Shown here: piece after piece, positions 1 to 64,000 of the stretch
Position numbering within the stretch: the first letter of the stretch is position 1
How the letters are laid out: every line of letters starts with the position of its first letter
Assembly (NCBI GenBank): GCA_964035575.1
Contig: OZ037890.1
Coordinates: forward strand, 744,001-808,000
Length of the DNA: 64,000 bases
Direction: 5' to 3'
DNA from: Rhynchopus sp. YZ270_cl-10
Taxonomy: Eukaryota > Euglenozoa > Diplonemea > Diplonemida > Diplonemidae
Translations under genes and position numbers: made by a program
Notes under the pieces: generated by a model
Database searches by the model: none
What the model was told of the DNA's origin: nothing
Seen by the model: the letters and a program-made list of their open reading frames with translations, nothing else

Positions 1-339
1 AATTTTTGGAAATCCAAAAATAAAAAATAAAAAATAAAAAAAAATATGCCGGTGTGGTGTGCATAGAAAAGTATAAAAAAAAAAGTTGGAAAATTTCAAC
101 AATTTTTTTTCCGAATATTTTTTTCCGAATTTTTTTTTTTGGGCACAACATTGATTTTGCAGCCAAAACAAGTTATTTTTTTTTGGTATTTTATTTTTTT
201 TTGCGCGCGCGCCATACTTGTAGCTAACTAGCCGTGGTACGTGGCGATTTTGTTTCCCAAAAGAAAGAAAAAAATCGGCCGGAAAGAAATTTTTTTTACC
301 CAGGAAAAAAATTTTTACCCAGGGAAAAAATTTTCCCCC

Positions 340-597
340 AGGAAATAAATTTCCCTCAGGCACTAAATTTGCCTCAGGAAATAAATTTCCCCCAGGAAAT
401 AAATTTGCCTCGGGCAATAAATTTCCCTCAGGAAATAAATTTGCCTCAGGCAATAAATTTCCCTCAGGAAATAAATTTCCCTCAGGAAATAAATTTCCCT
501 CAGGAAATAAATTTGCCTCAGGAAATAAATTTCCCCTAGGAAATAAATTTGCCCCAGGAAATAAATTTCCCTCAGGCAATAAATTTCCTTCCAGGAT
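340..597. repeat. 18-bp tandem repeat array (~14 units)
   Basis: About fourteen units of an 18-bp sequence close to CAGGAAATAAATTTCCCT, with scattered substitutions (GGAAAT/GGCAAT, TTTCCC/TTTGCC). Each unit contains a near-palindromic core, GGAAAT followed by ATTTCC. Because 18 is a multiple of three the array stays open in several frames and gives artificial hexapeptide-repeat frames on both strands. I see no sign that it is a gene. Confidence 0.85.
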
Positions 598-605
598 ATG
601 CACCT

Positions 606-710
606 GGGGAACTGGGTTGCATCCTGTATCTTAAATTTTTTTGCCTGCGGCGCCATTTTTTCATTTTTTGCTCCGCAAAAAAGGGTTCGTTGAGTGACTC
701 TGGTGACAGG
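606..710 (+). repeat. dispersed repeat, inverted copy at ~32.57-32.66 kb
   Basis: The stretch containing TTTGCCTGCGGCGCCATTTT, then TTTTTTGCTCCGCAAAAAAG and a GTTGAGTGACT motif matches, in reverse complement, positions about 32570-32660. The order of blocks is kept, so this is a shared interspersed repeat rather than chance. No coding content or clear ends are visible. Confidence 0.6.
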
Positions 711-929
711 GATTACGCTCCACGTGTGGAACGTATGGAAATCCATACGTGAATTGTTTTGAAAAGGTGGAATCCGTACGTGTCCATACGTGGTAATTTG
801 GGTTTTGGATTGAGGCTGGGGTGGGGTTAGGTGAGGAGTGGGGGCTCCGCCCACCTCTCACCTACCCCCCACAGAATTCTATTTTTAGAAGACAATTTTC
901 TTCTATTTTACCGGAAAAGGAAGATGCAC

Positions 930-1317
930 TGCGGCGCGAGCTTTCAACCCACCCTTCCCGCGACATAGTAGGCAATTTTAAGCGCAATTTTTAGAAATGT
1001 TGCGTACCGTGGCTTCGCCAGAAACTTTCGTTTTAGCAAAATATGGAAGTAAAATTTACGGAACTGGACGATAGTTACCAACAAAAGTGCCATTTTATGT
1101 CAACATTTTAAAGAAATGTTGCGTACCGTGGCTTCGCCAGAACCTTTGGGAAGCAATGAGGAGTGAGAAAGAAGGATAAGGGCAAAGAAAAAAGTAGCGT
1201 ACCATGCGCCTGCGGCGCAAGCTTGCATTCCATCCTTTCCATGACATAGTTTGGCTGTAAAAAAAGGTGCAATTGTAAGCGCATTTTTTAGAAATGTTGC
1301 GTACCGTGGCTTCGCCA
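930..1317 (+). repeat. three copies of a short dispersed module
   Basis: The 20-mer ATGTTGCGTACCGTGGCTTC, inside a slightly longer match ending in GCCA, occurs around 993-1020, 1112-1139 and 1290-1317. The first and third copies are preceded by a longer related segment with CTGCGGCGC, AGCTT, GACATAGT and a TAAGCGCA motif, so a larger unit of about 90 bases was duplicated. No ORF of note. Confidence 0.65.
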
Positions 1318-2518
1318 CGAGTTTAACACTGAAAAGATGGGGAATATGCTTGAACGCCCTGTTTCTCAGCAACAAGCGTCACAGATTCAAGAGAAAACGG
1401 AGGTGTTCCTGCTAATGGCGGAGGAGTTGGAAAACGTCGCTCCCCCCGTATTTGTTTCCGGAATTGAGCTTCTGAGGACCTTTTTCGCGCGAAGCGCGAA
1501 AAATTTTTTTTTGCCAAAAAGAAAGAAATTGGGCGTGGAATTCTAAAATTTTTCGGGAAAAACGGCATATTTAGCGATAAGTATGGCGCGCGCGCTCAAA
1601 ATTTGAGGGGGGTCCCGGACGCGTACCAAAAAAAAAAAATAACTAAGCCCTAAAGTGATTGTCGAAACAGCAAAAAGAAAAAGAAAAGAAAAACCCCCAT
1701 GTAAATTAGGAGAATACGGAGAGGAATGGGTTTTACCTCGAGAGCTTGTGTGCGGCAGTGACACACTGTGCGTTCTTTTTTTTTTTTCTTCCCCTTCCTA
1801 CTCTCGTCTTTTCTTTCTTTGTGTTTTTTCCCTTCCCAGAGAGTCCCCCTTTCCTTCCGCTCCCCCACTTCACCCCGTATACCATATTCCAGAAGGAAAA
1901 AAATAACCCCAAATATCATAACAGTTGGTACCATCCCCTGGACGGTACCTACAAAGGACGAAAGAAAGCATCAAATCCAATTAAGCTTGTGGAAGAAGTG
2001 ATACAAGCCCCCCCTTTTTATTTTCTCCTCTCCAAACTTAACACCTCCACCCCCAATCCTCAATCCCTCATCCAAGTCTCTGTATGGGGGTATTTCTGTT
2101 TTCGTGAGGCCCGTTTTATCTAAGTTTTTTTTTTGTTGTTTGGGCACATTTTTCGCACCCTCTTTGCCTTCTTTTCGTTTAGAAAAGAATGCATATGAAA
2201 TAATTGTTTGGCATTTTTTTTTAGGCGCCATCTTTGCAAAAAATTTTATTGTTTTTTTTTTTCTTGTACAGTTTTCCCCTAAATCAATACCCGTTGCAGG
2301 AAGCGCCTTCTTCAGGTGTCCCGCCCCCTGCCCATTAATATAAATAAAATTTCAGAAAAAAAACAAGCACACATCAATATCAAAAAACACCTTAATATTC
2401 GCGGGGCTCAAACTACCTGCAGACTTTATGGCATTAACTTAAGGTGGCTACGCGAGATTCAGATCATCATAATATTATGAACGTTTACTTTGCGCGCTGT
2501 GTCATTCAAGCACATTTA

Positions 2519-2623
2519 CAGTCGTCCGCCAAACGTTGGTGGGGTATTAACTTGGTGGATTTGGGATCGAGGAATAAATTTGGTAGGTTTTTTTTTACCC
2601 CACCAACGTTAGGTGGATGACTG
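2519..2623. mobile_element. 105-bp MITE with TA target duplication (Tc1/mariner-pogo type)
   Basis: Two terminal inverted repeats of 28 bp match at 25 positions. The left begins CAGTCGTCCGCC and both arms share AACGTTGGTGGGGTA. The element is flanked by TA on both sides (2517-2518 and 2624-2625), the target duplication typical of the Tc1/mariner superfamily, and a CAGTC start is common in pogo-like members. It is far too short to encode a transposase, so it is non-autonomous. Confidence 0.75.
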
Positions 2624-3401
2624 TAAGCAAATAACGCATATTTCCTTGTTGCACTTTTAGTCTCTCTGATACTGACCTAGGTGTTTTTGGAGGGCATGTT
2701 GGAAGCATTCTAATGACTTAAGCCACTTAACCCCTTTTTGTCGCCCTCCCCCCGAATGAAGACGGGAAAAAGGGAGGGAGAGTTTTCCACATATTTTTTT
2801 TGTTGGCGCAGTTTTTTGTGGGATGGTCAATCCTGCAATATAAAAACGTTGTCACACAGGCTTGTTCCCCAACACTTCCTCTCTCCCTTCCAATTGTGAT
2901 GAATGCAGCATTCAAAATATTTTTTTTTTCCACACTCGCTTTTTTTTGACAATATCAAAAGAGATGTGCCTGACACAAGGTATTCGTCACCTTTCAATAT
3001 TGTCTATTAACCACGCAAAGAAAAATTAGATGCTATCACAAAAAGACACAACCATAAAAATAATGCCACGCTATCTAAAGGGGAGAACAAAAAGAGGGGA
3101 ACAAAAAAGAAAATCAAATGAGGCCAATGTTTGGCGCATTTTTTTTTTCTTCTTCTCTTCAATTTTGGTAAATTTTGAAGTTTTGTTTCCTCTACACCAT
3201 GACAGCCAATACCAAAGATTTTAAAAAAAAAAAACGAAAAAACGGGAATAAACGAAACAACCTCATAAACCGTCTATTTTTTTTTCCTCCATTCCCTTCA
3301 TCCCCATCCCCACCCCCCCTCACCCCTCCAACAAAAAAAAATCACCAGAAAACCCCATTTTTACCGAATCTTCGGTGGATTTGATACAAAAAAAAAAAAT
3401 A

Positions 3402-4718
3402 ATGATTTCCTTAAAACTGCTATTAGGGGTTGCAGTAATGTCTGACGTATCAGGGGACACGGTGAGTGGGTCTGTTAAGGTCGCGTTTGGTTCGTGCTCT
3501 AAACCTGACCGAACGACGGAGATATGGAAATCTGTTGCGGCGTATGGACCGGACGCTTGGGTGTGGATGGGGGACAATGTATATGCTGACAAAAAGGTCC
3601 CACAATTTGTCTTTCGCGGGGTAGACGAAGCGAAAGAGCTCTACTCCGAAACCAACCGCAATGCTGATTACCAAACCGCCATGTCCACTGTGAAACACCT
3701 CTTCGGCACCTGGGACGACCACGATATGGGGTTAAACAATGCGGGAGGAGAGTTCCCCTTTAAACGGGAAACAAAAGAACTTACCCTAAACTTTCTCCAA
3801 TACCCCAAAGACCACATCACCCGAACCAGAGACGGGCTGCACCACTCCTATGTTATCAATGAAAACAGCCGAACCGAAATAAAATTTATCCTCCCTGATA
3901 CTCGGTGGTGGAGGAGCGAGATGGAGCTGTTAGGTGACATTCAATGGGCGTGGTTGGAGGGGGAGATTCGCGACTGTGCGACCCGGAGGTTGTGTGTTTT
4001 TGTTTCGAGCATTCAGGTCACCGCGAGCTGGGGGGAATCTGTACCAATCCTTAAGGTTCTTGAAACCTGGGGAAACTATCCCAAGGAGCTGGAGCGCCTG
4101 CTCCGTCTCTTTGATGAAGTTGCAACGACCCCTATGTTAATGCTTTCGGGTGATGTGCACATGGGAGAAGTTCGTGTCATCCATCCTGGTCCTCAAGGAG
4201 CATGCCGATTTGCAGGCGCTGCTCTAACCCGCCCGATTGTTGAAGTCACCGCGTCTGGTATCACCCATTCTCTCGGAACGTTTTTGACATTCCCAAAGAG
4301 GCTGTGGAAGTCTGCTATTGTTGATTTAGATTTGACTCCATACGCAATTAACAGCAAGCTTGACAGAAGGATTACTATTGCAAAGAATTTTGGGACATTA
4401 GATTGGGATGGTGAGAAGGTGGTGATGACGATTAGAGGGGAACCAAAGAAGGGTGGCCCTGATGCGTCGGTTATTATGAGGTATGAGTGGACCGCAGCGC
4501 AGCTGACCGGACAGAGCTATGCCAACAACAAGGAGCTGTCCGAATGCGAGTCAGACCGGTCCCACCCTTCCCCATACGGTGCCTGGTCCCTCCTCTGTGT
4601 TGCCTTGGTGTATCTCAGCATTGAGTTCACGGTGTTGATACTGCCCTTTATCATCCTCTTCTCTATTGCCAAGCGAATTCGTGCGGCATATCTCAAACCA
4701 CAGCCGAAACGGGAATGA
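3402..4718 (+). CDS. PhoD-like metallophosphatase, membrane anchored
   Basis: A 438-residue single-exon protein. I chose ATG 3402 because it starts a short hydrophobic leader (MISLKLLLGVAVM); the frame is open further upstream but without an ATG. Motifs of the PhoD/alkaline phosphatase D family appear in order: VAFGSCS near residue 28, WMGDNVYAD near 55, TWDDHDMG near 102, LPDTRWW in the middle and LSGDVHMGE near 248. The Asp, His and Asn of these motifs are the expected metal ligands. In characterised relatives the enzyme hydrolyses phosphate mono- and diesters outside the cell or in the secretory pathway. A hydrophobic span near 396-421 followed by a basic tail suggests a C-terminal membrane anchor with the catalytic domain on the luminal or extracellular side. 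That topology is inferred. Confidence 0.85.
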   Translation: MISLKLLLGVAVMSDVSGDTVSGSVKVAFGSCSKPDRTTEIWKSVAAYGPDAWVWMGDNVYADKKVPQFVFRGVDEAKELYSETNRNADYQTAMSTVKHLFGTWDDHDMGLNNAGGEFPFKRETKELTLNFLQYPKDHITRTRDGLHHSYVINENSRTEIKFILPDTRWWRSEMELLGDIQWAWLEGEIRDCATRRLCVFVSSIQVTASWGESVPILKVLETWGNYPKELERLLRLFDEVATTPMLMLSGDVHMGEVRVIHPGPQGACRFAGAALTRPIVEVTASGITHSLGTFLTFPKRLWKSAIVDLDLTPYAINSKLDRRITIAKNFGTLDWDGEKVVMTIRGEPKKGGPDASVIMRYEWTAAQLTGQSYANNKELSECESDRSHPSPYGAWSLLCVALVYLSIEFTVLILPFIILFSIAKRIRAAYLKPQPKRE

Positions 4719-4925
4719 AAAAGAATTTTTTTTTTTTTGATAGTTTTTTTTTAGAATTTGTGAGGTTCAGGTTTTAGGTTTCAAGCTTACTAAAAAAAAT
4801 TGGTGAGGTGTGCCTATGCAGAGAGAAGCTTAGGTTCATCTTACCCAAACCTTTTTTTTTTTTTTTTTTTTTTTTTTTATATCACATGTGAAAATGACTT
4901 TTTGCTGGGATCCTTCACAAACGGG

Positions 4926-4955
4926 GCGTGAAATAAAGTGAGCTTTTTTTCACGC
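4926..4955. other. left 30-bp palindromic candidate recombination site
   Basis: Starts GCGTGAAATAAAGTG, ends CTTTTTTTCACGC, centre AG. Each half is nearly the reverse complement of the other. It lies just inside the left inverted repeat and 108 bp upstream of the recombinase ATG, so it may also be a place for autoregulation. Confidence 0.6.
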
Positions 4956-5063
4956 TTGCTCTTAGTAATTTCGCTGGAGGCGTGAAAAAAAGTTTCACTG
5001 GCGTGAAAAAAAGTTTCACTGTTTTCTGTCAGTCACAAAACCACACACTCCACCCTACAAATC

Positions 5064-6080
5064 ATGCCAAGGACCAAGAAGAAGGAGGCTATGGAGGATC
5101 TGTATGAGACCGAGCTTCTGGCAGGGTTGAAGTCAAGCACTGCATACAAAACGGAGTGGAATAAGTTTTTACAACACAATAAAATCACGGGGCGGAAGCA
5201 GCCAAGAGAAGAACATGTGGTCTCTTACTTGACACACCTGCGCGAAGAACGCAGCTACAAAGCCAGCTCATTATGGTCGTGCTACTCTAAGCTCAACTTT
5301 ATGTTCAAGACGGAGTTCGACTTTTCACTAAAGGAGTACCACCGCATCGGGCTGTTGCTGAAGACCTGGGGAAGTGACGAATCGACGAAGAAGAGCAAGA
5401 CGTTTTCGAAGGGAGAAGTGGAGATGTTTCTCAAGATGAGCGAGTTGAGCGACTGCTACTGGTGTGTCCGCAAGGCTTACGTCGCGGTGTGTTTTCTGTC
5501 GGGAATGAGATGCACAGAAGCACTGATGCTTGAGATGACAAATTATCAGGAATCACCAGTGGGATACCTCTTCACGTACCAGCACTGTGCTAAGGTGAAA
5601 AAGGCCGACATGGAGCGTGGGAGGTTTGTGGTACCAAGAGACAGCATCTACTTTTGTGTGGTGGAGGAGTACCTGAACCGGCGCTCACCAGTTTCACAGG
5701 AGGGTCGCTTCTTCATCACTGGAACTAAGACGACAGCTGACAGAACTACTACTGGGACCTTTCGTGTGCAACCTCTTGGCATCAACAAAATGTACGGCAT
5801 ACCTGCAGAAGTCGCGAGGGTGCTTGCGCTGGACGGTTCGTACACTGGGCACAGCTTCCGCAGGTCTTCTGCGACTCAAGCCGCTGAGGCAGGAGCATCT
5901 ATTGTACAGATGCAACGCCACTATGGGTGGGTCAGTCAGGCAATGCCACAAAGGTACACCGAAGTCACACAGGCCGGTCAAGTTGCGATGTCACAGCTGT
6001 TGACACAGAACAACAGTCCCCCAACTCAGACGCCACAAGAAGTCAAGATTAACATCAATGTGCAACAGAACAAACCATGA
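5064..6080 (+). CDS. tyrosine recombinase of a Crypton-like transposon
   Basis: A 338-residue protein. The N-terminal ~110 residues look like a helical core-binding domain (SSTAYKTEWNKFLQH, VVSYLTHLRE). The catalytic half has all the family landmarks: arginine I in LSGMRCTEAL near residue 148, a candidate lysine in AKVKKADMERG, the H-x-x-R box in GHSFRRSSAT near 263, a second histidine in MQRHYGWVS and the nucleophile tyrosine in QRYTEVT near 298. The frame is uninterrupted and the catalytic set complete, so the enzyme may be active. It would cut and join DNA at the flanking palindromes through a covalent 3'-phosphotyrosine. No GCR1_C-type DNA-binding tail as in fungal Cryptons is seen; the tail after 310 is polar and Q/N-rich. 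Confidence 0.85.
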   Translation: MPRTKKKEAMEDLYETELLAGLKSSTAYKTEWNKFLQHNKITGRKQPREEHVVSYLTHLREERSYKASSLWSCYSKLNFMFKTEFDFSLKEYHRIGLLLKTWGSDESTKKSKTFSKGEVEMFLKMSELSDCYWCVRKAYVAVCFLSGMRCTEALMLEMTNYQESPVGYLFTYQHCAKVKKADMERGRFVVPRDSIYFCVVEEYLNRRSPVSQEGRFFITGTKTTADRTTTGTFRVQPLGINKMYGIPAEVARVLALDGSYTGHSFRRSSATQAAEAGASIVQMQRHYGWVSQAMPQRYTEVTQAGQVAMSQLLTQNNSPPTQTPQEVKININVQQNKP

Positions 6081-6492
6081 TCATGAGTGCAAAAAAAAAA
6101 ACCCCCCTTCTGTGATGCTCTATACACCTGCCCCCCCCCTACAGGCGAGATGAGTGGTGACATCTTGTAATTAGTACCAGTCATAGGAGGCATATATCAA
6201 AAAAAGTAACCCCTTCCCTGCTTTTGATTGATGTTCACATGTTCCCCTACTCTCATTCACACTCTCACTTACAGGTACCCACATTTTGTTCATAAAATCA
6301 CTCTATTTTACGTCTCGTTTGTGAAGGATCCCAGCAAAAATATCATTTTCACTTGTAAAACAAAACTACGTATTAGTTTGAAATAAAGTGCGTTTTTTCA
6401 CTTCCACGTATTTTGTCTCACTCGTGCTCTATTATTGCCCTCGCCTGCGGCTCGGGCAATAAACTCTCACTCGTGAGCCAAAATTACGTGGG

Positions 6493-6522
6493 CGTGAAAA
6501 AAAGTGCACTTTATTTCACGCT
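6493..6522. other. right 30-bp palindromic candidate recombination site
   Basis: Reverse complement of the left site except for the central two bases (CA instead of AG). It lies outside the right inverted repeat, so the element is not perfectly symmetrical: on the left the order from outside is inverted repeat then site, on the right site then inverted repeat. Confidence 0.55.
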
Positions 6523-7464
6523 AATAATTAGTTATTTTTTTTGTGTTTCTCTTCCTGTGTTGTCTAGCTTCAACGGGAAAATGTGTTCCGAGCGGCATTG
6601 TTGTGGTATCTTCAAGAGATGATTCCCCCCCCCCCTTAAAGATACATACTCTGTGAGGTGATTTCCTCTTTCAAAGGGTGATTCTTAAAGATGTGTGCAC
6701 ACAATAGACACATTTATCTTTCAAGTATACCCCCTCCCTTTTCCAGGGTGACTAAGCATAAGAAGCTTCAGTTCATCTTATACACTTTTTTAAAAATTCC
6801 CAACACAAAGTGTGATTGGAAAACCAGCAAAATATAGAGCCATCCAATGAGGATATCTTTACAACCAGTATTTTTTCCCCCTGAATTCCCTTTCACTTTT
6901 GCCGCCAAATCAGAGTTTTGACACCTATTTTGGCTGCGTTTTAACGAAGAAAACACTAGCTTTTCCCAGAGGAACATTGTTTTAGAGATTCAAAATGGAG
7001 GTTATATTATATTTGTCTGGTACACTTTCTTCTTCTTTACTACCCTTGTTGTAACAGGGGTCTAGGTTGTCGTGTAGCTTTACCTTTACCTTTACCCCCT
7101 CAATCCCTCGCAGTATCACCCACAGCAAGCCTTTTTTTGATCCAAATAGATGCCTCTTCTCTCTCTCCTTTTCTCCCCTTATTATTTCTCCGTTGTGCTA
7201 CACCTCTCAATATCAACTAGAGCTTGCCTCGTTTAACCAAAACTATCTCAGACCCCTGTGGGTTTCTTTGTGATTGCTGAAAGGCACCCCAAATCCTAAT
7301 ACATTCATCAACACCTTTTGCACTTCCTCCCCCCCCTAACAAAACCAGAGGTTATTCCACCCCGTCTCCAACCTCTCACACCCCAAGGTGCAATCACCGA
7401 GGCTTAGGTTCATCTTTCACGCACTTTTCTTTTCTTTTCTTTTTTCATTACACATGCATTCTTA
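6523..7464. other. intergenic spacer
   Basis: No gene seen. The spacer carries one full intron-type hairpin element at 6747-6790 and a partial one at about 7387-7420 (GAGGCTTAGGTTCATCTTTC) whose pyrimidine tract runs almost to the next ATG, plus a C- and T-rich stretch at 7070-7250. The partial copy may lie in a 5' UTR. Confidence 0.5.
6747..6790 (+). repeat. CTAAGC-hairpin element
   Basis: Reads GGTGACTAAGC, loop, GCTTCAG, then TTCATCTTATACAC and a T run. It matches the family consensus GGTGACTAAGC-N4-8-GCTTAGG-N-TCATCTTATAAACTTTT, with the right stem arm partly diverged. Confidence 0.65.
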
Positions 7465-10047
7465 ATGCAACGCCCGTTTATTTTGAGGGCCGTCCAGACG
7501 CACCTTCCTCATACGCAGCTGTACACCACTATACTACATTCGAAACGGTATGCACTGTCTTCCCAGAGACGATGTGGGATTCAGACGGAAAATGTGGTGA
7601 AATTGGAAGGAAGGGATTTTGAGAAGGCGTTTCTAACGTTATCTGCGGATGAGGTGGCGGATGTGTGTGTTGCGGAGGGGCAGAGACGAGGAGAGGCTGG
7701 CAGGCTGTTGCGGCAGCGGCTTGCGATGTTGGTCCGGATGTATCTCTTTCGCTTCAAAGAAGATGTGTCGACGCGACACCGCTTCTCCTTTGCCGCATTG
7801 ACCCAGGTGCTGCGTGCTTTGTATGCAACACCGCTCCCCCCTCTCCTCCTCAGAGATCTGCTCAGCCACTATGTCGGACCGCTTGACCGCATCACCGTGC
7901 CGCCCGGCATTTCAAAAATTGACTTTTTCTTTGTCCTCCAGCTCACCCTCTCAACCGGTCTTGATAAATCCAGGAGTGTCACCAAGCTGCTACAACCAAT
8001 GCGAGCTGAAGTGTTCAAATGGCCGCTCTTCGTTGATGAACAGCTGGTGTTGCTGCGGGTTTTTAAGGAATACGGCTTTTTTGGTGCCTCTGAGCAAGCG
8101 AGGTTGCTGTCCTCATGGCACGCTGCGTTGCGCTCTGCAGTGAATTTTGGTGATGTTGCGCATATGGCCTGCTATTTGATGACCCACAATGAACACAAAT
8201 TGGCCGTCGATTTGTTGCTCCAATTTTGCAACAACCTCGAACAACACACCCCTATAGCGAGTTATCTGCAATCACACAAAAAAAAATTGATACCTTCCTT
8301 GGTGACCGTGGCTCTCAGGATACACACACTCTGTTTACACTACGAGGCACAACCTGTGAACACACGCAAGGCAGAGGTGGGCACTTTGCGTAGCGACATT
8401 AACCACATTATCTCCTTTGCAGTTCTCTTGATTATTGTCGCTGCGAGGAAGGATGCACACAAGAACCGCAGCTTCACCATTTTAATGAAGAAGGACGCAC
8501 CGTACGAGATGGGGTCTGTCTTCTTCCGAACACACCTTGCCACGCTGCAGACGGAGTGCAGGACCGATCTCTTGCTTCTTTGCTTGCGTATCTCCTTTCG
8601 ACGCGGATTCTCTCAATCCCTCAACCTCCTTCCCAAATACAACGCCCTCCGTACCCTACACAGACACAGCAAGGCGAATTCCGTAGAACTCCACCGACGT
8701 CTCAAACCCATGAACGACAATGTAGTCCTATCTCTTCTGCAGGTCCACCTAGGGGCTACAGTATGGAATAGGTCTGCCTTCAATTCAGTCAATATTGAAA
8801 TATTGAGACATCTGAAGCGCTTTATACACAGAGACCTTCCCTTCAAATTTAGGGTAGGTGAGGAAACGACGCGGGTCGGGGAGGGGGTGGTGTCTGCGTA
8901 CGTTACCGTGCTTTCTCGCGCAGTGGTGTGCACAAAGGGTGGGGGTGTTGCGGGATGCATAGCAGGGTTTGCACGTTGTGTGCTGGATGCGAATATTGCG
9001 AAAAACTGGGATTTTATAGAGAGTTTTGTTCGTATCATGATTAACAAAGCATTGGGCACCTCGATTGAGTCTTTTCCTCGAGAAATTTCACCAAAAAACG
9101 CTCCGTTTCCGACACAGAATCTGACAAAGAAATGGATTCTTCTTATGAAACAGCTTCATTCGAAGGGGAATATATTCACCTCATCTGGCACTCCAATACT
9201 GCCTTCTTCTGTACATAGCTTTCCCCCATTCGACCACACAGTGGAGCAACCGCAGCCAACGGAGGTGTCGGAGAAGGTTGCTGCATGGCTGTGCAGCCAT
9301 CCGCATCTGTCGCTATCTAGGGAGCGGCTTCGAATGGAGGTGTGTGACAAACTGTTGTCCGGTATTCCAAAAGTCAGGCACCATCTTGAACGCAGCCGCA
9401 GCCTGCAGAACCACTATGCACAGCCTCTCCCACAGCACCCCCCACCCCGACACCGCTATACCCTTCGAGCCACCGAGGCCTCTCTCAAGGCACTGCTCAG
9501 CATTCCCCCTGAAGAGCTTCCACCCGATGCGGCATTGTCGGGATTCATCATGGCGGTGGTGCACGCTGCGTCTATAGGAGCTGATGTGGACGACGTTGTG
9601 AGAAGGTTTGCACGGTGGGATGCATGGAGGATGGATGGGGAAACGGTGTTGGAGACATTGCTGCCGGGTTTTGTTAGTAAAATGGTGGGGGGTAGTGCGG
9701 TCGATGTTGAAGGGGGAAGGGTGTTGTCAGGGCTGGCAAGGGAGCGTGGAGCCTCCAGGGGATGGGGGGCGGTGCAGATTGCGTTGTTTCTGTTGCCAAA
9801 TGAGACGGTCCTGGTGGACGCCCTCAGTGCAAAGGCAGCAGAGGCAAAGTTCACCCCGCTGCAGCTCCAGTCAGATGCCCCCCTCCTCTTGCTTCTCTTT
9901 GCCCGCACCGCGCGTCTCCCTTCCCACGCAATCGGACTCACCGAGACCCTCTACACACCACTAAAAATACTCTCAAGGGCGGACCCAACACTGCATAACC
10001 AGGTCCAACCTGCCCTCGATGCTTGGGAGCGTTTTGCGTTGATCTGA
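7465..10047 (+). CDS. 860-residue orphan, probable mitochondrial protein
   Basis: A single-exon gene from ATG 7465. I do not recognise the family. The first ~35 residues are rich in Arg, Leu, Ser and Thr and lack acidic residues (MQRPFILRAVQTHLPHTQLY), the usual look of a mitochondrial presequence. The rest is mostly helical with leucine-rich stretches such as FAALTQVLRALYATPLPPLL and LLLLLFARTARLP. That recalls helical-repeat proteins of organelle RNA metabolism, but I see no PPR, RAP or FAST signature and claim none. No transmembrane span or catalytic motif stands out. The next gene, PEX1, starts 228 bp downstream on the same strand. Coding use (GC-rich third positions) is like its neighbours, so it is a real host gene. 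Confidence 0.75.
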   Translation: MQRPFILRAVQTHLPHTQLYTTILHSKRYALSSQRRCGIQTENVVKLEGRDFEKAFLTLSADEVADVCVAEGQRRGEAGRLLRQRLAMLVRMYLFRFKEDVSTRHRFSFAALTQVLRALYATPLPPLLLRDLLSHYVGPLDRITVPPGISKIDFFFVLQLTLSTGLDKSRSVTKLLQPMRAEVFKWPLFVDEQLVLLRVFKEYGFFGASEQARLLSSWHAALRSAVNFGDVAHMACYLMTHNEHKLAVDLLLQFCNNLEQHTPIASYLQSHKKKLIPSLVTVALRIHTLCLHYEAQPVNTRKAEVGTLRSDINHIISFAVLLIIVAARKDAHKNRSFTILMKKDAPYEMGSVFFRTHLATLQTECRTDLLLLCLRISFRRGFSQSLNLLPKYNALRTLHRHSKANSVELHRRLKPMNDNVVLSLLQVHLGATVWNRSAFNSVNIEILRHLKRFIHRDLPFKFRVGEETTRVGEGVVSAYVTVLSRAVVCTKGGGVAGCIAGFARCVLDANIAKNWDFIESFVRIMINKALGTSIESFPREISPKNAPFPTQNLTKKWILLMKQLHSKGNIFTSSGTPILPSSVHSFPPFDHTVEQPQPTEVSEKVAAWLCSHPHLSLSRERLRMEVCDKLLSGIPKVRHHLERSRSLQNHYAQPLPQHPPPRHRYTLRATEASLKALLSIPPEELPPDAALSGFIMAVVHAASIGADVDDVVRRFARWDAWRMDGETVLETLLPGFVSKMVGGSAVDVEGGRVLSGLARERGASRGWGAVQIALFLLPNETVLVDALSAKAAEAKFTPLQLQSDAPLLLLLFARTARLPSHAIGLTETLYTPLKILSRADPTLHNQVQPALDAWERFALI

Positions 10048-10275
10048 TGGTCATTTTTTTTCAGGATTCTCTTTGTTATATCAAGGGAAATGGGGCGAGG
10101 GGGGTGTGTCACACCTAGAATTCTCCCTCATTATAGAGCAAATCAAACATTTATTTTTCAATTTCTCTTTCATTTTCCCCCGCTACTTCACACCCCACAG
10201 GGAAGGTTGTTGTCTGTGTGTTTTTTTTCTCTTTTTCTTTCTCTTTTTCTTTTTTGTTTTTTTTTTTTTGAAAAA

Positions 10276-13203
10276 ATGGCAACACGACGGGCGTGGCTGT
10301 GCCGTGTCCTGCCTTTGTTCAATAAGGCGAACTGTTTTGTGTCGCTCCCACAGGTTGCTGCGGACGGTCTTAAGGAGGAGGGCGGGTTGCTGGGGGTGGT
10401 GGTGGTGGAGCTTCATGGGAGTGGTGGGTGCACCTACGCTACATGGGACCACTCCGTGCAGCCTCGCTCAGAAGACGGCGGGAATGAGATAGGTGTACCG
10501 GTCAATTTGATGCAGCAGATGGGCCTGCAAAAAGGAGACCAAATCCAAATCCGCGTCACCCCCAGGGCAGGCCCCGAAGCAAAAGGAGTATTTGTCGAAC
10601 CCGCCTCCGTCGACGACAGCGAAATCGTTGAGCACAACGCAACACGTCTTGAAGATCTGATTCTCCGCCAGCTTCGCATTGCTTATGATGGCCTCGTTTT
10701 CCCTATCGTTGTCCGACACGGAATTCATGTCATGATGAAAGTGGAACGGATAGAGGCTCCTTCTGGTTCGCCTTACGTTATTCTCGGAGATGGGTCCGAA
10801 CTTTATGTCAAAACGATGACGAGACAGCAGAAGACGACAGAAAACCCTCCTCTTTCCGCTCTTCTTCGCACAACCGAACCTAAGGAGGGAACTTCTACGG
10901 TATCTGTTAGCCGCGCTCTCTGCGAGAAGAAGAGGTGGGTGGAAGGTGCTGTACTTCCTTGCCTCTCTTTCACCTCTTTGGTATCAGCTGCGTCAGAGGC
11001 TGTAGAAGCAAAGAGCACAAAGGGAACAGCATGGACCGGTACACCAAGCGAGGCCGCTTTACGGCGTATTGTCTTCGATGTTACCATTTCTATTGATAAC
11101 AGCAATGACAGTTCTGCACTCTGCACCCCTTCTGCTGATCTGGGGATTATTAGAGGGTCTCGCATTTTGATTGATCCTTCGATGCCTTCTTCGGGGGTTC
11201 ATGAATCTAAGGTGAGCACAAAGGGTTGTCATAAAATGCGTAGTTTATGTGCAAAAGTCCATCCCACCGCGTGGACTGAATTGCAGAGCGCCCTACAAAT
11301 GCATATTCAAGAAGAACCGAGGGTGGAGTCGACTTTGAAAGGCGGGGATCGTTCTCTTCTCTCTGGAGTGCAAGGGAATGTGTTGGTGACGGCTGCAGGG
11401 GGGTGTGGGAAGAGCTTTGTTGTAAATGCTCTGATGGGGGCAATGCAGTGCCATGCAACGCAGTTTGACCCGCAGATGCTTTTGGAGGAATATCTTCACG
11501 CCGATGCTGAAGTGCAGAAGGCTAAGACAAAAACGGCGGTGCTCCTCGCAGGGTTTCGTAAGAGCCTTGCGGAGGCTTCTTTGAACGCTCCGTCTGTTCT
11601 TTTTATTGATAATTTGGAGGTATTGTTGTCGGGGAAGGCTGGTACGACGTCACCTACAGCAGATGCAAACGCAGATATGTTGGTTTCAATGTTTGCTTCG
11701 GGCTGTAATGCTGGAGGGGAGTGTGCTTCGCTTGCGTCGCAATGGGCTGCAAGGATGTCTGGGGAGCAATGTGGCGGGGTGACTATCGTTGCTACAGCGG
11801 CGTCGGTCGAAGCGTTGCCTGTCTCTATTGTAAAGCTTTTTGCGACGGTTGTCAAATTAGCGCTGCCCAACCAAGAACAACGCCGTGCCATCTTGAAGCA
11901 TTGTCTGAGTGATGCGCACCTCAGTGTCGAAAGAGAAGGGAGCGGGAAGGTAAGCCTCGCAAAGCTCAGTCGCGATACAAACAACCACACCCCCAGGGAC
12001 CTTGCGACTCTTGTCATCAAAGCGGCCCATCACGCTCGTATCAGCAGACCCGATATCGAGACCCCAGCAATCACCTCCAAAGATATAGAAGCTGCGAGAC
12101 ATGAATACACCCCCGCATCCCTTTCAGGTACAAAGCAAGCAGATGACGATGAAACGCACGCAAAAGGCTGGAGTATCGTCGGAGGAATGGATGAAGCGAA
12201 GCGCGTTTTCAACGAAGTTGTCATTCTTCCTACCAAATACCCGGAACTTTACAAAAACCTGCCGGTTAAAATGCGGTCCGGAATTCTTCTCTATGGACCT
12301 ACTGGGTGCGGGAAAAGTCATATCATTAGGGCAGCTGTTCAAGAAGCGGGTATTACTTGCATTGAAGTTGCGGGACCAGAACTTCTTAACAAATATATTG
12401 GACAGTCGGAGCAAAAAGTGCGGGAGGTGTTTGAGCAGGCAGCTGCCGCTGCACCGTGTGTTTTGTTTTTTGATGAATTTGATTCGATTGCACCGCAGCG
12501 TGGGCATGATAATACTGGGGTGACCGATCGGGTGGTGAATCAGCTGCTTTGTCACCTTGATGGGGCAGAGGGGAGAAGTGGGGTATACGTTGTGGCGGCG
12601 ACAGCACGGCCTGATTTGATTGATAAAGCACTACTCCGACCGGGTCGTCTTGATGCATCAATCTACTGTGGCATGCCTACCCCCGCAGACCGCACCTCTG
12701 TCCTCAAAGCTTCGTCGCATCAACTCAGTTTTGACGATACAGTCGACCTCCAAGAAATATCTGACAAAGCGGAAGGATATACCCAAGCCGATCTGGCCGC
12801 ATTGCTCAGTACTGCTCGTCTCCGATGCATGCAGCAGGTTTTGCAAACAAGCAGCATGCTTGCAGGAATGAACGTCGAAGGGGGGGAGGAGAACACAGAC
12901 AAAAAGGAGTCCACCACCTGGTCTGCAACGAACACAGAGGGCAAGGCGTACGATGAGGTGGAGACTTATGTGGGGGATCTTGGGTTGCTCGCGGGGGGCG
13001 TGGCAGGGGGGAAGGTAGCAACCCCGGTCGTGCCGAAGGTGAGCCAGCAGATATTGCTGGAGGCCTTCAAGCAGTCGCGCGCATCAATCTCCAAGTACGA
13101 TGCGGAGAGAAATGCAAAGAGGTACGCTTCCTACCAAGAGGCCCGCAGTGGTGGTGGTGCTAAAGACGACAAGAAGAAAGGCCAGCGTACTACCATGGCT
13201 TGA
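10276..13203 (+). CDS. PEX1: peroxisome biogenesis AAA+ ATPase PEX1 (peroxin-1)
   Basis: A 975-residue type II AAA+ ATPase. I place the start at ATG 10276 after a long pyrimidine tract; upstream in-frame sequence is poly-Phe read-through of that tract. The N-terminal ~180 residues fit the PEX1 double-psi barrel (NCFVSLPQ, then QIRVTP and FVEPASVDDSEIVEHNA). The first ATPase domain has a Walker A AAGGCGKS near 372 and Walker B SVLFIDNLEVL near 440. The second has GPTGCGKS near 673, VLFFDEFDSIAPQRG near 730, the PEX1 hallmark RGHDNTGVTDRVVNQLL and ALLRPGRLD. PEX1 with PEX6 pulls ubiquitinated PEX5 from the peroxisomal membrane for recycling. D1 lacks a normal second-region-of-homology arginine motif, which is usual in PEX1. 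The stop lies 14 bp before a transposon. Confidence 0.93.
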   Translation: MATRRAWLCRVLPLFNKANCFVSLPQVAADGLKEEGGLLGVVVVELHGSGGCTYATWDHSVQPRSEDGGNEIGVPVNLMQQMGLQKGDQIQIRVTPRAGPEAKGVFVEPASVDDSEIVEHNATRLEDLILRQLRIAYDGLVFPIVVRHGIHVMMKVERIEAPSGSPYVILGDGSELYVKTMTRQQKTTENPPLSALLRTTEPKEGTSTVSVSRALCEKKRWVEGAVLPCLSFTSLVSAASEAVEAKSTKGTAWTGTPSEAALRRIVFDVTISIDNSNDSSALCTPSADLGIIRGSRILIDPSMPSSGVHESKVSTKGCHKMRSLCAKVHPTAWTELQSALQMHIQEEPRVESTLKGGDRSLLSGVQGNVLVTAAGGCGKSFVVNALMGAMQCHATQFDPQMLLEEYLHADAEVQKAKTKTAVLLAGFRKSLAEASLNAPSVLFIDNLEVLLSGKAGTTSPTADANADMLVSMFASGCNAGGECASLASQWAARMSGEQCGGVTIVATAASVEALPVSIVKLFATVVKLALPNQEQRRAILKHCLSDAHLSVEREGSGKVSLAKLSRDTNNHTPRDLATLVIKAAHHARISRPDIETPAITSKDIEAARHEYTPASLSGTKQADDDETHAKGWSIVGGMDEAKRVFNEVVILPTKYPELYKNLPVKMRSGILLYGPTGCGKSHIIRAAVQEAGITCIEVAGPELLNKYIGQSEQKVREVFEQAAAAAPCVLFFDEFDSIAPQRGHDNTGVTDRVVNQLLCHLDGAEGRSGVYVVAATARPDLIDKALLRPGRLDASIYCGMPTPADRTSVLKASSHQLSFDDTVDLQEISDKAEGYTQADLAALLSTARLRCMQQVLQTSSMLAGMNVEGGEENTDKKESTTWSATNTEGKAYDEVETYVGDLGLLAGGVAGGKVATPVVPKVSQQILLEAFKQSRASISKYDAERNAKRYASYQEARSGGGAKDDKKKGQRTTMA

Positions 13204-13217
13204 TTATAAAAAAAATT

Positions 13218-15451
13218 GAGAAAAGTTCGATTTCGGCCTCGAAAATTACCGTGACACCGATTTGTCACGGAATTTTGTCACGGAATTTTTTTGAAAGATT
13301 CGATTTCGTGACAAAAAAAAATCGATTTCGTGACAAACCAATTTTTTCATTGACACACAAAATTCGATTTCGTGACAAACCGATTTTTTCATTGACAAAA
13401 AAAAATTCGATTTCGTGACAAATCCAAAAATTCAGTGACAAAAAAATGTCAATGAAAAAATGGATTTTGTCAAGGAAACCGAACTTTTTGTCACGGAAAA
13501 AGTCGTGACAGAAATGGATTTTGTCAAGGAAACCAAACTTTTTGTCACGGAAAAAGTCGTGACAGGGCACTGGGTACTGGGTACACTGGATACAAGGATA
13601 AAAGTCGTGAAAGAGCAACCACAGCTCCACATGACAAACACAAAAGTGTCCAGTCACGTGGGGCATTCATGCACTGAGGAGATAATGATCCAACAATTTA
13701 CAAGAAAGATTACTTAACCTACTGCTGGAAATTGCCAGGTCGTAGTAACACACAAAGTGTGCCTCCGTTCGGGAAGACCGGATATTCTAGAGACCAAAAA
13801 GGCCTCAAGAATATCTTCCGGTAGTCAAGGTAGAACCGAGTGAACGGCCCAAGACCCCCGTGGAGAAGTTAAATGTGTAATGCTATCAGGTAGAAACTGC
13901 GAACACTGTCTTACCCTCCTCAATGCATGATGGAAGATGTCTTTACAACAAATATCCTGTACCCAGGTACCAGGTTCCCAGACCCACGTAGTACCACGTC
14001 GCAGTACTACGCAAAATTTACCACCAGACCCTGTCTTCGTGCACCTTAAGTACAACGCCGCAGACAGGCCAAACATGCGTTGGACTCAGAGGAATGCCTG
14101 CTGTGCAGTGTATCAAACATGAGAACCAACTCCCAGCAACAAGGGGCGCCTTTTGGCGGGCGTTGTTGAGGGTGTTTGGGGTGCAAAGTTTTCCACAATT
14201 TTGATGCGCGGGTACAGAAGTGTTATCTTGTTCTTTCATCTCTAGGAATGTAAATGTCAATCGCGTTTAACTACCACTAGGGCTTGTTCAGTGAACCCAC
14301 GAGGGGTCGAAGGGGGTTGGTTATCCCATATCTATCAAAGGTTGTGTCGACCAGGCGAATCCACTATGTTACGCTGTATGATGATAAATCCGAAGAAATA
14401 ACAGTGCATAGCAACTGCAGGAAGTTTGTTAAAAAGAGTGCCTCACGCTACACAAACCACCACCCGCGATTGACTTAGATGTTATAACAAAGAGAATTCA
14501 GAACAAAACAACACCCTGCCCCATACACACTAAATTGTCATGCTTCAAGAGCATGCCTGGGCCAAAATTACTATGACGAAAAGGCAACAAGACCACCCAC
14601 AAGGAGTGTGAATTGTGCACTGGTTTTCTGGGGGAACAAACAATATTTTCTTGTGTCTAGTCCTCCGGAAGCAGAGGACAGACTTTCCGGAAGGTTTCCA
14701 AAGTCGAATTTCTTGCACTAGCTATGCTCCCTGGTTAATGGCTATAGCAGTGACTGACAAAGTGTTCCCACCCCCCTTTCCACCACCATAATAACCGAAC
14801 TCTGCTTATCAAACCACAATCTGAATCTGCTTCCGTCGCATGCGCTGGTGGATTCGATCTGTTTTGGTGTGTGTAATGGAATGTATGGGTGAGGGTTGGG
14901 GTATTAGGTATAGAAACGTGCGCACCCATTAATTTTTTACCGAATGAAAATGAAATCTGCAATGAGTGTCTGCTGCATATCATTTAGTGGGGCTGGCCTC
15001 TGGCCAGAGGCGTGCAAGCCTGACCGTGTTCGCGATATACTAAGTCTTGCATAATCATAAAGTTATCATACCTTGTGTCTTCAGTCTCTGCCCTTCGGTT
15101 TCTAGACAGCTCAAGAATGGCCTCTTTTGTGTTTGTCAAGTGGCTGTCTGGTCACTTTTCAGTGACTGGCGGGTTGGCTGTCACGACTTTTTCCTTGACA
15201 AATTCCATTTTTTTCAATGACATTTTTTTGTCAATGAAAAAATGGATTTGTCACGAAATCGAATTTTTTTTTGTCAATGAAAAAAGTCATTTGTCACTAA
15301 ATTGAATTTTGTGTGTCAATGAAAAAATCGGCTTGTCACGAAATCGATTTTTTTTTGTCACGAAATCGAATCTTTCAAAAAAATTCCGTGACAAAGTACC
15401 GTGACAAATCGGTGTCACGGGTATTTTCGAGGCCGAAATCGAACTTTTCTC
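13218..15451. mobile_element. Mutator-like non-autonomous element, copy 1 (2.23 kb)
   Basis: Ends are long inverted repeats of roughly 270 bp starting GAGAAAAGTTCGATTTCGGC on both strands. The outer parts are built of many subterminal copies of TTTCGTGACAAA spaced by A runs. A 9-bp direct duplication AAAAAAATT flanks the element (13209-13217 and 15452-15460). Long inverted repeats with a 9-bp duplication are the mark of Mutator-like elements. No transposase frame survives: the interior has only short frames, one of which (14284-14478, with ITVHSNCRKFV) also appears in copy 2 and may be a remnant of a transposon protein. It inserted in a poly(A) tract 14 bp after the PEX1 stop and probably affects that gene's 3' UTR or terminator. 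Confidence 0.75.
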
Positions 15452-15583
15452 AAAAAAATTTTTACGGGTTTGCAAAAAAAGGTGAGGCTTCGGTTCATCT
15501 CATATATTCCCCCCTCTTTGGGAGGTGCCTGCATCAACAACCATTTTTCTTTTTTTTGGGAGGACAAACCAGAGTTTCAAAAA

Positions 15584-15628
15584 GGGTGACTAAGCACCGG
15601 CTTAGGATCACCTCATATACTTTTCTTC
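15584..15628 (+). repeat. CTAAGC-hairpin element
   Basis: GGGTGACTAAGC, 4-base loop ACCG, GCTTAGG then ATCACCTCATATACTTTTC. The stem is intact while the loop is the shortest of the family. Confidence 0.65.
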
Positions 15629-16015
15629 AATTTGTCCTATCTTATACATACATACACCAGTCTGTGAGTAACACCAAAAAAAGGGGGTGTGATTGAGGGT
15701 ACAGAAAATGACTGATTCGTCTGTGCAAAAAAAAAGGGGTCTTTTTTCACAATAAAGGTGATTTATATGAGGTGTTGTGTCTCTAGCGTAGGGTAGAGAC
15801 AAAAAATGCCTTCAGAACTTGCTTCGGTAGGGGAGTGTTCGAAACAACAGCAAAAAAAAAAGTACATAGGCTTCGGCCGACATTGAGTACAGATCGTTAT
15901 ACCAGTAGGTATAACGTGATTGTCGATACAACAATAAAGACAAGAAAGGGTAAGAGAAGGAAGGTGGCAAAAGGGTCGGGGCGGGGGGGCGGGAGGGGGA
16001 GTAGTGGTGGTGGTA

Positions 16016-16155
16016 TGATCACTGCCCATCATAATACATGATACACATTACATTACAGCTGTATTGTGACGTGTATTCGAACATAGTTACGGTCGAACAT
16101 TAGTACGGCCGAACATTTTTACGAAGACGGTATGTATTATAACGGACAGTGATCA
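16016..16155. mobile_element. 140-bp MITE with TA flanks
   Basis: Terminal inverted repeats of 24 bp starting TGATCACTG with about 21 matches, flanked by TA at 16014-16015 and 16156-16157. The interior has two short direct repeats around CGAACAT. The TA duplication suggests the Tc1/mariner group, but the ends differ from those of the MITE at 2519, so it is a separate family. Confidence 0.6.
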
Positions 16156-16683
16156 TACAGCCACTAAGGGGGAGGGGAATTAGAAGGATCGTTGAATTTC
16201 TCAGAATGGTCTTTCAGGTCTCATGCAAAAAAAATGGGGGCGTGTGAATAGAACAGAGCAAGAAAGAGTGAGGGTGTTTTGTCGGTACCTGCGGAGTGTG
16301 TACTTTTTGACTTTCGTGTTTTTTTGGTGATGAAGGCACTATGAGGCTGGGCTACGTCTGACAAAAAGGGTTTTCTTTTATTGTTGGAGGTCGAGACGGC
16401 GTCTGTAACATCCTTCCTCTTTGGTTGGTACCTTACGTCTCTTGTCTCTTGTGTCTCACCCCCCCTGCAGTACCTTATCCTCACAAACACCTCTGCCTGC
16501 TTTCTCTCCCCCCCAAAAAAAAAACAAATGTTCGGCGAGTTCTCGCTAAAAAAAGGTCTTCATTTCCCTTTTTTCTATTATTTTTGTTGTATAGCACCTA
16601 CTCTCACTTTCCCCCGCTCCACCCCCACTCCTCCAGATGTAAGACAACCCTCCCCTTTTTTGGGGAAAACTTAGGAATATTCG

Positions 16684-17898
16684 ATGTTTGAGTCTGATGA
16701 GGAGTGTTATTTTGCTTCGCCTGCGAGAGAGGAGGCGATTGAAAAGGCACGTGCAAAGGGCCACCTGACGGCAGAGGAGCGGAACGGGTTTGTGGCGACC
16801 CTAACGGAGGCGGATGCAGACGCCCTGGAGAACACTCTGCAGAGGACGAAGATGCAGCTGAAGCATTCCTCTTACCGTGCTGCGTCTGCAGACGACAGTA
16901 CCGGGTACGCCGACTACACGACAATGCAGCACAGCAGCGAGAAGCTCAAACTGTGCTGGCTCATGAAGGAGTGGCGCGCCGGCTCTGAACACGACTTTCC
17001 GAAGTTCTGCTCTGTTCTGCGTCTACAGTGTCTATGCCGGTGGTATCTTGCGCGATGCGTATATCGGGACCTCTTGGCAAAGCGGAAGGAGCGAGACTCA
17101 AGTGAATTAGTGTTGGCAGATCAGACAGAGGCAGCGATATTGATTCAAACCCTTGCAAGGCGGCTGTCTGCGAAGAAGAGGACTGCGACACGGCGTCGTT
17201 CTTTGCGGCCTGTGGATCATAGCGAAAAGCAGGAGACCAAAGATGAGACACACCGCCAGCAGACAGAGGACACAGAAGTGCGTGTCTCCACAGTCAATGA
17301 GGACGGTCTTGAGGGACGGCGTTTCCAGCTGCCCGCAGCGGGCGGGTCAGAGATCCTTCCTTCCTACACTGTGCACGACGTCTCGAATGTGCCCGTGACA
17401 GATGCAGAGCTCCGTAAGCTCTTCGCCTCGCTCACCCCCACGGACACCCTCAGCAAGGAAGACTTCAAGAAGCACTGCCGCACCCAAGAAACCTTCGGGG
17501 TGGACGGCCTCTCGCACTCCCTCGATGCGGTCATAGATAAATTCGACACCTCTGGTATGTGGCTTTCTTCTTTTTGTGCGGGCATATCAGATGTAAACCT
17601 AACGGATGCGGCAGGGCCCATCCACCATCCAAGGTGTTCTGCTCAAAGGTAATAAGACATTTTTTTGTGTGCTGTATTTTAGCTAGCAAGGAAGCATATT
17701 AGTTGTAACCGCGTATTCCGTACGACAATGATAAGTGGTGGAGAATGTTGCGCATGAAGGGTAAATTCATCTTACATTTTGTTTTTGAAGACTTTTGAGG
17801 TGCCGTGCTTCCAACATCACTCCATCTTCGTAGGTGACCCGAATGTGATCTCATTCCAAGAGTTTGCAATCCTCATGCTGAAGCTCTCACAATGGTGA
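16684..17898 (+). CDS. IQ-motif and EF-hand protein (two exons)
   Basis: Exons 16684-17554 and 17834-17898 join to a 311-residue protein. The intron starts GTATGT and ends CGTAG. Splicing turns the C-terminus into an EF-hand-like loop, DKFDTSGDPNVISFQEF, followed by AILMLKLSQW and a stop; without splicing the frame runs into unrelated sequence. Two IQ-like calmodulin-binding helices lie near residues 117-135 (LQCLCRWYLARCVYR) and 155-170 (AAILIQTLARRL). A second degenerate EF-hand may precede the last one. The combination suggests a calcium/calmodulin-linked scaffold or cytoskeletal protein; no enzyme domain is seen. A degraded hairpin-element tail (AATTCATCTTACATTTTG) lies in the intron near 17766. 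Confidence 0.75.
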
Positions 17899-18584
17899 AC
17901 ACTGTGGGTCAGCCCATGGTATATGTTATGCTATTTTTTGAGGTCTGCAAAATTCCTCTTTTCTACCAATTATGAGGGGTCTGGACACAAGGACAGACGG
18001 AATCTGGTTTGTGGTGCACATTCCAAGATGTGACAGAGCCTCGGACTAGCTCTGGGACGACTACTGGCGCGAGATGCAAGGAAAGTTTTTTTCAAAAAAG
18101 AATCCACGGAACGAATCAAATCGACAATAAAAATGCATTTTCCCATAGAGGGAAAGGCAAGGCAACACTAACAAGAGGGGCACATCCACCCACGGACCCT
18201 GAACAATATAAGCACATTGAACCCACCCCTGAAACACCCCCAGAGAAAAAAAAACAAAATCCCTTTCCGGGTGATTTTCTACCCTTCTCTTCTTTGTGTG
18301 TTTTTTTTCCAGATTAGATTTCCTCTTTCCCCTCCTCTTTCCCTTTCACACTATAATGAACACTATTCGATTTCCACCCCCCAATTTTTTTTGTTTTTCT
18401 CCTCTTCTCTCTCTCTCGCCACTTCATTTCCAATCAGATGCCCCCTTTCTCTTTATCTACACACCTCTTCCATTTTTACACATTTTATTATTGTTTGAAA
18501 ACGGGGCTTTCACCTTACATTTTTTCCCCACACTCTTTTGGAATGCCACCCTGATCTTATTAGATTTTTTTGTTTTCTTTTGTG
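17899..18584. other. intergenic spacer
   Basis: Nothing recognisable. From 18,220 it is strongly pyrimidine-rich and looks like promoter and leader of the following gene. Confidence 0.4.
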
Positions 18585-19298
18585 ATGGTCAGCCGCAGCC
18601 TTGCGGAGGTTCTGGACAAAGGGGAACGTCTGCTGCATGAGTGGTGCCGCCCACCAGCAGACCCTTCCCGCACTGTGCCTCTTCCACCTCCTATTCCGCC
18701 CACTTTTTCTACACCAAAACCTGCTACGAGTCTAGACACCACAATCACCTCTACCCAATACAGAGAAGAGTTCTTCAACAGTATACCAGGAGTACCTCTT
18801 TCTCAACCTCATCAGAGCTCCCAAATGAGTCCACCGAGGAGAAAGCCGTATCAGAGTGTTCACCAAAACGGAAGCACCTCGCCTACTGCTGTGAGGGTTG
18901 AATTGAGGGTGGGCAATGCAGGTAGCCCGAATGGATTTAGGCAGGGGGCAGATGGTGCCTCTCGGGTAGCGTCGTTGGGGAAGGATGTGCGGAGGGTGCG
19001 GGGGTATCATCTGAGAGAGGTGGAGGAGGCCGCGTGCGAGGTTGTTGCGAACGTCCGGATTGGGCAGGGGTGTGCTGAGGGCGGGGCGGTGCTGCGGGGT
19101 GCAGAGGGTGGGGCTGATGTGCTGTCATCTCTCCAAACACATCTGCAGGCCCTCGAGGAGGATGCAACCCACCGTGTGTCCGCCCTTCACTCCCTGCAAG
19201 AACGCCAGCGGCACACCTCCGCCCTCATCCAGCAGCAGCAAGAGGAAATCCTCCGCCTTCGTAGCCTTCTAGAAAGAAGGGATAGGCAGGACCGCTGA
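18585..19298 (+). CDS. small coiled-coil protein of unknown function
   Basis: A 237-residue single-exon frame from ATG 18585. I do not recognise it. The N-terminal half is proline- and serine-rich (residues ~25-90, likely disordered). Residues ~185-237 form a clear coiled coil rich in Gln, Glu, Arg and Leu (LHSLQERQRHTSALIQQQQ). GC-rich third positions match the neighbouring genes, and it sits in the same direction between the IQ/EF-hand gene and the satellite block. A role as a cytoskeletal or basal-body component would fit but is not shown. Confidence 0.55.
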   Translation: MVSRSLAEVLDKGERLLHEWCRPPADPSRTVPLPPPIPPTFSTPKPATSLDTTITSTQYREEFFNSIPGVPLSQPHQSSQMSPPRRKPYQSVHQNGSTSPTAVRVELRVGNAGSPNGFRQGADGASRVASLGKDVRRVRGYHLREVEEAACEVVANVRIGQGCAEGGAVLRGAEGGADVLSSLQTHLQALEEDATHRVSALHSLQERQRHTSALIQQQQEEILRLRSLLERRDRQDR

Positions 19299-19388
19299 AT
19301 GGTAGAGGGGGAGGGTGGAAGGAGGAAACGGTGGTGTTCTGAGCCTATTTTGCTATTTTTTGGGCGGAAATTTCTCCAGATGGGTCCA

Positions 19389-20671
19389 ATGGAGCGTTTT
19401 AGGGTTTGTGGGATGACGCCCGATGACGGCTGATGACGCCCGATGACGCACGATGACGGCCGATGACAGCACGATTACGTTTTTTCTTTTTTTGGTAGAA
19501 GGTACCAAATGTTCACACGAACATCGGTTTCACGATATTCACCCACCATTTAAAGGGAAATCACTGAAGATGTCCACCCTTTTGAATACAACTGTATGAT
19601 TCTTAGGACTGAAACAGGGTTAATATCAGAAACCAATCTACTGAAGTTTCAACTTGTGCACGAAGCATTTTACTTTTCTTTTCTACGTTTTGCAAAACAC
19701 ACAACATAAAAAGAAAGATGGGACCATTTTTGTTGATCCCTCACCAAATACTATCAATTTATTGATTGCATATGATGAAAATACTTTTTTTGGGTACTGT
19801 GTGTGCTGTGTGTACTGTGAAAACTGTGTATACTGTGTATACTGTGTATACTGTGTATACTGTGTATACTGTGAAAACTGTGTATACTGTGTATACTGTG
19901 TATACTGTGTATACTGTGTATACTGTGTATACTGTGTATACTGTGTATACTGTGTATACTGTGTATACTGTGTATACTGTGTATACTGTGTATACTGTGT
20001 ATACTGTGTATACTGTGTATACTGTGTATACTGTGTATACTGTGAAAACTGTGTATACTGTGTATACTGTGTATACTGTGTATACTGTGTATACTGTGTA
20101 TACTGTGTATACTGTGTATACTGTGTATACTGTGTATACTGTGTATACTGTGTATACTGTGTATACTGTGTATACTGTGTATACTGTGTATACTGTGTAT
20201 ACTGTGTATACTGTGTATACTGTGTATACTGTGTATACTGTGTATACTGTGTATACTGTGTATACTGTGTATACTGTGTATACTGTGTATACTGTGTATA
20301 CTGTGTATACTGTGTATACTGTGTATACTGTGTATACTGTGTATACTGTGTATACTGTGTATACTGTGTATACTGTGTATACTGTGTATACTGTGTATAC
20401 TGTGTATACTGTGTATACTGTGTATACTGTGTGTACTTGTCCATTTCGGCAAATTGACCCCACCACTGGCCGGACGGATTCCGAAAATGCAAATGCCGGT
20501 GTTTAAAAGCTTCACCAAGGATTTCACCGAGGAAAAAAAATTTTCCCCTAGCACGATGATTCCCGATTATGCACGATTATGCACGATTACTCAGGATTAC
20601 GCACGATGACGCCCGATGACGGCCGATGACACCCGATTTAGCGCGATTCACCCCCCCGGAAAACGCTCCAT
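19389..20671. repeat. composite repeat block bounded by 12-bp inverted repeats
   Basis: ATGGAGCGTTTT at 19389-19400 and its exact reverse complement at 20660-20671 bracket a 1.28-kb block. Inside each end is a run of 10-bp units around CGATGACG or CGATTA (about 19412-19480 and 20551-20649, in the same orientation). In the middle is the 9-bp satellite. CCA occurs on both sides and could be a 3-bp target duplication, but this is weak. It may be a non-autonomous transposon that captured or grew a satellite. Confidence 0.45.
19806..20437. repeat. 9-bp satellite (~70 copies of TGTATACTG)
   Basis: An almost perfect tandem array of TGTATACTG over about 630 bp. Sparse variants TGAAAACTG occur near 19816, 19870 and 20042, at spacings that are multiples of 9. 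Every unit contains the palindrome GTATAC. All six frames are open through the array, giving meaningless tripeptide-repeat frames (Cys-Val-Tyr and Thr-Gln-Tyr among them). It is not a gene. Confidence 0.95.
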
Positions 20672-21070
20672 CCAAGTGCTATAGATTAATTTGTCATACT
20701 TTTTGTGGTGTGCGGCGCGAAGAACAACATTTTTTTATTATTGTTGAGTGTTCAAAAAAAAGCCAACACCACTAAAAGATTGTTCCACACTATTTTAGAA
20801 TGTCCTTATTATTGTGTTGTGTAAAAAAAAAAAAAGTAAAAGAAGTACCCCCCTTTTCTTAAGAAGATCTTCGCCCTATTGGTGGACCGGTATTTTTGTT
20901 ATTTTCTCTCCAAAACCTTTCAACCTTTCACCTCCTCACCTCCAGGGGAATCCAACACAACCACCCCCACCCACCTAGCATTTCTTCAATGCTAAATCAA
21001 TAGTCCTCCCCTTTTTATTTTTCTTTGCCCCTCTCACAACTTCTTCCCCCATCCTTCTTAACTCAACACA

Positions 21071-24000
21071 ATGGGTGGACCGAAGCAGCCCCCTGTGGGT
21101 GAGAATGTTGCACCTGGTACGGCGGCATTCATTGGCTACCCTTTGCGACGTGGTGCGAGCGGTGGGAGCAATCAAAGGTATACTGGGAAGGGTAGTAGCA
21201 GTGGTGCTGGTGTCGGCAGCGCGCCCGGGCTTGGGAAGATGAATATGGCACCGCCCCCGCCGCGGCGCTGGCGGGAGTCTCCGCCACCCACATCCTCCTC
21301 ATCACCACACGACTTTGGCAGGCGAAGCAGTCATTCGGACAGCAGGTCCGCATCCCTCCCACCCACTACAAGCAGCAGACGTGGTGCAAGCCCGTCCTCC
21401 TATCCCCCAAGATCTGTCCGTGGTTCGCAGGATCGCGCTCAGGATCGCCCTAGCGGATCGGCCTCTCGAGTTGATAGCATTCGAGGTGGAGGTGGGGGTG
21501 GTGGTGGTGGAGGGAGTTCACGTTACGGAAGAAGCGACTTCCCCCGCAACAGCGCCCGCCGCGAGTCGACCCCCATCCCAAACAACCGAGAGCGTGACTA
21601 CGACCGTTCGATGTTCTCGGATCAGCCAGGAGAGGACAAGCCCTCCTGGGGTAAGGGGCGTGACTTCACTGGGGACGATGCAAGGCGGTTTGGGAGTAGT
21701 CGCGGTGGGGGTGGGGGTGGTGGTGGTGGTGGTGGACGTGGGAGCTTTGGGGACAGCGCGCAAGGGACACTGCGCAAAGGGGATAGCCATTACCATGGGG
21801 CTGACCGGCATAAGGAGGTCAGTAGTAGCAATAACAACAGCAGCTCCAAGACCAACAGTAGCAGCAATAGCAATAGCAACAGCAACAGCAATGCCAGCAG
21901 CAGCAACGCCAACAGTGACGAGCAGAACAAAGCACGAAAACGGCTCCGCAACCGTTCTAAAGAAACCCGTGGGAAGGCGAAGGAAAAGGACACGGTAACT
22001 GAGAAACCAAAGGAGAAGGAGAAGGAGAAGGAGAAGGAGAGAGAGAAGGAGAAGGGGAAGGACAAAGTGAAAGGGAAGGACAAGGACAAAGTGAAAGAAA
22101 AGGACAAAGCGAAGGAGAAGGAGAAGAGCACTAAGACAAAACCGAAGCCACGAGAGAAGGAGCAGCCTCAATCAAAAGAAAAACCTGCCGACAAAAAGAA
22201 GAGCCGCACCAAGGAGAAGGAACGCGAGCAGAAGACGAAGGACAGCGGGCGTGACAAGGCGCGTGACAAGCCGAAGACAGGCAGCGCCGCGACGACGAAG
22301 GGTGAGAAGGAGGCACGTTCCGCGCAGAGCACTGCCACCGAAGCTGCCACCCCGCCACCAGACACCCATCCCGACACCACCAACACCACCAACACCTCCG
22401 AACCCATGGAGGATGTTGCCCCTGACGCCACCCTTGACGTTTCCGCAGCTGCCACCACCCAGCGTGCTGCATCCGCCCCCCCTCCTGCATCCGCCCCTCC
22501 TGCAGACAGCGAACCCGCCGCACCAACACCCACACCACCTACACCGACCCCAACCACACCAACTGACGCACCCAAGGTTCCACGCGAGCCTTCACCCCCA
22601 ACAGAGCCTGTGTCTGAGAGCGTGCCAGCCCCTCCCGAGGCTTCTGACGTAGCTATGGCGGACGTAGCAGAACCGAAGGAGCAACCCGAGGAGCAAGACC
22701 CGGTCAGAGAGGCGGAAGTAGAGGTGATGCAGGTTGACGCAGTTGAGACGGTCGCAGTGGTACAGCAGCAACCTGAAGTGGAGGTTGTGGAAGTGACGGA
22801 GGTTGTGGAGGTGGTGGAAGTGGTGGAGGTGGTAGCCAGCCCCAAGCCAGACGACGACACTGTGATGCAGGAGGAGTCGTCGTTGCCGCCCCCGGCTCAG
22901 TTTGTTGCGCCAACCTCACCAGAACCTTCTGTGGTGCGTGAGGCCAGTCCGGTCCGGGTGGAAGTTCCGGTGAACGTCGCACTGTCGCCACCTCCTGTGA
23001 TAGACTGTGATGAGGAAATGGTGGAGGAGGAGCTGCCTTCTGGTGCGCAGTCGCCGCTCGCGAATTCAGATTTGGCTTCAATGGATGCGCATCCTAGCAG
23101 AAAGAGGAGACGGACGAGCCCTGACGACGATACGCGCATATCAGTTCTCGAGGGTGTGCAGATTGCAGCAGAGCAGGTCCATCCTTTGGGATGGGTGCGT
23201 GCCACAGCAACGTCTACTTCGGTTCCAATCCCATCAGTGAATGGAATCGCATTGGCGCGGGAACAGATGAGCAAATCGAACACTTCGCCAGAGGATTCAC
23301 ACCTCACTACGAGACAACGTGCGATCCGCGCCACGAAGCAGAGCGAGAGCGAGAGCAAGCTGTGGACACAGTGGGCACCGGGCTACCGTTCTTCCTACGT
23401 CCCTGCGTCACGCCTCAAAAGCAACAACACGGTCCGCAAGCAGACAGACACCAAAGGCCGCGAATCCTCAGATGAGGAGGAGGAGGAAGAGTCGGCGTCC
23501 TCCGAACCCACCGGCCCCATGCCTGCAGAAGCGCAACTGGTCAAGACGGTGCTCCCTCCCCCGCTCATGACAAACAACCTAGCAGCCTTCGCACGACATC
23601 TGAAGGGATGCAAAAAGGTGGTCGTCTGCGTAGGAGCTGGCGCCAGTGTTGCTGCAGGTATCCCTGACTTCAGAACACCCGGCAAAGGGTTGTACTCGAA
23701 CGAACGTCTGAAGGAGTACAACATCCCAAAACCCGAGGACGTCTTCAGTCTCCGTTACTTCAAACGCCGCCCCGACGCTTGCTATGGCATGCTTAACGAA
23801 ATGTGGCCCGGGAAGTGGCCACCCACCCGGGTGCACTACTTCCTCCGCCTCCTCCACGATAAAAACATGCTACTGAGGGTCTACACACAGAACATTGATG
23901 ACCTCGAGCGCATGGCTGGTGTCCCCTCTTCGCTTCTTATTGAAGCGCACGGTACGTTCTCTTATGTGCAATGTACAGATTGCGGCTTTCAACCGGCTGT

Positions 24001-25739
24001 CGAATATGCGAAGGCAGCGCTGGCAAAGGGAGAACGTCCGATCTGCCCCGAATGTCAACGCACCTTTCCGGATCCTCCTGCGTTTAGAGCGAAGAAGGCG
24101 CCGCACATTACACTGCCTTCGCAGACCGAATGCTTGCGGATCTTTGTGTATGGAACGTTGCGTCCTGATGACACTTCCATGATCGAACCAGCACCCATCG
24201 CTTTGGCCGGCATGGAGTACAGAAAGGCCTTTGTCAAAGGACTCAAGCTCTACCATGACGGACGACCTTATGTACGGGTACCAGACCCTGCTGCGACTAT
24301 GGAGGACTGTGTGCAGGGGTTTATGATTAGGTGTCGGGATCTAGGGCAATTTATGAAGAAGCTTGGGGAGATCGATACGCGTATCGGGTATCCTACGTTG
24401 TGCGAGCGTGCAAAGGTGTTGGCGCATCCGAGCGATGGGGGCGTGCCCGAGGCAGCGTATATCTACCATTACCCTGCCTGCGCAACGCATACGGAGATCC
24501 CCTATGGGGATTGGGAGAGGAGGAGGGAGTGGCGGCAGCTGCCTGAGATACGGGGTCTCATCAAGCCTGGGGTGGTCTTCTTCGATGAGGAGCTGCCGCC
24601 GGAGTTTGCCCCGCAGCAGATCACGGAGGACATGAAGGAGGCGGAGGCGCTGATCATCATTGGGACCTCGCTCCGTGTGACGCCGTTCTGCTGGCTGCCG
24701 CATCTAGTCGACACAGCGTGTCCACGTCTGCTTCTCAACCTCAACGCAACGGAGGTAGGTGAAAAGGCTGGCTTCGCATTAGACTTCCCCGGATGGCGTG
24801 ATGTCGCCCACGATGGGGACTGCCAAGCCGCGGTGACGATGCTGTCGGAGCTGCTCGGGTATGTTTTTTTCTTTTTTTTTTTCCTCGCAAAGTGTGTTTA
24901 GAAACCAGACAAAGAGAAAGCCATTTGACGTATACCCCAGAACCTCTAGACTGTCAGGCTTCTTTTATTTGGTGGGAGTCACCTCTCGAGGACTGTCGTT
25001 GAGGCTAATAGGGGTGCTTTCATTTGGAGGAATGGTTCTAATTTTGAGATTCAATTATTTTTTTGCAAAACAGATGGGGCAACGAGCTGGTCGGGTTGAA
25101 GGCGGATGGAGACGCAAGGATGCGGGAGCGATGGAGAGAGGAGGTACGTGCACTTTTATTCGTTCATGCATTTTTTTTTTTGTTTTAAATTTATTGATCG
25201 ATAATTTCAAATACTTTCTATTCACCTGTATTTGAACATATAAAGAATACAACACGATGCTGTTGAGATTCGCTGTATGCTGTCTTTTTTTCTTCCTTTT
25301 AAGGCAACGTAACACCCAGTCCATCTTAACAAATCTTTCTTTTCCACTCACATCCCACCCTTTGCATAAGCTCGACCCGAGCTGCGTTTTAACACATTTC
25401 AACTTTTTCTTTTTCCAGGAGGAGGCAAAACGGAAGAGCATACGAGACCACAGCTGTTCTTCGTATTCTTCTATAGAGGGGCCTGATACGCTGACGTTTT
25501 TTGAGGGTGATTTCCACTTTGAAAGCGATGATGACGATGAGGTCAATGCAAAGGAGGCAAAAGAAGCGAAAGAAGTGAAAGGCGGTAAAGATGCAACGCC
25601 TGCTGCACCCACCGTAGCGAAGGGAGCCAAGGCAGGTCAGGACAGCCAGAAGCACTCTAGACAGACGAAGCTCCAAACCACTCCAGCTCAGCCAGCGCAA
25701 GCGAAATCTACCAAAGGGACAAAACGGAAACGCAAGTGA
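21071..25739 (+). CDS. giant sirtuin with GGCT/AIG2-like domain inserted in the catalytic core
   Basis: Three exons, 21071-24858, 25074-25143 and 25419-25739, give 1,392 residues. Residues 1-830 are low complexity: Gly/Ser/Arg-rich, Asn/Ser-rich, Lys/Glu-rich, then Pro/Thr and acidic stretches. The SIR2 core follows: VGAGASVAAGIPDFRTPGKG near 855, TQNIDDLERMAGVP, catalytic histidine in IEAHGTF, and zinc ligands CTDCGF and CPECQ. Where ~10 residues normally lead to the next strand, about 150 intervene, with FVYGTLRPDD near 1023 and IGYPTLCERAKV near 1105, typical of the AIG2/gamma-glutamylcyclotransferase-like fold. The sirtuin resumes with IKPGVVFFDEELP and IIGTSLRVTPF. Exon 2 supplies GWGNELVGLKAD, the normal sirtuin end; exon 3 adds a Lys-rich, probably nuclear tail. 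NAD-dependent deacylation is expected. AATAAATAAAG near 25855 may be a poly(A) signal. Confidence 0.88.
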
Positions 25740-26264
25740 AGGAAATCCTGCTAATCAGCTTCCCCCGTTTCTCACCCTGGACATAGCAATACATCAACCA
25801 AGTCGCATTTGTCAGTTCTATTTTTTCCAGAAAATTCAGAAAAAAGATGAAAGAAATAAATAAAGTATTCTAGCCCTTACGATGGCATTTTTTGTTGTTT
25901 TTTTGTACAAGTGCCCTACATCCGCCGATGAACGGTGAGGTGTTTTGCACTTTTCAACTTCTCTTTTTTAGAATCAAAGTCTTTTTCGTGGTTGATTGTT
26001 AACACTACAAAAAAAAGGGCCTTTTTTTTTTTTGAGAGTGTTGAAGGCTTGTCTGAATGGCTCGCTAAACCAACCAGATTATCAAAAAAAATGACAAACT
26101 GCGAGGGAGGGCAAAAAAAAAAAAAACGGGATATAATCGGGAAGGGGGGGATTTTTCTTCAAGAATATGAAACAAACGGGGCCTTCGATGCTCCAGGATA
26201 AAGTAAACCTATTCACAAAAAAAGACAGTTTTTTCCCCCCCCCATCATCGATACTGGCAACTCT
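25740..26264. other. intergenic spacer
   Basis: The first ~120 bases are the likely 3' UTR of the sirtuin gene. The rest is A- and T-run-rich with no gene seen. Confidence 0.4.
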
Positions 26265-26932
26265 TCACAGTGACTGATCCGTAAAAAAATTATAGACGTA
26301 CGTTACTGCGCAGCAGTGCACACTCACAGACGCCGTGACCTTGTTGGTGTCCTTCGACAAATGGAAGATGCGGTTGTGCGATGTAACCACATCCAGCTGC
26401 TTCGTCGCACGCTTCACCAACGCCACCATGGTGGAGTCAGCTGTCTTCACGTCGTCCACAAGTTTCGTCGTCGAGTCGCTGAGGGTCTTCTTCTGCACGT
26501 CGTGTCGACGCATCCGACATAATTTTGACACACTCTTCGTCGCATTTAGTTTTAGATCAATACCATTTCCTCCGTGTGACCCCTCGGCTGAGAAGGTGTG
26601 TCTGGAGGGCATCTTATTTCCTTTCGAAGCCTGGTTTCGAGGGCTTTCAGGAACCTCTCTGTCCTCGATGTTGGAAAACGGAATCCCACACGAGGAAAAA
26701 AAATTTTCTCCAATCTCGGACGATCTTCTGCATCTCCTGCTCCTTCGGTATCGGGCAGCATCGTGAACTTCGTCTGACGAGGCTCGTCGGGGGGGTTTTT
26801 TTTGGGGGGGGCGAGTTCATCCTCCTTCTCGGCCTCCTCTGGGGTCCGCTTCAACCCCGCAAACCACTCCGTCTGGACGTTCTCCTCCTTTAGCTTGTTT
26901 TTTGACCCTATTGGGGGTCTTCTCACACCCAA
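26265..26932 (-). pseudogene. possible minus-strand gene or gene relic
   Basis: The only candidate on the minus strand. Two frames have GC-rich third positions and a soluble-protein composition: an upstream part (NVQTEWFAGLKRTPEEAEK) and a downstream part (KLVDDVKTADSTMVALVKRA). They are in different frames. A short intron (donor after GGAAATG, acceptor GTGCAG) could join them. A stretch between them reads more protein-like in a third frame (IPKEQEMQKIVRDWRK), which argues for frameshift decay. No family recognised. The plus strand is also GC3-rich here but gives a Cys/Phe/Ser-rich antisense-like product. Start, end and status are uncertain. Confidence 0.3.
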
Positions 26933-27129
26933 AGGATCTTTAACTTATTCTAAAAACCCCCACCCACCTCCACCCTCCACCCTCCACACAAAAACCACCA
27001 GGAACACAACACTTATATTACACTACACCCAGCCTTTCCCCTTTTCTCTCTTCTCTCCCTCTCTCCCCTCTTCTCATCTGATACTCACAACACCCCTCAC
27101 CCCTCCGATGCGTCTATGACTAAGGCAAA

Positions 27130-30100
27130 ATGAGCCGCACATCACTCGGGAGAAGCGAGGTCTCCGGTGGGTCCATCCCCACCGTTTCAGATGAAGGGTC
27201 CGTTGTGGACAACATCCCCATGCAACCTAAGCGGAGCAGGCTGGCAAACACCCCTGGGGGGATGCTTCGGAAGACAACGTTGGACAGTGTTTCCACTTCA
27301 CCCCCGCGGAAGAAGGTTAATTTTGGCGTCGCAGATGACACTGTGTCAGAAACAGGGACATTATGCACAGTTGGACAAGATTTGGATGTAGAAAACAGCT
27401 TCATGCAGGACTGTCAACGTAGCAGCGTCAACTCTGCAAGCGATAAGGGGGACACTGATGGCAAACCGAAGCTCAAACACGCTGCAACCTTTATGAAGCG
27501 TGTAACCGCGTTTCGCCCAAACGATGATGCGCCCCTAGTGGTGCCGCGCACTCTGCGCGAGAAGATCTATTCTCTGTTTGACTCAGCCATGCCCACATGG
27601 TCACAGGAAAGCGCGACTGCACAAACTGTTTTGTCCGTTTCGGTGCTTGTGGTGATCGTGATATCGGTGGTCTGCTTCTGTGTGGAAACGTTGCCGCAAT
27701 ATCAAGAGGGTGGGAACGAAACGTTTACTACAATAGAAGGAATCTGTGTCGGTATTTTCTCAGTAGAGTTCATGCTTCGGGTGACGTGCACAGCGGATTT
27801 GCGAGGGTTTTTCAAGGATTTTTTGAATTGGATTGATTTGGTATCGATTATGCCTTGGTACGTCGCGATGGTTGCAAAGCTGCTTGCTGGTGGTGACAGT
27901 GGTGCTGGATCCACCTTCATTGTCTTCCGTGTAGTACGCCTGGTGCGTGTCTTCCGTGTCCTCAAACTTTCGAAGTACTCCATCAATTTGCAGCTCGTTG
28001 CCATCGCCGTGGCACGCTCTCTTGACGCGCTGTCCTTGCTTCTGTTTTTGATTGTCATTTGTTTGCTTCTTTTCTCTTCTGCAGTGTATCTGGCAGACAC
28101 TACGGAAATGCGGTTTAACAAAACAGACGGCGTCTGGCGATATGAGGACACGCGAGGTATTGAGCAGGACGCACCGTTTCAGTCGATCCCTCATGCGTTT
28201 TGGTGGTGCATCGTGACGCTCACGACGGTGGGGTACGGAGACGAATACCCGGTGTCGCTGTTGGGGAAGGTGATCGCGTCGCTGACGATGTTGTGCGGCA
28301 TCCTCGTGGCAGCGTTCCCTGTTATTCTGATTGGGAACAACTTCAATGAAGCCGTGGACGAACACAAACGACGACAAAAGCAGCACGCTGAGCTGCTGCA
28401 GCGCGTTCTCGGGCAAGAGAAGATCACCAGCATAGACGATGTGCCGGACGTCTACCAGTGTGAGTCGGAGATGAGGGTTCAATTTGATCGGATCAAAAAA
28501 AGCCTTGAATCAGAGTTGGAGCGTGTCGGTGTCAAGGTGAGTCTCACAGGGGCAGCAGAATCTCGTGACTTCCGTGGCCACAGTGTCGGCGACGTCTGCG
28601 CCACATACGAGCTGGAACGAGGCATGCGCTCACCCATCACGCTCTTCTCCTACGGGAACCAGCCCCTCGTCGTGACCCGCGAGGACGAAAGCGGCATACA
28701 AAAGGTCTTCAGCACACGAAGTTCTCTCGTCAACGCGCCACTCAAACTCCTTGTCAAGAAGTTCAACCAGCGCGTGAGGGACGTCTCGCAGCAGCGGGAG
28801 AACATAGAAAGGGCGTCTGTCATGTTTCAGGTATGACCCCATATAGACTGATGGGAGTGTTGCAACACTAACAAGAAGGGGTGTTTTGAGGCTTCAGGGT
28901 TTCGTTGGGTTCGATGCCGATAGTGGTGAAGGATGTGTGCATGAGAGGAACATTCATTTCTTGGATTTTTCCCCCTCTCTGACGGAGGTGACTAAGCACG
29001 AGAGGCTTAGGTTCATCTTATAAACTTTTCTTTTTTGTGCCTTCTGCTGCAGGGTACTTATGCTATTATTCGTATGGCTGGCATCGTACTGTAGGTCAGT
29101 CGGAGGTGCCTGCATCACCATTTTTTTTTTTTGTTGAATTTCCAATCCACCATCACCATCCACACAGTTCCGCTACGAGCCTCTCTTCTCCATTGGTCAG
29201 ATGAGTGCCTACGCTGATGACACGTTGTTCTTCATCAAAGTGGAGGTATGAAATAACGCCTCAGTTCATCCGACTAAAACTTCCTTCTTTCTTTAACCCT
29301 TAGACCAGAGGGGGGGAATTTTTTTTGGTTTTTGGGGATCTAGTAGGCCCTCCTTGAGGTAATGACGTTAACAGATACGAATTTTTGACCGATTCTGGTT
29401 TGCAACCTTTTTAACGTCTCTTTCTGGGATCATTCATTGAGGTTTGGTTAACTATTCTCTCTTCAGATTGAATTGGATTCTGCACGCGCACAAAAGGCAG
29501 CGATGTCTGCCTTGTTGGAAACCGGAAAGTACGCGAACGTGAAGGAAGGGAACGTCAACGCGCGGCAGCTGCGGCAGATTGCAGGGAACATTCCTGGCCT
29601 TGAAGCCATGTTCCCGGATGTGCAGGTATGTTTGTTCTTGATGGAGGTTCAAGGTCTACTTCTTGAAGGCGTTTCTGATGCAAGCGAACCCGTTGGAGGT
29701 TTCGCATTCAGTCTTAAGCATGATTTGATGATTATTTCAATCTCTCTTGAAACATTTTGAAGCCAGCGCCTGAGCCATTTTCCACTGTTCCCCAACTGTT
29801 CATCAAACCCCTCTTCCTCTTCCCTTCCCGTCACACAGGTACGATGTAAGACCATGCGACCCGGCTCTACTGTAGCCTTGACAGTGTTCGCACCGTGCAT
29901 CGCACGACTCAAAGAAGTCGAGGAAGTCATCCCGCATATGAACATGCATTTCCAGGTATGCTTACAGTCTTCCCTTTGACGTCATGAGAACCCACGATTT
30001 TTTTTCCTCTTGGACCGTCAAGATGTCGAGGTACATTCATCCCAGGTTCCTTTCATTTTTTTTTTTGAGAAGAGTTCGATTTCGGCCTCGAAAAATACCG

Positions 30101-32762
30101 TGACACCGATTTGTCACGGTACTTTGTCACGGAATTTTTTTGAAAGATTCGATTTCGTGACAAAAAAAAATCGATTTCGTGACAAACCAATTTTTTCATT
30201 GACACACAAAATTCAATTTCGTGACAAACCGATTTTTTCATTGACAAAAAAAATTCGATTTCGTGACAAATCCAAAAATTCAGTGACAAAAAAATGTCAA
30301 TGAAAAAATGGATTTTGTCAAGGAAACCGAACTTTTTGTCAAGGAAAAAGTCGTGACAGAAATGGATTTTGTCAAGGAAACCAAACTTTTTGTCACGGAA
30401 AAAGTCGTGACAGGGCACTGGGTACTGGGTACACTGGATACAAGGATAAAAGTCGTGAAAGAGCAACCACAGCTCCACATGACAAACACAAAAGTGTCCA
30501 GTCACGTGGGGCATGCATGCACTGAGGAGATAATGATCCAACAATTTACAAGAAAGATTACTTAACCTACTGCTGGAAATTGCCAGGTCGTAGTAACACA
30601 CAAAGTGTGCCTCCGTTCGGGAAGACCGGATATTCTAGAGACCAAAAAGGCCTCAAGAATATCTTCCGGTAGTCAAGGTATAACCGAATGAACGGCCCAA
30701 GACCCCCGTGGAGAAGTTAAATGTTGTAATGCTATCAGGTAGAAACTGCGACCACTGTCTTACCCTCCTCAATGCATGGTGGAAGATGTCTTTACAACAA
30801 ATATCCTGTACCCAGGTACCAGGTTCCCAGACCCACGCAGTACCACGTCGCAGTACTACGCAAAATTTACCACCAGACCCTGTCTTTGCACCTTAAGTAC
30901 AACGCCGCAGACAGGCCAAACATGCGTTGGACTCAGAGGAATGCCTGCTGTGCAGTGTATCAAACATGAGAACCAACTCCCAGCAACAAGGGGCGCCTTT
31001 TGGCAGGCGTTGTTGAGGGTGTTTGGGGTGCAAAGTTTTCCACAATTTTGATGCGCGGGTACAGAAGTGTTATCTTGTTCTTTCATCTCTAGGAATGTAA
31101 ATGTCAATCGCGTTTAACTACCACTAGGGCTTGTTCAGTGAACCCACGAGGGGTCGAAGGGGGTTGGTTATCCCATATCTATCAAAGGTTGTGTCGACCA
31201 GGCGAATCCACTATGTTACGCTGTATGATGATAAATCCGAAGAAATAACAGTGCATAGCAACTGCAGGAAGTTTGTTAAAAAGAGTGCCTCACGCTACAC
31301 AACCACCACCCGCGATTGACTTAGATGTTATAACAAAGAGAATTCAGAACAAAACAACACCCTGCCCCATACACACTAAATTGTCATGCTTCGAGAGCAT
31401 ACCTGGGCCAAAATTACTATGACGAAAAGGCAACAAGACCACCCACAAGGAGTGTGAATTGTGCACTGGTTTTCTGGGGGGAACAAACAATATTTTCTTG
31501 TGTCTAGTCCTCCGGAAGCAGAGGACAGACTTTCCGGAAGGTTTCCAAAGTCGAATTTCTTGCACTAGCTATGCTCCCTGGTTAATGGCTATAGCAGTGA
31601 CTGACAAAGTGTTCCCACCCCCCTTTCCACCACCATAATAACCGAACTCTGCTTATCAAACCACAATCTGAATCTGCTTCCGTCGCATGCGCTGGTGGAT
31701 TCGATCTGTTTTGGTGTGTGTAATGGGTGAGGGTTGGGGTATTAGGTATAGAAACTTGCGCACCCATTAATTTTTTACCGAATGAAAATGAAATCTGCAA
31801 TGAGTCTGCTGCATATCATTTAGTGGGGATGGCCTCTGGCCAGAGGCGTGCAAGCCTGACCGTGTTCGCGATATACTAAGTCTTGCATAATCATAAAGTT
31901 ATCATACCTTGTGTCTTCAGTCTCTGCCCTTCGGTTTCTAGACAGCTCAAGAATGGCCTCTTTTGTGTTTGTCAAGTGGCTGTCTGGTCACTTTTCAGTG
32001 ACTGGCGGGGACTTTTTCCTTGACAAAATCCATTTTTTTCAATGACATTTTTTTGTCAATGAAAAAATGAATTTGTCACGAAATCGAATTTTTTTTTGTC
32101 AATGAAAAAAGTCATTTGTCACTAAATTGAATTTTGTGTGTCAATGAAAAAATCGGCTTGTCACGAAATCGATTTTTTTTTGTCACGAAATCGAATCTTT
32201 CAAAAAAATTCCGTGACAAAGTACCGTGACAAATCGGTGTCACGGGTATTTTCGAGGCCGAAATCGAACTTTTCTCTTTTTTTTTTTTTTTGCGTTTGAG
32301 GCAGGGAAATAGCTTGGTTTTCCTCCAAAATCAGGAATTATGCGAAAACGAAATTTTTTTTTCCGCCCGGTCGAAAGCGGTCGTTGCGCTTCGCGCAAGC
32401 CTCCCTGAGTGGAGAGGCGAAAGGTCAATTTGCGAGATAACCAAAAACGGAATGTAATCCCTTATTACGGAGCTTGGTCTTGCACCTTACGTTCCACTAA
32501 CCGTATGGGAAAAAATAAATGGCGCCGCAGGCGAAAAAAAAAATAGGGTACGGTGTAAAAATGCTGGTTTACAACCACACAGTCACTCAACAAACCCTTT
32601 TTTGCGGAGCAAAAAAGGAAAATGGCGCCGCAGGCAAAAAAAATTAAGGGGTACGGCACATCTGCAATCGCAGCGAGCGAAAATTTTAAGGTTCCATCAT
32701 TCCAGTCATCTGGGAGATCTGGGGGCCCGCGGGCGAGGGCCCCCAAAAGTGCCCAAAAATCC

Positions 32763-32808
<46 letters not shown>

Positions 32809-33309
32809 CCAAAAAATCCAGAATTATGCGATGTCGCATAATTCGGTATATGGAGCTATTTCCCTGGTTTGAGGACACCACATTACACCATCCTTTGACA
32901 GTACACATACCTGCACCAGTCGGACCAGACGCAAAGCTCGGTTGGGTACAAGACGGTACCGTTCCTGAAACCTCAACAACCGTATGCACCTTGTCTTCTT
33001 CTTCAGAGGGTTTCTTTTCTCTTTTATAATGCTACAAATGACTCTTCAAACACCACCCTTTTTTTCTTCAGTCGTGTGAACTACCGGCGTCTCTCCGCGA
33101 ATCTTGTCTCCTTCAACGATGAACGCGCAATGTCGCGTCTAGGCAATACACATCTCAAGACGACCCTCAATGGACGAACCCCATCAAGCGCAAGCTTTTC
33201 AAACTTTCAAACCCCTCTAATAGGTAGCGCAAGCAATACAAGCTTTTCACACTTTTCCACCCCCTTAGTTACTGGCAGGGATCAAATCGGTGCATCGTGC
33301 TTTGACTAG
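27130..33309 (+). CDS. voltage-gated potassium channel, six exons
   Basis: Proposed exons: 27130-28830, 29168-29245, 29467-29625, 29839-29955, 32902-32981 (or from 32920) and 33072-33309, about 790 residues. Exon 1 carries the channel: S1 near residues 163-188, S4 with regularly spaced arginines (FRVVRLVRVFRVLKLSKYS, ~265-284), filter TLTTVGYGDEYP near 365 and S6 CGILVAAFPVILIGNNF. TVGYGD marks K+ selectivity. The N-terminal ~150 residues look disordered and show no T1 tetramerisation domain. Later exons encode a cytosolic tail (FRYEPLFSIGQMSAYADDTL; ALLETGKYANVKEGNVNARQ). Exon phases agree when joined. The fourth intron is ~2.95 kb because it holds a Mutator-like element and another repeat; the others are ~90-340 bp. 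Exon 1 is certain, exons 5-6 less so. Confidence 0.8.
28985..29030 (+). repeat. CTAAGC-hairpin element in Kv intron 1
   Basis: One of the best consensus copies: GGTGACTAAGC, loop ACGAGAG, GCTTAGGTTCATCTTATAAA and a T-rich tract ending in CTGCAG at 29053. The intron acceptor I favour is further on at 29167; CTGCAG could be an alternative acceptor. Confidence 0.75.
30067..32276. mobile_element. Mutator-like non-autonomous element, copy 2 (2.21 kb) in a Kv intron
   Basis: Nearly identical to copy 1 over its whole length, including the ~270-bp inverted repeats and the TTTCGTGACAAA subterminal motifs, and in the same orientation. It sits in a T run on both sides, consistent with a 9-T target duplication. 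Small differences (single bases, one missing 10-base block near 31.73 kb, a shorter segment near 32.01 kb) indicate a recent common source. It has no intact transposase frame. It enlarges an intron of the potassium-channel gene but leaves the exons in phase. Confidence 0.75.
32310..32820. repeat. dispersed repeat and long T run inside Kv intron 4
   Basis: Contains the inverted counterpart of the 606-710 repeat (at ~32570-32660), a GCGCTTCGCGC palindrome near 32391 and a T run of over 40 bases near 32766-32808. No coding evidence. Confidence 0.5.
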
Positions 33310-34012
33310 GCCTGCCTGCGTACATGGGGTGGGGTAGGGTATCACAATATTGTATTCTGATGTCCCAGTCTCCCAAGAGGGCGCATCTTAAAGTCTTGCA
33401 GTGGTCCCAGCTTTAGTTTTTAGGTCATAAAAGGGCATTTTTTGACGAAGGTTTCCATCTTTGTCCTTTGTGAGATATGTGCAGGGAAACTTATCCATAT
33501 CACGAAACTCCCGTGTCTTGCTCTTATGCGTCTGGTGCAGGAGGGGAGGAGTGCTCCTGCATGGGTGGGATTATCAGCTGTCTGTTGCGCTTTACAGCGC
33601 ATATGTATGCATATTTCCATGACACGGCCTGATGCAGCATGTTGGTGCTACAAAAAAGGGGGGGGGGGAGTGAAGGGGGAGGGGAGAACTGGATGTAAAG
33701 TAAATCCGTCAACAACATGATTTCTCTACCCATTTTGTTTCTAGGATCGTCCTGGAAAAAAACCCTCTTCTCAGCTCCTTCTGGTACACAACTGCGTTTG
33801 CATGTCTGCTGTATGTTTAAGGGTGGTACCGCATCCATGCAAAAATGTCCAAAAAAAAGCAAGGTGCGGCAGTTTAAATATGTTCTGTTGTGACTTCTTG
33901 TTCTGCGCATGTGGCTAGCTGCCATTGATGTGCGTGACCCTATAAATATTAGAAGGGGGTAAATCACCCAACACCACCCCCCAGAGATATCACAAAAAAC
34001 AAAGCATCTAAC
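33310..34012. other. spacer upstream of the eS12 cluster
   Basis: No gene is evident. The last ~80 bases carry a TATA-like box and the leader of the first eS12 gene. An 11-G run lies near 33660. Confidence 0.45.
33941..33950 (+). promoter_or_regulatory. TATA-like box of first eS12 gene
   Basis: TATAAATATT lies 63 bp before the ATG of the first eS12 copy. The other three copies lack it and instead share an upstream block (TTTTGCGTTCCTATTTTTG), so the first copy has a different promoter. Confidence 0.5.
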
Positions 34013-34450
34013 ATGGCTGACGTTGTTGACACCGTTGCTGACATTGTGAACGAGGAGATTCCTGAGGAGGAGGAGGATGCCGAGCCGGAAGACTTGAACT
34101 CTGCACTTCAGCAGGTGCTGAAGCGTGCCCGCTTCCACAAGGGTTTGACCCGTGGACTGCGCGAAACTGTGAAGGCTCTTGACAAGCGTGTTGCGCACCT
34201 GTGTGTGCTGGCAGAGGACTGCAGCGAAGGTGGCTACGTTGCCCTGATTGAGGCACTGTGCTCTGAGCACGGTATTGACCTGATCAAGGTGCCTGAGAAG
34301 AAGAAGCTTGGGGAATGGGTTGGTCTTGCGAAGTATGACCGTGAAGCGAACATCAAGAAGGTGATTGGGGCGTCCTGTGTGGCTGTGACTGACTACGGTG
34401 AGAAGAGCAAGGCTCTTGATATGATTCTCGCGCACTTCTCTCGCGGATGA
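34013..34450 (+). CDS. RPS12: ribosomal protein eS12, tandem copy 1
   Basis: A 145-residue protein of the eS12 family, which has the L7Ae/L30e-like fold and sits in the beak of the small ribosomal subunit. After an acidic N-terminus ([14 protein letters not shown]) come family landmarks: [49 protein letters not shown] and the [16 protein letters not shown] end. Length and order are normal, without introns. It is the first of four genes with identical products apart from the last residues of copy 4. By silent changes it groups with copy 3. It alone has the TATA-like box. Confidence 0.95.
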
Positions 34451-34485
34451 GGTAGCTTTCCGTGTGCTTCGATGACACCACCGTG

Positions 34486-34508
34486 CCTGACATAAACATC
34501 GAGTCAGG
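34486..34508 (+). other. 3' UTR stem-loop of eS12 copy 1
   Basis: CCTGAC and GTCAGG form a perfect 6-bp stem around an 11-base loop 35 bases after the stop. The same hairpin follows the other copies at 35150-35172, 35819-35841 and 36481-36503. It may be a processing, stability or 3'-end signal. Confidence 0.45.
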
Positions 34509-34676
34509 TTTCGGGTAATGTGAGAAGCACGTCGGAACAGCGCCCTCAGAAGAAACGAAGAAGTGCCAAAAAAAAAAGTTTTGCGTTCCTATTTTTGAAA
34601 AATGCACATACACAGTACACATAACATCAGTTTTCACCACACACCATTACAGACATCACAAGTTCCAGGTTTTAAT

Positions 34677-35114
34677 ATGGCTGACGTTGTTGACACTGTT
34701 GCTGACATTGTGAACGAGGAGATTCCTGAGGAGGAGGAGGATGCCGAGCCGGAAGACTTGAACTCTGCACTTCAGCAGGTGCTGAAGCGTGCCCGCTTCC
34801 ACAAGGGTTTGACCCGTGGACTGCGCGAAACTGTGAAGGCACTTGACAAGCGTGTTGCGCACCTGTGTGTGCTGGCAGAGGACTGCAGCGAAGGTGGTTA
34901 CGTTGCCCTGATTGAGGCACTGTGCTCTGAGCATGGTATTGACCTGATCAAGGTGCCTGAGAAGAAGAAGCTTGGGGAATGGGTTGGTCTTGCGAAGTAT
35001 GACCGCGAAGCGAACATCAAGAAGGTGATTGGGGCGTCCTGTGTGGCTGTGACTGACTACGGTGAGAAGAGCAAGGCTCTTGATATGATTCTCGCGCACT
35101 TCTCTCGCGGATGA
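34677..35114 (+). CDS. RPS12: ribosomal protein eS12, tandem copy 2
   Basis: Encodes the same 145 residues as copy 1. I start at the ATG of MADVVDTV rather than the longer upstream frame, because the upstream part is leader shared with copies 3 and 4. Silent differences (GCACTT for GCTCTT, GGTTAC for GGCTAC, GAGCATGG for GAGCACGG) and the base after the stop (GGCTGC) pair it with copy 4. The spacer to the next copy is almost identical to the others. Confidence 0.95.
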
Positions 35115-35345
35115 GGCTGCTTTCCGTGTGCTTCGATGACACCACCGTGCCTGACATAAACATCGAGTCAGGTTTCGGGTAATGTGAGAAGCACGTCGGA
35201 ACAGCGCCCTCAGAAGAAACGAAGAAGTACCAAAAAAAAAAAAAAGTTTTGCGTTCCTATTTTTGAAAAATGCACATCACAGTACACATAACATCAGTTT
35301 TCACCACACACCACACAACAGACATCACAAGTTCCAGGTTTTAAT

Positions 35346-35783
35346 ATGGCTGACGTTGTTGACACTGTTGCTGACATTGTGAACGAGGAGATTCCTGAGG
35401 AGGAGGAGGATGCCGAGCCGGAAGACTTGAACTCTGCACTTCAGCAGGTGCTGAAGCGTGCCCGCTTCCACAAGGGTTTGACCCGTGGACTGCGCGAAAC
35501 TGTGAAGGCTCTTGACAAGCGTGTTGCGCACCTGTGTGTGCTGGCAGAGGACTGCAGCGAAGGTGGCTACGTTGCCCTGATTGAGGCACTGTGCTCTGAG
35601 CACGGTATTGACCTGATCAAGGTGCCTGAGAAGAAGAAGCTTGGGGAATGGGTTGGTCTTGCGAAGTATGACCGTGAAGCGAACATCAAGAAGGTGATTG
35701 GGGCGTCCTGTGTGGCTGTGACTGACTACGGTGAGAAGAGCAAGGCTCTTGATATGATTCTCGCGCACTTCTCTCGCGGATGA
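35346..35783 (+). CDS. RPS12: ribosomal protein eS12, tandem copy 3
   Basis: The same 145-residue product as copies 1 and 2. Its silent sites and the GGTAGC after the stop match copy 1, while its upstream leader is of the copy 2/4 type. This fits duplication of a two-gene unit. Confidence 0.95.
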
Positions 35784-36010
35784 GGTAGCTTTCCGTGTGC
35801 TTCGATGACACCACCGTACCTGACATAAACATCGAGTCAGGTTTCGGGTAATGTGAGAAGCACGTCGGAACAGCGCCCTCAGAAGAAACGAAGAAGTACC
35901 AAAAAAAAAAAAGTTTTGCGTTCCTATTTTTGAAAAATGCACATCACAGTACACATAACATCAGTTTTCACCACACACCATTACAGACATCACAAGTTCC
36001 AGGTTTTAAT

Positions 36011-36445
36011 ATGGCTGACGTTGTTGACACTGTTGCTGACATTGTGAACGAGGAGATTCCTGAGGAGGAGGAGGATGCCGAGCCGGAAGACTTGAACTCT
36101 GCACTTCAGCAGGTGCTGAAGCGTGCCCGCTTCCACAAGGGTTTGACCCGTGGACTGCGCGAAACTGTGAAGGCACTTGACAAGCGTGTTGCGCACCTGT
36201 GTGTGCTGGCAGAGGACTGCAGCGAAGGTGGTTACGTTGCTCTGATTGAGGCACTGTGCTCTGAGCATGGTATTGACCTGATCAAGGTGCCTGAGAAGAA
36301 GAAGCTTGGGGAATGGGTTGGTCTTGCGAAGTATGACCGTGAAGCGAACATCAAGAAGGTGATTGGGGCGTCCTGTGTGGCTGTGACTGACTACGGTGAG
36401 AAGAGCAAGGCTCTTGACATGATTCTGGCGCACTTCTCCGGATGA
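36011..36445 (+). CDS. RPS12: ribosomal protein eS12, tandem copy 4
   Basis: 144 residues; it ends HFSG instead of HFSRG because one codon is missing just before the stop. Otherwise the protein is identical. Silent sites group it with copy 2. Sequence identity with the other spacers ends about 110 bases after its stop, marking the end of the amplified unit. Confidence 0.95.
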
Positions 36446-36808
36446 GGCTGCTTTCCGTGTGCTTCGATGACACCACCGTGCCTGACATAAACATCGAGTC
36501 AGGTTTCGGGTAATGTGAGAAGCACGTCGGAACAGCGCCCTCAGAAGAAACGTGAATGCGCCTACCCCCTTTTGGAAGACACAAGATCCACCCCACGGTT
36601 CCCTCCCCCGTGCCCCTTCCATTGATATCACTAAACGAACACCTTCTTTTTGAACATTTTCTTTTTTACCTCTTCCTCCACTTTCCCCCCCCTTCGCCTC
36701 TGCTATACCTGGTCTGCACCTTGAATGCACTCTTCACGCATTTTATGAGTCACCACATGGCAACATTACATCTCACCGTTCACATTTCAACAGCAAACGA
36801 AAAGAACT

Positions 36809-38372
36809 ATGGCGGCAACAGCGTTTGGTGTGATAGAGGAGCACAATGAAGATGCGACGGTGAGGATTTCCAATTTGTCGACGGAATGTGACGAGGAGCT
36901 GCTGCACGAGCTGATGTGCCAGGCGGGGCCTATCAAGAGCGTACGGATTATTATGGACAAGGTGTCCGGGGAGTCGACGGGGACGGCGTATGCGGAGTAC
37001 AAGCTAGAGGAGGACGCGGCATATGCGACCCGCATCCTCAACATGGTGAAACTTTTCGGCAAGCCACTGCGGATAACATCGGCAGCAGGTGGGGACAACG
37101 GCGGGCAACTCATCGACATAGGCGCGAACGTTTACGTCGGCAACCTCGACGAGTCTGTCGATGAATCTGTCCTCGTAGACGCCTTTGCTTCCTTCGGAGA
37201 CGTCTCTAGACGTCCTACTATCGTGCGCGACGAGCAAGGAGCATCAAAAGGGTACGGTTTCATCTACTTCGATACATTCGAGTCCGCAGACAGAGCAATA
37301 GAGGTGTGTTATCTTGAAATTCTGGGGGAAAAAAAAGATGTGCAAATGAATTTGTCTAAAATATTACCATGTTTGAACACCACGTTGTGCCAAAAAATTA
37401 TGAGTGCAAGATGACACAGCTGATGCTGTGCGATACCGATTGTGATGGTGACTATACACGAGAAGCTTAGGGTCATCTTATAAACCTTTTTTTCTCTTCT
37501 TTTTTTACAGGCAATGGATAAGACGTTTTTGATGAACAAAAAGCTGCAGCTGCAGTATGCGCTGAAGAAGGACGGGAAGGAGCGACACGGAACGGAGTCC
37601 GAGCGTTTCCTTGCACAGCACCAGCCGGGTGCAGAGGCGCCCGTCAAGCGTGAGTACAACTTCCCTGTCAACGAACTCTTCAGCGACGGCACAGCCGCCA
37701 GCGGTGGTGATGACACCAACGGCGGTAGCCAGCTCCCACCCTACAACCCATTCCCCCCAGGCGTGGGCCAGGTATGCAATCAATCCCAGTTTTCCTCCCC
37801 CGCCCCACACCTTTTTGTTTGAATCTACACAGCTAATTAAACCCCCCCTGCATTTTCACATTTTTTTTTTTTTTTTACCCTTAACTTCTTCACAGGGACC
37901 ACCAGCAGGAATGCCTCCTCCACCTGGAATGCCAGCACCGTACTTCCCTGCGTACGGTATGCCGCCACCTGGCATGCCTGGGATGCCTCCAGGCATGCCG
38001 GGAATGCCCCCAGGAATGCCTGGGATGCCTGGGATGATGATGCCGGGTATGCCTGCCGGTATGCCTCCAGTTGCTGCGATGCCGCCCGCTGGGATGCCTG
38101 GGATGCCTCCAGGGATGCCTCCAGGGATGCCTCCAGGCATGCCCCCTGCACCACCAGGCATGTACGGCCGACCACCCCCTCCAATGGGAATGCCCCCAGC
38201 CCCTCCAGGCATGCCCCCCGCCCCACCAGGCATGCCCCCCCTCCCCGCCCAGCCCGCCCCCCCGATGGGCCTCCCACCAGGACACATCCCAGCACCCCCC
38301 GGGATGGGCGCTCCGGCACCCCCAATGGGTGCTCCACCTTCTGCACGCCCTCCTCCGCCTCCACGGATATAG
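36809..38372 (+). CDS. SF3B4: splicing factor 3B subunit 4 (SF3B4/SAP49, yeast Hsh49)
   Basis: Exons 36809-37303, 37511-37771 and 37896-38372 give 410 residues, close to human SF3B4 (424). Two RNA recognition motifs: RRM1 with VRISNLSTECDEELLHELM and GTAYAEYKLEEDA (residues ~16-92), and RRM2 with VYVGNLDESVDESVLVDAFA and KGYGFIYFDTFESADRAIE (~109-185). Exon 2 supplies the diagnostic LQLQYALKKDGKERHGTESE after RRM2. Exon 3 is the Met/Pro/Gly-rich tail typical of the family. SF3B4 contacts pre-mRNA near the branch point and SF3B2 in the U2 snRNP. Intron 1 has a GTGTGT donor and contains a CTAAGC-type hairpin element 20 bases before its acceptor. Confidence 0.95.
37447..37490 (+). repeat. CTAAGC-hairpin element at the 3' end of SF3B4 intron 1
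   Basis: GGTGACTATACACGAGAAGC followed by TTAGGGTCATCTTATAAACC and a T-rich tract ending in TTTTACAG, the acceptor used at 37510. The left stem arm is changed (CTATAC), so the stem is weakened here. Confidence 0.75.
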
Positions 38373-38811
38373 AGATAACCGAGGTGGAGATGGAGATGAA
38401 AATGCATTTTTTTTTAGGGTATATGGGGGTGGGGTGGGTGGAGTGGGGGGTAGGGACGTTGTGTTGATCCTGAACGATAAAAGAGGACATTCCGGGCTTC
38501 TGGTGGATAGTGGGCAGCTCTTTTTATAGGGTGACTAAGCAATGCGGCTTAGGAGCTACAATAAGCCTTTTCTTTTTGTTTTCTCCCGTTGTGGGGGGAA
38601 GAACCAGAAAAGGAGAGAGAATAAATCCCTGTTTTCCGCCGTTCGACAATAAAAAGAATTCGTTCCCCCCCTCTTTTGTAACATAAACCCACCCCCTTCA
38701 CTCCCTTTCCCACCAGAATACACTCCCCACATTTACACACCCCCCCGAATTTTAAGTACCAAACCTCCCTACTCCATGAGCTAACCCATTCTTTTCTTAT
38801 TTTGTTTCCCT
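38373..38811. other. intergenic spacer
   Basis: 3' UTR of SF3B4, one hairpin element and a C/T-rich leader. No gene seen. Confidence 0.45.
38529..38572 (+). repeat. CTAAGC-hairpin element
   Basis: GGGTGACTAAGC, loop AATGCG, GCTTAGG, then a diverged AGCTACAATAAGCC and CTTTTC. The stem is kept although loop and tail differ. Confidence 0.6.
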
Positions 38812-40276
38812 ATGGAGGGGTTGTCGTTGACTGGGGTAGCGTGCGCGAAACCATGGATGCCGATGCTTGTTGAGCCTGGACGGGGTGTGGCGTGTGTCAA
38901 AGCTGTGCGGGAGAGAGAGGGGCAACGGTCAAGAGAATCGTTACGCCGACATAGTACCCCAGCAGCGACCAGAGCGCATGCGGCAGCTGCCACACCATTT
39001 CTCCCAAGCATCGGAGCCCAAGGGTTCCGCTCCTCAGTGCAAACCTCTCCTGCAGAAGAAGTGGTGTTGACAACAGAGCAAGATACGCCTGCTGACGCGG
39101 CGCTTTCCCTTCTCACTTCAACACCAGCATTGCAGGAACGTGAAAACACAAAGCGAACCAGACGACGGAAGACCCATCCGCCACTAGCAGAGGGAATAGA
39201 GGTGATGGGGGTTGCGACTGTGCAGAAGGAGGCCGTTGATGAGGGTGCGGAGGGGGAGGGAGGGGTGGAGGGAGGTGGGGATGCCGACGTCAGTGCTGCC
39301 ACCACCCTCGCCCTGCAGAGGGTCCACGAATATCAGTCAAAAAAGCGAAGAAAAAAACGGAGAGAAGACCAAAAGGAACGCCGTGCCCTTGCATTAGCGC
39401 AAGAGCAACGTGTACAACAGATAGGGGTATTTCATCAGAGGCGAAGTGAGATCTACGCGCAAAATGCTATGCTTGCTGTTGTAGAAGCCCATAAAACTGT
39501 CATGTACAGACTCGTATGTTACTATTTTAATGGGGAGGCAACAAAAGAAAAATGGTGGACTTTATAAAGGTAGAAATACTCGAAAAATAGAAAATGACTT
39601 CAGGATATGACGGTTAAATGAAAGGAAACACGTTTTTGTTTATCGCTAAAGGTAAAATTACTTCGTTTAACATAACAGGGCATCCGCATGGAAATCAACG
39701 GAGGAGTGTGAGGTGTGCGATCGTTTGTGTCTCTCCGAAAAGGGGAGGACACAGTGGGGTTTTATTCTCTCAAACTGCGGCAGGGAAGGGGAAAGTACTT
39801 ACGTCTTTTCCCCCCCCCAATGCCCTTTCTTTTGTGATACGGTTATGTTGCACCTTCGGTTTGTTCCCTTTGTTCCCCTTTCGTCACCAGCGAAAACCCC
39901 ATTCGTTATGCATTTTTTCCAATCTTCTCAACAAATAATTTGGATGTGACAAACAGTACAGAACCCCCCCCACCTTTTTGGGAAATGACTGTGGTGCTTG
40001 CTTTCAGTTTCCCCCTGTCAGCAATCTCCTAAACTGGGGGTTCGATAACCCCGCGGAGTGTCAATACCCTACATCCCAGAGGCGTTTTGCAGTATCAACT
40101 CCACTTTTGTTTTTTTAGGTCGATTTGATCAAGACAACAAGAAAGGCCAATATTGAGCACAGATGCTACTATCAGATGATTGTCGACAACAACAAAAACC
40201 TCAACGTAGACCGCGAAATGGAAGTAAGCTGGGCGGAGGGTGGGCGTGGCGTGGATATATTCTGTTGCGACACGTG
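38812..40276 (+). CDS. charged coiled-coil protein of unknown function
   Basis: Exon 1 runs from ATG 38812 to 39513, where CTC is followed by a GTATGT donor. A second exon from 40119 (after TTTTTTTAG) continues in phase with VDLIKTTRKANIEHRCYYQM. It may read to a stop at 40276, or splice again at GTAAGC near 40213. The unspliced alternative stops at 39567. Total would be about 285 residues. The N-terminal part is low complexity; residues ~165-234 are a basic coiled coil (KKRRKKRREDQKERRALALA). No known family recognised. The intron contains GGGGGTTCGATAACCCCGCG near 40036, a motif also found just ahead of the hairpin element at 45014. Confidence 0.5.
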
Positions 40277-40445
40277 ATTTTTCCAAGTTTTCAAAAACCT
40301 TAAAGCCATCGATTCTATCCATTTGCCATCTCTTAACATCACGCCATCTTCCCACAAACCCTTCAGGTTTACACCCCCCCTTTCCCTTTCCCTTTCTCTT
40401 TCCCCCTACACTACCCTTCATTTACATATTCGAAATATTGTGTCT

Positions 40446-42131
40446 ATGCAATTATATCTTTACTTCGGGGCAGGGTTCGTGACAGCATCGTTTTTGGCGA
40501 CGTTGGTCTTTGGGAGGTCGCGGGGGGTGAGCGTAGGGTGCGGCGTGCTGGCGTTGGCTGCGTTGCTGTTTTTGACTGTGGTTGAGGGGGATCGGGCGGA
40601 GAGGGAACGTGGAATTCATTATGCACAGAATTTTGGTGAGACTGACGCATCTGCATCTACTGAAGCACCGTTGGGTGTGGTTGGGAGTGGAACACCACCA
40701 TCACCACCAACACCATCTTCTCCTCCATTAATCACACCAACCGAGTCGAAGTCGTGCCTAGAGATGCCTTGCTCCAATCTCGAAGATCTCTCGTGCACAA
40801 TGAGTTCTGCTTTCCTCCGTTCTCTTTGGACCCCACAAAATGCGTTGGATGCAATCCAAACAAAAGGCACCGTCTTCCTCTCGATGTACCGGCACAACCC
40901 AGCGGCAACCTCATTGGTTATGGACGAAATGTGGTTCAATATGTTGTACCACTTTGGGAAGGTGCTTCCTGGGGTTAAGGTGTTGGTTGGGATGACGAAA
41001 TGTCCGTTTCCGGGGTTAGATGTGGTTATAGGGAGGAGAGATGGGGAGCAGTTTGAAAAAAAGGGGGGGGATGTGGCGGGGCAGGTGGTGTGCCATGCGA
41101 TGCCGCATCCGTGCGACTGTCCGCAAAAGAACATCTATTCAAGGTGCAAGCTTGCGTTGGTGCTTGGGGTGTTGCGGGGTGGGTATGCTGCGTTCTGGAT
41201 AGAAAGTGACACAGTGTTCCTTCGCAACCCGCTAGCAGTGCTGCCCCCATACCCTGAAGAGGTGGATATGATGGGCTGCTACGAACGGAACTACCACATC
41301 AACATGGGCACCATCTGGGTCAAGTCGAACAACAAAAGCATTGAAGCGTTCGAGCGTGCATTCTACTCCCTGCAGAACGAAGCCCGCATCGCAACACATC
41401 TCCAAAAAAACAAAAATCAGTTGGACCCATGGATTTACGAGCAGGCAGTGGTGGCACAACAGTTCGAACTTCCGGGGAAATCGTTTGCCAAGGTATACAG
41501 AATAAGTTGTTTTTTATACCAAAAAAGACTGGAGAGGTGTGGACGCTTCATAGAGTTTCGGTTTTTTGTTCATTTGTTTACTCTTTGAACAGTTTCCCCC
41601 ATATTTTTTTGTTCGAACATTCAATGCCCACAGTACGCGCTGCTCCCAGTCATGAACGCAGCCGGGACTGAGATCATGCATGCTCGCACAGTCGGCCTCG
41701 CTGCTCCCTTCCCAGAACACCTCTTCGCCTGCCGCGCGCAAAACAAAAAGAAGCTTAAGTTATGGCGCGAGAATGTATGCCATGCCACCCACTGCCAACA
41801 CCCTTTTTTTTCTCTTTGCGAATGCGTAGTTTCTACAACCGCATAATTTGTTTTTTTCGTGCTTCACCCAAATTAACCCCCCTGCCATTTTATTTTGCCT
41901 TCAATTCCCCCCATAGTCGCTTTCCTTTATTCCTAATGACAAAAACCACAACAGGCCGCAAAAGGAGAACTGATCTCCGCACACTCAAGCGGCGGCTGCG
42001 GGGCCCACGTCTGGACAAAGAAGGGCCTCCTGATTGAGTTGCGTGCGTGGTACGACAAGGAGGACGTTGATCTCTTCTGGAAACACCCGAGGACCACGTC
42101 CATCAGACAACACATGTGGTCCGTGGGCTGA
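40446..42131 (+). CDS. putative Golgi glycosyltransferase (nucleotide-diphospho-sugar transferase, GT77-like)
   Basis: Exons 40446-41492, 41634-41774 and 41955-42131 give 454 residues with consistent phases. One or two hydrophobic segments at residues ~5-46 look like a type II signal anchor. A Thr/Ser/Pro stem follows, then a catalytic domain. The segment AAFWIESDTVFLRNPLAVLP near 250 resembles the D-x-D region of this family (usually DxDVVWLRDP; here ESD). MGTIWVKSNNKSIEAFERAF and a WxYEQAVVAQ-like stretch are also typical. The C-terminus (GGCGAHVWTKKGLLIE) adds a conserved-looking end. Such enzymes transfer sugars such as arabinose, xylose or galactose to surface glycans. The donor cannot be told, and the ESD in place of DxD deserves caution. 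Confidence 0.65.
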
Positions 42132-43466
42132 GAACGATTTTTTCTGTGTTGTCATAGTCCAATCGCGGCCCTTCCTTCGTGGTGATGTACCACCCATCTG
42201 GGATGTGCCTCTCCGTCAGTCTGTGGAGGTAGCCCAGCGCCATCGTTGTGTCGGAGAAAAAAAAATGACATTATCTCGAACAACATACTGCTGTGAGGGG
42301 AAAACCATCTCCCAGCAAAAAAGCTAGGAGCGTTGAACCTTCAAGAAAAGCACTTTTGTGAGGCTCATTCATCTCTCAGCCTTTGTGTCGTACGTCGCCC
42401 CGAGCAAAGCCCCATTGATTTGGAGGCTTTTGAGGAGCTGATAAGGGTCTCTGGTTCTTTGCAAATTCCCCCCCACTTTTTAGGGGGAAAACCACAGGGA
42501 AGACCAGAGAGCGAATAATTCGTTTTTTTTTTTTTGTGTCATCTTTGCCATACTCTTTGAGGGATGAATGTCATTCTGTGAGCCAACCACTGCGTTCCTG
42601 TTCTTTGCACGGGGGGCTGTAAAGGGTTTAAGGGTTGTCTTGACACGCCACCCACTGTAATGCAGCCTCCTATGGTGAAAACTGCCCCTTTTGGAGTGGT
42701 TTGCTTTTCGGCAAAAAAAAACCATAAAAGCCACAGCAATACAGAGAGAACCAACCTCCCTTTTTTTACCTTGTTACCCCTTTTGGGTGATAAGGGATTG
42801 AGGAGAGAACCTATTCTGGTGTATGGTCGATGACATATTAAACCCAGAAAAAACGAATATCAGTCATGGTTTTTGAGCCATGAACATTAACCCGAAAATA
42901 ATCGCTTTTTTAAAAAAATGGGCAAGCTGCATCGTTGTGGAGGGGATTGTTATTGAGAGTTGTGAGAGTTTTGAGAGTTAAAGAAAAACGCGTTTTTTTC
43001 CCCTTCGTTTTCCTTTGATGTATTGTGTATGTGTTATCCAACATACAGCTATATGTCTTCCAGTTTAAGTTCCAACCATAACCCCCTCTTTTAGTTATTT
43101 TTTCTTTCTCTTTCTGACCAACGGGTGTTACCACAAAACGCATCATTTAGCTATATTTTGATATCTCTCTCACTCTCTCTTCCCCTCCCTCATTCTGCTG
43201 CCCAAATACAGTATTTTGTTTTGGCAAAAAAAATAATAGCAAATTTTCCAAAAAAAAGACAGTGAGTACTGTCTATATGGCAGCTACACGAATCCAACAG
43301 CAAAGAAACAAAGAGAAATCCCCTTTTTACCCCAATCCGTTGATTTAGTAGCTGTCCATTCTCTACCGCAAGACATATCGTTTTCCACTCTCCAGGGGGG
43401 ATTTCAAATATCTCAATAATAATCTTCTTCAAACCCACAGAACAAAAAAAAAAAAGACACTCCACG
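42132..43466. other. intergenic spacer
   Basis: I see no gene, hairpin element or inverted-repeat element here. Composition is T-rich with short mixed stretches. The last 200 bases are the likely leader of the BILBO1-like gene. Confidence 0.4.
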
Positions 43467-44738
43467 ATGTACATTCGGGTATGTGCAGACATCGCGGGGA
43501 AAAAGGTGAATTTAGAGCTTCCTTTCAATGGCGTGCCGAGTATTGGGGAGTTGACTAGGCGGATTGATGACGTGTTTTCCTCTGAGATGCGGGTGTTGCA
43601 GCCAGGGTTTGGCGAACGCTTCTTGACAACGAAGATGCAGGTGTACGACGACCGACATTTGAAGTGGGTTGACCTCCTGAGCTCGGACCAGATCACGACA
43701 GACCGCTGTCAGGTCTACGCCTTCAAGGAGAACGGTGGATCCCCTGTCCGCGACATCCAACAAGAGATGCCCGCCCCCCGCGCACCCTCCGCCAGCTCCG
43801 TCCCCTACCACAGCTCCTCCCCGCAGCGCAGTGTAGGTGGCTACTCCCCGGGCGGCAGCTACCAGCACGTCTCCCCCCTCAGCTCCGAATGGCGTGTCGG
43901 GAAGGAACGTCCCCAGGTCCCCTTCCAGGACAAAATCGACACCACCTTCCAAGACTTCAACCACTCCCGATCCGGGTCAATCAGCCATGGGGAGCTGACA
44001 AACGGATTCAAAACTGTGGACATCGACTTCACCGCGGGGACCCTTGATGAGCTCTTTGTTAAAGCAGACCGCAACCAGGACCAGCGTTTGACTCCAGAGG
44101 AGTGGCGGGCGTGGTGTGGGGTGTACCCCAATACGTTGGACTGTGTGTACTTCAGGGGGCGGGACCGGGTGGAGGAGGAGGAGGTGAACAGGGCGTCGAG
44201 GCGTATCCAGGATGATCTTGTGCAGGCGGAGTCGCGTGAGCAGCAGCTGCGTCGCGAGCTGGATGAGATCCAAGCACGCAAGGCAGACGGGCAGCGTCAG
44301 ATGGAGGTCTTCAGACAGCGCCAGGCGGCCTTCCAGCAGCGTCGCGACACGCTTGAGCAGCAGGAGCGTGACCTGATGGAGCAGGAGATCCGCCTCGAGC
44401 GGCAAAGAGACCACCTCAGAACACAGGAGCATCGTTTCAACGTCGCAGCACATAAGTTCGACCAGGCAACTGCGGTATGTACAAAAAGAATATGTAGACA
44501 ATGGTGTGCCCTATATAGGGCTATAGTGTATACCCTAGAAGTACCCAATTTACACCTAATTTTGGGAAAAATCACACCAGGCATAATGTTAGAATTATTC
44601 CACTAAAAACGGCTGCGGGGAAAAGAAAAGAAAAAGGCCCCTGGAAGTTCTTCCAAGCCATGTGAGAGAGTGCTGACCAAATCAACTTATTCACAGGCAA
44701 CCGCATCGCCCCGCCGTGCACTCAGAACTGGAATGTGA
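43467..44738 (+). CDS. BILBO1-like protein: ubiquitin-like N-domain, two EF-hands, coiled coil
   Basis: Exon 1, 43467-44474, ends in phase 0 before GTATGT. A short exon at 44697-44738 would add 13 residues and a stop, giving 349 residues. Residues 1-92 (DIAGKKVNLELPF, MQVYDDRHLKWVDLLSSDQI, CQVYAFKENG) resemble the N-terminal domain of trypanosome BILBO1. A Ser/Pro linker precedes two EF-hand loops, FNHSRSGSISHGEL near 161 and ADRNQDQRLTPEEW near 197, then YPNTLDCVYFRGRD and a coiled coil to the exon end. Order and spacing are those of BILBO1, which polymerises into the flagellar pocket collar. Alternatively the gene continues through exons at 45086-45132 and 45441-45489. The match is from memory of the family, not a search. 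Confidence 0.7.
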
Positions 44739-45013
44739 AGTGAACGTTGGTGACCCCTCTAGGATTCAGTTGTATTTTTCATTTATTTTTTGTGTTGTTA
44801 TCCAAACGTTGTGCTGTTGTGTGTGTCTTTTTTTAAAGTGGGGAAACCCTCCCTCTTCCCTGGACCTGGACGCGCAGATCACTGTGTTTTGCGTTTACCC
44901 TAATTCTACGTCTGCTTTAAATAGCAGTGGATATGGGGCAGCTTTACGCGTTTTATTATTATTTTTTTGGGGGTTCGATAACCCGCGGAGTGTCACCTTC
45001 ACCTTTTTTTTCA

Positions 45014-45058
45014 AGGTGACTAAGCACGAGAGGCTTAGGGTCATCTTATAAACTTTTC
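45014..45058 (+). repeat. CTAAGC-hairpin element upstream of an acceptor
   Basis: GGTGACTAAGC, loop ACGAGAG, GCTTAGGGTCATCTTATAAA, T run, then AGCGCAG acceptor at 45085. Its 5' side carries GGGGGTTCGATAACC and GTCACCTT, the latter able to pair with AAGGTGAC at the element's start. Confidence 0.75.
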
Positions 45059-45085
45059 ATTTTTTTTTTTTTTTTTTAGCGCAGG

Positions 45086-45489
45086 AAGAGGTCAGGGAGG
45101 AACGGAGGGACATAATAATGCAAATCATTGCGTGTGTTGTGTGTTCCCCCCCTATGAACGAATTGGAATAAAAAAAAAATATGGAGTTTTGACAAAAATC
45201 TTTGCAAAAAAAACTAAATAAACCTGCGGCAGTGCTATTGTATTGTAAACCTGTATCTCCCCCCCCATCCTTGTACCCAGACCCGGGGAAAAAATAAACA
45301 TATTTTTTTGTGCGGTAACTTCCAAAGCAAAATATTTCAATACAACACAGTGATGATTTTTTCTTTTTTGAATTGAATGCGACTAAGCAGGGGAGGCTTC
45401 GGGTCAACTTATGAAACGTTTCCTCCTTTTCTCTCTTCAGTGATGATTATAGAAATTATGTGCCCCACAGGGAGGCTCAGTATTTCTAG
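45086..45489 (+). CDS. two short candidate exons, possible true 3' end of the BILBO1-like gene
   Basis: After AGCGCAG, 45086-45132 reads EEVREERRDIIMQII plus two bases and meets a GTGTGT donor. After CTCTCTTCAG, 45441-45489 restores the phase and reads DDYRNYVPHREAQYF and TAG. The join gives a charged helical end that continues a coiled coil well, and both acceptors are preceded by a hairpin element. Phase 0 at the first acceptor fits the end of the BILBO1-like exon 1, so these exons may replace the 44697 exon or belong to another transcript. Confidence 0.45.
45378..45420 (+). repeat. CTAAGC-hairpin element upstream of an acceptor
   Basis: GCGACTAAGC, loop AGGGGAG, GCTTCGGGTCAACTTATGAA, then a pyrimidine tract ending CTCTTCAG at 45440. 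Confidence 0.7.
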
Positions 45490-45834
45490 TTTTTTTTTCC
45501 TTCTCCTTCTTTCAAAATCTGTAGAGGCTTATGTCGTTTTATCCCTTTTTTTTTCCTTCTCTTTTTTCTCTTTGTCCTCACACGTTCTACGTTTTCTTTC
45601 TTCACAAAAGAAAATAAAACACAAACGAAAAAACACCCCGGATGCGACCACACAAATGGTCTGTTTTATATTTTTTTTCTCTTGTCGTTATCACCATCGA
45701 TAGTACAGTTTACTCCTGATCCTGTTTTTTTTGCTGCCTTTTCTTTTTGTTTTTTTTTTTCTTTAGTTGTTCCCCCTCTCATAAAAGGCATTGCTGCCTC
45801 TTCTCCCCTTCTTCCCCTCCTCCCCCATCTGCAG

Positions 45835-46054
45835 AACACGCCTTTCCTTCAGCATGTGGCCGCAGCTTTTGTACTGATTTAAAAAAATTTGATAGTCTCC
45901 CCTTTCCTCCTTCAATATAAAAACATTTTTCTTTTCTATTTTCATCCAGGGCAGACTATTACGGCCAGAGGTGCATCAGAAATTCATTTTATCATCAAAT
46001 GTCAGCCTCCACATGGATGTAGGACCGGGTGTCCACCTCCGGTTATGCACCAAG
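45835..46054 (+). CDS. two candidate exons of unassigned gene
   Basis: 45835-45870 (after CTGCAG, before GTACTG) and 45950-46054 (after CATCCAG, before GTACAT) join in phase to a sequence with NTPFLQHVAAAFGRLLRPEV and LHMDVGPGVHLRLCTK, which looks protein-like. A further acceptor at 46150 continues in phase into the large channel frame, so these could be 5' exons of the calcium channel. However, that last piece is mostly pyrimidine tract and the link is doubtful. Family not recognised. Confidence 0.3.
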
Positions 46055-46225
46055 GTACATATTTCAAGTCAACTTTTTTTGTAGACCCTCTCCCGAGAAT
46101 AGCCTCTTCCCGTACACCATCTCTCCCTACCAAAGCCTCCCTCCCTGCAGCAAAAGGGCGGTGTTCTGACACCATGCGACGCTAACACATTCCCCCCCTC
46201 TTCTCCCTCTTCCCATTTAGGTCCT

Positions 46226-49200
46226 ATGGGCGATCCTCCTGCAGAAAAACGGCAGACATGGGCGACCGATATGTTCCCGACCCAGGGGGATATAGAAATG
46301 GACCAAATGGGGAACGGCGATTATGAAACCGATTTGGGGTCGCCGCCTCCGTCCGAGGAGATGCTGTCGACGGGGACACCGAGGGGGTTTGCCGCGTCGT
46401 CCGCTTCTTCTGCTTCGTTTTCGTCGTCGTCATCGCTGTCGGAGCTGCGAGCAACCCGCTATGACAAAGATTTCTTAAACGGAACCACAGGCAATGCAGC
46501 ACAAACCCACGACACAGACCAAGCCCTTGCGGACCTCGCAGAAGACGTGCCTTTAGCTTGGCCACGCTGGCGAGCAGAGTTCCGTCGATACTTCTTTCAC
46601 GCCACCTGGCTGCACCACGTCTTCACCGCCGCCATAGTACTTAACTGCATTATCCTCGCTATGTACGACCCTTTAGATAAAGACCACTCCAACGGACGCA
46701 AAGCATTGACCGTCATTTTAAATGCTGGAGACGCGTTTTGTTCGATTTTATACTTTCTTGAAATGTGTTTCAAGATCATTGCGATGGGTTTCTTCGAATA
46801 TCTCGGCAAGAAATGGAATGTCGTAGATGGGGTCATCGCGATTGTCGGGATTGTCGCAATGATACCGGTCACCCCAGGATCGCTTGACGTCGTCAAAATG
46901 ATTCGCCCTCTAAAACTTTTAAACGCCATTCCAACCATGGAGCGCATCATGAACTCTTTAATCGAAAGCATCGCCACCCTCTTTTATGTGGCAGTTCTAT
47001 ACTTCTTCTTTTCCCTTGGTATGGGGATTATTGGGGTGCAACAATGGGAAGGGCTTTTTCTCAAACGCTGTCTTCTCAATGAAACCCGCTTTTACATCTC
47101 TGAAACTGGGTCGATCGATGGGTACGACAGTTTCACCGAATTTTCAGGTATAATCAATGGCATGGCGTCTGCAGCAGGGGAGACCGATATGAACCTCTCT
47201 GTCTTGCAGACGGGGTTTGCTGCGTTGCAAGGGTTTGCGGATTTTGAATCAAATCTGACTCTGTTGCAGAAGGTTGCCTCTACCGACGCAGTCTACGAAG
47301 ATGAAACTGTGTGCAAAACGTTGGAGGAGTTTTCCTCCTTCGGTGGGTTCTACTGTCCGTATATGTACGACTGTTTGGACTATCAAAATTTGCAGAACGG
47401 TTGGCTCTCATTTGACCATATAGGAGTCGCAATGTTGACACTGTTTCTCGGCATTTCACTAGAAGGCTGGACCACCACGATGTACCAAACCATGAACGCG
47501 ACGAGCTATTTTGCGGTCTTCTACTGGATTTTTTTGATTCTGATTGGATCCTATTTTTTGATGAACTTGACGCTTTTGATTATTGCGGAGACGTTTAATT
47601 CTTCGATTATGCGGGCAAAAGCGAAGAAAAACGAACTAAAAAAAATCCGCGCAAAACGCGCAGAAGAAGCAGCCGCTGGGGACCACACCTCCACCTCCAC
47701 CTCCGATGATGACATTGATGGCGACGCAGACTTACACAACTTCTACCTCAAATCAACCGGTGTAGACTACAAACGGCTACAAAAAAAGGCGGAAAAACCC
47801 AAATCGAAGAGCAGGCTTGATGTATTCAAAAAGATTGGCTTGGAGATATACTTAAAGCTTGCCCAATGCGGCGCTGCGACCCGCCCGCAGGCACTACGAG
47901 AAAAACTGAATTCCAAAATTCTACGAAATGTGTGGTTTCGCCGATTTCTCATCTTTTGCATTGTGGTCAACACGGTTACCCTCTCTGCAGAGTACCAAGG
48001 GCAAAGCGAGCGCACTACACAAGCCTTCAACATTCTTAACATCATCCTCACCTTCATCTTCACCATGGAAATCTTTCTAAAGCTCTACGTAGGAATGCGA
48101 CGCTACATCAAAGACCCCTTCAACCTTCTCGACATCATCATCGTTGTCTCCGGTCTCCTTGAATTCTTTATGTCCGGAGAAGGCTCCATCAGCGCCCTCC
48201 GCTCCCTCCGTGTCCTCCGCGTCATCCGATTGGCAACCTATTTCAAGCAACTCCAAAAATGGGTTCACATTCTGATGAGCGCCTTCCGAAGCGTGCTGTA
48301 CATAGTGTTGTTGTTGTTGTTCTTGATTTTTGTGGGGGCGATATGGGGGATGATGCTCTTTGGTGGGGGGTTATGTGAAGAGGCGGAGGAGGGGCCGGTG
48401 GGGGTCGATCTGACGATATTTCAAAATATTACGGTGGAGCCGTTTTCGACGTTTTATCGGCGTCTCAATGGGGTTTCACGCAGTCCTACTGATGGAAGAT
48501 GTAAACCAGGTTTTGTTAACCCACGATACAACTTTGATACGCTCCACAACAGCATTCTCGTCACCTTCCAAATTATTACCGGGGAGGATTGGAACACCCT
48601 TCTTTACCTTACAATGGATAACACCTCATGGCTTGCGGGGGTATATGGGTTGAGTATTTTTATTGGTGGGAACTATTTGATTTTGAATTTATTTGTGGCG
48701 GCGTTGTTGTGTCGTGCAAACGGCGAGCCGATGACCATCTCCGGAAATAAAACGCCTGCGAATTTACAACTTCGTCAGGTCGCCTTTGCGTCTCTTTCTC
48801 CACAACAGCTGGAGGAGTTGAGATTGATTGATGAGGAACAGTTTAAACATCGGCTACTCCATTATGGAGTAAAACGGAGCATGCTGACTTCTTTGGGACG
48901 TGGTTTTGGTGCAGCAGAGTTTGCGGAATGTGATGATGAAGTGCTCAATACTTTAGGCATCACAGATCAAGCATGGCGTCTCAAGCTCCTCCGTCTCGGC
49001 AACGCGCTTAGAAATGATCCAGACGGCTTTATGGAGATTGATCAACATATTCGATATGCCGCAGAATGTCTCCACCCACTGCTCTGTCGTATCCATAAAG
49101 ATTTTCGTATTGCAGCGATTCAAGATGATCATAATAAACAGCAGGATCAGCAGCATACTTTGTCTTCGTATATTAAAGAGCAGAGTACCTTAACGGAGCT

Positions 49201-52200
49201 TGCGGAGCCGTTGTATGAGGAGGAGATGGCGTCGTTTTCTTCGGTTTCGCATGAACAGAAACCAACGGAGTTAACGCATTATAGGCATTTATGTGACCCA
49301 GAAGAGGTCTTGCATTCAGTCGCATCGTATGGGGATGACCCAAGAGTGCTGCAGCAGTGTTTGATTATGAAGTATCCACGATACGCTTCGGAGTCGAAAT
49401 ATTTGTTGAAAACGTGGATTGCGGCGTACGATGCGAAGATGAAGGAGCGGGACAATGTTGCGACAAAGGTGAGCGAAATGCTCAAATCTAACAAAGATTT
49501 TGATGCATCTTCTGCCAAAGTCGGTATCGATGCTGTTACCAGCGTAGTCGAAGCATATGACGACGCACCAATGCTTTTAGTCGAAGACCTCAAACTCCGT
49601 TACGTACTCCTCGACCGAGAAATCCTTTTCTTAGAAGACTGGAAATCCGAGAGAGACGCCCGCGAACAAACCTTCTCAGAATTCTACAAAATGATGCGCG
49701 AATACGAAGCCTCAAAGCACTCCTTCTTCAACACCTTCAAGCTAGCACAATCCGACAATGCATTATTCATCTTCCCCAGATCCTCCGACACCGAAGCAGA
49801 TTCTTGGGCAACCCAACACCTCATCAAATTTCTCAGCCAATTCCGATCATGCGTTATAATAATGTGCGATTCGCGGGTGTTCGAATGGTTTATGGTGTTA
49901 GTCATCATGGCATCTACGGTGTGTCTGGCAATAGACACTCCGTTACGACCACCAGATCATCCTCAAGAAGTGTTAATTGAAAAGGTACAGTTTGTTACGA
50001 TGTGCGTTTTTGCGTCGGAGACGCTGTTGAAGAGCATTGCATATGGGTTTTTCTTGAATGAAGATGCTTATCTACATCGCGATATGTGGAATCGTCTGGA
50101 CCTATTCATCACAGTCACCTCCATTATAGGTGAAATGCTTCCCCTTCCGCACTCAGGAATGGATCTGCATCGGTCCTTCCGCATGCTCCGTCCTTTGCGA
50201 TTCATCAACAGGCTGGACGGCGTCAAGGTAGTGTTCACCGCAATCCTTTCATCGCTCCCACCGTTAATGAACGTCACGCTATTGTCGTTGGTAGTATGGT
50301 TGATATTCGCTATCGTAGGACTACAACAATTTAGCGGGCGGTTTCATAAATGCACGGACAAAGAATATGGTGATATGGATGGGGTTTACTCCACTCGAAT
50401 TGAATGCATCGAAAATGGATGGAAATGGGCTAACGCCGATGCGAATTTCGATGACATCGGACACGCTTTTCTTACCCTCTTTCAAGTCGCAAGCCTCGAA
50501 GGTTGGCCGACTGTAATGTATAACTCTATCGACGCCGTCTCCTACGACGTCGCGCCACAGAAGGACCGAAACCCCTACCTCGCGTATTATTACATAATTT
50601 TCATCATTTTTGGATCCTTCGTTATTGTCAACCTTTTTATCGGCGTTTTGATTGATACGTTTACCGCACAAAAGCAGTCAGTAGGAAAGTCGTTGGTGCT
50701 TTCCCCTGGCCAAGAGAGGTGGGTGAGGGTGCACTCCGAGATGTTGCAGATGGTGAACGACGAGCTAAGCAAAGACCCGCCGACGAACATTGCGCCCTTC
50801 CGACAGAAGCTGCACCGGATTGTTACTACCAGGAAGTTTGACCTTGCGATTGCGGTGTGCATTGGGATTAACATTGTTGTGATGGCTTTGGAGCATCATC
50901 CTTCCTCGGAAGCGTTTGATGTCTTGGCTGTGGTGGTCAACGATGTCATGCTTGGTGTTTTTGCGTTGGAGGTTGCGGCGAAGGTGATTGCTCTTGGCCC
51001 GAAGGCGTTTTTCAAGAGCCCATGGTGTCGCTTCGACCTTGTCATCGTGTTGTCCAGCGCTGCGCCCTTCATCATTGTGTCGCTGCTCGACCTCTTCGGC
51101 AGCCATGAGTCCACGCAGACCCGTGTGAACAGCTTCCGTGCGCTGCAGCTCCTCCGTCTCTTGAAAATGATGCGTGCCTCGCGTGGCATCCGGCGTATGC
51201 TCAAGACTTTGTTCCTCTCCGTCCCATCGCTCTTCAACGTCTCTGCTGTAGTCGCGTTGCTTCTCTTCGTCTATGCGGTATGTCAAAGGATTGACCCTTT
51301 GCATTAAAGACAAATCTCTGGTAAGAGGTGAATAGAGAGTGTTAGAAACAACCAATTCCCGTTTTAATAGCCTTTTTTTTTGGCCTCAAAGAGGTTTGCT
51401 CTTGGCCAGGTGGTCAGTGGGAGCGTATTGCAGTAATAAAAAATGTCACCACAACAGGTCCTCGGGGTTCAGGTCTTCTCCCGCGCAACGTGGGGGTCTG
51501 GTCTGAGCAGGCTTGCGAATTTCACTCAGTTCGGCCCGTCTATGCTTTTACTGTTCCGGATGCTGACTGGAGAGGAGTGGCATGCCTTTATGTACGACTG
51601 CATGGCAACGCGGGAGCAAGGGTGCGAGGAGCACATTGGCGGGTGTCTGCCGTATTGGTGGGCCCCTGTGTACTTTGCGTCCTTTTGCCTTGTGGGGATG
51701 TATATGCTGAGCAACCTTTTTGTTGCTGTGGTCATTGACAACTTTGGTGCGGCGAATGCCTCTGTCTTGGACGAGGCGTATCGCAACACCCTCACACAGC
51801 AGTGGCGGCTCTACGCGACCGGCAAGCGCCTTCCCCTTGAACGTCTTGAGGGCTTCCTCACTGGCATTGGGCCGCCCCTTGGGCTCTACCCAGACTCGCT
51901 CCTCGTCAAGCCCTTCATCAAGGAGCTTGACCTCCACGCCTACACCCGCCGCAACGGAGACCTCTATATCCACCAAGACGAAATCTACCCAAAGCTCTTC
52001 TCTCACGCCTTCGGCACGCCACTCCCTGAGAAAACCCTTAAAAAGCTCCGCAAACGGCAAGACTCTGTCCTAAAGAGCGTTCGTGGGAAGGACAAAATGA
52101 CGCCCCTCAGCGAGATCAACAGCATTGTGAAGGTGCAGGCGATATGCAGGGGGTTTCTTTTGCGTGCGAAGATGCAGAAGTGGCGGGCAAGCAATCCAAC

Positions 52201-52513
52201 GATTGCAGGGAATCGCTGGCAGACGTTTACCAGCGACGAAGGCGAGACGTACTACTACGACACAGTGGCAGGGGTGACACAGTGGGAGAAGCCCTTCCCA
52301 AGCCTCTCAGCAGAGGAGCTGCGAAAGTACGGCAAAGGCCCAAGACGAAGCCGAGGCCTCTCGGTCGCACCGCACGCACGCCGTCTCCGAGGCTACAACG
52401 AAACCGTCTGGGTACAACTCACTGACGAAGACACCGGGACCCCATACTACCACGATATTGCGACAGGAAAAACCACCTGGGATCAACCCCTGATCTTCTG
52501 TCATGAGATTTGA
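46226..52513 (+). CDS. four-repeat voltage-gated calcium channel with SAM-like, IQ and WW modules
   Basis: Exons 46226-51277 and 51458-52513 give 2,035 residues. The start is the first ATG after a TTTAG; upstream exons are possible. Four six-helix repeats are visible. Pore glutamates are in SLEGW (I), TGEDW (II), SLEGW (III, near 1423) and TGEEW (IV, near 1720): an EEEE ring, as in Ca2+-selective channels. S4 helices are clear in II (LRSLRVLRVIRLATYF), III and IV (LQLLRLLKMMRASRGIRRML), weaker in I. The intron splits S5 of repeat IV. The II-III linker holds a SAM-like helix bundle near 860-930 (LGITDQAWRLKLLRLGNALR). After repeat IV come an IQ-like helix near 1908 (VQAICRGFLLRAKMQKWR) and two WW domains, ~1936-1968 (TYYYDTVAGVTQWEKP) and ~2000-2030 (PYYHDIATGKTTWDQP). 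Flagellar or plasma-membrane Ca2+ entry is likely. Confidence 0.88.
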
Positions 52514-52641
52514 GCGGGCAAAAAAGCGGCTAAGGTTTAGAAAATGGTAACCGAATGGGTGTGTAGGGGGGAAAGGGGGGAAGGGGGTTTGCAAACTAGA
52601 GTTATTTTGTGTTTTGAGTGTTAAAAAAAACAACAACTCGT

Positions 52642-52784
52642 ATGGTGTTCGTGATCCCCGTCAGTTCACGTTTGCAGCACTTTTAGAGGGTGCCTTTTTT
52701 TTTCACAAATTTTTGGGCTGTGAAAAATAAGACACCCCCCTCCAGTAGCACCTTTCGTAGCAGTTGTAAATTCACGAACACCAT
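52642..52784. mobile_element. 143-bp MITE-like inverted-repeat element
   Basis: ATGGTGTTCGTGA at the left end is matched perfectly by its reverse complement at the right end. Weaker pairing continues inward (GGTGC/GCACC blocks). Its length is typical of a MITE, but I find no clear target duplication. Confidence 0.45.
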
Positions 52785-53425
52785 TAATGTTTTTTTTGTT
52801 TTGTTTTGTTTTTTTAAAGTACGTGCCTGCATCCAAGAAAATGTCTGCACGTTTTTCTTCTTCTTTTAATCAACGGGGTGCCCACGCACCCCCTGTTTAC
52901 TATGCTTGTTCGATTGCACTAAATGCATGTTCAGTATCCCTTTCTTCTCTACCCACAGCTCTCCTCTTCGAGCCACCTTCTGAAGGGGAGAACGAAAAAA
53001 AATGTTCCAAAATATAGCGGAGATTGCAAAGGCAAAAAGGGGGTGTGGTGGTGGCCTGTATGACGCCAACCCTTTTCACAATAAAGTGACACGTTGTGGT
53101 GTTCGCTGCTTTTGGTGGCACTGCACGTTTGTCTTTTTGATGATGCGGTGGTTGCTTGTCTATACATTAGTACTATACATGGAAAGCAGAGGGCACAGAA
53201 GGAGGCTCGCTTTGGGCTTACACGGTGTCCCTGTTTTTGGAAATGACGTGACGGTCTACATGGCTCAAAAAAACAGGGGGGTGAAATAACCAAAATTAAC
53301 ACCTGTTAGGGCCTTACAGTGCACCACCGTTTCCTATATGTCTTTCATCTCTCCACAGCTTTTAGGTGTAATGCCCCTCCCTGGGGGTTTACCTTTTCTT
53401 TTTGCGCGATAACGAATGTGACTCA

Positions 53426-53470
53426 AGGTGGCTAAGCATGAGAGGGCTTAGGGTCATCTAATAAACTTTT
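53426..53470 (+). repeat. CTAAGC-hairpin element
   Basis: AGGTGGCTAAGC, loop ATGAGAG, GGCTTAGGGTCATCTAATAA and a T-rich tract. It is preceded by GCGATAACGAATGTGACT, related to the GATAAC motif ahead of other copies. Confidence 0.7.
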
Positions 53471-53952
53471 CCTATTTTTATTTTACTGTGTCACCAATGA
53501 AGTGGCTTTCTGCTGGTTTGATAACCAAAATGAGAGGTCTGGTGACGTCTACGATAGCGTTTTTGCACATATTCAAATTCGATTGTGTGAGAGAGACGCA
53601 TTCAAAAAATATAATTTCCCCGCTCACGTTTCATGTTTTCTTTGGAAAGTATCTCAAATGTCTTTCGGTAGATTCTATGTTTCCGACCCCCCTCTGTTTA
53701 AAAAATAATGTTGCAGAGTGTACTGGAAATAAGACTGCACAGTTCGGTGCCCGTCACCCCTTCCCTCCGTATACATCCCCCTTCTTCCCGCAGTCTGTTC
53801 CTCAAGAATGAAACCAAAGTATCCTGTACAGGCTTACAAAGGGCTTGCCATTCGATGAGGATTGGTACTTAGCCTACAAAAAAACTCTCTTTTGGGGGGA
53901 AGGTTCATAAAGTGAGGTCTATTTTGTTTTGTTTGTTTTGATAACAAATGTG

Positions 53953-53998
53953 AGGTGACTAAGCACGAGAGGGCTTAGGATCATCTTATAAACTTTTT
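53953..53998 (+). repeat. CTAAGC-hairpin element
   Basis: AGGTGACTAAGC, loop ACGAGAG, GGCTTAGGATCATCTTATAA and a T-rich tract, preceded by TTTGATAACAAATGTG. Confidence 0.75.
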
Positions 53999-54188
53999 CT
54001 TTGGTTTTTGCTCTCTTTTCTATGGCTCTTTCTTCTGCGAGTTGTTCTATCTTAAGATGAGGTACGGGCATGCGGCACACCGATAAGCCCATTCACCATT
54101 GTGTTACTGCACCAAAACGATAGTGCTAGTGATATGTGTACGTTCACAGCGAGTCACGTTCATCTTTTCAAACCTCCCTTTCTTTTTT

Positions 54189-54230
54189 GGGTAACTAAGC
54201 ACGAAAGGCTTAGGATCATCTTACGGTTTT
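54189..54230 (+). repeat. CTAAGC-hairpin element
   Basis: GGGTAACTAAGC, loop ACGAAAG, GCTTAGGATCATCTTACGG and a T run. The stem is intact. Confidence 0.7.
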
Positions 54231-54571
54231 TTTTTGCACCGCGCACTCCACGAGACGGTGATCAGATACATGACTTCCCTCTCTCTCCTCTCATTTTGTG
54301 CATCACCGCAAACCCGCGACCCCTCCCCGCCTATATCACCTCAAAAACAGAACACAAAACATCCCCGTTTTCATTGCATTCTTTGTTTAATCCAAACGCA
54401 TTCTTTTGTTATTGTACACATACCCAGCTCCACTGACAGCACCGTAAGGCAGCCCACCCCCAGCACCCTCACCCCTACCGCCATGCTGAGGTGTTGAAGT
54501 ACCTTAAACACCCTCTTCAAGAGCGGGGTTGCTCTCCTTCTCTTTCCCCTCCCTCTGTCCGTGCTCTCCCA

Positions 54572-57500
54572 ATGCGGCAGGTGCCACTCTTCTCGCTGCT
54601 GTCACCGCACAATGGGTACATAATACTAGTGCTGGCCTTAGTGGGGTCATGTGAAGCAACGAACTGTGGTACCTACACCTGCCCGGCAGGGTCCGTCCTG
54701 AAAGGGACACCCTCCTCAATTACGTGTGCTGGTGGACCGCCGTGTACGTCGAATGCGGCGAACAACCTGCTGTGCTGTGATTTGGACTGTGCAGTCGCAA
54801 CTGTTGTCGGAGCGTCGACAGTCCCGTGCACGGAGGGTGGTACCGTGATCTCGGGTACAGTGTGTACGTGGACAGCTGACACGGGGTACACCTGCGGCGC
54901 AATTGGGCCAACGACGTGCACGAACGGTGTGGTGACCGGGACTGTGACCTGCGCCATCACAAACTGCGGGACGTTCACTGCAGCAATGGCAACAGCAAAC
55001 AACGTTGCCCTGCCCGGCAGTACAGCCACCTGTGACGACTATGGTGAGGCTGCCTGTGCGCTGACGTGCCTGACAGGGTGGACCGGCTCTCCCAGTCTGA
55101 GCTGCCCCTTGTCCGGGACATACCAAGTCACCTCCCCATGCAGTCCGAATGTGTGCAGCTCAGCCGCAACCATCAGCAACACAGATGCAAATGCAGATTA
55201 CAGCACCTGCAACGGGTTGACGTCCGGGACCAACTGCGTCGCAAACTGCAACTCGGGGTACGAGCGCACAAACAACGCCATCGCGCTGACGTGCCAGACA
55301 AACGGCGACTTCGATGCACAAAGTGTGACGTCGTGCACGCTCATCGTCTGCACAGCGTTCAACCCAACACCCCACTTTGTGAACGCACCCACCGTCACCA
55401 CTTGCGACGATGCGACAGAAGGAACATGTGCGCTCACGTGCCTTACCGGTTACACCGGTGCGCTTACACTGGACTGTACTGGGTCGAGCAACCCAGGGAC
55501 GTGGACTGTCACAGGGACGACGTGCACGGACAACTGTATTGCACAGACAGCAGCATCGATCGTTCCGCCTGTTGGGGTGGGGCTTGTCACGGGGACCGAT
55601 GTGGGGACGTGCGTAGCGGGGAGGTTCACTGTCGCCACCCCAACGTGTTCGGTGACTGCGTGCGATGCAGGGTACACTGCTGCGGGGGCGAGCTTGGTCA
55701 CATGCAGTGCTGCGGGTGTGTTGTCTGCGGGCGCGGGACTGACATGCACAGAGGCCACGTGCACCGCCTACACTCTCCCGACTGGAGTGTCGATTGGAAC
55801 GTGTCCTGCGAATCTTCGGCCAGTGTCGAACCCGTCGTGCACGCTTGCCTGCTCAACAGGGTACTACGTTGCGAGTGGAACAACCACACTGTCGTGTTCA
55901 ACAGCCGTGCTGACCCCCAGCACCACCCTCTTCTGTGACACTGTGAAATGCGGGAACGCTGTTGATTTTACTCTTAACAATGCTGTTGCCACGACACTGA
56001 CTGTGTGCGATCAACAGATCAAGCCTGCCTGCGCGATCACCTGCCTGCCTGGCTACACCAGCGCAGGTGCGACCACCCTTTCTTGCACTGGCGCAAACAC
56101 TTGGACGTTCACAAACCCTTGCACGTCGCAGTCATGCGGAGTGTTTGCCTTTGCTACAAACCACGTGCCTGCCGCTACTGTTGTGACCGGGTGCGACGAG
56201 GTTCACGAGGGCACCTGCACGACCACGTGCGATGCGGGGTGGAGTGGGAACCCCATCTTGGACTGTGCCCTCCCTGGACCCGCATGGACTGTGACCAACC
56301 CCTGCACCGAAAACAGCTGTGCGGCGTACGCCTTCCCGACAGGGGTGACTGGAGGGGCGACAGACCCCTGCACCAATGGCATTGTCCTTACCTCCACCAC
56401 TGACGCCACATGCAACCTTGCATGCGCCATCGGGTACGTTGCAGCAACGTCGACACTTGACTGTGCTTCGACTGCGGTTGGAAACCAGCAACCAACATTA
56501 GGAGCAGGCACGCTGACCTGCACCCCGACATGTGGGCTGCACACATGCACCACAGCCTTCTCGAGACTCCGCGCCACCCCAAACTCTGTATCCTGTGGAG
56601 GCACCTGTACAGAAACGATTTGCTGCGTTGGCTTGGTGATTTCATCCACCACACTCACAACAAGCGAGACGGGCACCACTGCAACCTTCACGCTGGAGCT
56701 ATTGGGGCAGCCCACTCTTGATGTGAACGTCCCTCTCACGCACAACGACGGGTCGGAAGGGTCGATGACCTCGAACCTTGGGCACAGCGGGACGGCGTTT
56801 ACTTTGGTGTTCACAAACCTGAACTGGAACACGCAGCAGACTGTGACGGTGACTGGGCTTAACGACGCTCTCTTGGATGGAGACATTTCGTACACCATCA
56901 CGATCGGGACGTTGGTGTCGGGTGACACGGATTACAATGGTATCACGACACCTGATATCACGGTGACGAACTTGGATGACGAGTTCACTGCCACTACGTC
57001 ATACACACCGAGCTTGACCACCAGCGTGTCGAAGTCGGTGTCCCCAACCATATCGCACACAATGAGCAGCACGTTGTCCCCGAGTCTGACGTTTTCTCGT
57101 TCCAACACACTCACCGTTACGACAACGTTGTCAGTGTCGAAGTCGCTCAGCCCGACGCAGTCGCCGACTATATCTGCAACCCCAACGTTCACAGCGTCCC
57201 TAACTCCTACCACCACGATGTCTCGCACATTGACAAAGTCTATGACACTTAGCACAACGCTCTCCCCCACCTTCAGCATCACCCCGACCTTCACACCATC
57301 GCCCACAGAGAGCACAACGCTTTCGCCTACCTTCAGCATCACACCAAGCTTCACTCCAACGTTCACAGAGAGCACGACGCTGTCGCCCACTTTCAGCATT
57401 ACACCAAGCCTCACGGTAACGCACACTGCAAGCAAGACGCTGACACAGACAATCAGCAAGACAGAGAGCCTGACGCTGACACACACTGCTAGCCCGACAC

Positions 57501-60500
57501 TTACGCAGACGATCAGCAAGACAGACAGTCTTACACTGACGCACACTGCAAGCCCGACACTTACGCAGACAATCAGTCCGACGGAGACACTGACACAGAC
57601 GCCCACAGAAACAGTCACGAAGACGCCGACACCGACTACAACCCCGACTATCACCCCCACAAAGACAGTCACTCAGACACTCACACCGACGTACACGGAG
57701 ACCCCCAGCCCCACCGTCTCGCTGACGCTGTCGCCGACGATCACACCCACCTCCACGATCACGCGCACCATCACTTCGTCCCTGACACCGACGTTCACAG
57801 TGACACCCACACGCACTGCTACACGCACCGTTACTCTGTCACTAACGCCGACGTTTTCAGTGACGCCGACACCCACCTACACACGCACCGTCACTCAGAC
57901 ACTCACGCCGACGCTTTCAATGACACCGACACACACATTCTCGATCACACCGACGCCAACGTACACGCTGACGCCGACGTACACAGTGTCGCCGACGCTC
58001 TCTCTGACACGTACGCCCACGTATACAGTGACCCCGACAGACACCAAGTCATTGACACTTACGAGAACACCGACGTTCACGTTTACGAAGTCAACCACGT
58101 TCACCATCAGCAGAACGCCGACGTTTTCCATTACGCCGACGTTCTCGCTCTCAGAAACACTGACGCTTCCTACCGCGACTGAGACGATATCAGCGACACT
58201 GACACTGCCGACTGCGACAGAGACGATATCGAAGACACTGACGCTGCCGTCTGCGACGGAAACATTCTCGCCGACGTTCACACTGCGCACACCGACGAAC
58301 ACGCTGTCGATCACGTTCACACTGCCTACGGCCACGGAGACGTTGTCGCCGACGATTTCAATATCGTCGACACGCACGAACACTGGGACGGACACGTTGA
58401 CACTGACGGAGAGCACGACGCAGACGTTGTCTGAGAGCATCTCTGTCACAGAGACGGTGACGCTGACGCAGACGCTGACGATTCCTATCACACCAACGGA
58501 GACGTTCACGAAGTCTGCGACAGCTTCACGGACGTTCACGTTCTCGCTCTCACCGACGCATTCTTTGACGGACACTCTGACGGTTTCGATTCCGATACCG
58601 ACACCGACACGGACGTTTACTTTTACACATTCGTCGTCGCATAGCGAGACCTTCACCCCGACACTGTCGCTGTCGGAGACGACGGGTACCGCCACGCTGT
58701 CGGGGACCGTCAGCCCGACACCTTTTTTCTCACGCACCTCTGCCACCACGACAGACTCGCTTGTATACTCCGTGCCCCCGGAGGGGACGCGCACGATCCG
58801 CGAGCCACGTGTTAAGGTGGGCGACCTTGTGGTGGTGGAGTCCAATGGGCTGCGCTACGGGCAGGTCGTCAACCTCCAGGCAGACGGCAACCTGCGTATC
58901 AGAGCCTCACAGACGGACCCCGCTGGCGGTGTCACCTTTGCGAAAGTGTACCCCTTCGTATGCAACACACCCTATCAACATACCCCACACCCCACACACC
59001 TATCTATGCTAACACCTTCCACAGAGGATCTTCCCTGGCGACAAAGTAAAGGTGCGCGACGCGAGCAGCCAGCTCTGGGCTGACGGAAACATTCTCGGCA
59101 AGAACAGCGTATGTCTCCCCCTCCCCAATCTTTTGTAGTCCAACCCATGCTCAAAACACAAGCCTTGACATCGTACACACCTTTCTTCTTTGGCCAGAGG
59201 TCACCCCTTCTCATTGTACCTTCACCTTTTGGCCCTTCTCTGCATTCCCACCTTCCCACACACAACCTACAGGAAGACCAGCCCATAGTGGACACCGAGG
59301 GCAGTCTGGGGACATGGCAATTTGTCAAACCCGATTCGGTGTCTCCTGGTGAATACGTGGCAGCACGGCGGGGTTTGACTGATTCGTGGGTGTTGGGACG
59401 CATGACGACATCGGGGCGTGTGGAGACAACGGATGGTGCACAGCGGACATACAGCGAGGTCATCCAGACCGGATTTAAACCGGGCGACCCTGTGCGTGTG
59501 AGCACCGGGGGTGGCTTCACTGCGGGGGTGGTGGACCGGATCCAGGGCGGGGATGTGTTTGTCTTCATCAACGGCGTCTCGCAGACGTACCCGAAGATCG
59601 TCCCGTACGTCCTGCCCCCGACATGCAACATCGCAGGGAGGGCAGTCATCCAGCGCAACGTCGTGACGGACAGCTTTGTCTCTGTGCAGGGCGGCGACGT
59701 CACTGTCGCCTCTGGGGAGATCCTCGTTGCGGGCGCTGCGTCCAGCGCCATTGTGCAGATGGCAGGCCCCTTCGAAGGCACGCTAGCGATAGGAGGCACA
59801 GCCACCACTGTGGGTGTCCTCGGGTTGCTGGTGCCTGGGGCGCCGGGTGTAGGGGGGATGCGTGCACTGACACCGCTTGGGGGCTTAGAGGTGTGGTCGC
59901 ATTACTACTCGACACGGCTGTCGCCCGGTGCGACAGTGACAGTCGATGCAGGTACCGGCACCTTCCTCGGGGTCAACGGTGACAACGCGGAGGTGTGGGG
60001 CCTCGGCACAGCAGCCCTCCTCCCCACCGCCACCGCCATCACCGCCTCGCGCGGGATGAACGCAGGCGACGACGTCTACGTGCGGGACACAATCATCGAT
60101 GGGTGGAGGCGTGGCACGGTGCCTCTCCCTGGTGTCGCCAGGGTGGATGTGCCGGACATTGCTGGGAGGCGGTGGCGGCAGTTTTTCCCCGTATGTTCTC
60201 TCTCTTTACTTTTGGGGGGCATTTTGTGAATATCGTGGTTTGTATTTTGCTTGTGGGGTTTAGTGCTGAGGGGCAACTCTCTGAACTGTGATGCAGTAGA
60301 GTTTGCGAGTAGTGAATGTATTTAGAAAAAGAAGTGGTGGATGCAGCTACCCACCACCACCACCACCAACAGGCCGTGCTGTTCTCCACCGATGTTGTTC
60401 TTGCCCGTGATGTCAACTCCGAGAAATGGCAGGTCGGCACCGTCAACTTCCCGCCCGTCACCACCCCCGGCTCCTTCGCACCGCCAACAGTCCAAACCGC

Positions 60501-63142
60501 ACCCACCTCAGCACCGCGCGCCTATGGTCAGGTCGAGAGAGTGGTATGCCTTCCCACCCTACGTTGCTCTTCCCTTGCAACACCTATGTTTCCCCCCCTG
60601 CCAATCTTCGACCAACGGCTTATCCATACGCATTGTTTTCTACCTCTGTTCATTTAGAAACCATCTCAATGTTGGATGTGACCTTACAATCCCTACAATT
60701 CTCTCTTATTCATAACCACAGGGCTTCGCCACGGACGAAAGCGTTTGGGTCCGCGACACCGTCTCCGACACCTGGGCACAGGGCATTGTCATTGTCCCCG
60801 GAGGCGCAGCACCGACGGTAGGCCTGCTCGCCCAGCCTGGCCTCTCTGGGCGTGTGTACAGCTACATCCGCCCTGCTGAGGTCACACCTGGCGACTATGT
60901 GGTGTGCCGCGACGAGCCTAGCGACCCCTGGGTTGTGGGCGAGATTACCCGGGTCTTGAAGATCAGCATGGGCATACAGGTCAATGTCAGCGGCCTGCCG
61001 GTACCACGGGTGTACAAGCAGGTCATCCCGAAGGGCTTCCGGAACCCTAAGGTAACACCTGCTGCGGGTTGGTCGCAGAGCGCTGCACAGCCGACCGCAC
61101 CGCTGATAAAGGAGAAGGCATTTGTCCGTGACTCAGCGGTGGGGGAGTGGTCCTTGGGGGATGTGGAGGAGAACCGTGGGGAGGTTCTTGTGATCTCGAA
61201 GGTGTGGACGTTCCTGCAGCCGCCTGTGTTCTGCCGTGGCGATGCGGTGCGGGTACGCGACCACCCTGGGGGAGAGGACTCCTGGCGGAAGGGGGCTGTC
61301 TCTGACATCATCGGGGGTGTGCCGTTCTTCACCTCGGAGGCATCGCAGTGGACGATCACAGAGCCTGCTGGGTACAGAAAGGGTGACACCGTCTTGGTGA
61401 AGGACCGCACCGACTCCACATGGGTCACCGCTCTCGTCACAAAGACCGGCGGCAGTGGCGGCGACTCTGTCATCGAAGCTGCTGCCGTATCAGGCTCACC
61501 AAAGACCTGGGATTTCATTAGACCCGACGTCCTGCAGTCCACCCAACGCGTTCTTGTCAGAGACAACGCATTCGAGCCATGGGAAGAAGGTATCGTCACC
61601 GACGGCGCAACCGGCCTCATCCGCGTCACCGAGAACCCCCTCGGAGATGAGAACAAACCCTACAAGCAGGTCCTCCCATTGGGCTACCGCCCGGGCGATG
61701 TTGTCATGGTCGGCGAAACGAACACTGGGCCGTTCATGGAGGGGCGTGTTGCTTCGAGCACTCTGAGCGGCTTTGTTTTTGTGACTGTTGCGAATGGCAG
61801 TGTGCTCCACTACCCTCATGTGCACCCGGTGTTTACGAGAGAGGATGCGGGGAACCTGCCGTTGGTGGTGGTGAAGGATGAGGAGACGGAGCCCTTCAGG
61901 CTTGGGTTCTTCACAGATGCGGCGTCGACATTGAATTCGGAGAAGACACCCCTCGTGCAGACCTTCGCCTCCCCGTGGGTGCAGTTCAAGACCGAGGCAG
62001 ACTTTCAGGCGAACAACGTCAATACAACAGTTCTCACCACAGCGGCGCCTCCTGTGCCGACCACAGAGGCGCCGTTTGTCACCCCAGATCCGACGACAGT
62101 CACGACCGATAAAATTGTCATTAAAATTGAAACAAACTGCGCCGACTTAACGAACGCAACATGCTTCAATATGACCGAATTCAAATTGGTGATCTCAGAG
62201 GAGCTCAAACTCGAAGGCTGTGGTGCTACAACACTGCCAGGAAACGGCGCCGACATCGTCAACGTCAACACCGTCCCAGGGGATATCACGCCGAAAACCC
62301 CTACCACGTATTTAGAGGTTTCCTTCGACGACTGCCCCGACAAGGGATGGACCGGGGAGCAGATTGCAGAGAACTTTAACAGCACCATCATTGGCGACCC
62401 CAAATCGCGCGCCCGGGTGGAAGGAAAGGGATATAAAATTATTGACTCTCGCTATATTCCTGCCTTCGGGAAGACTCTGGTACCTCAGGTCACTGATGTT
62501 CCTGCGAACTTTGGAGGGGCCGGGACGCAGAGTGATGACGATGATTCGATTCCTTGGTGGCCTTTTTTGCTTGCAGGCATTTTGTGTTGCTGCTTGCTGT
62601 GTCTTCTGCTTCTTTGCGGACGGCGGAATAAGGAGCGGAGAGATAAAGACCAGATGCTTGCTCGCGATGCGACCCGCGATCATGGTCTTGAAATGGACGA
62701 TAAATCGGACACCTCTGATCAACCCCACGAGAAGGTGTTTCTTGAACCAGAACCCTACACGGTGTATCCCGAGTTGGATGTCGTGCCGTCTATTGTGTCG
62801 TACCCATCCCCAGAGAAGCAGAGCATGAAGGAGTTGCCTGGGCTGGACCGAGAGTACACCCCACCCGAGGTGTCTGCGTTTGACCAATATGATAAGTGGG
62901 CAGAGGAGGGGCGTCCCAGCGACGGTGTCGACGTGGAAAGCTGGCGTCAAGGTTCGTACTCAGTGGACCCCTTGGACAGACCATCGTCCTCAACACCTAC
63001 CCGTGCTGGGCCGTTCTCGCGTGTTGCACAACCACCAGGAGGTTTTGGAAGAGGGAACCTCGCCGACATGATGTCAACCCGCAAAGAAGGGGAGGCCCCA
63101 GGGGACAACAGAGATGGCCAGCGCTTCCCGGTGGTGATTTGA
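54572..63142 (+). CDS. giant mucin-like transmembrane surface protein with Calx-beta-like and VxVRD-type repeats
   Basis: Exons 54572-58957, 59025-59108, 59273-60190, 60373-60543 and 60722-63142, all phase 0, give 2,659 residues. The ATG at 54572 starts a signal peptide ending near SCEA. Residues ~30-690 are Cys-rich modules with a CDDxxExxCALTCLTGYTG-type pattern, akin to sushi domains. A Calx-beta-like domain follows (~690-803: TSETGTTATFTLEL, VTVTGLNDALLDGD). Then ~580 residues of Thr/Ser/Pro repeats (LSPTFSITPSFTPTFTEST) look like a mucin stalk for dense O-glycosylation. The rest is about 13 copies of a 50-60-residue unit built on D-x-V-x-V-R-D, Trp, G-x-V (GDKVKVRDASSQLWADG, ESVWVRDTVSDTWAQGIV), probably small beta barrels. 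One transmembrane helix (FLLAGILCCCLLCLLLLC, ~2465) and a ~200-residue cytosolic tail end it. Adhesion or coat function is inferred. Confidence 0.8.
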
Positions 63143-64000
63143 TTGTTTGGGAGGGGGGGTGTTTGGGGTTTGGGGGGGGTTTTTTTTTGGGGTAGTTATA
63201 AAAAAAAAAATAGAATTTTTTATGGGGTGTACATACTTCGAATAATTCGAAATCTATAATCTAAAAATCAACCAATCTTTTTTTGAGATGCAAAAAGCAG
63301 AAAAAAAATTGCTCGTTTTTTTTTTCTTCTTTTTTTGCGATTTATTTTTGATGAATTTGCGTTTCTTGTTTTGTGAATTTCACGCGCTTTGTTTTTGTCT
63401 TTGTTCAGTGGTTGCGCAAAAAAAAAGTTTCTCTCTTTTGGCGTGACTGAATGGGGGGGGGGGGGTAGGGGGGCGGATTGTCCTCACAAAAAGTGAAATA
63501 AAAATTTTTTGCAACATAGAAACTCGTTTCCCGTGGAAAACTAGACACATACCCACCCCAAAAATGTTCGGAGGATCCAATGAAACCATTTTTTTACACT
63601 TTGGTGGGCTCAGAAATACCCAAAATGGGGAAAATTAGTGAAAAATGGACTTTCCCCCCAAAATGGGCAAAAGTGGTTTTTTAGCAAAAAAATTGAGTTT
63701 TTTGGATCACCAGAGGTCTATTTGGGTGACTCTCTGGTGCAAATCGGGTCCCAGGGGTCCTGTGGACCTGATTTCAACGACGAACAGACTTCTGGACCAC
63801 TTACAAATGATTTTTTTTGAATTTTGGAGTCAAAAAAAGTGCCTGTCCAGTGCTTGTCCGGTGCCTGTCCTCTCCGTGACTTTGCCCATGACCATCACCT
63901 AAAGTAGGGTATGGTACAAATTTGGGTACATACCCCCCCCAAAAATGGTCCGCGGACCCAACGGAACCGGTTTTTTACCCTTTGGAGGACTTAGAAGCAC
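63143..64000. repeat. gene-free end region with diverged direct repeats
   Basis: After the stop there are G and A/T homopolymers and no gene. A segment at about 63548-63625 (ACCCCAAAAATG, GATCCAATGAAACC, ACTTTGGTGGGCTCAGAAA) recurs with changes at about 63931-64000 (CCCCAAAAATGGTC, ACCCAACGGAACC, CCTTTGGAGGACTTAGAA). That makes a period near 384 bp, cut by the window end. It is likely the start of a longer tandem repeat. Confidence 0.55.

Follow-up and report, generated by a model that had tools for sequence, protein, structure and literature searches.

A GGCT/AIG2-like domain was confirmed, on the combined evidence of profiles, relatives and predicted structures, to be nested within an otherwise intact sirtuin encoded in the window (the whole 64,000-nucleotide stretch of DNA that was analysed). 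When the 430-aa core (23570-24859) was compared with Pfam, SIR2 matched in two stretches with a total of 158.3 bits (E 2.6e-46, cut-off 24), and PF06094 (GGACT) matched between them at residues 191-316 (36.5 bits, cut-off 22.8, E 8.4e-9), as the original prediction had expected of profile searches with the insert and its flanks. The insert region alone matched PF06094 at E 1.2e-9, and no NCBIfam family matched it. The sirtuin motifs were likewise found to be complete, as had been claimed: GAGxS, TQNID, the catalytic His, GTSL and all four zinc cysteines were present, with the NAD-binding motifs, catalytic His127 (23948-23950) and the zinc cysteines, the last of which is encoded at 24053-24055, lying in the first part of the core. 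The insert is joined shortly after the fourth zinc Cys (CPECQ) and shortly before GLIKPGVVFFDEELP, which forms the KPxVVFF strand. From that Cys to the KP of this strand there were 169, 170 and 174 residues in the three nested proteins complete on both sides (two partial Diplonema papillatum pieces fell outside the measure). Of 27 sirtuins without a GGCT domain, by comparison, 21 had 4-6 residues over the same distance, and the other six, all diplonemid-type paralogues (P0125-P0130), had 24-54; these counts came from alignment A5, whose 31 proteins were chosen from the 230 distinct proteins in two search listings. Set beside human SIRT2, yeast Hst2 and SIRT3, the window protein thus differs by carrying about 170 residues where the 21 comparison sirtuins carry 4-6. 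A 68-row mixed alignment (A4) was discarded, as it placed the sirtuin KP region under the YGTLRP motif.

The reading frame was continuous, as claimed, being open from stop to stop at 21062-24901 (1279 aa), and its first exon comprised ~830 residues of N-terminus, mostly of low complexity, followed by the catalytic core (Table 1). A short N-terminal motif, LTTRQRAIRATKQSESESKLWTQW, had similar stretches in P0002 and P0003 and a looser one in P0123 when judged by eye. The claim that codon use does not change was upheld on entering the insert (GC3 0.60 before, 0.62 within) and failed after it (0.76). The 3' end of exon 1 was placed from a GT donor at 24859 together with a spliced continuation, GWGNELVGLKADGDARMRERW, that is homologous to P0002; by the same GT/AG and P0002 evidence, position 25143, originally given as the end of the feature, would mark where a small second exon closes. 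The putative third exon encodes an acidic stretch and then a tail closing with KRKRK and a stop, and the tail of P0002 is likewise acidic. An adjoining frame gave a weak, below-threshold match to BILBO1_N, a family which we take to be that of a kinetoplastid flagellar protein.

Table 1. Layout of the sirtuin gene, given in window positions.
Feature	Positions	Strand	Basis
Exon 1, start codon uncertain	21071..24858	+	open frame; 3' end predicted
Short N-terminal motif LTTRQRAIRATKQSESESKLWTQW	23303..23374	+	by eye
SIR2 core, part 1	23570..24058	+	Pfam SIR2, motif table, model
Linker before nested domain	24059..24130	+	alignment; part with pLDDT <50 in both models
Nested GGCT/AIG2-like (GGACT) domain	24131..24541	+	Pfam PF06094, column counts, fold and its matches
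YGTL loop (in nested domain)	24149-24160	+	
Catalytic-Glu position, Ile272 (codon ATC)	24383-24385	+	
Tyr88-equivalent, Cys278	24401-24403	+	
GDW (in nested domain)	24506-24514	+	
SIR2 core, part 2 (GLIKPGVVFFDEELP to ELLG)	24554..24858	+	Pfam SIR2 second stretch, model
Intron 1 (putative)	24859..25073	+	GT...AG, T-rich runs; P0002 homology resumes after
Exon 2 (putative)	25074..25143	+	GT/AG borders; spliced reading matches P0002
Intron 2 (putative)	25144..25418	+	GT...AG, 3' end CTTTTTCCAG
Exon 3 (putative)	25419..25739	+	open frame

The search of related genomes that had been proposed as a check found at least three relatives with this arrangement, namely P0002, P0123 and D. papillatum. P0002 is the 710-aa product of an assembled transcript, and its match to the core reached 63% and spanned 99% of the length; both Pfam families were present in it and in P0123, which lies on another contig. 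D. papillatum, to which the named proteins nearest to the window sirtuin belonged among the matches listed, was represented by two overlapping partial predictions whose overlap was identical by eye: P0003, which covers the first half of SIR2 and part of the GGACT domain (the half domain scoring 13.9 bits, under the Pfam cut-off), and P0124, which extends from the linker across the whole GGACT domain and the remainder of SIR2. PF06094 exceeded its gathering score in P0002, P0123 and P0124. The four nested copies formed a single clade with 100/100 support in both the core tree and the domain tree and, on the basis of these trees and of the nearest named relative, we infer a diplonemid origin for the window, P0002 and P0123. 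The relatives were drawn from the best 120 of 373 proteins and from 113 listed in a second search (230 distinct), and the core tree comprised 37 chosen proteins (two of them joined), the window protein and four sirtuins from its own genome in 41 rows; 18 of its 38 inner branches were open forks, leaving the sister of the nested clade unplaced. Since the searches scored proteins of 0.55-1.75x query length and, for two long queries, ~8000 candidates sharing most words, this length filter and preselection make the count of four nested species a lower bound. Given this recurrence, an intron, a chimera or a chance match is very unlikely. A chance match was rejected, as the profile score was well above the cut-off and recurred in relatives, and it is scarcely credible that a retained intron, an overlapping gene or an assembly chimera produced the insert: the gene does contain introns, but the frame is open and conserved, one of the nested relatives is an assembled transcript, and T-rich runs were seen by eye in both predicted introns and not in the insert.

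Two structural models were compared. In the first, structure comparison found that the SIRT2 fold continues around the insert, which was itself poorly modelled (ten-residue blocks of 39-86 pLDDT). In the second, computed with the family alignment, the insert was confident, with a mean pLDDT of at least 84 in 12 of the 13 ten-residue blocks over 191-320 and of 70 in the other; much of the sirtuin was poorly modelled. The pTM values of 0.67 and 0.50 leave the mutual orientation of the two domains unfixed. Sirtuins alone filled the best 50 rows of PDB structure matches (Foldseek, VIA), which makes the missing GGCT rows uninformative, and the fold was for this reason taken from the viral model library, where Foldseek matched the insert to AIG2-like proteins of Fadolivirus (E 1.3e-6, TMt 0.70) and Satyrvirus (E 2.3e-4, TMt 0.42) and to two better-fitting rows (TMt 0.78) that carry no functional name. 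The insert profile gave 0 matches against PDB sequences at E up to 1. The predicted model therefore points to a GGCT-like fold and, with the PF06094 score, agrees with the identity first proposed for the insert.

The two active sites differed in their state of preservation. Ten conserved sirtuin core positions were altered in all nested copies, among them FFGE, which reads FFDE, and the acyl-pocket residues equivalent to SIRT2 Phe131, Leu134 and Ala135, which read Cys, Met and Leu and set the window protein apart from human SIRT2, yeast Hst2 and SIRT3 (SIRT2 numbering being assigned by the residue pattern named in a passage of the literature). Positions 339, 360, 374 and 395 also differed in most of the six paralogues, so not all ten changes are peculiar to the nested form. 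According to PMC2954230, the catalytic site of mouse GGACT consists of Tyr7, Gly8, Thr9, Leu10, Ile50, Glu82, Tyr88, Tyr115 and Tyr143. The YGxL loop was present in all four nested copies, with YGTL in the window, and Arg280 and Tyr299 were kept in 4/4; family Trp207 was replaced by Pro and family Phe211 was lost, again in 4/4. The Tyr88 position was Cys in the window and P0123 and Ser in P0002 and P0124, whereas 55 of 56 relatives, called free-standing by their length (some lie on short contigs and may be fragments of larger ones, and a few appear to be bacterial), had Tyr. Glu occupied the Glu82 position in the same proportion of these relatives and also in P0002, P0123 and P0124, and was replaced by Ile in the window. 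The EID once read as the catalytic acid was misassigned: its D is an Asp invariant in 56/56 relatives, and the Glu position, three residues further on, is the Ile. As the window copy has lost the equivalents of both Glu82 and Tyr88, a second active enzyme in this species is not supported, and neither is the suggestion that a working nested enzyme here couples deacylation to gamma-glutamyl or glutathione chemistry; the three relatives that keep Glu may retain weak or altered catalysis. Between species the nested domain showed 45-56% identity (42% for the half in P0003), compared with 4-23% in the linker, and is thus under constraint, which we infer is not for ordinary catalysis.

The reading that we prefer, with a probability of roughly 0.55, is that the protein is a deacylase in which a decayed cyclotransferase, situated next to the acyl-lysine cleft, serves as a module for binding a ligand or the substrate. 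The gene product would be a class I (SIRT2/Hst2-type) sirtuin and, as such, most likely an NAD-dependent lysine deacylase, into whose zinc-module loop a free-standing AIG2-like domain would have been inserted once, in a diplonemid ancestor. Judged by its residues, the domain would since have lost its cyclotransferase function in the window species and would act as a binding module beside the cleft, where it might either recognise a gamma-glutamyl/acyl-lysine-type feature on a protein substrate or sense a small gamma-glutamyl ligand (5-oxoproline or a glutathione-related compound) and relay this via the zinc module. The changes in the acyl pocket hint that acetyl may not be the acyl group which the sirtuin favours. 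Of the original interpretation, the nesting thus stands and the working enzyme does not, in this species, with a binding module being the better fit. Counting against such a module are the catalytic Glu kept in three of the four nested copies and in P0007, and the apparent retention of Glu as well as Tyr in P0008; catalysis on an unusual substrate would be another possible reason why the YGxLRPDD loop is conserved. Whether the domain goes so far as to gate the sirtuin, as a gamma-glutamyl sensor or acyl-lysine reader, is doubtful; if it did, gamma-glutamyl metabolism, or protein-bound N-epsilon-gamma-glutamyl-lysine, would have been connected directly to NAD-dependent deacylation in diplonemids and, independently, in the P0007/P0008 lineage. 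To our knowledge, no pairing of this kind is known, and none was found described in a limited literature search.

Two further explanations were considered, each of which appears unlikely. The protein may contain two enzymes, the nested domain still being active as a gamma-glutamyl(amine) cyclotransferase in the majority of diplonemids and the window copy only recently dead, with a substrate such as N-epsilon-gamma-glutamyl-lysine, itself an acyl-lysine, being cleaved beside the sirtuin. This would account for the Glu in P0002, P0123 and P0124, would suit the action of GGACT on gamma-glutamylamines described in PMC7022552, and would agree with P0007, where the same subfamily is fused to a sirtuin, and with P0008, where this is probably so and where Glu and Tyr seem to be retained. 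It is opposed by the Ser or Cys found in all four nested copies at Tyr88, one of the nine catalytic-site residues given in PMC2954230, and by the Pro at family Trp207 in all four. Alternatively, the domain might bind neither a small molecule nor acyl-lysine and be a spacer on the zinc module whose role is structural or lies in protein docking. The decay of the catalytic residues is in keeping with a spacer, and the 24-54 other residues in the six diplonemid-type paralogues indicate that the site tolerates additions; the YGxL glutamyl-binding loop, Arg280 and Tyr299, however, would be needless for a mere spacer and yet are kept in 4/4, and the second pairing of the subfamily with a sirtuin, in P0007, would be left unexplained.

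That second pairing was seen in two proteins. P0007 (876 aa, from a metagenome) contained a GGCT domain of the nested-domain subfamily at 97-258 with 49.3 bits, as against a best score of 1.9 bits in 500 shuffles of its N-terminus, and Pfam's own GGACT model reported nothing on this protein at E 0.1. Its zf-UBP match reached 21.4 bits, just below the cut-off of 22.7, and its SIR2 match was clear. P0008, whose start is cut off, showed the second half of such a GGCT domain (a weak 10.7 bits), followed by zf-UBP and SIR2. Both resemble the nested protein in combining the GGCT subfamily with a SIRT2-like sirtuin (for P0008 weakly) and differ in that the GGCT-like domain is N-terminal. Among the 232 proteins scanned, no other sirtuin without the nested domain scored clearly for the subfamily. 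In P0007 the equivalents of Tyr7 and Tyr88 are gone and Glu remains; for P0008, the retention of Glu and Tyr was judged by eye on a partial protein. As these are N-terminal fusions and the P0007 sirtuin core falls outside the nested clade in the core tree, the two domains were brought together on more than one occasion, provided that the assemblies are right, and the P0007 fusion suggests a functional link between the GGCT subfamily and the sirtuin.

A literature search, covering titles and the beginnings of abstracts together with passages of PMC2954230, PMC7022552 and PMC4339887, turned up no paper that describes a GGCT domain nested in a sirtuin. To this extent the claim that no such sirtuin is known held, although the nesting is not unique to the window genome. 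Both families are known, and the new part would be their nesting in one protein. An enzyme-fold domain that separates the zinc module of a sirtuin from its substrate strand, and that several diplonemids have kept while it lost catalytic residues, would be a natural experiment in which a metabolic enzyme was turned into a regulatory part. Since the same subfamily also occurs with a sirtuin in a different domain order, it becomes testable whether gamma-glutamyl chemistry and lysine deacylation are linked.

The source of the inserted domain was sought with the four insert domains, which retrieved 60 short proteins; the subfamily bears the signature FVYGTLRPDD...GDW and is found in Dictyostelium, Naegleria and metagenomic sequences. 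Of the 60, 56 were used in alignment A6 (P0272, P0278, P0288 and P0292 were left out) and 54 in the domain tree. The insert resembles GGACT/AIG2-like cyclotransferases (PF06094) in its profile match, YG[TSG]L loop and predicted fold, and differs from them by its nesting and its residue losses. Its nearest sequence relatives form a protist subfamily (P0233, P0236 and the Dictyostelium and Naegleria proteins) that, unlike the nested copies, is short, has no sirtuin and generally retains both Glu and Tyr. In the domain tree, which has long branches, that of P0007 being the longest (3.66), the nested clade joined P0233 and P0235 at 97/95, with P0233 alone as sister at 89/72. P0233 is presumably from Hemistasia, a diplonemid, judging by its 'Hpha' label. 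Transfer from bacteria or viruses was rejected as the source, because of this grouping and because only three bacterial MAG and two viral loci turned up, with 28-38% identity, as against 42% for P0233. The insertion site itself seems loose in diplonemids, since paralogues P0125-P0130, which share the class I core and, unlike the nested sirtuins, show no GGCT domain, are lengthened at the very same point. It is our guess from these paralogues that the loop was lengthened before the insertion, an order that the core tree leaves unsettled. When P0233 was used as a query against the assembly of the window species (152 Mb, 126 contigs), only the nested copy was recovered. Locus L009 of this genome gave a poor match to the insert profile and represents a different type of GGACT, and a third GGACT match, L011, has stop codons.

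The GGCT-like subfamily of the nested domain was also found in two metagenomic proteins, in which it lies N-terminal and is joined to zf-UBP and sirtuin domains: P0007 (residues 97-258) and P0008 (residues 20-73), the match in the latter being weak and partial. The P0007 domain was not reported by the Pfam GGACT model. Within the genome itself, a third GGACT match (L011) contains an internal TGA and TAA; it may be a gene split by an intron, or else a copy that has decayed. A further sirtuin (L008) carries a low-complexity insertion which, as placed by eye, sits between the two zinc-cysteine pairs.

Upstream of the window's sirtuin gene, at a distance of about 0.6 kb, some 71 copies of the 9-base repeat TACTGTGTA form an array that keeps long frames open in several readings. 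Elsewhere in the window, a weak match to BILBO1_N (E 3.7e-5; 24.4 bits, below the Pfam cut-off of 28.3) was obtained in an EF-hand-like protein, and a frame with four Ion_trans stretches resembles a four-repeat voltage-gated channel; a single-repeat channel is also present.

Coordinates of the features described
Feature	Location
Single-repeat channel	window 27124-28833
EF-hand-like protein	window 43344-44603
Single 1734-aa frame, four Ion_trans stretches	window 46103-51304
TACTGTGTA array	window 19795-20437
L011	G000:C13:1744826-1745206
L008	G000:C18:1677310-1678101

Follow-up and report, generated by a model that had tools for sequence, protein, structure and literature searches.

The window considered here is a stretch of 64,000 nucleotides from the diplonemid Rhynchopus sp. 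YZ270_cl-10 (contig OZ037890.1, positions 744,001–808,000), and all the features described below lie on its forward strand. An open frame of 1276 codons (21071–24901) encodes a sirtuin into which a second domain is inserted. Pfam hmmscan of the whole ORF returned the SIR2 family (PF02146) as two stretches (E 4.9e-45, 154.1 bits against a cut-off of 24) and, between them, the GGACT family (PF06094) at residues 1024–1149, covering positions 1–119 of the 120 in its profile with 35.0 bits (cut-off 22.8). The nested AIG2/GGACT-like domain, of predicted GGCT fold, occupies 24140–24517; it enters after the fourth zinc cysteine and before the strand IKPGVVFF. The frame runs uninterrupted across the insert, as a first-pass annotation of the sequence had stated. 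No tRNA was found within the window.

The N-terminal part of the sirtuin (23633–24061; profile positions 1–139 of 180, by Pfam and by the genome search) contains the motifs GAGAS, GIPDFR and TQNID, and the C-terminal part, from IKPGVVFFDEELP on, lies at 24527–24685 (profile positions 130–180 of 180; 768527–768685 of the contig, C58). By residue counts in an alignment (A3) of 81 of the 120 listed proteins plus the window protein, the codon of the catalytic histidine is at 23948–23950; the codons of the zinc cysteines start at 23972, 23981, 24044 and 24053. In that alignment, the window row has the catalytic H126, the NAD-site residues N107, D109, S25, D32 and R34, and all four zinc cysteines (C134, C137, C158 and C161). 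Sirtuins act on epsilon-acyl lysine, and the window protein is predicted to be an active NAD-dependent lysine deacylase. Its motifs, Rossmann fold, zinc module and catalytic His are common to human SIRT2 and SIRT3 and yeast Hst2, and phmmer aligned SIRT3 to its core with an E of 1.9e-59. One difference concerns the segment FFDE, which is FFGE in SIRT3 and whose Asp (24584–24586) is replaced by Gly in most of the sirtuins compared: over the 82 rows of A3, the column holds G in 74, D in four, a gap in two, and S and E in one each (P0009 and P0056). All four D rows come from nested sequences, namely those that reach this point. An un-nested paralogue of the same genome, L005, reads FFHE, and departures from Gly are therefore not strictly tied to the insert.

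Exon 1 (21071–24858), delimited by the open frame and a GT donor at 24859, comprises a long N-terminus of low complexity, the SIR2 core and the nested domain. Its start codon is uncertain and may lie further in, because similarity to the relatives P0001–P0003, judged by eye, starts only near 23300. At that point, an N-terminal motif, HLTTRQRA...LWTQW (23300–23374), resembles stretches in the nested relatives: judged by eye, P0001, P0002 and P0003 show TRQR, TRRQ and ARQR stretches followed by W. The gene probably ends beyond the exon-1 stop. Two GT-AG introns, both called from sequence and similarity and both downstream of the nested region, are predicted at 24859–25073 and 25144–25418. They would delimit an exon 2 at 25074–25143 (GWGNELVGLKADGDARMRERWREE), whose translation is like the C-terminus of P0001 and P0004, and an exon 3 at 25419–25739, with a charged tail ending in KGTKRKRK and a frame open to the terminal stop; exon 3 is the weakest part of the predicted model. 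The three-exon model gives 1392 residues from the first ATG, and its spliced C-terminus, GWGNELVGLKADGDARMRERW (LGWGNELVGLK...), resembles those of P0001 and P0004. P0002 continues as LGYVFIVF... where the window has LGYVFFFF, which suggests that the P0002 reading continues into an intron located where intron 1 lies. GC3 is 0.61 in both the SIR2 N-terminal part and the insert, against 0.76 for the SIR2 C-terminal part. The sirtuin is perhaps nuclear, given the basic stretches that precede the TTRQR motif and that also occur at the predicted C-terminus.

The nesting of the two domains is real. Besides the SIR2-GGACT-SIR2 order given by Pfam, a phmmer comparison with SIRT3 aligned core residues 10–161 and 324–431, leaving 162 residues between two segments that abut in SIRT3, and both results uphold the earlier proposal of a SIR2 core split by an AIG2/GGCT-like domain. 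The window protein has 167 residues between the fourth zinc Cys and the LIKP/VVKP strand, whereas in SIRT3 the strand follows almost directly and in the animal sirtuin P0016 after two; the same distance is 168 in P0001, 172 in P0002 and 250 in a Diplonema papillatum composite. Searched alone against the GGACT profile, the insert scored 39.3 bits (cut-off 22.8, E 1.1e-9), and the profile match that had been suggested as a check was thus obtained. A six-frame, exon-by-exon search of the genome gave 25 SIR2 and three GGACT matches, which coincide only on C58, at the gene in the window.

Sequence searches of the PDB were weak: phmmer with the insert alone retrieved no GGACT protein (its top row, 1wjz at E 0.042, was judged a chance match), and a four-row profile found only 1vkb, at E 1.4. 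The insert matched no NCBIfam family. A fold search was therefore needed. An AlphaFold2 model of the core had a mean pLDDT of 84.7 and a pTM of 0.73, and its Foldseek alignments to SIRT2 and SIRT3 spanned the insert (for 4bv3, TM to target 0.89 and rmsd 1.8), so that the predicted Rossmann and zinc-module fold closes around it. The insert itself combines the profile match with a predicted barrel fold, and the model thus supports a GGCT-like fold with a sirtuin fold around it, as had been anticipated. In the whole model, pLDDT falls below 50 at residues 195–204 (the RPDD region), 271–276 (the Ile position discussed below) and 303–316 (the end of the insert).

The same nesting, which the first-pass annotation had proposed to look for in relatives, occurs in three other sources: a EukProt transcript ORF (P0001), an ENA contig (P0002) and two overlapping pieces from Diplonema papillatum (P0003 and P0004). 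In the protein search, the 7998 candidates sharing most words were scored and 183 had E <= 0.001; among the best 120 of these, which were listed, P0001, P0002 and P0004 match both Pfam families. P0003 contains SIR2 together with the beginning of the insert, and shares 169 identical residues with P0004; the two are read as one gene split by contig ends. A search among longer proteins gave five matches in 6382 candidates and no further nested protein. With the insert region of P0001 as query, two of 385 candidates matched, but P0002 and P0003 were not among them although each contains the domain in full or in part; these searches therefore do not prove the absence of further nested relatives. 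Pairwise identity among the four nested proteins is 67–84% in the SIR2 N-terminal part, 64–74% in the C-terminal part, 47–58% in the insert and 3–23% in the linker that precedes it, and 48 of the insert's 138 columns are identical in all four. The window insert has eight private changes, against four in P0001, 11 in P0002 and seven in D. papillatum. The window copy lies within the range of the others and is therefore not visibly decaying.

In a tree of sirtuin cores (38 rows, bootstrap not settled, with own_L006 on a long branch), the four nested cores group together as a clade (100/100), and by tree path D. papillatum is nearest to the window. This clade lies inside a group of eight (100/98) that also contains P0005 from D. 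papillatum, L005 from the window genome, and the EukProt ORFs P0006 and P0007, the last two being the rows nearest the nested clade. At the insertion site, the un-nested P0005, L005 and L006 have loops of 52, 40 and 40 residues; P0006 and P0007 have 12, and the genome's own L004 has two. These short loops led us to reject the idea that all diplonemid sirtuins carry a long loop there. The origin of the architecture is best explained by one event, in which an AIG2-type domain entered the loop, since this fits the tree. Recent copying from L001, the GGACT gene of the same genome, was rejected as the source of the insert: the two are 22% identical, and L001 finds its closest solved structures in human and mouse GGACT; the third GGACT match of the genome, L003, is divergent and has two in-frame stops. 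A bacterial donor was considered. Bacterial and viral loci are 24–35% identical to the insert and share with it FVYG..LRP and GDW, a resemblance that is partly by construction because the loci were picked by these very patterns, derived from the insert.

The position of the catalytic Glu of the GGCT fold was fixed by human GGACT E82 (structure 3jub against the E82Q mutant 3jud). In the alignment of the inserted domain (A5), this column holds Glu in 11 of the 12 rows, namely the three other nested copies and all eight others, and the window is the sole exception, with ATC, Ile271 of the core, at 24383–24385. The first-pass annotation had read the expected position of the catalytic acid as EID. 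The E of EID is not that position: the D of EID aligns with the D-x-x-E Asp, a residue shared by all 12 rows, and the Ile stands where the Glu is expected. A second pocket residue may also be affected. The tyrosine of YxR, found in six of the eight non-nested rows as aligned, is Cys in the window and Cys or Ser in all four nested copies; we infer that it is equivalent to Tyr87 of ChaC2, described as a pocket residue in an excerpt of PMC7022552. Other features are kept. The YGxL motif is present in the window as FVYGTL, and FVYG and a Tyr further on (A5 column Y115) are found in all four nested copies. The catalytic Glu and the Y-G pair are retained in P0001, P0002 and P0004, and P0001 has Gly as the third residue of YGxL.

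To our knowledge, no other sirtuin is opened by a nested domain. No account of a sirtuin with a nested AIG2/GGCT domain was found among the titles and abstract openings listed by searches of the open-licence literature, and one may exist elsewhere. The earlier view of the architecture as unusual is supported. Compared with stand-alone GGACT/AIG2-like proteins (PF06094; 1vkb, 3jub, 2g0q), the window domain differs in being nested in another enzyme and in the changes of Glu to Ile and of the YxR Tyr to Cys. YkqA (2qik), YtfP (1xhs) and the bacterial and viral FVYG...GDW proteins (L024–L029) lack a sirtuin part in the frames read, and the latter have the Glu in six of six loci. Modules like the GGCT fold also occur in larger proteins, for example the Kluyveromyces allophanate hydrolase (4iss) and crTPpart2 of Paulinella (9i09), neither of which is a sirtuin. 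In the kinetoplastids, the sister lineage, the sirtuin SIR2rp1 also carries a large internal insertion; an excerpt of PMC5854310 describes it as serine-rich, disordered, about 76 aa long and located in the beta8-beta9 connector, whereas the window insert is a predicted folded domain after the fourth zinc Cys. The same excerpt places the sirtuin groove between the zinc module and the Rossmann domain. A passage on the mitochondrial proteome mentions one SIR2 family protein, with no domain detail in that passage (PMC12699882), and the main text of PMC7052976 contains no occurrence of sirtuin or Sir2.

Our preferred reading, to which we give a probability of about 0.5, is that the gene encodes a SIRT2/SIRT3-type sirtuin with its catalytic and zinc residues intact, and that the nested AIG2/GGCT-fold domain, without its Glu here, is likely a binding module and not a second enzyme. 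The main argument for a binding role is that the domain has been kept while one catalytic residue is not needed here. The zinc module is followed by the inserted barrel, whose end lies some 20 residues ahead of FFDE; in known sirtuins, this segment lines the acyl-peptide groove. The barrel would thus stand beside the substrate groove, where it may bind a partner or a ligand, the latter being either a metabolite of gamma-glutamyl type or the side chain of a protein; such binding could select or gate the substrates of the sirtuin. The change from FFGE to FFDE in the nested copies may be a matching adjustment on the sirtuin side, although it could be lineage drift, given FFHE in L005 and the S and E of P0009 and P0056. 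Against a binding module, the other three nested copies keep the Glu, so that binding need not be the sole role elsewhere in the family, and the loss in the window copy could be recent.

An enzymatic role of the insert appears less secure than the nesting itself. The first-pass annotation had suggested that deacylation is coupled to gamma-glutamyl or glutathione turnover, which is unsupported in the window species because the acid/base Glu is Ile and the YxR Tyr is lost in all four nested copies; the alternative it had offered, a binding module, would fit better. A bifunctional protein could still be envisaged for most diplonemids, in which the nested cyclotransferase would remove gamma-glutamyl groups from lysine epsilon-amines, or cleave gamma-glutamylamines, beside a deacylating sirtuin, the activity having been lost in the window species. 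An excerpt of PMC7022552 gives gamma-glutamylamines as the substrates of GGACT, and this chemistry and that of a sirtuin would meet at lysine. The three relatives that retain the Glu and the Y-G pair agree with such an enzyme; the Ile of the window, the missing YxR Tyr and the Gly of P0001 speak against it, and we consider it unlikely. Slightly less probable in our view is a sensor, in which the barrel would bind glutathione or another gamma-glutamyl compound and switch the sirtuin, so that NAD-dependent deacylation would be tied to thiol status. The FVYG and Y115 residues kept in all four copies would suit this role, and an excerpt of PMC7052976 reports that diplonemids are without trypanothione synthesis and trypanothione reductase, by loss, which would leave glutathione and thioredoxin systems, but the window copy departs from the enzyme family at two conserved positions.

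To the same slight extent, the domain may have landed passively in a tolerant loop, with a structural role or none. The long loops of P0005, L005 and L006 mean that the site accepts length; the conservation of the insert, however, is far above that of the linker, and the loops of P0006 and P0007, nearest to the nested clade, and of L004 are short. An artefact of assembly, reading frame or splicing is very improbable: four sources agree on the nesting, of which three are contigs and one is a transcript ORF, and the predicted introns lie outside the nested region. The objection that the insert might be spliced out is met for the family by P0001, which is a transcript because it is a TRINITY ORF of EukProt, and by the separate contigs; we reject it at that level, but the transcript support comes from a relative and not from the window species.

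More speculative than the sensor or the passive insertion, and doubtful at present, is a lysine eraser with two chemistries, in which a deacylase would be joined to a nested pocket for gamma-glutamyl-epsilon-lysine; the relatives may cleave this group, and the window protein would be its reader. If this were true, gamma-glutamyl-lysine would be a possible mark. The family may also show, as an experiment of nature, how a deacylase can be re-aimed by a domain nested in it, and the series from copies that keep the Glu to one that has lost it would allow the passage from enzyme to binding module to be followed.

Upstream of the sirtuin core, and in the same frame, lies a stretch of about 676 codons (window 21071-23100) much of which is of low complexity, with runs of Gly, Ser, Lys-Glu and Val-Glu. 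The N-termini of the relatives compared are shorter and differ in sequence from that of the window sirtuin.

The sirtuin set of the genome (L004-L023) is large, and the SIR2 profile search gave 25 matches above cut-off across the assembly, a count in which some matches are pieces of one gene. Because it lacks the GAG motif and has GG (VIELGGTF) in place of HG, the motif holding the catalytic His, the sirtuin-like ORF L013, found by this search on the minus strand of contig C70, is likely a pseudo-sirtuin, as judged from its sequence. A divergent GGACT-like match was also obtained by profile search on contig C13 (L003); it reads FDTM where YGTL would stand, and its two in-frame stops perhaps reflect an intron.

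All the neighbouring genes described here are on the plus strand. An ORF at 5064-6080 matches tyrosine recombinases (Phage_integrase, E 3.3e-9), with an N-terminal SAM-like match that is under that domain's cut-off, and may belong to a mobile element. A PEX1-like AAA ATPase (PEX-1N and two AAA stretches) lies at 10090-13203. One or more long ion-channel genes occupy 46226-52513, where one ORF has four Ion_trans stretches and the next has one further Ion_trans and two WW-domain stretches. An EF-hand protein at 43467-44606 shows a weak, sub-cut-off match to the N-terminal domain of BILBO1; since BILBO1 is a flagellar-pocket protein of kinetoplastids, this match would fit a euglenozoan genome.
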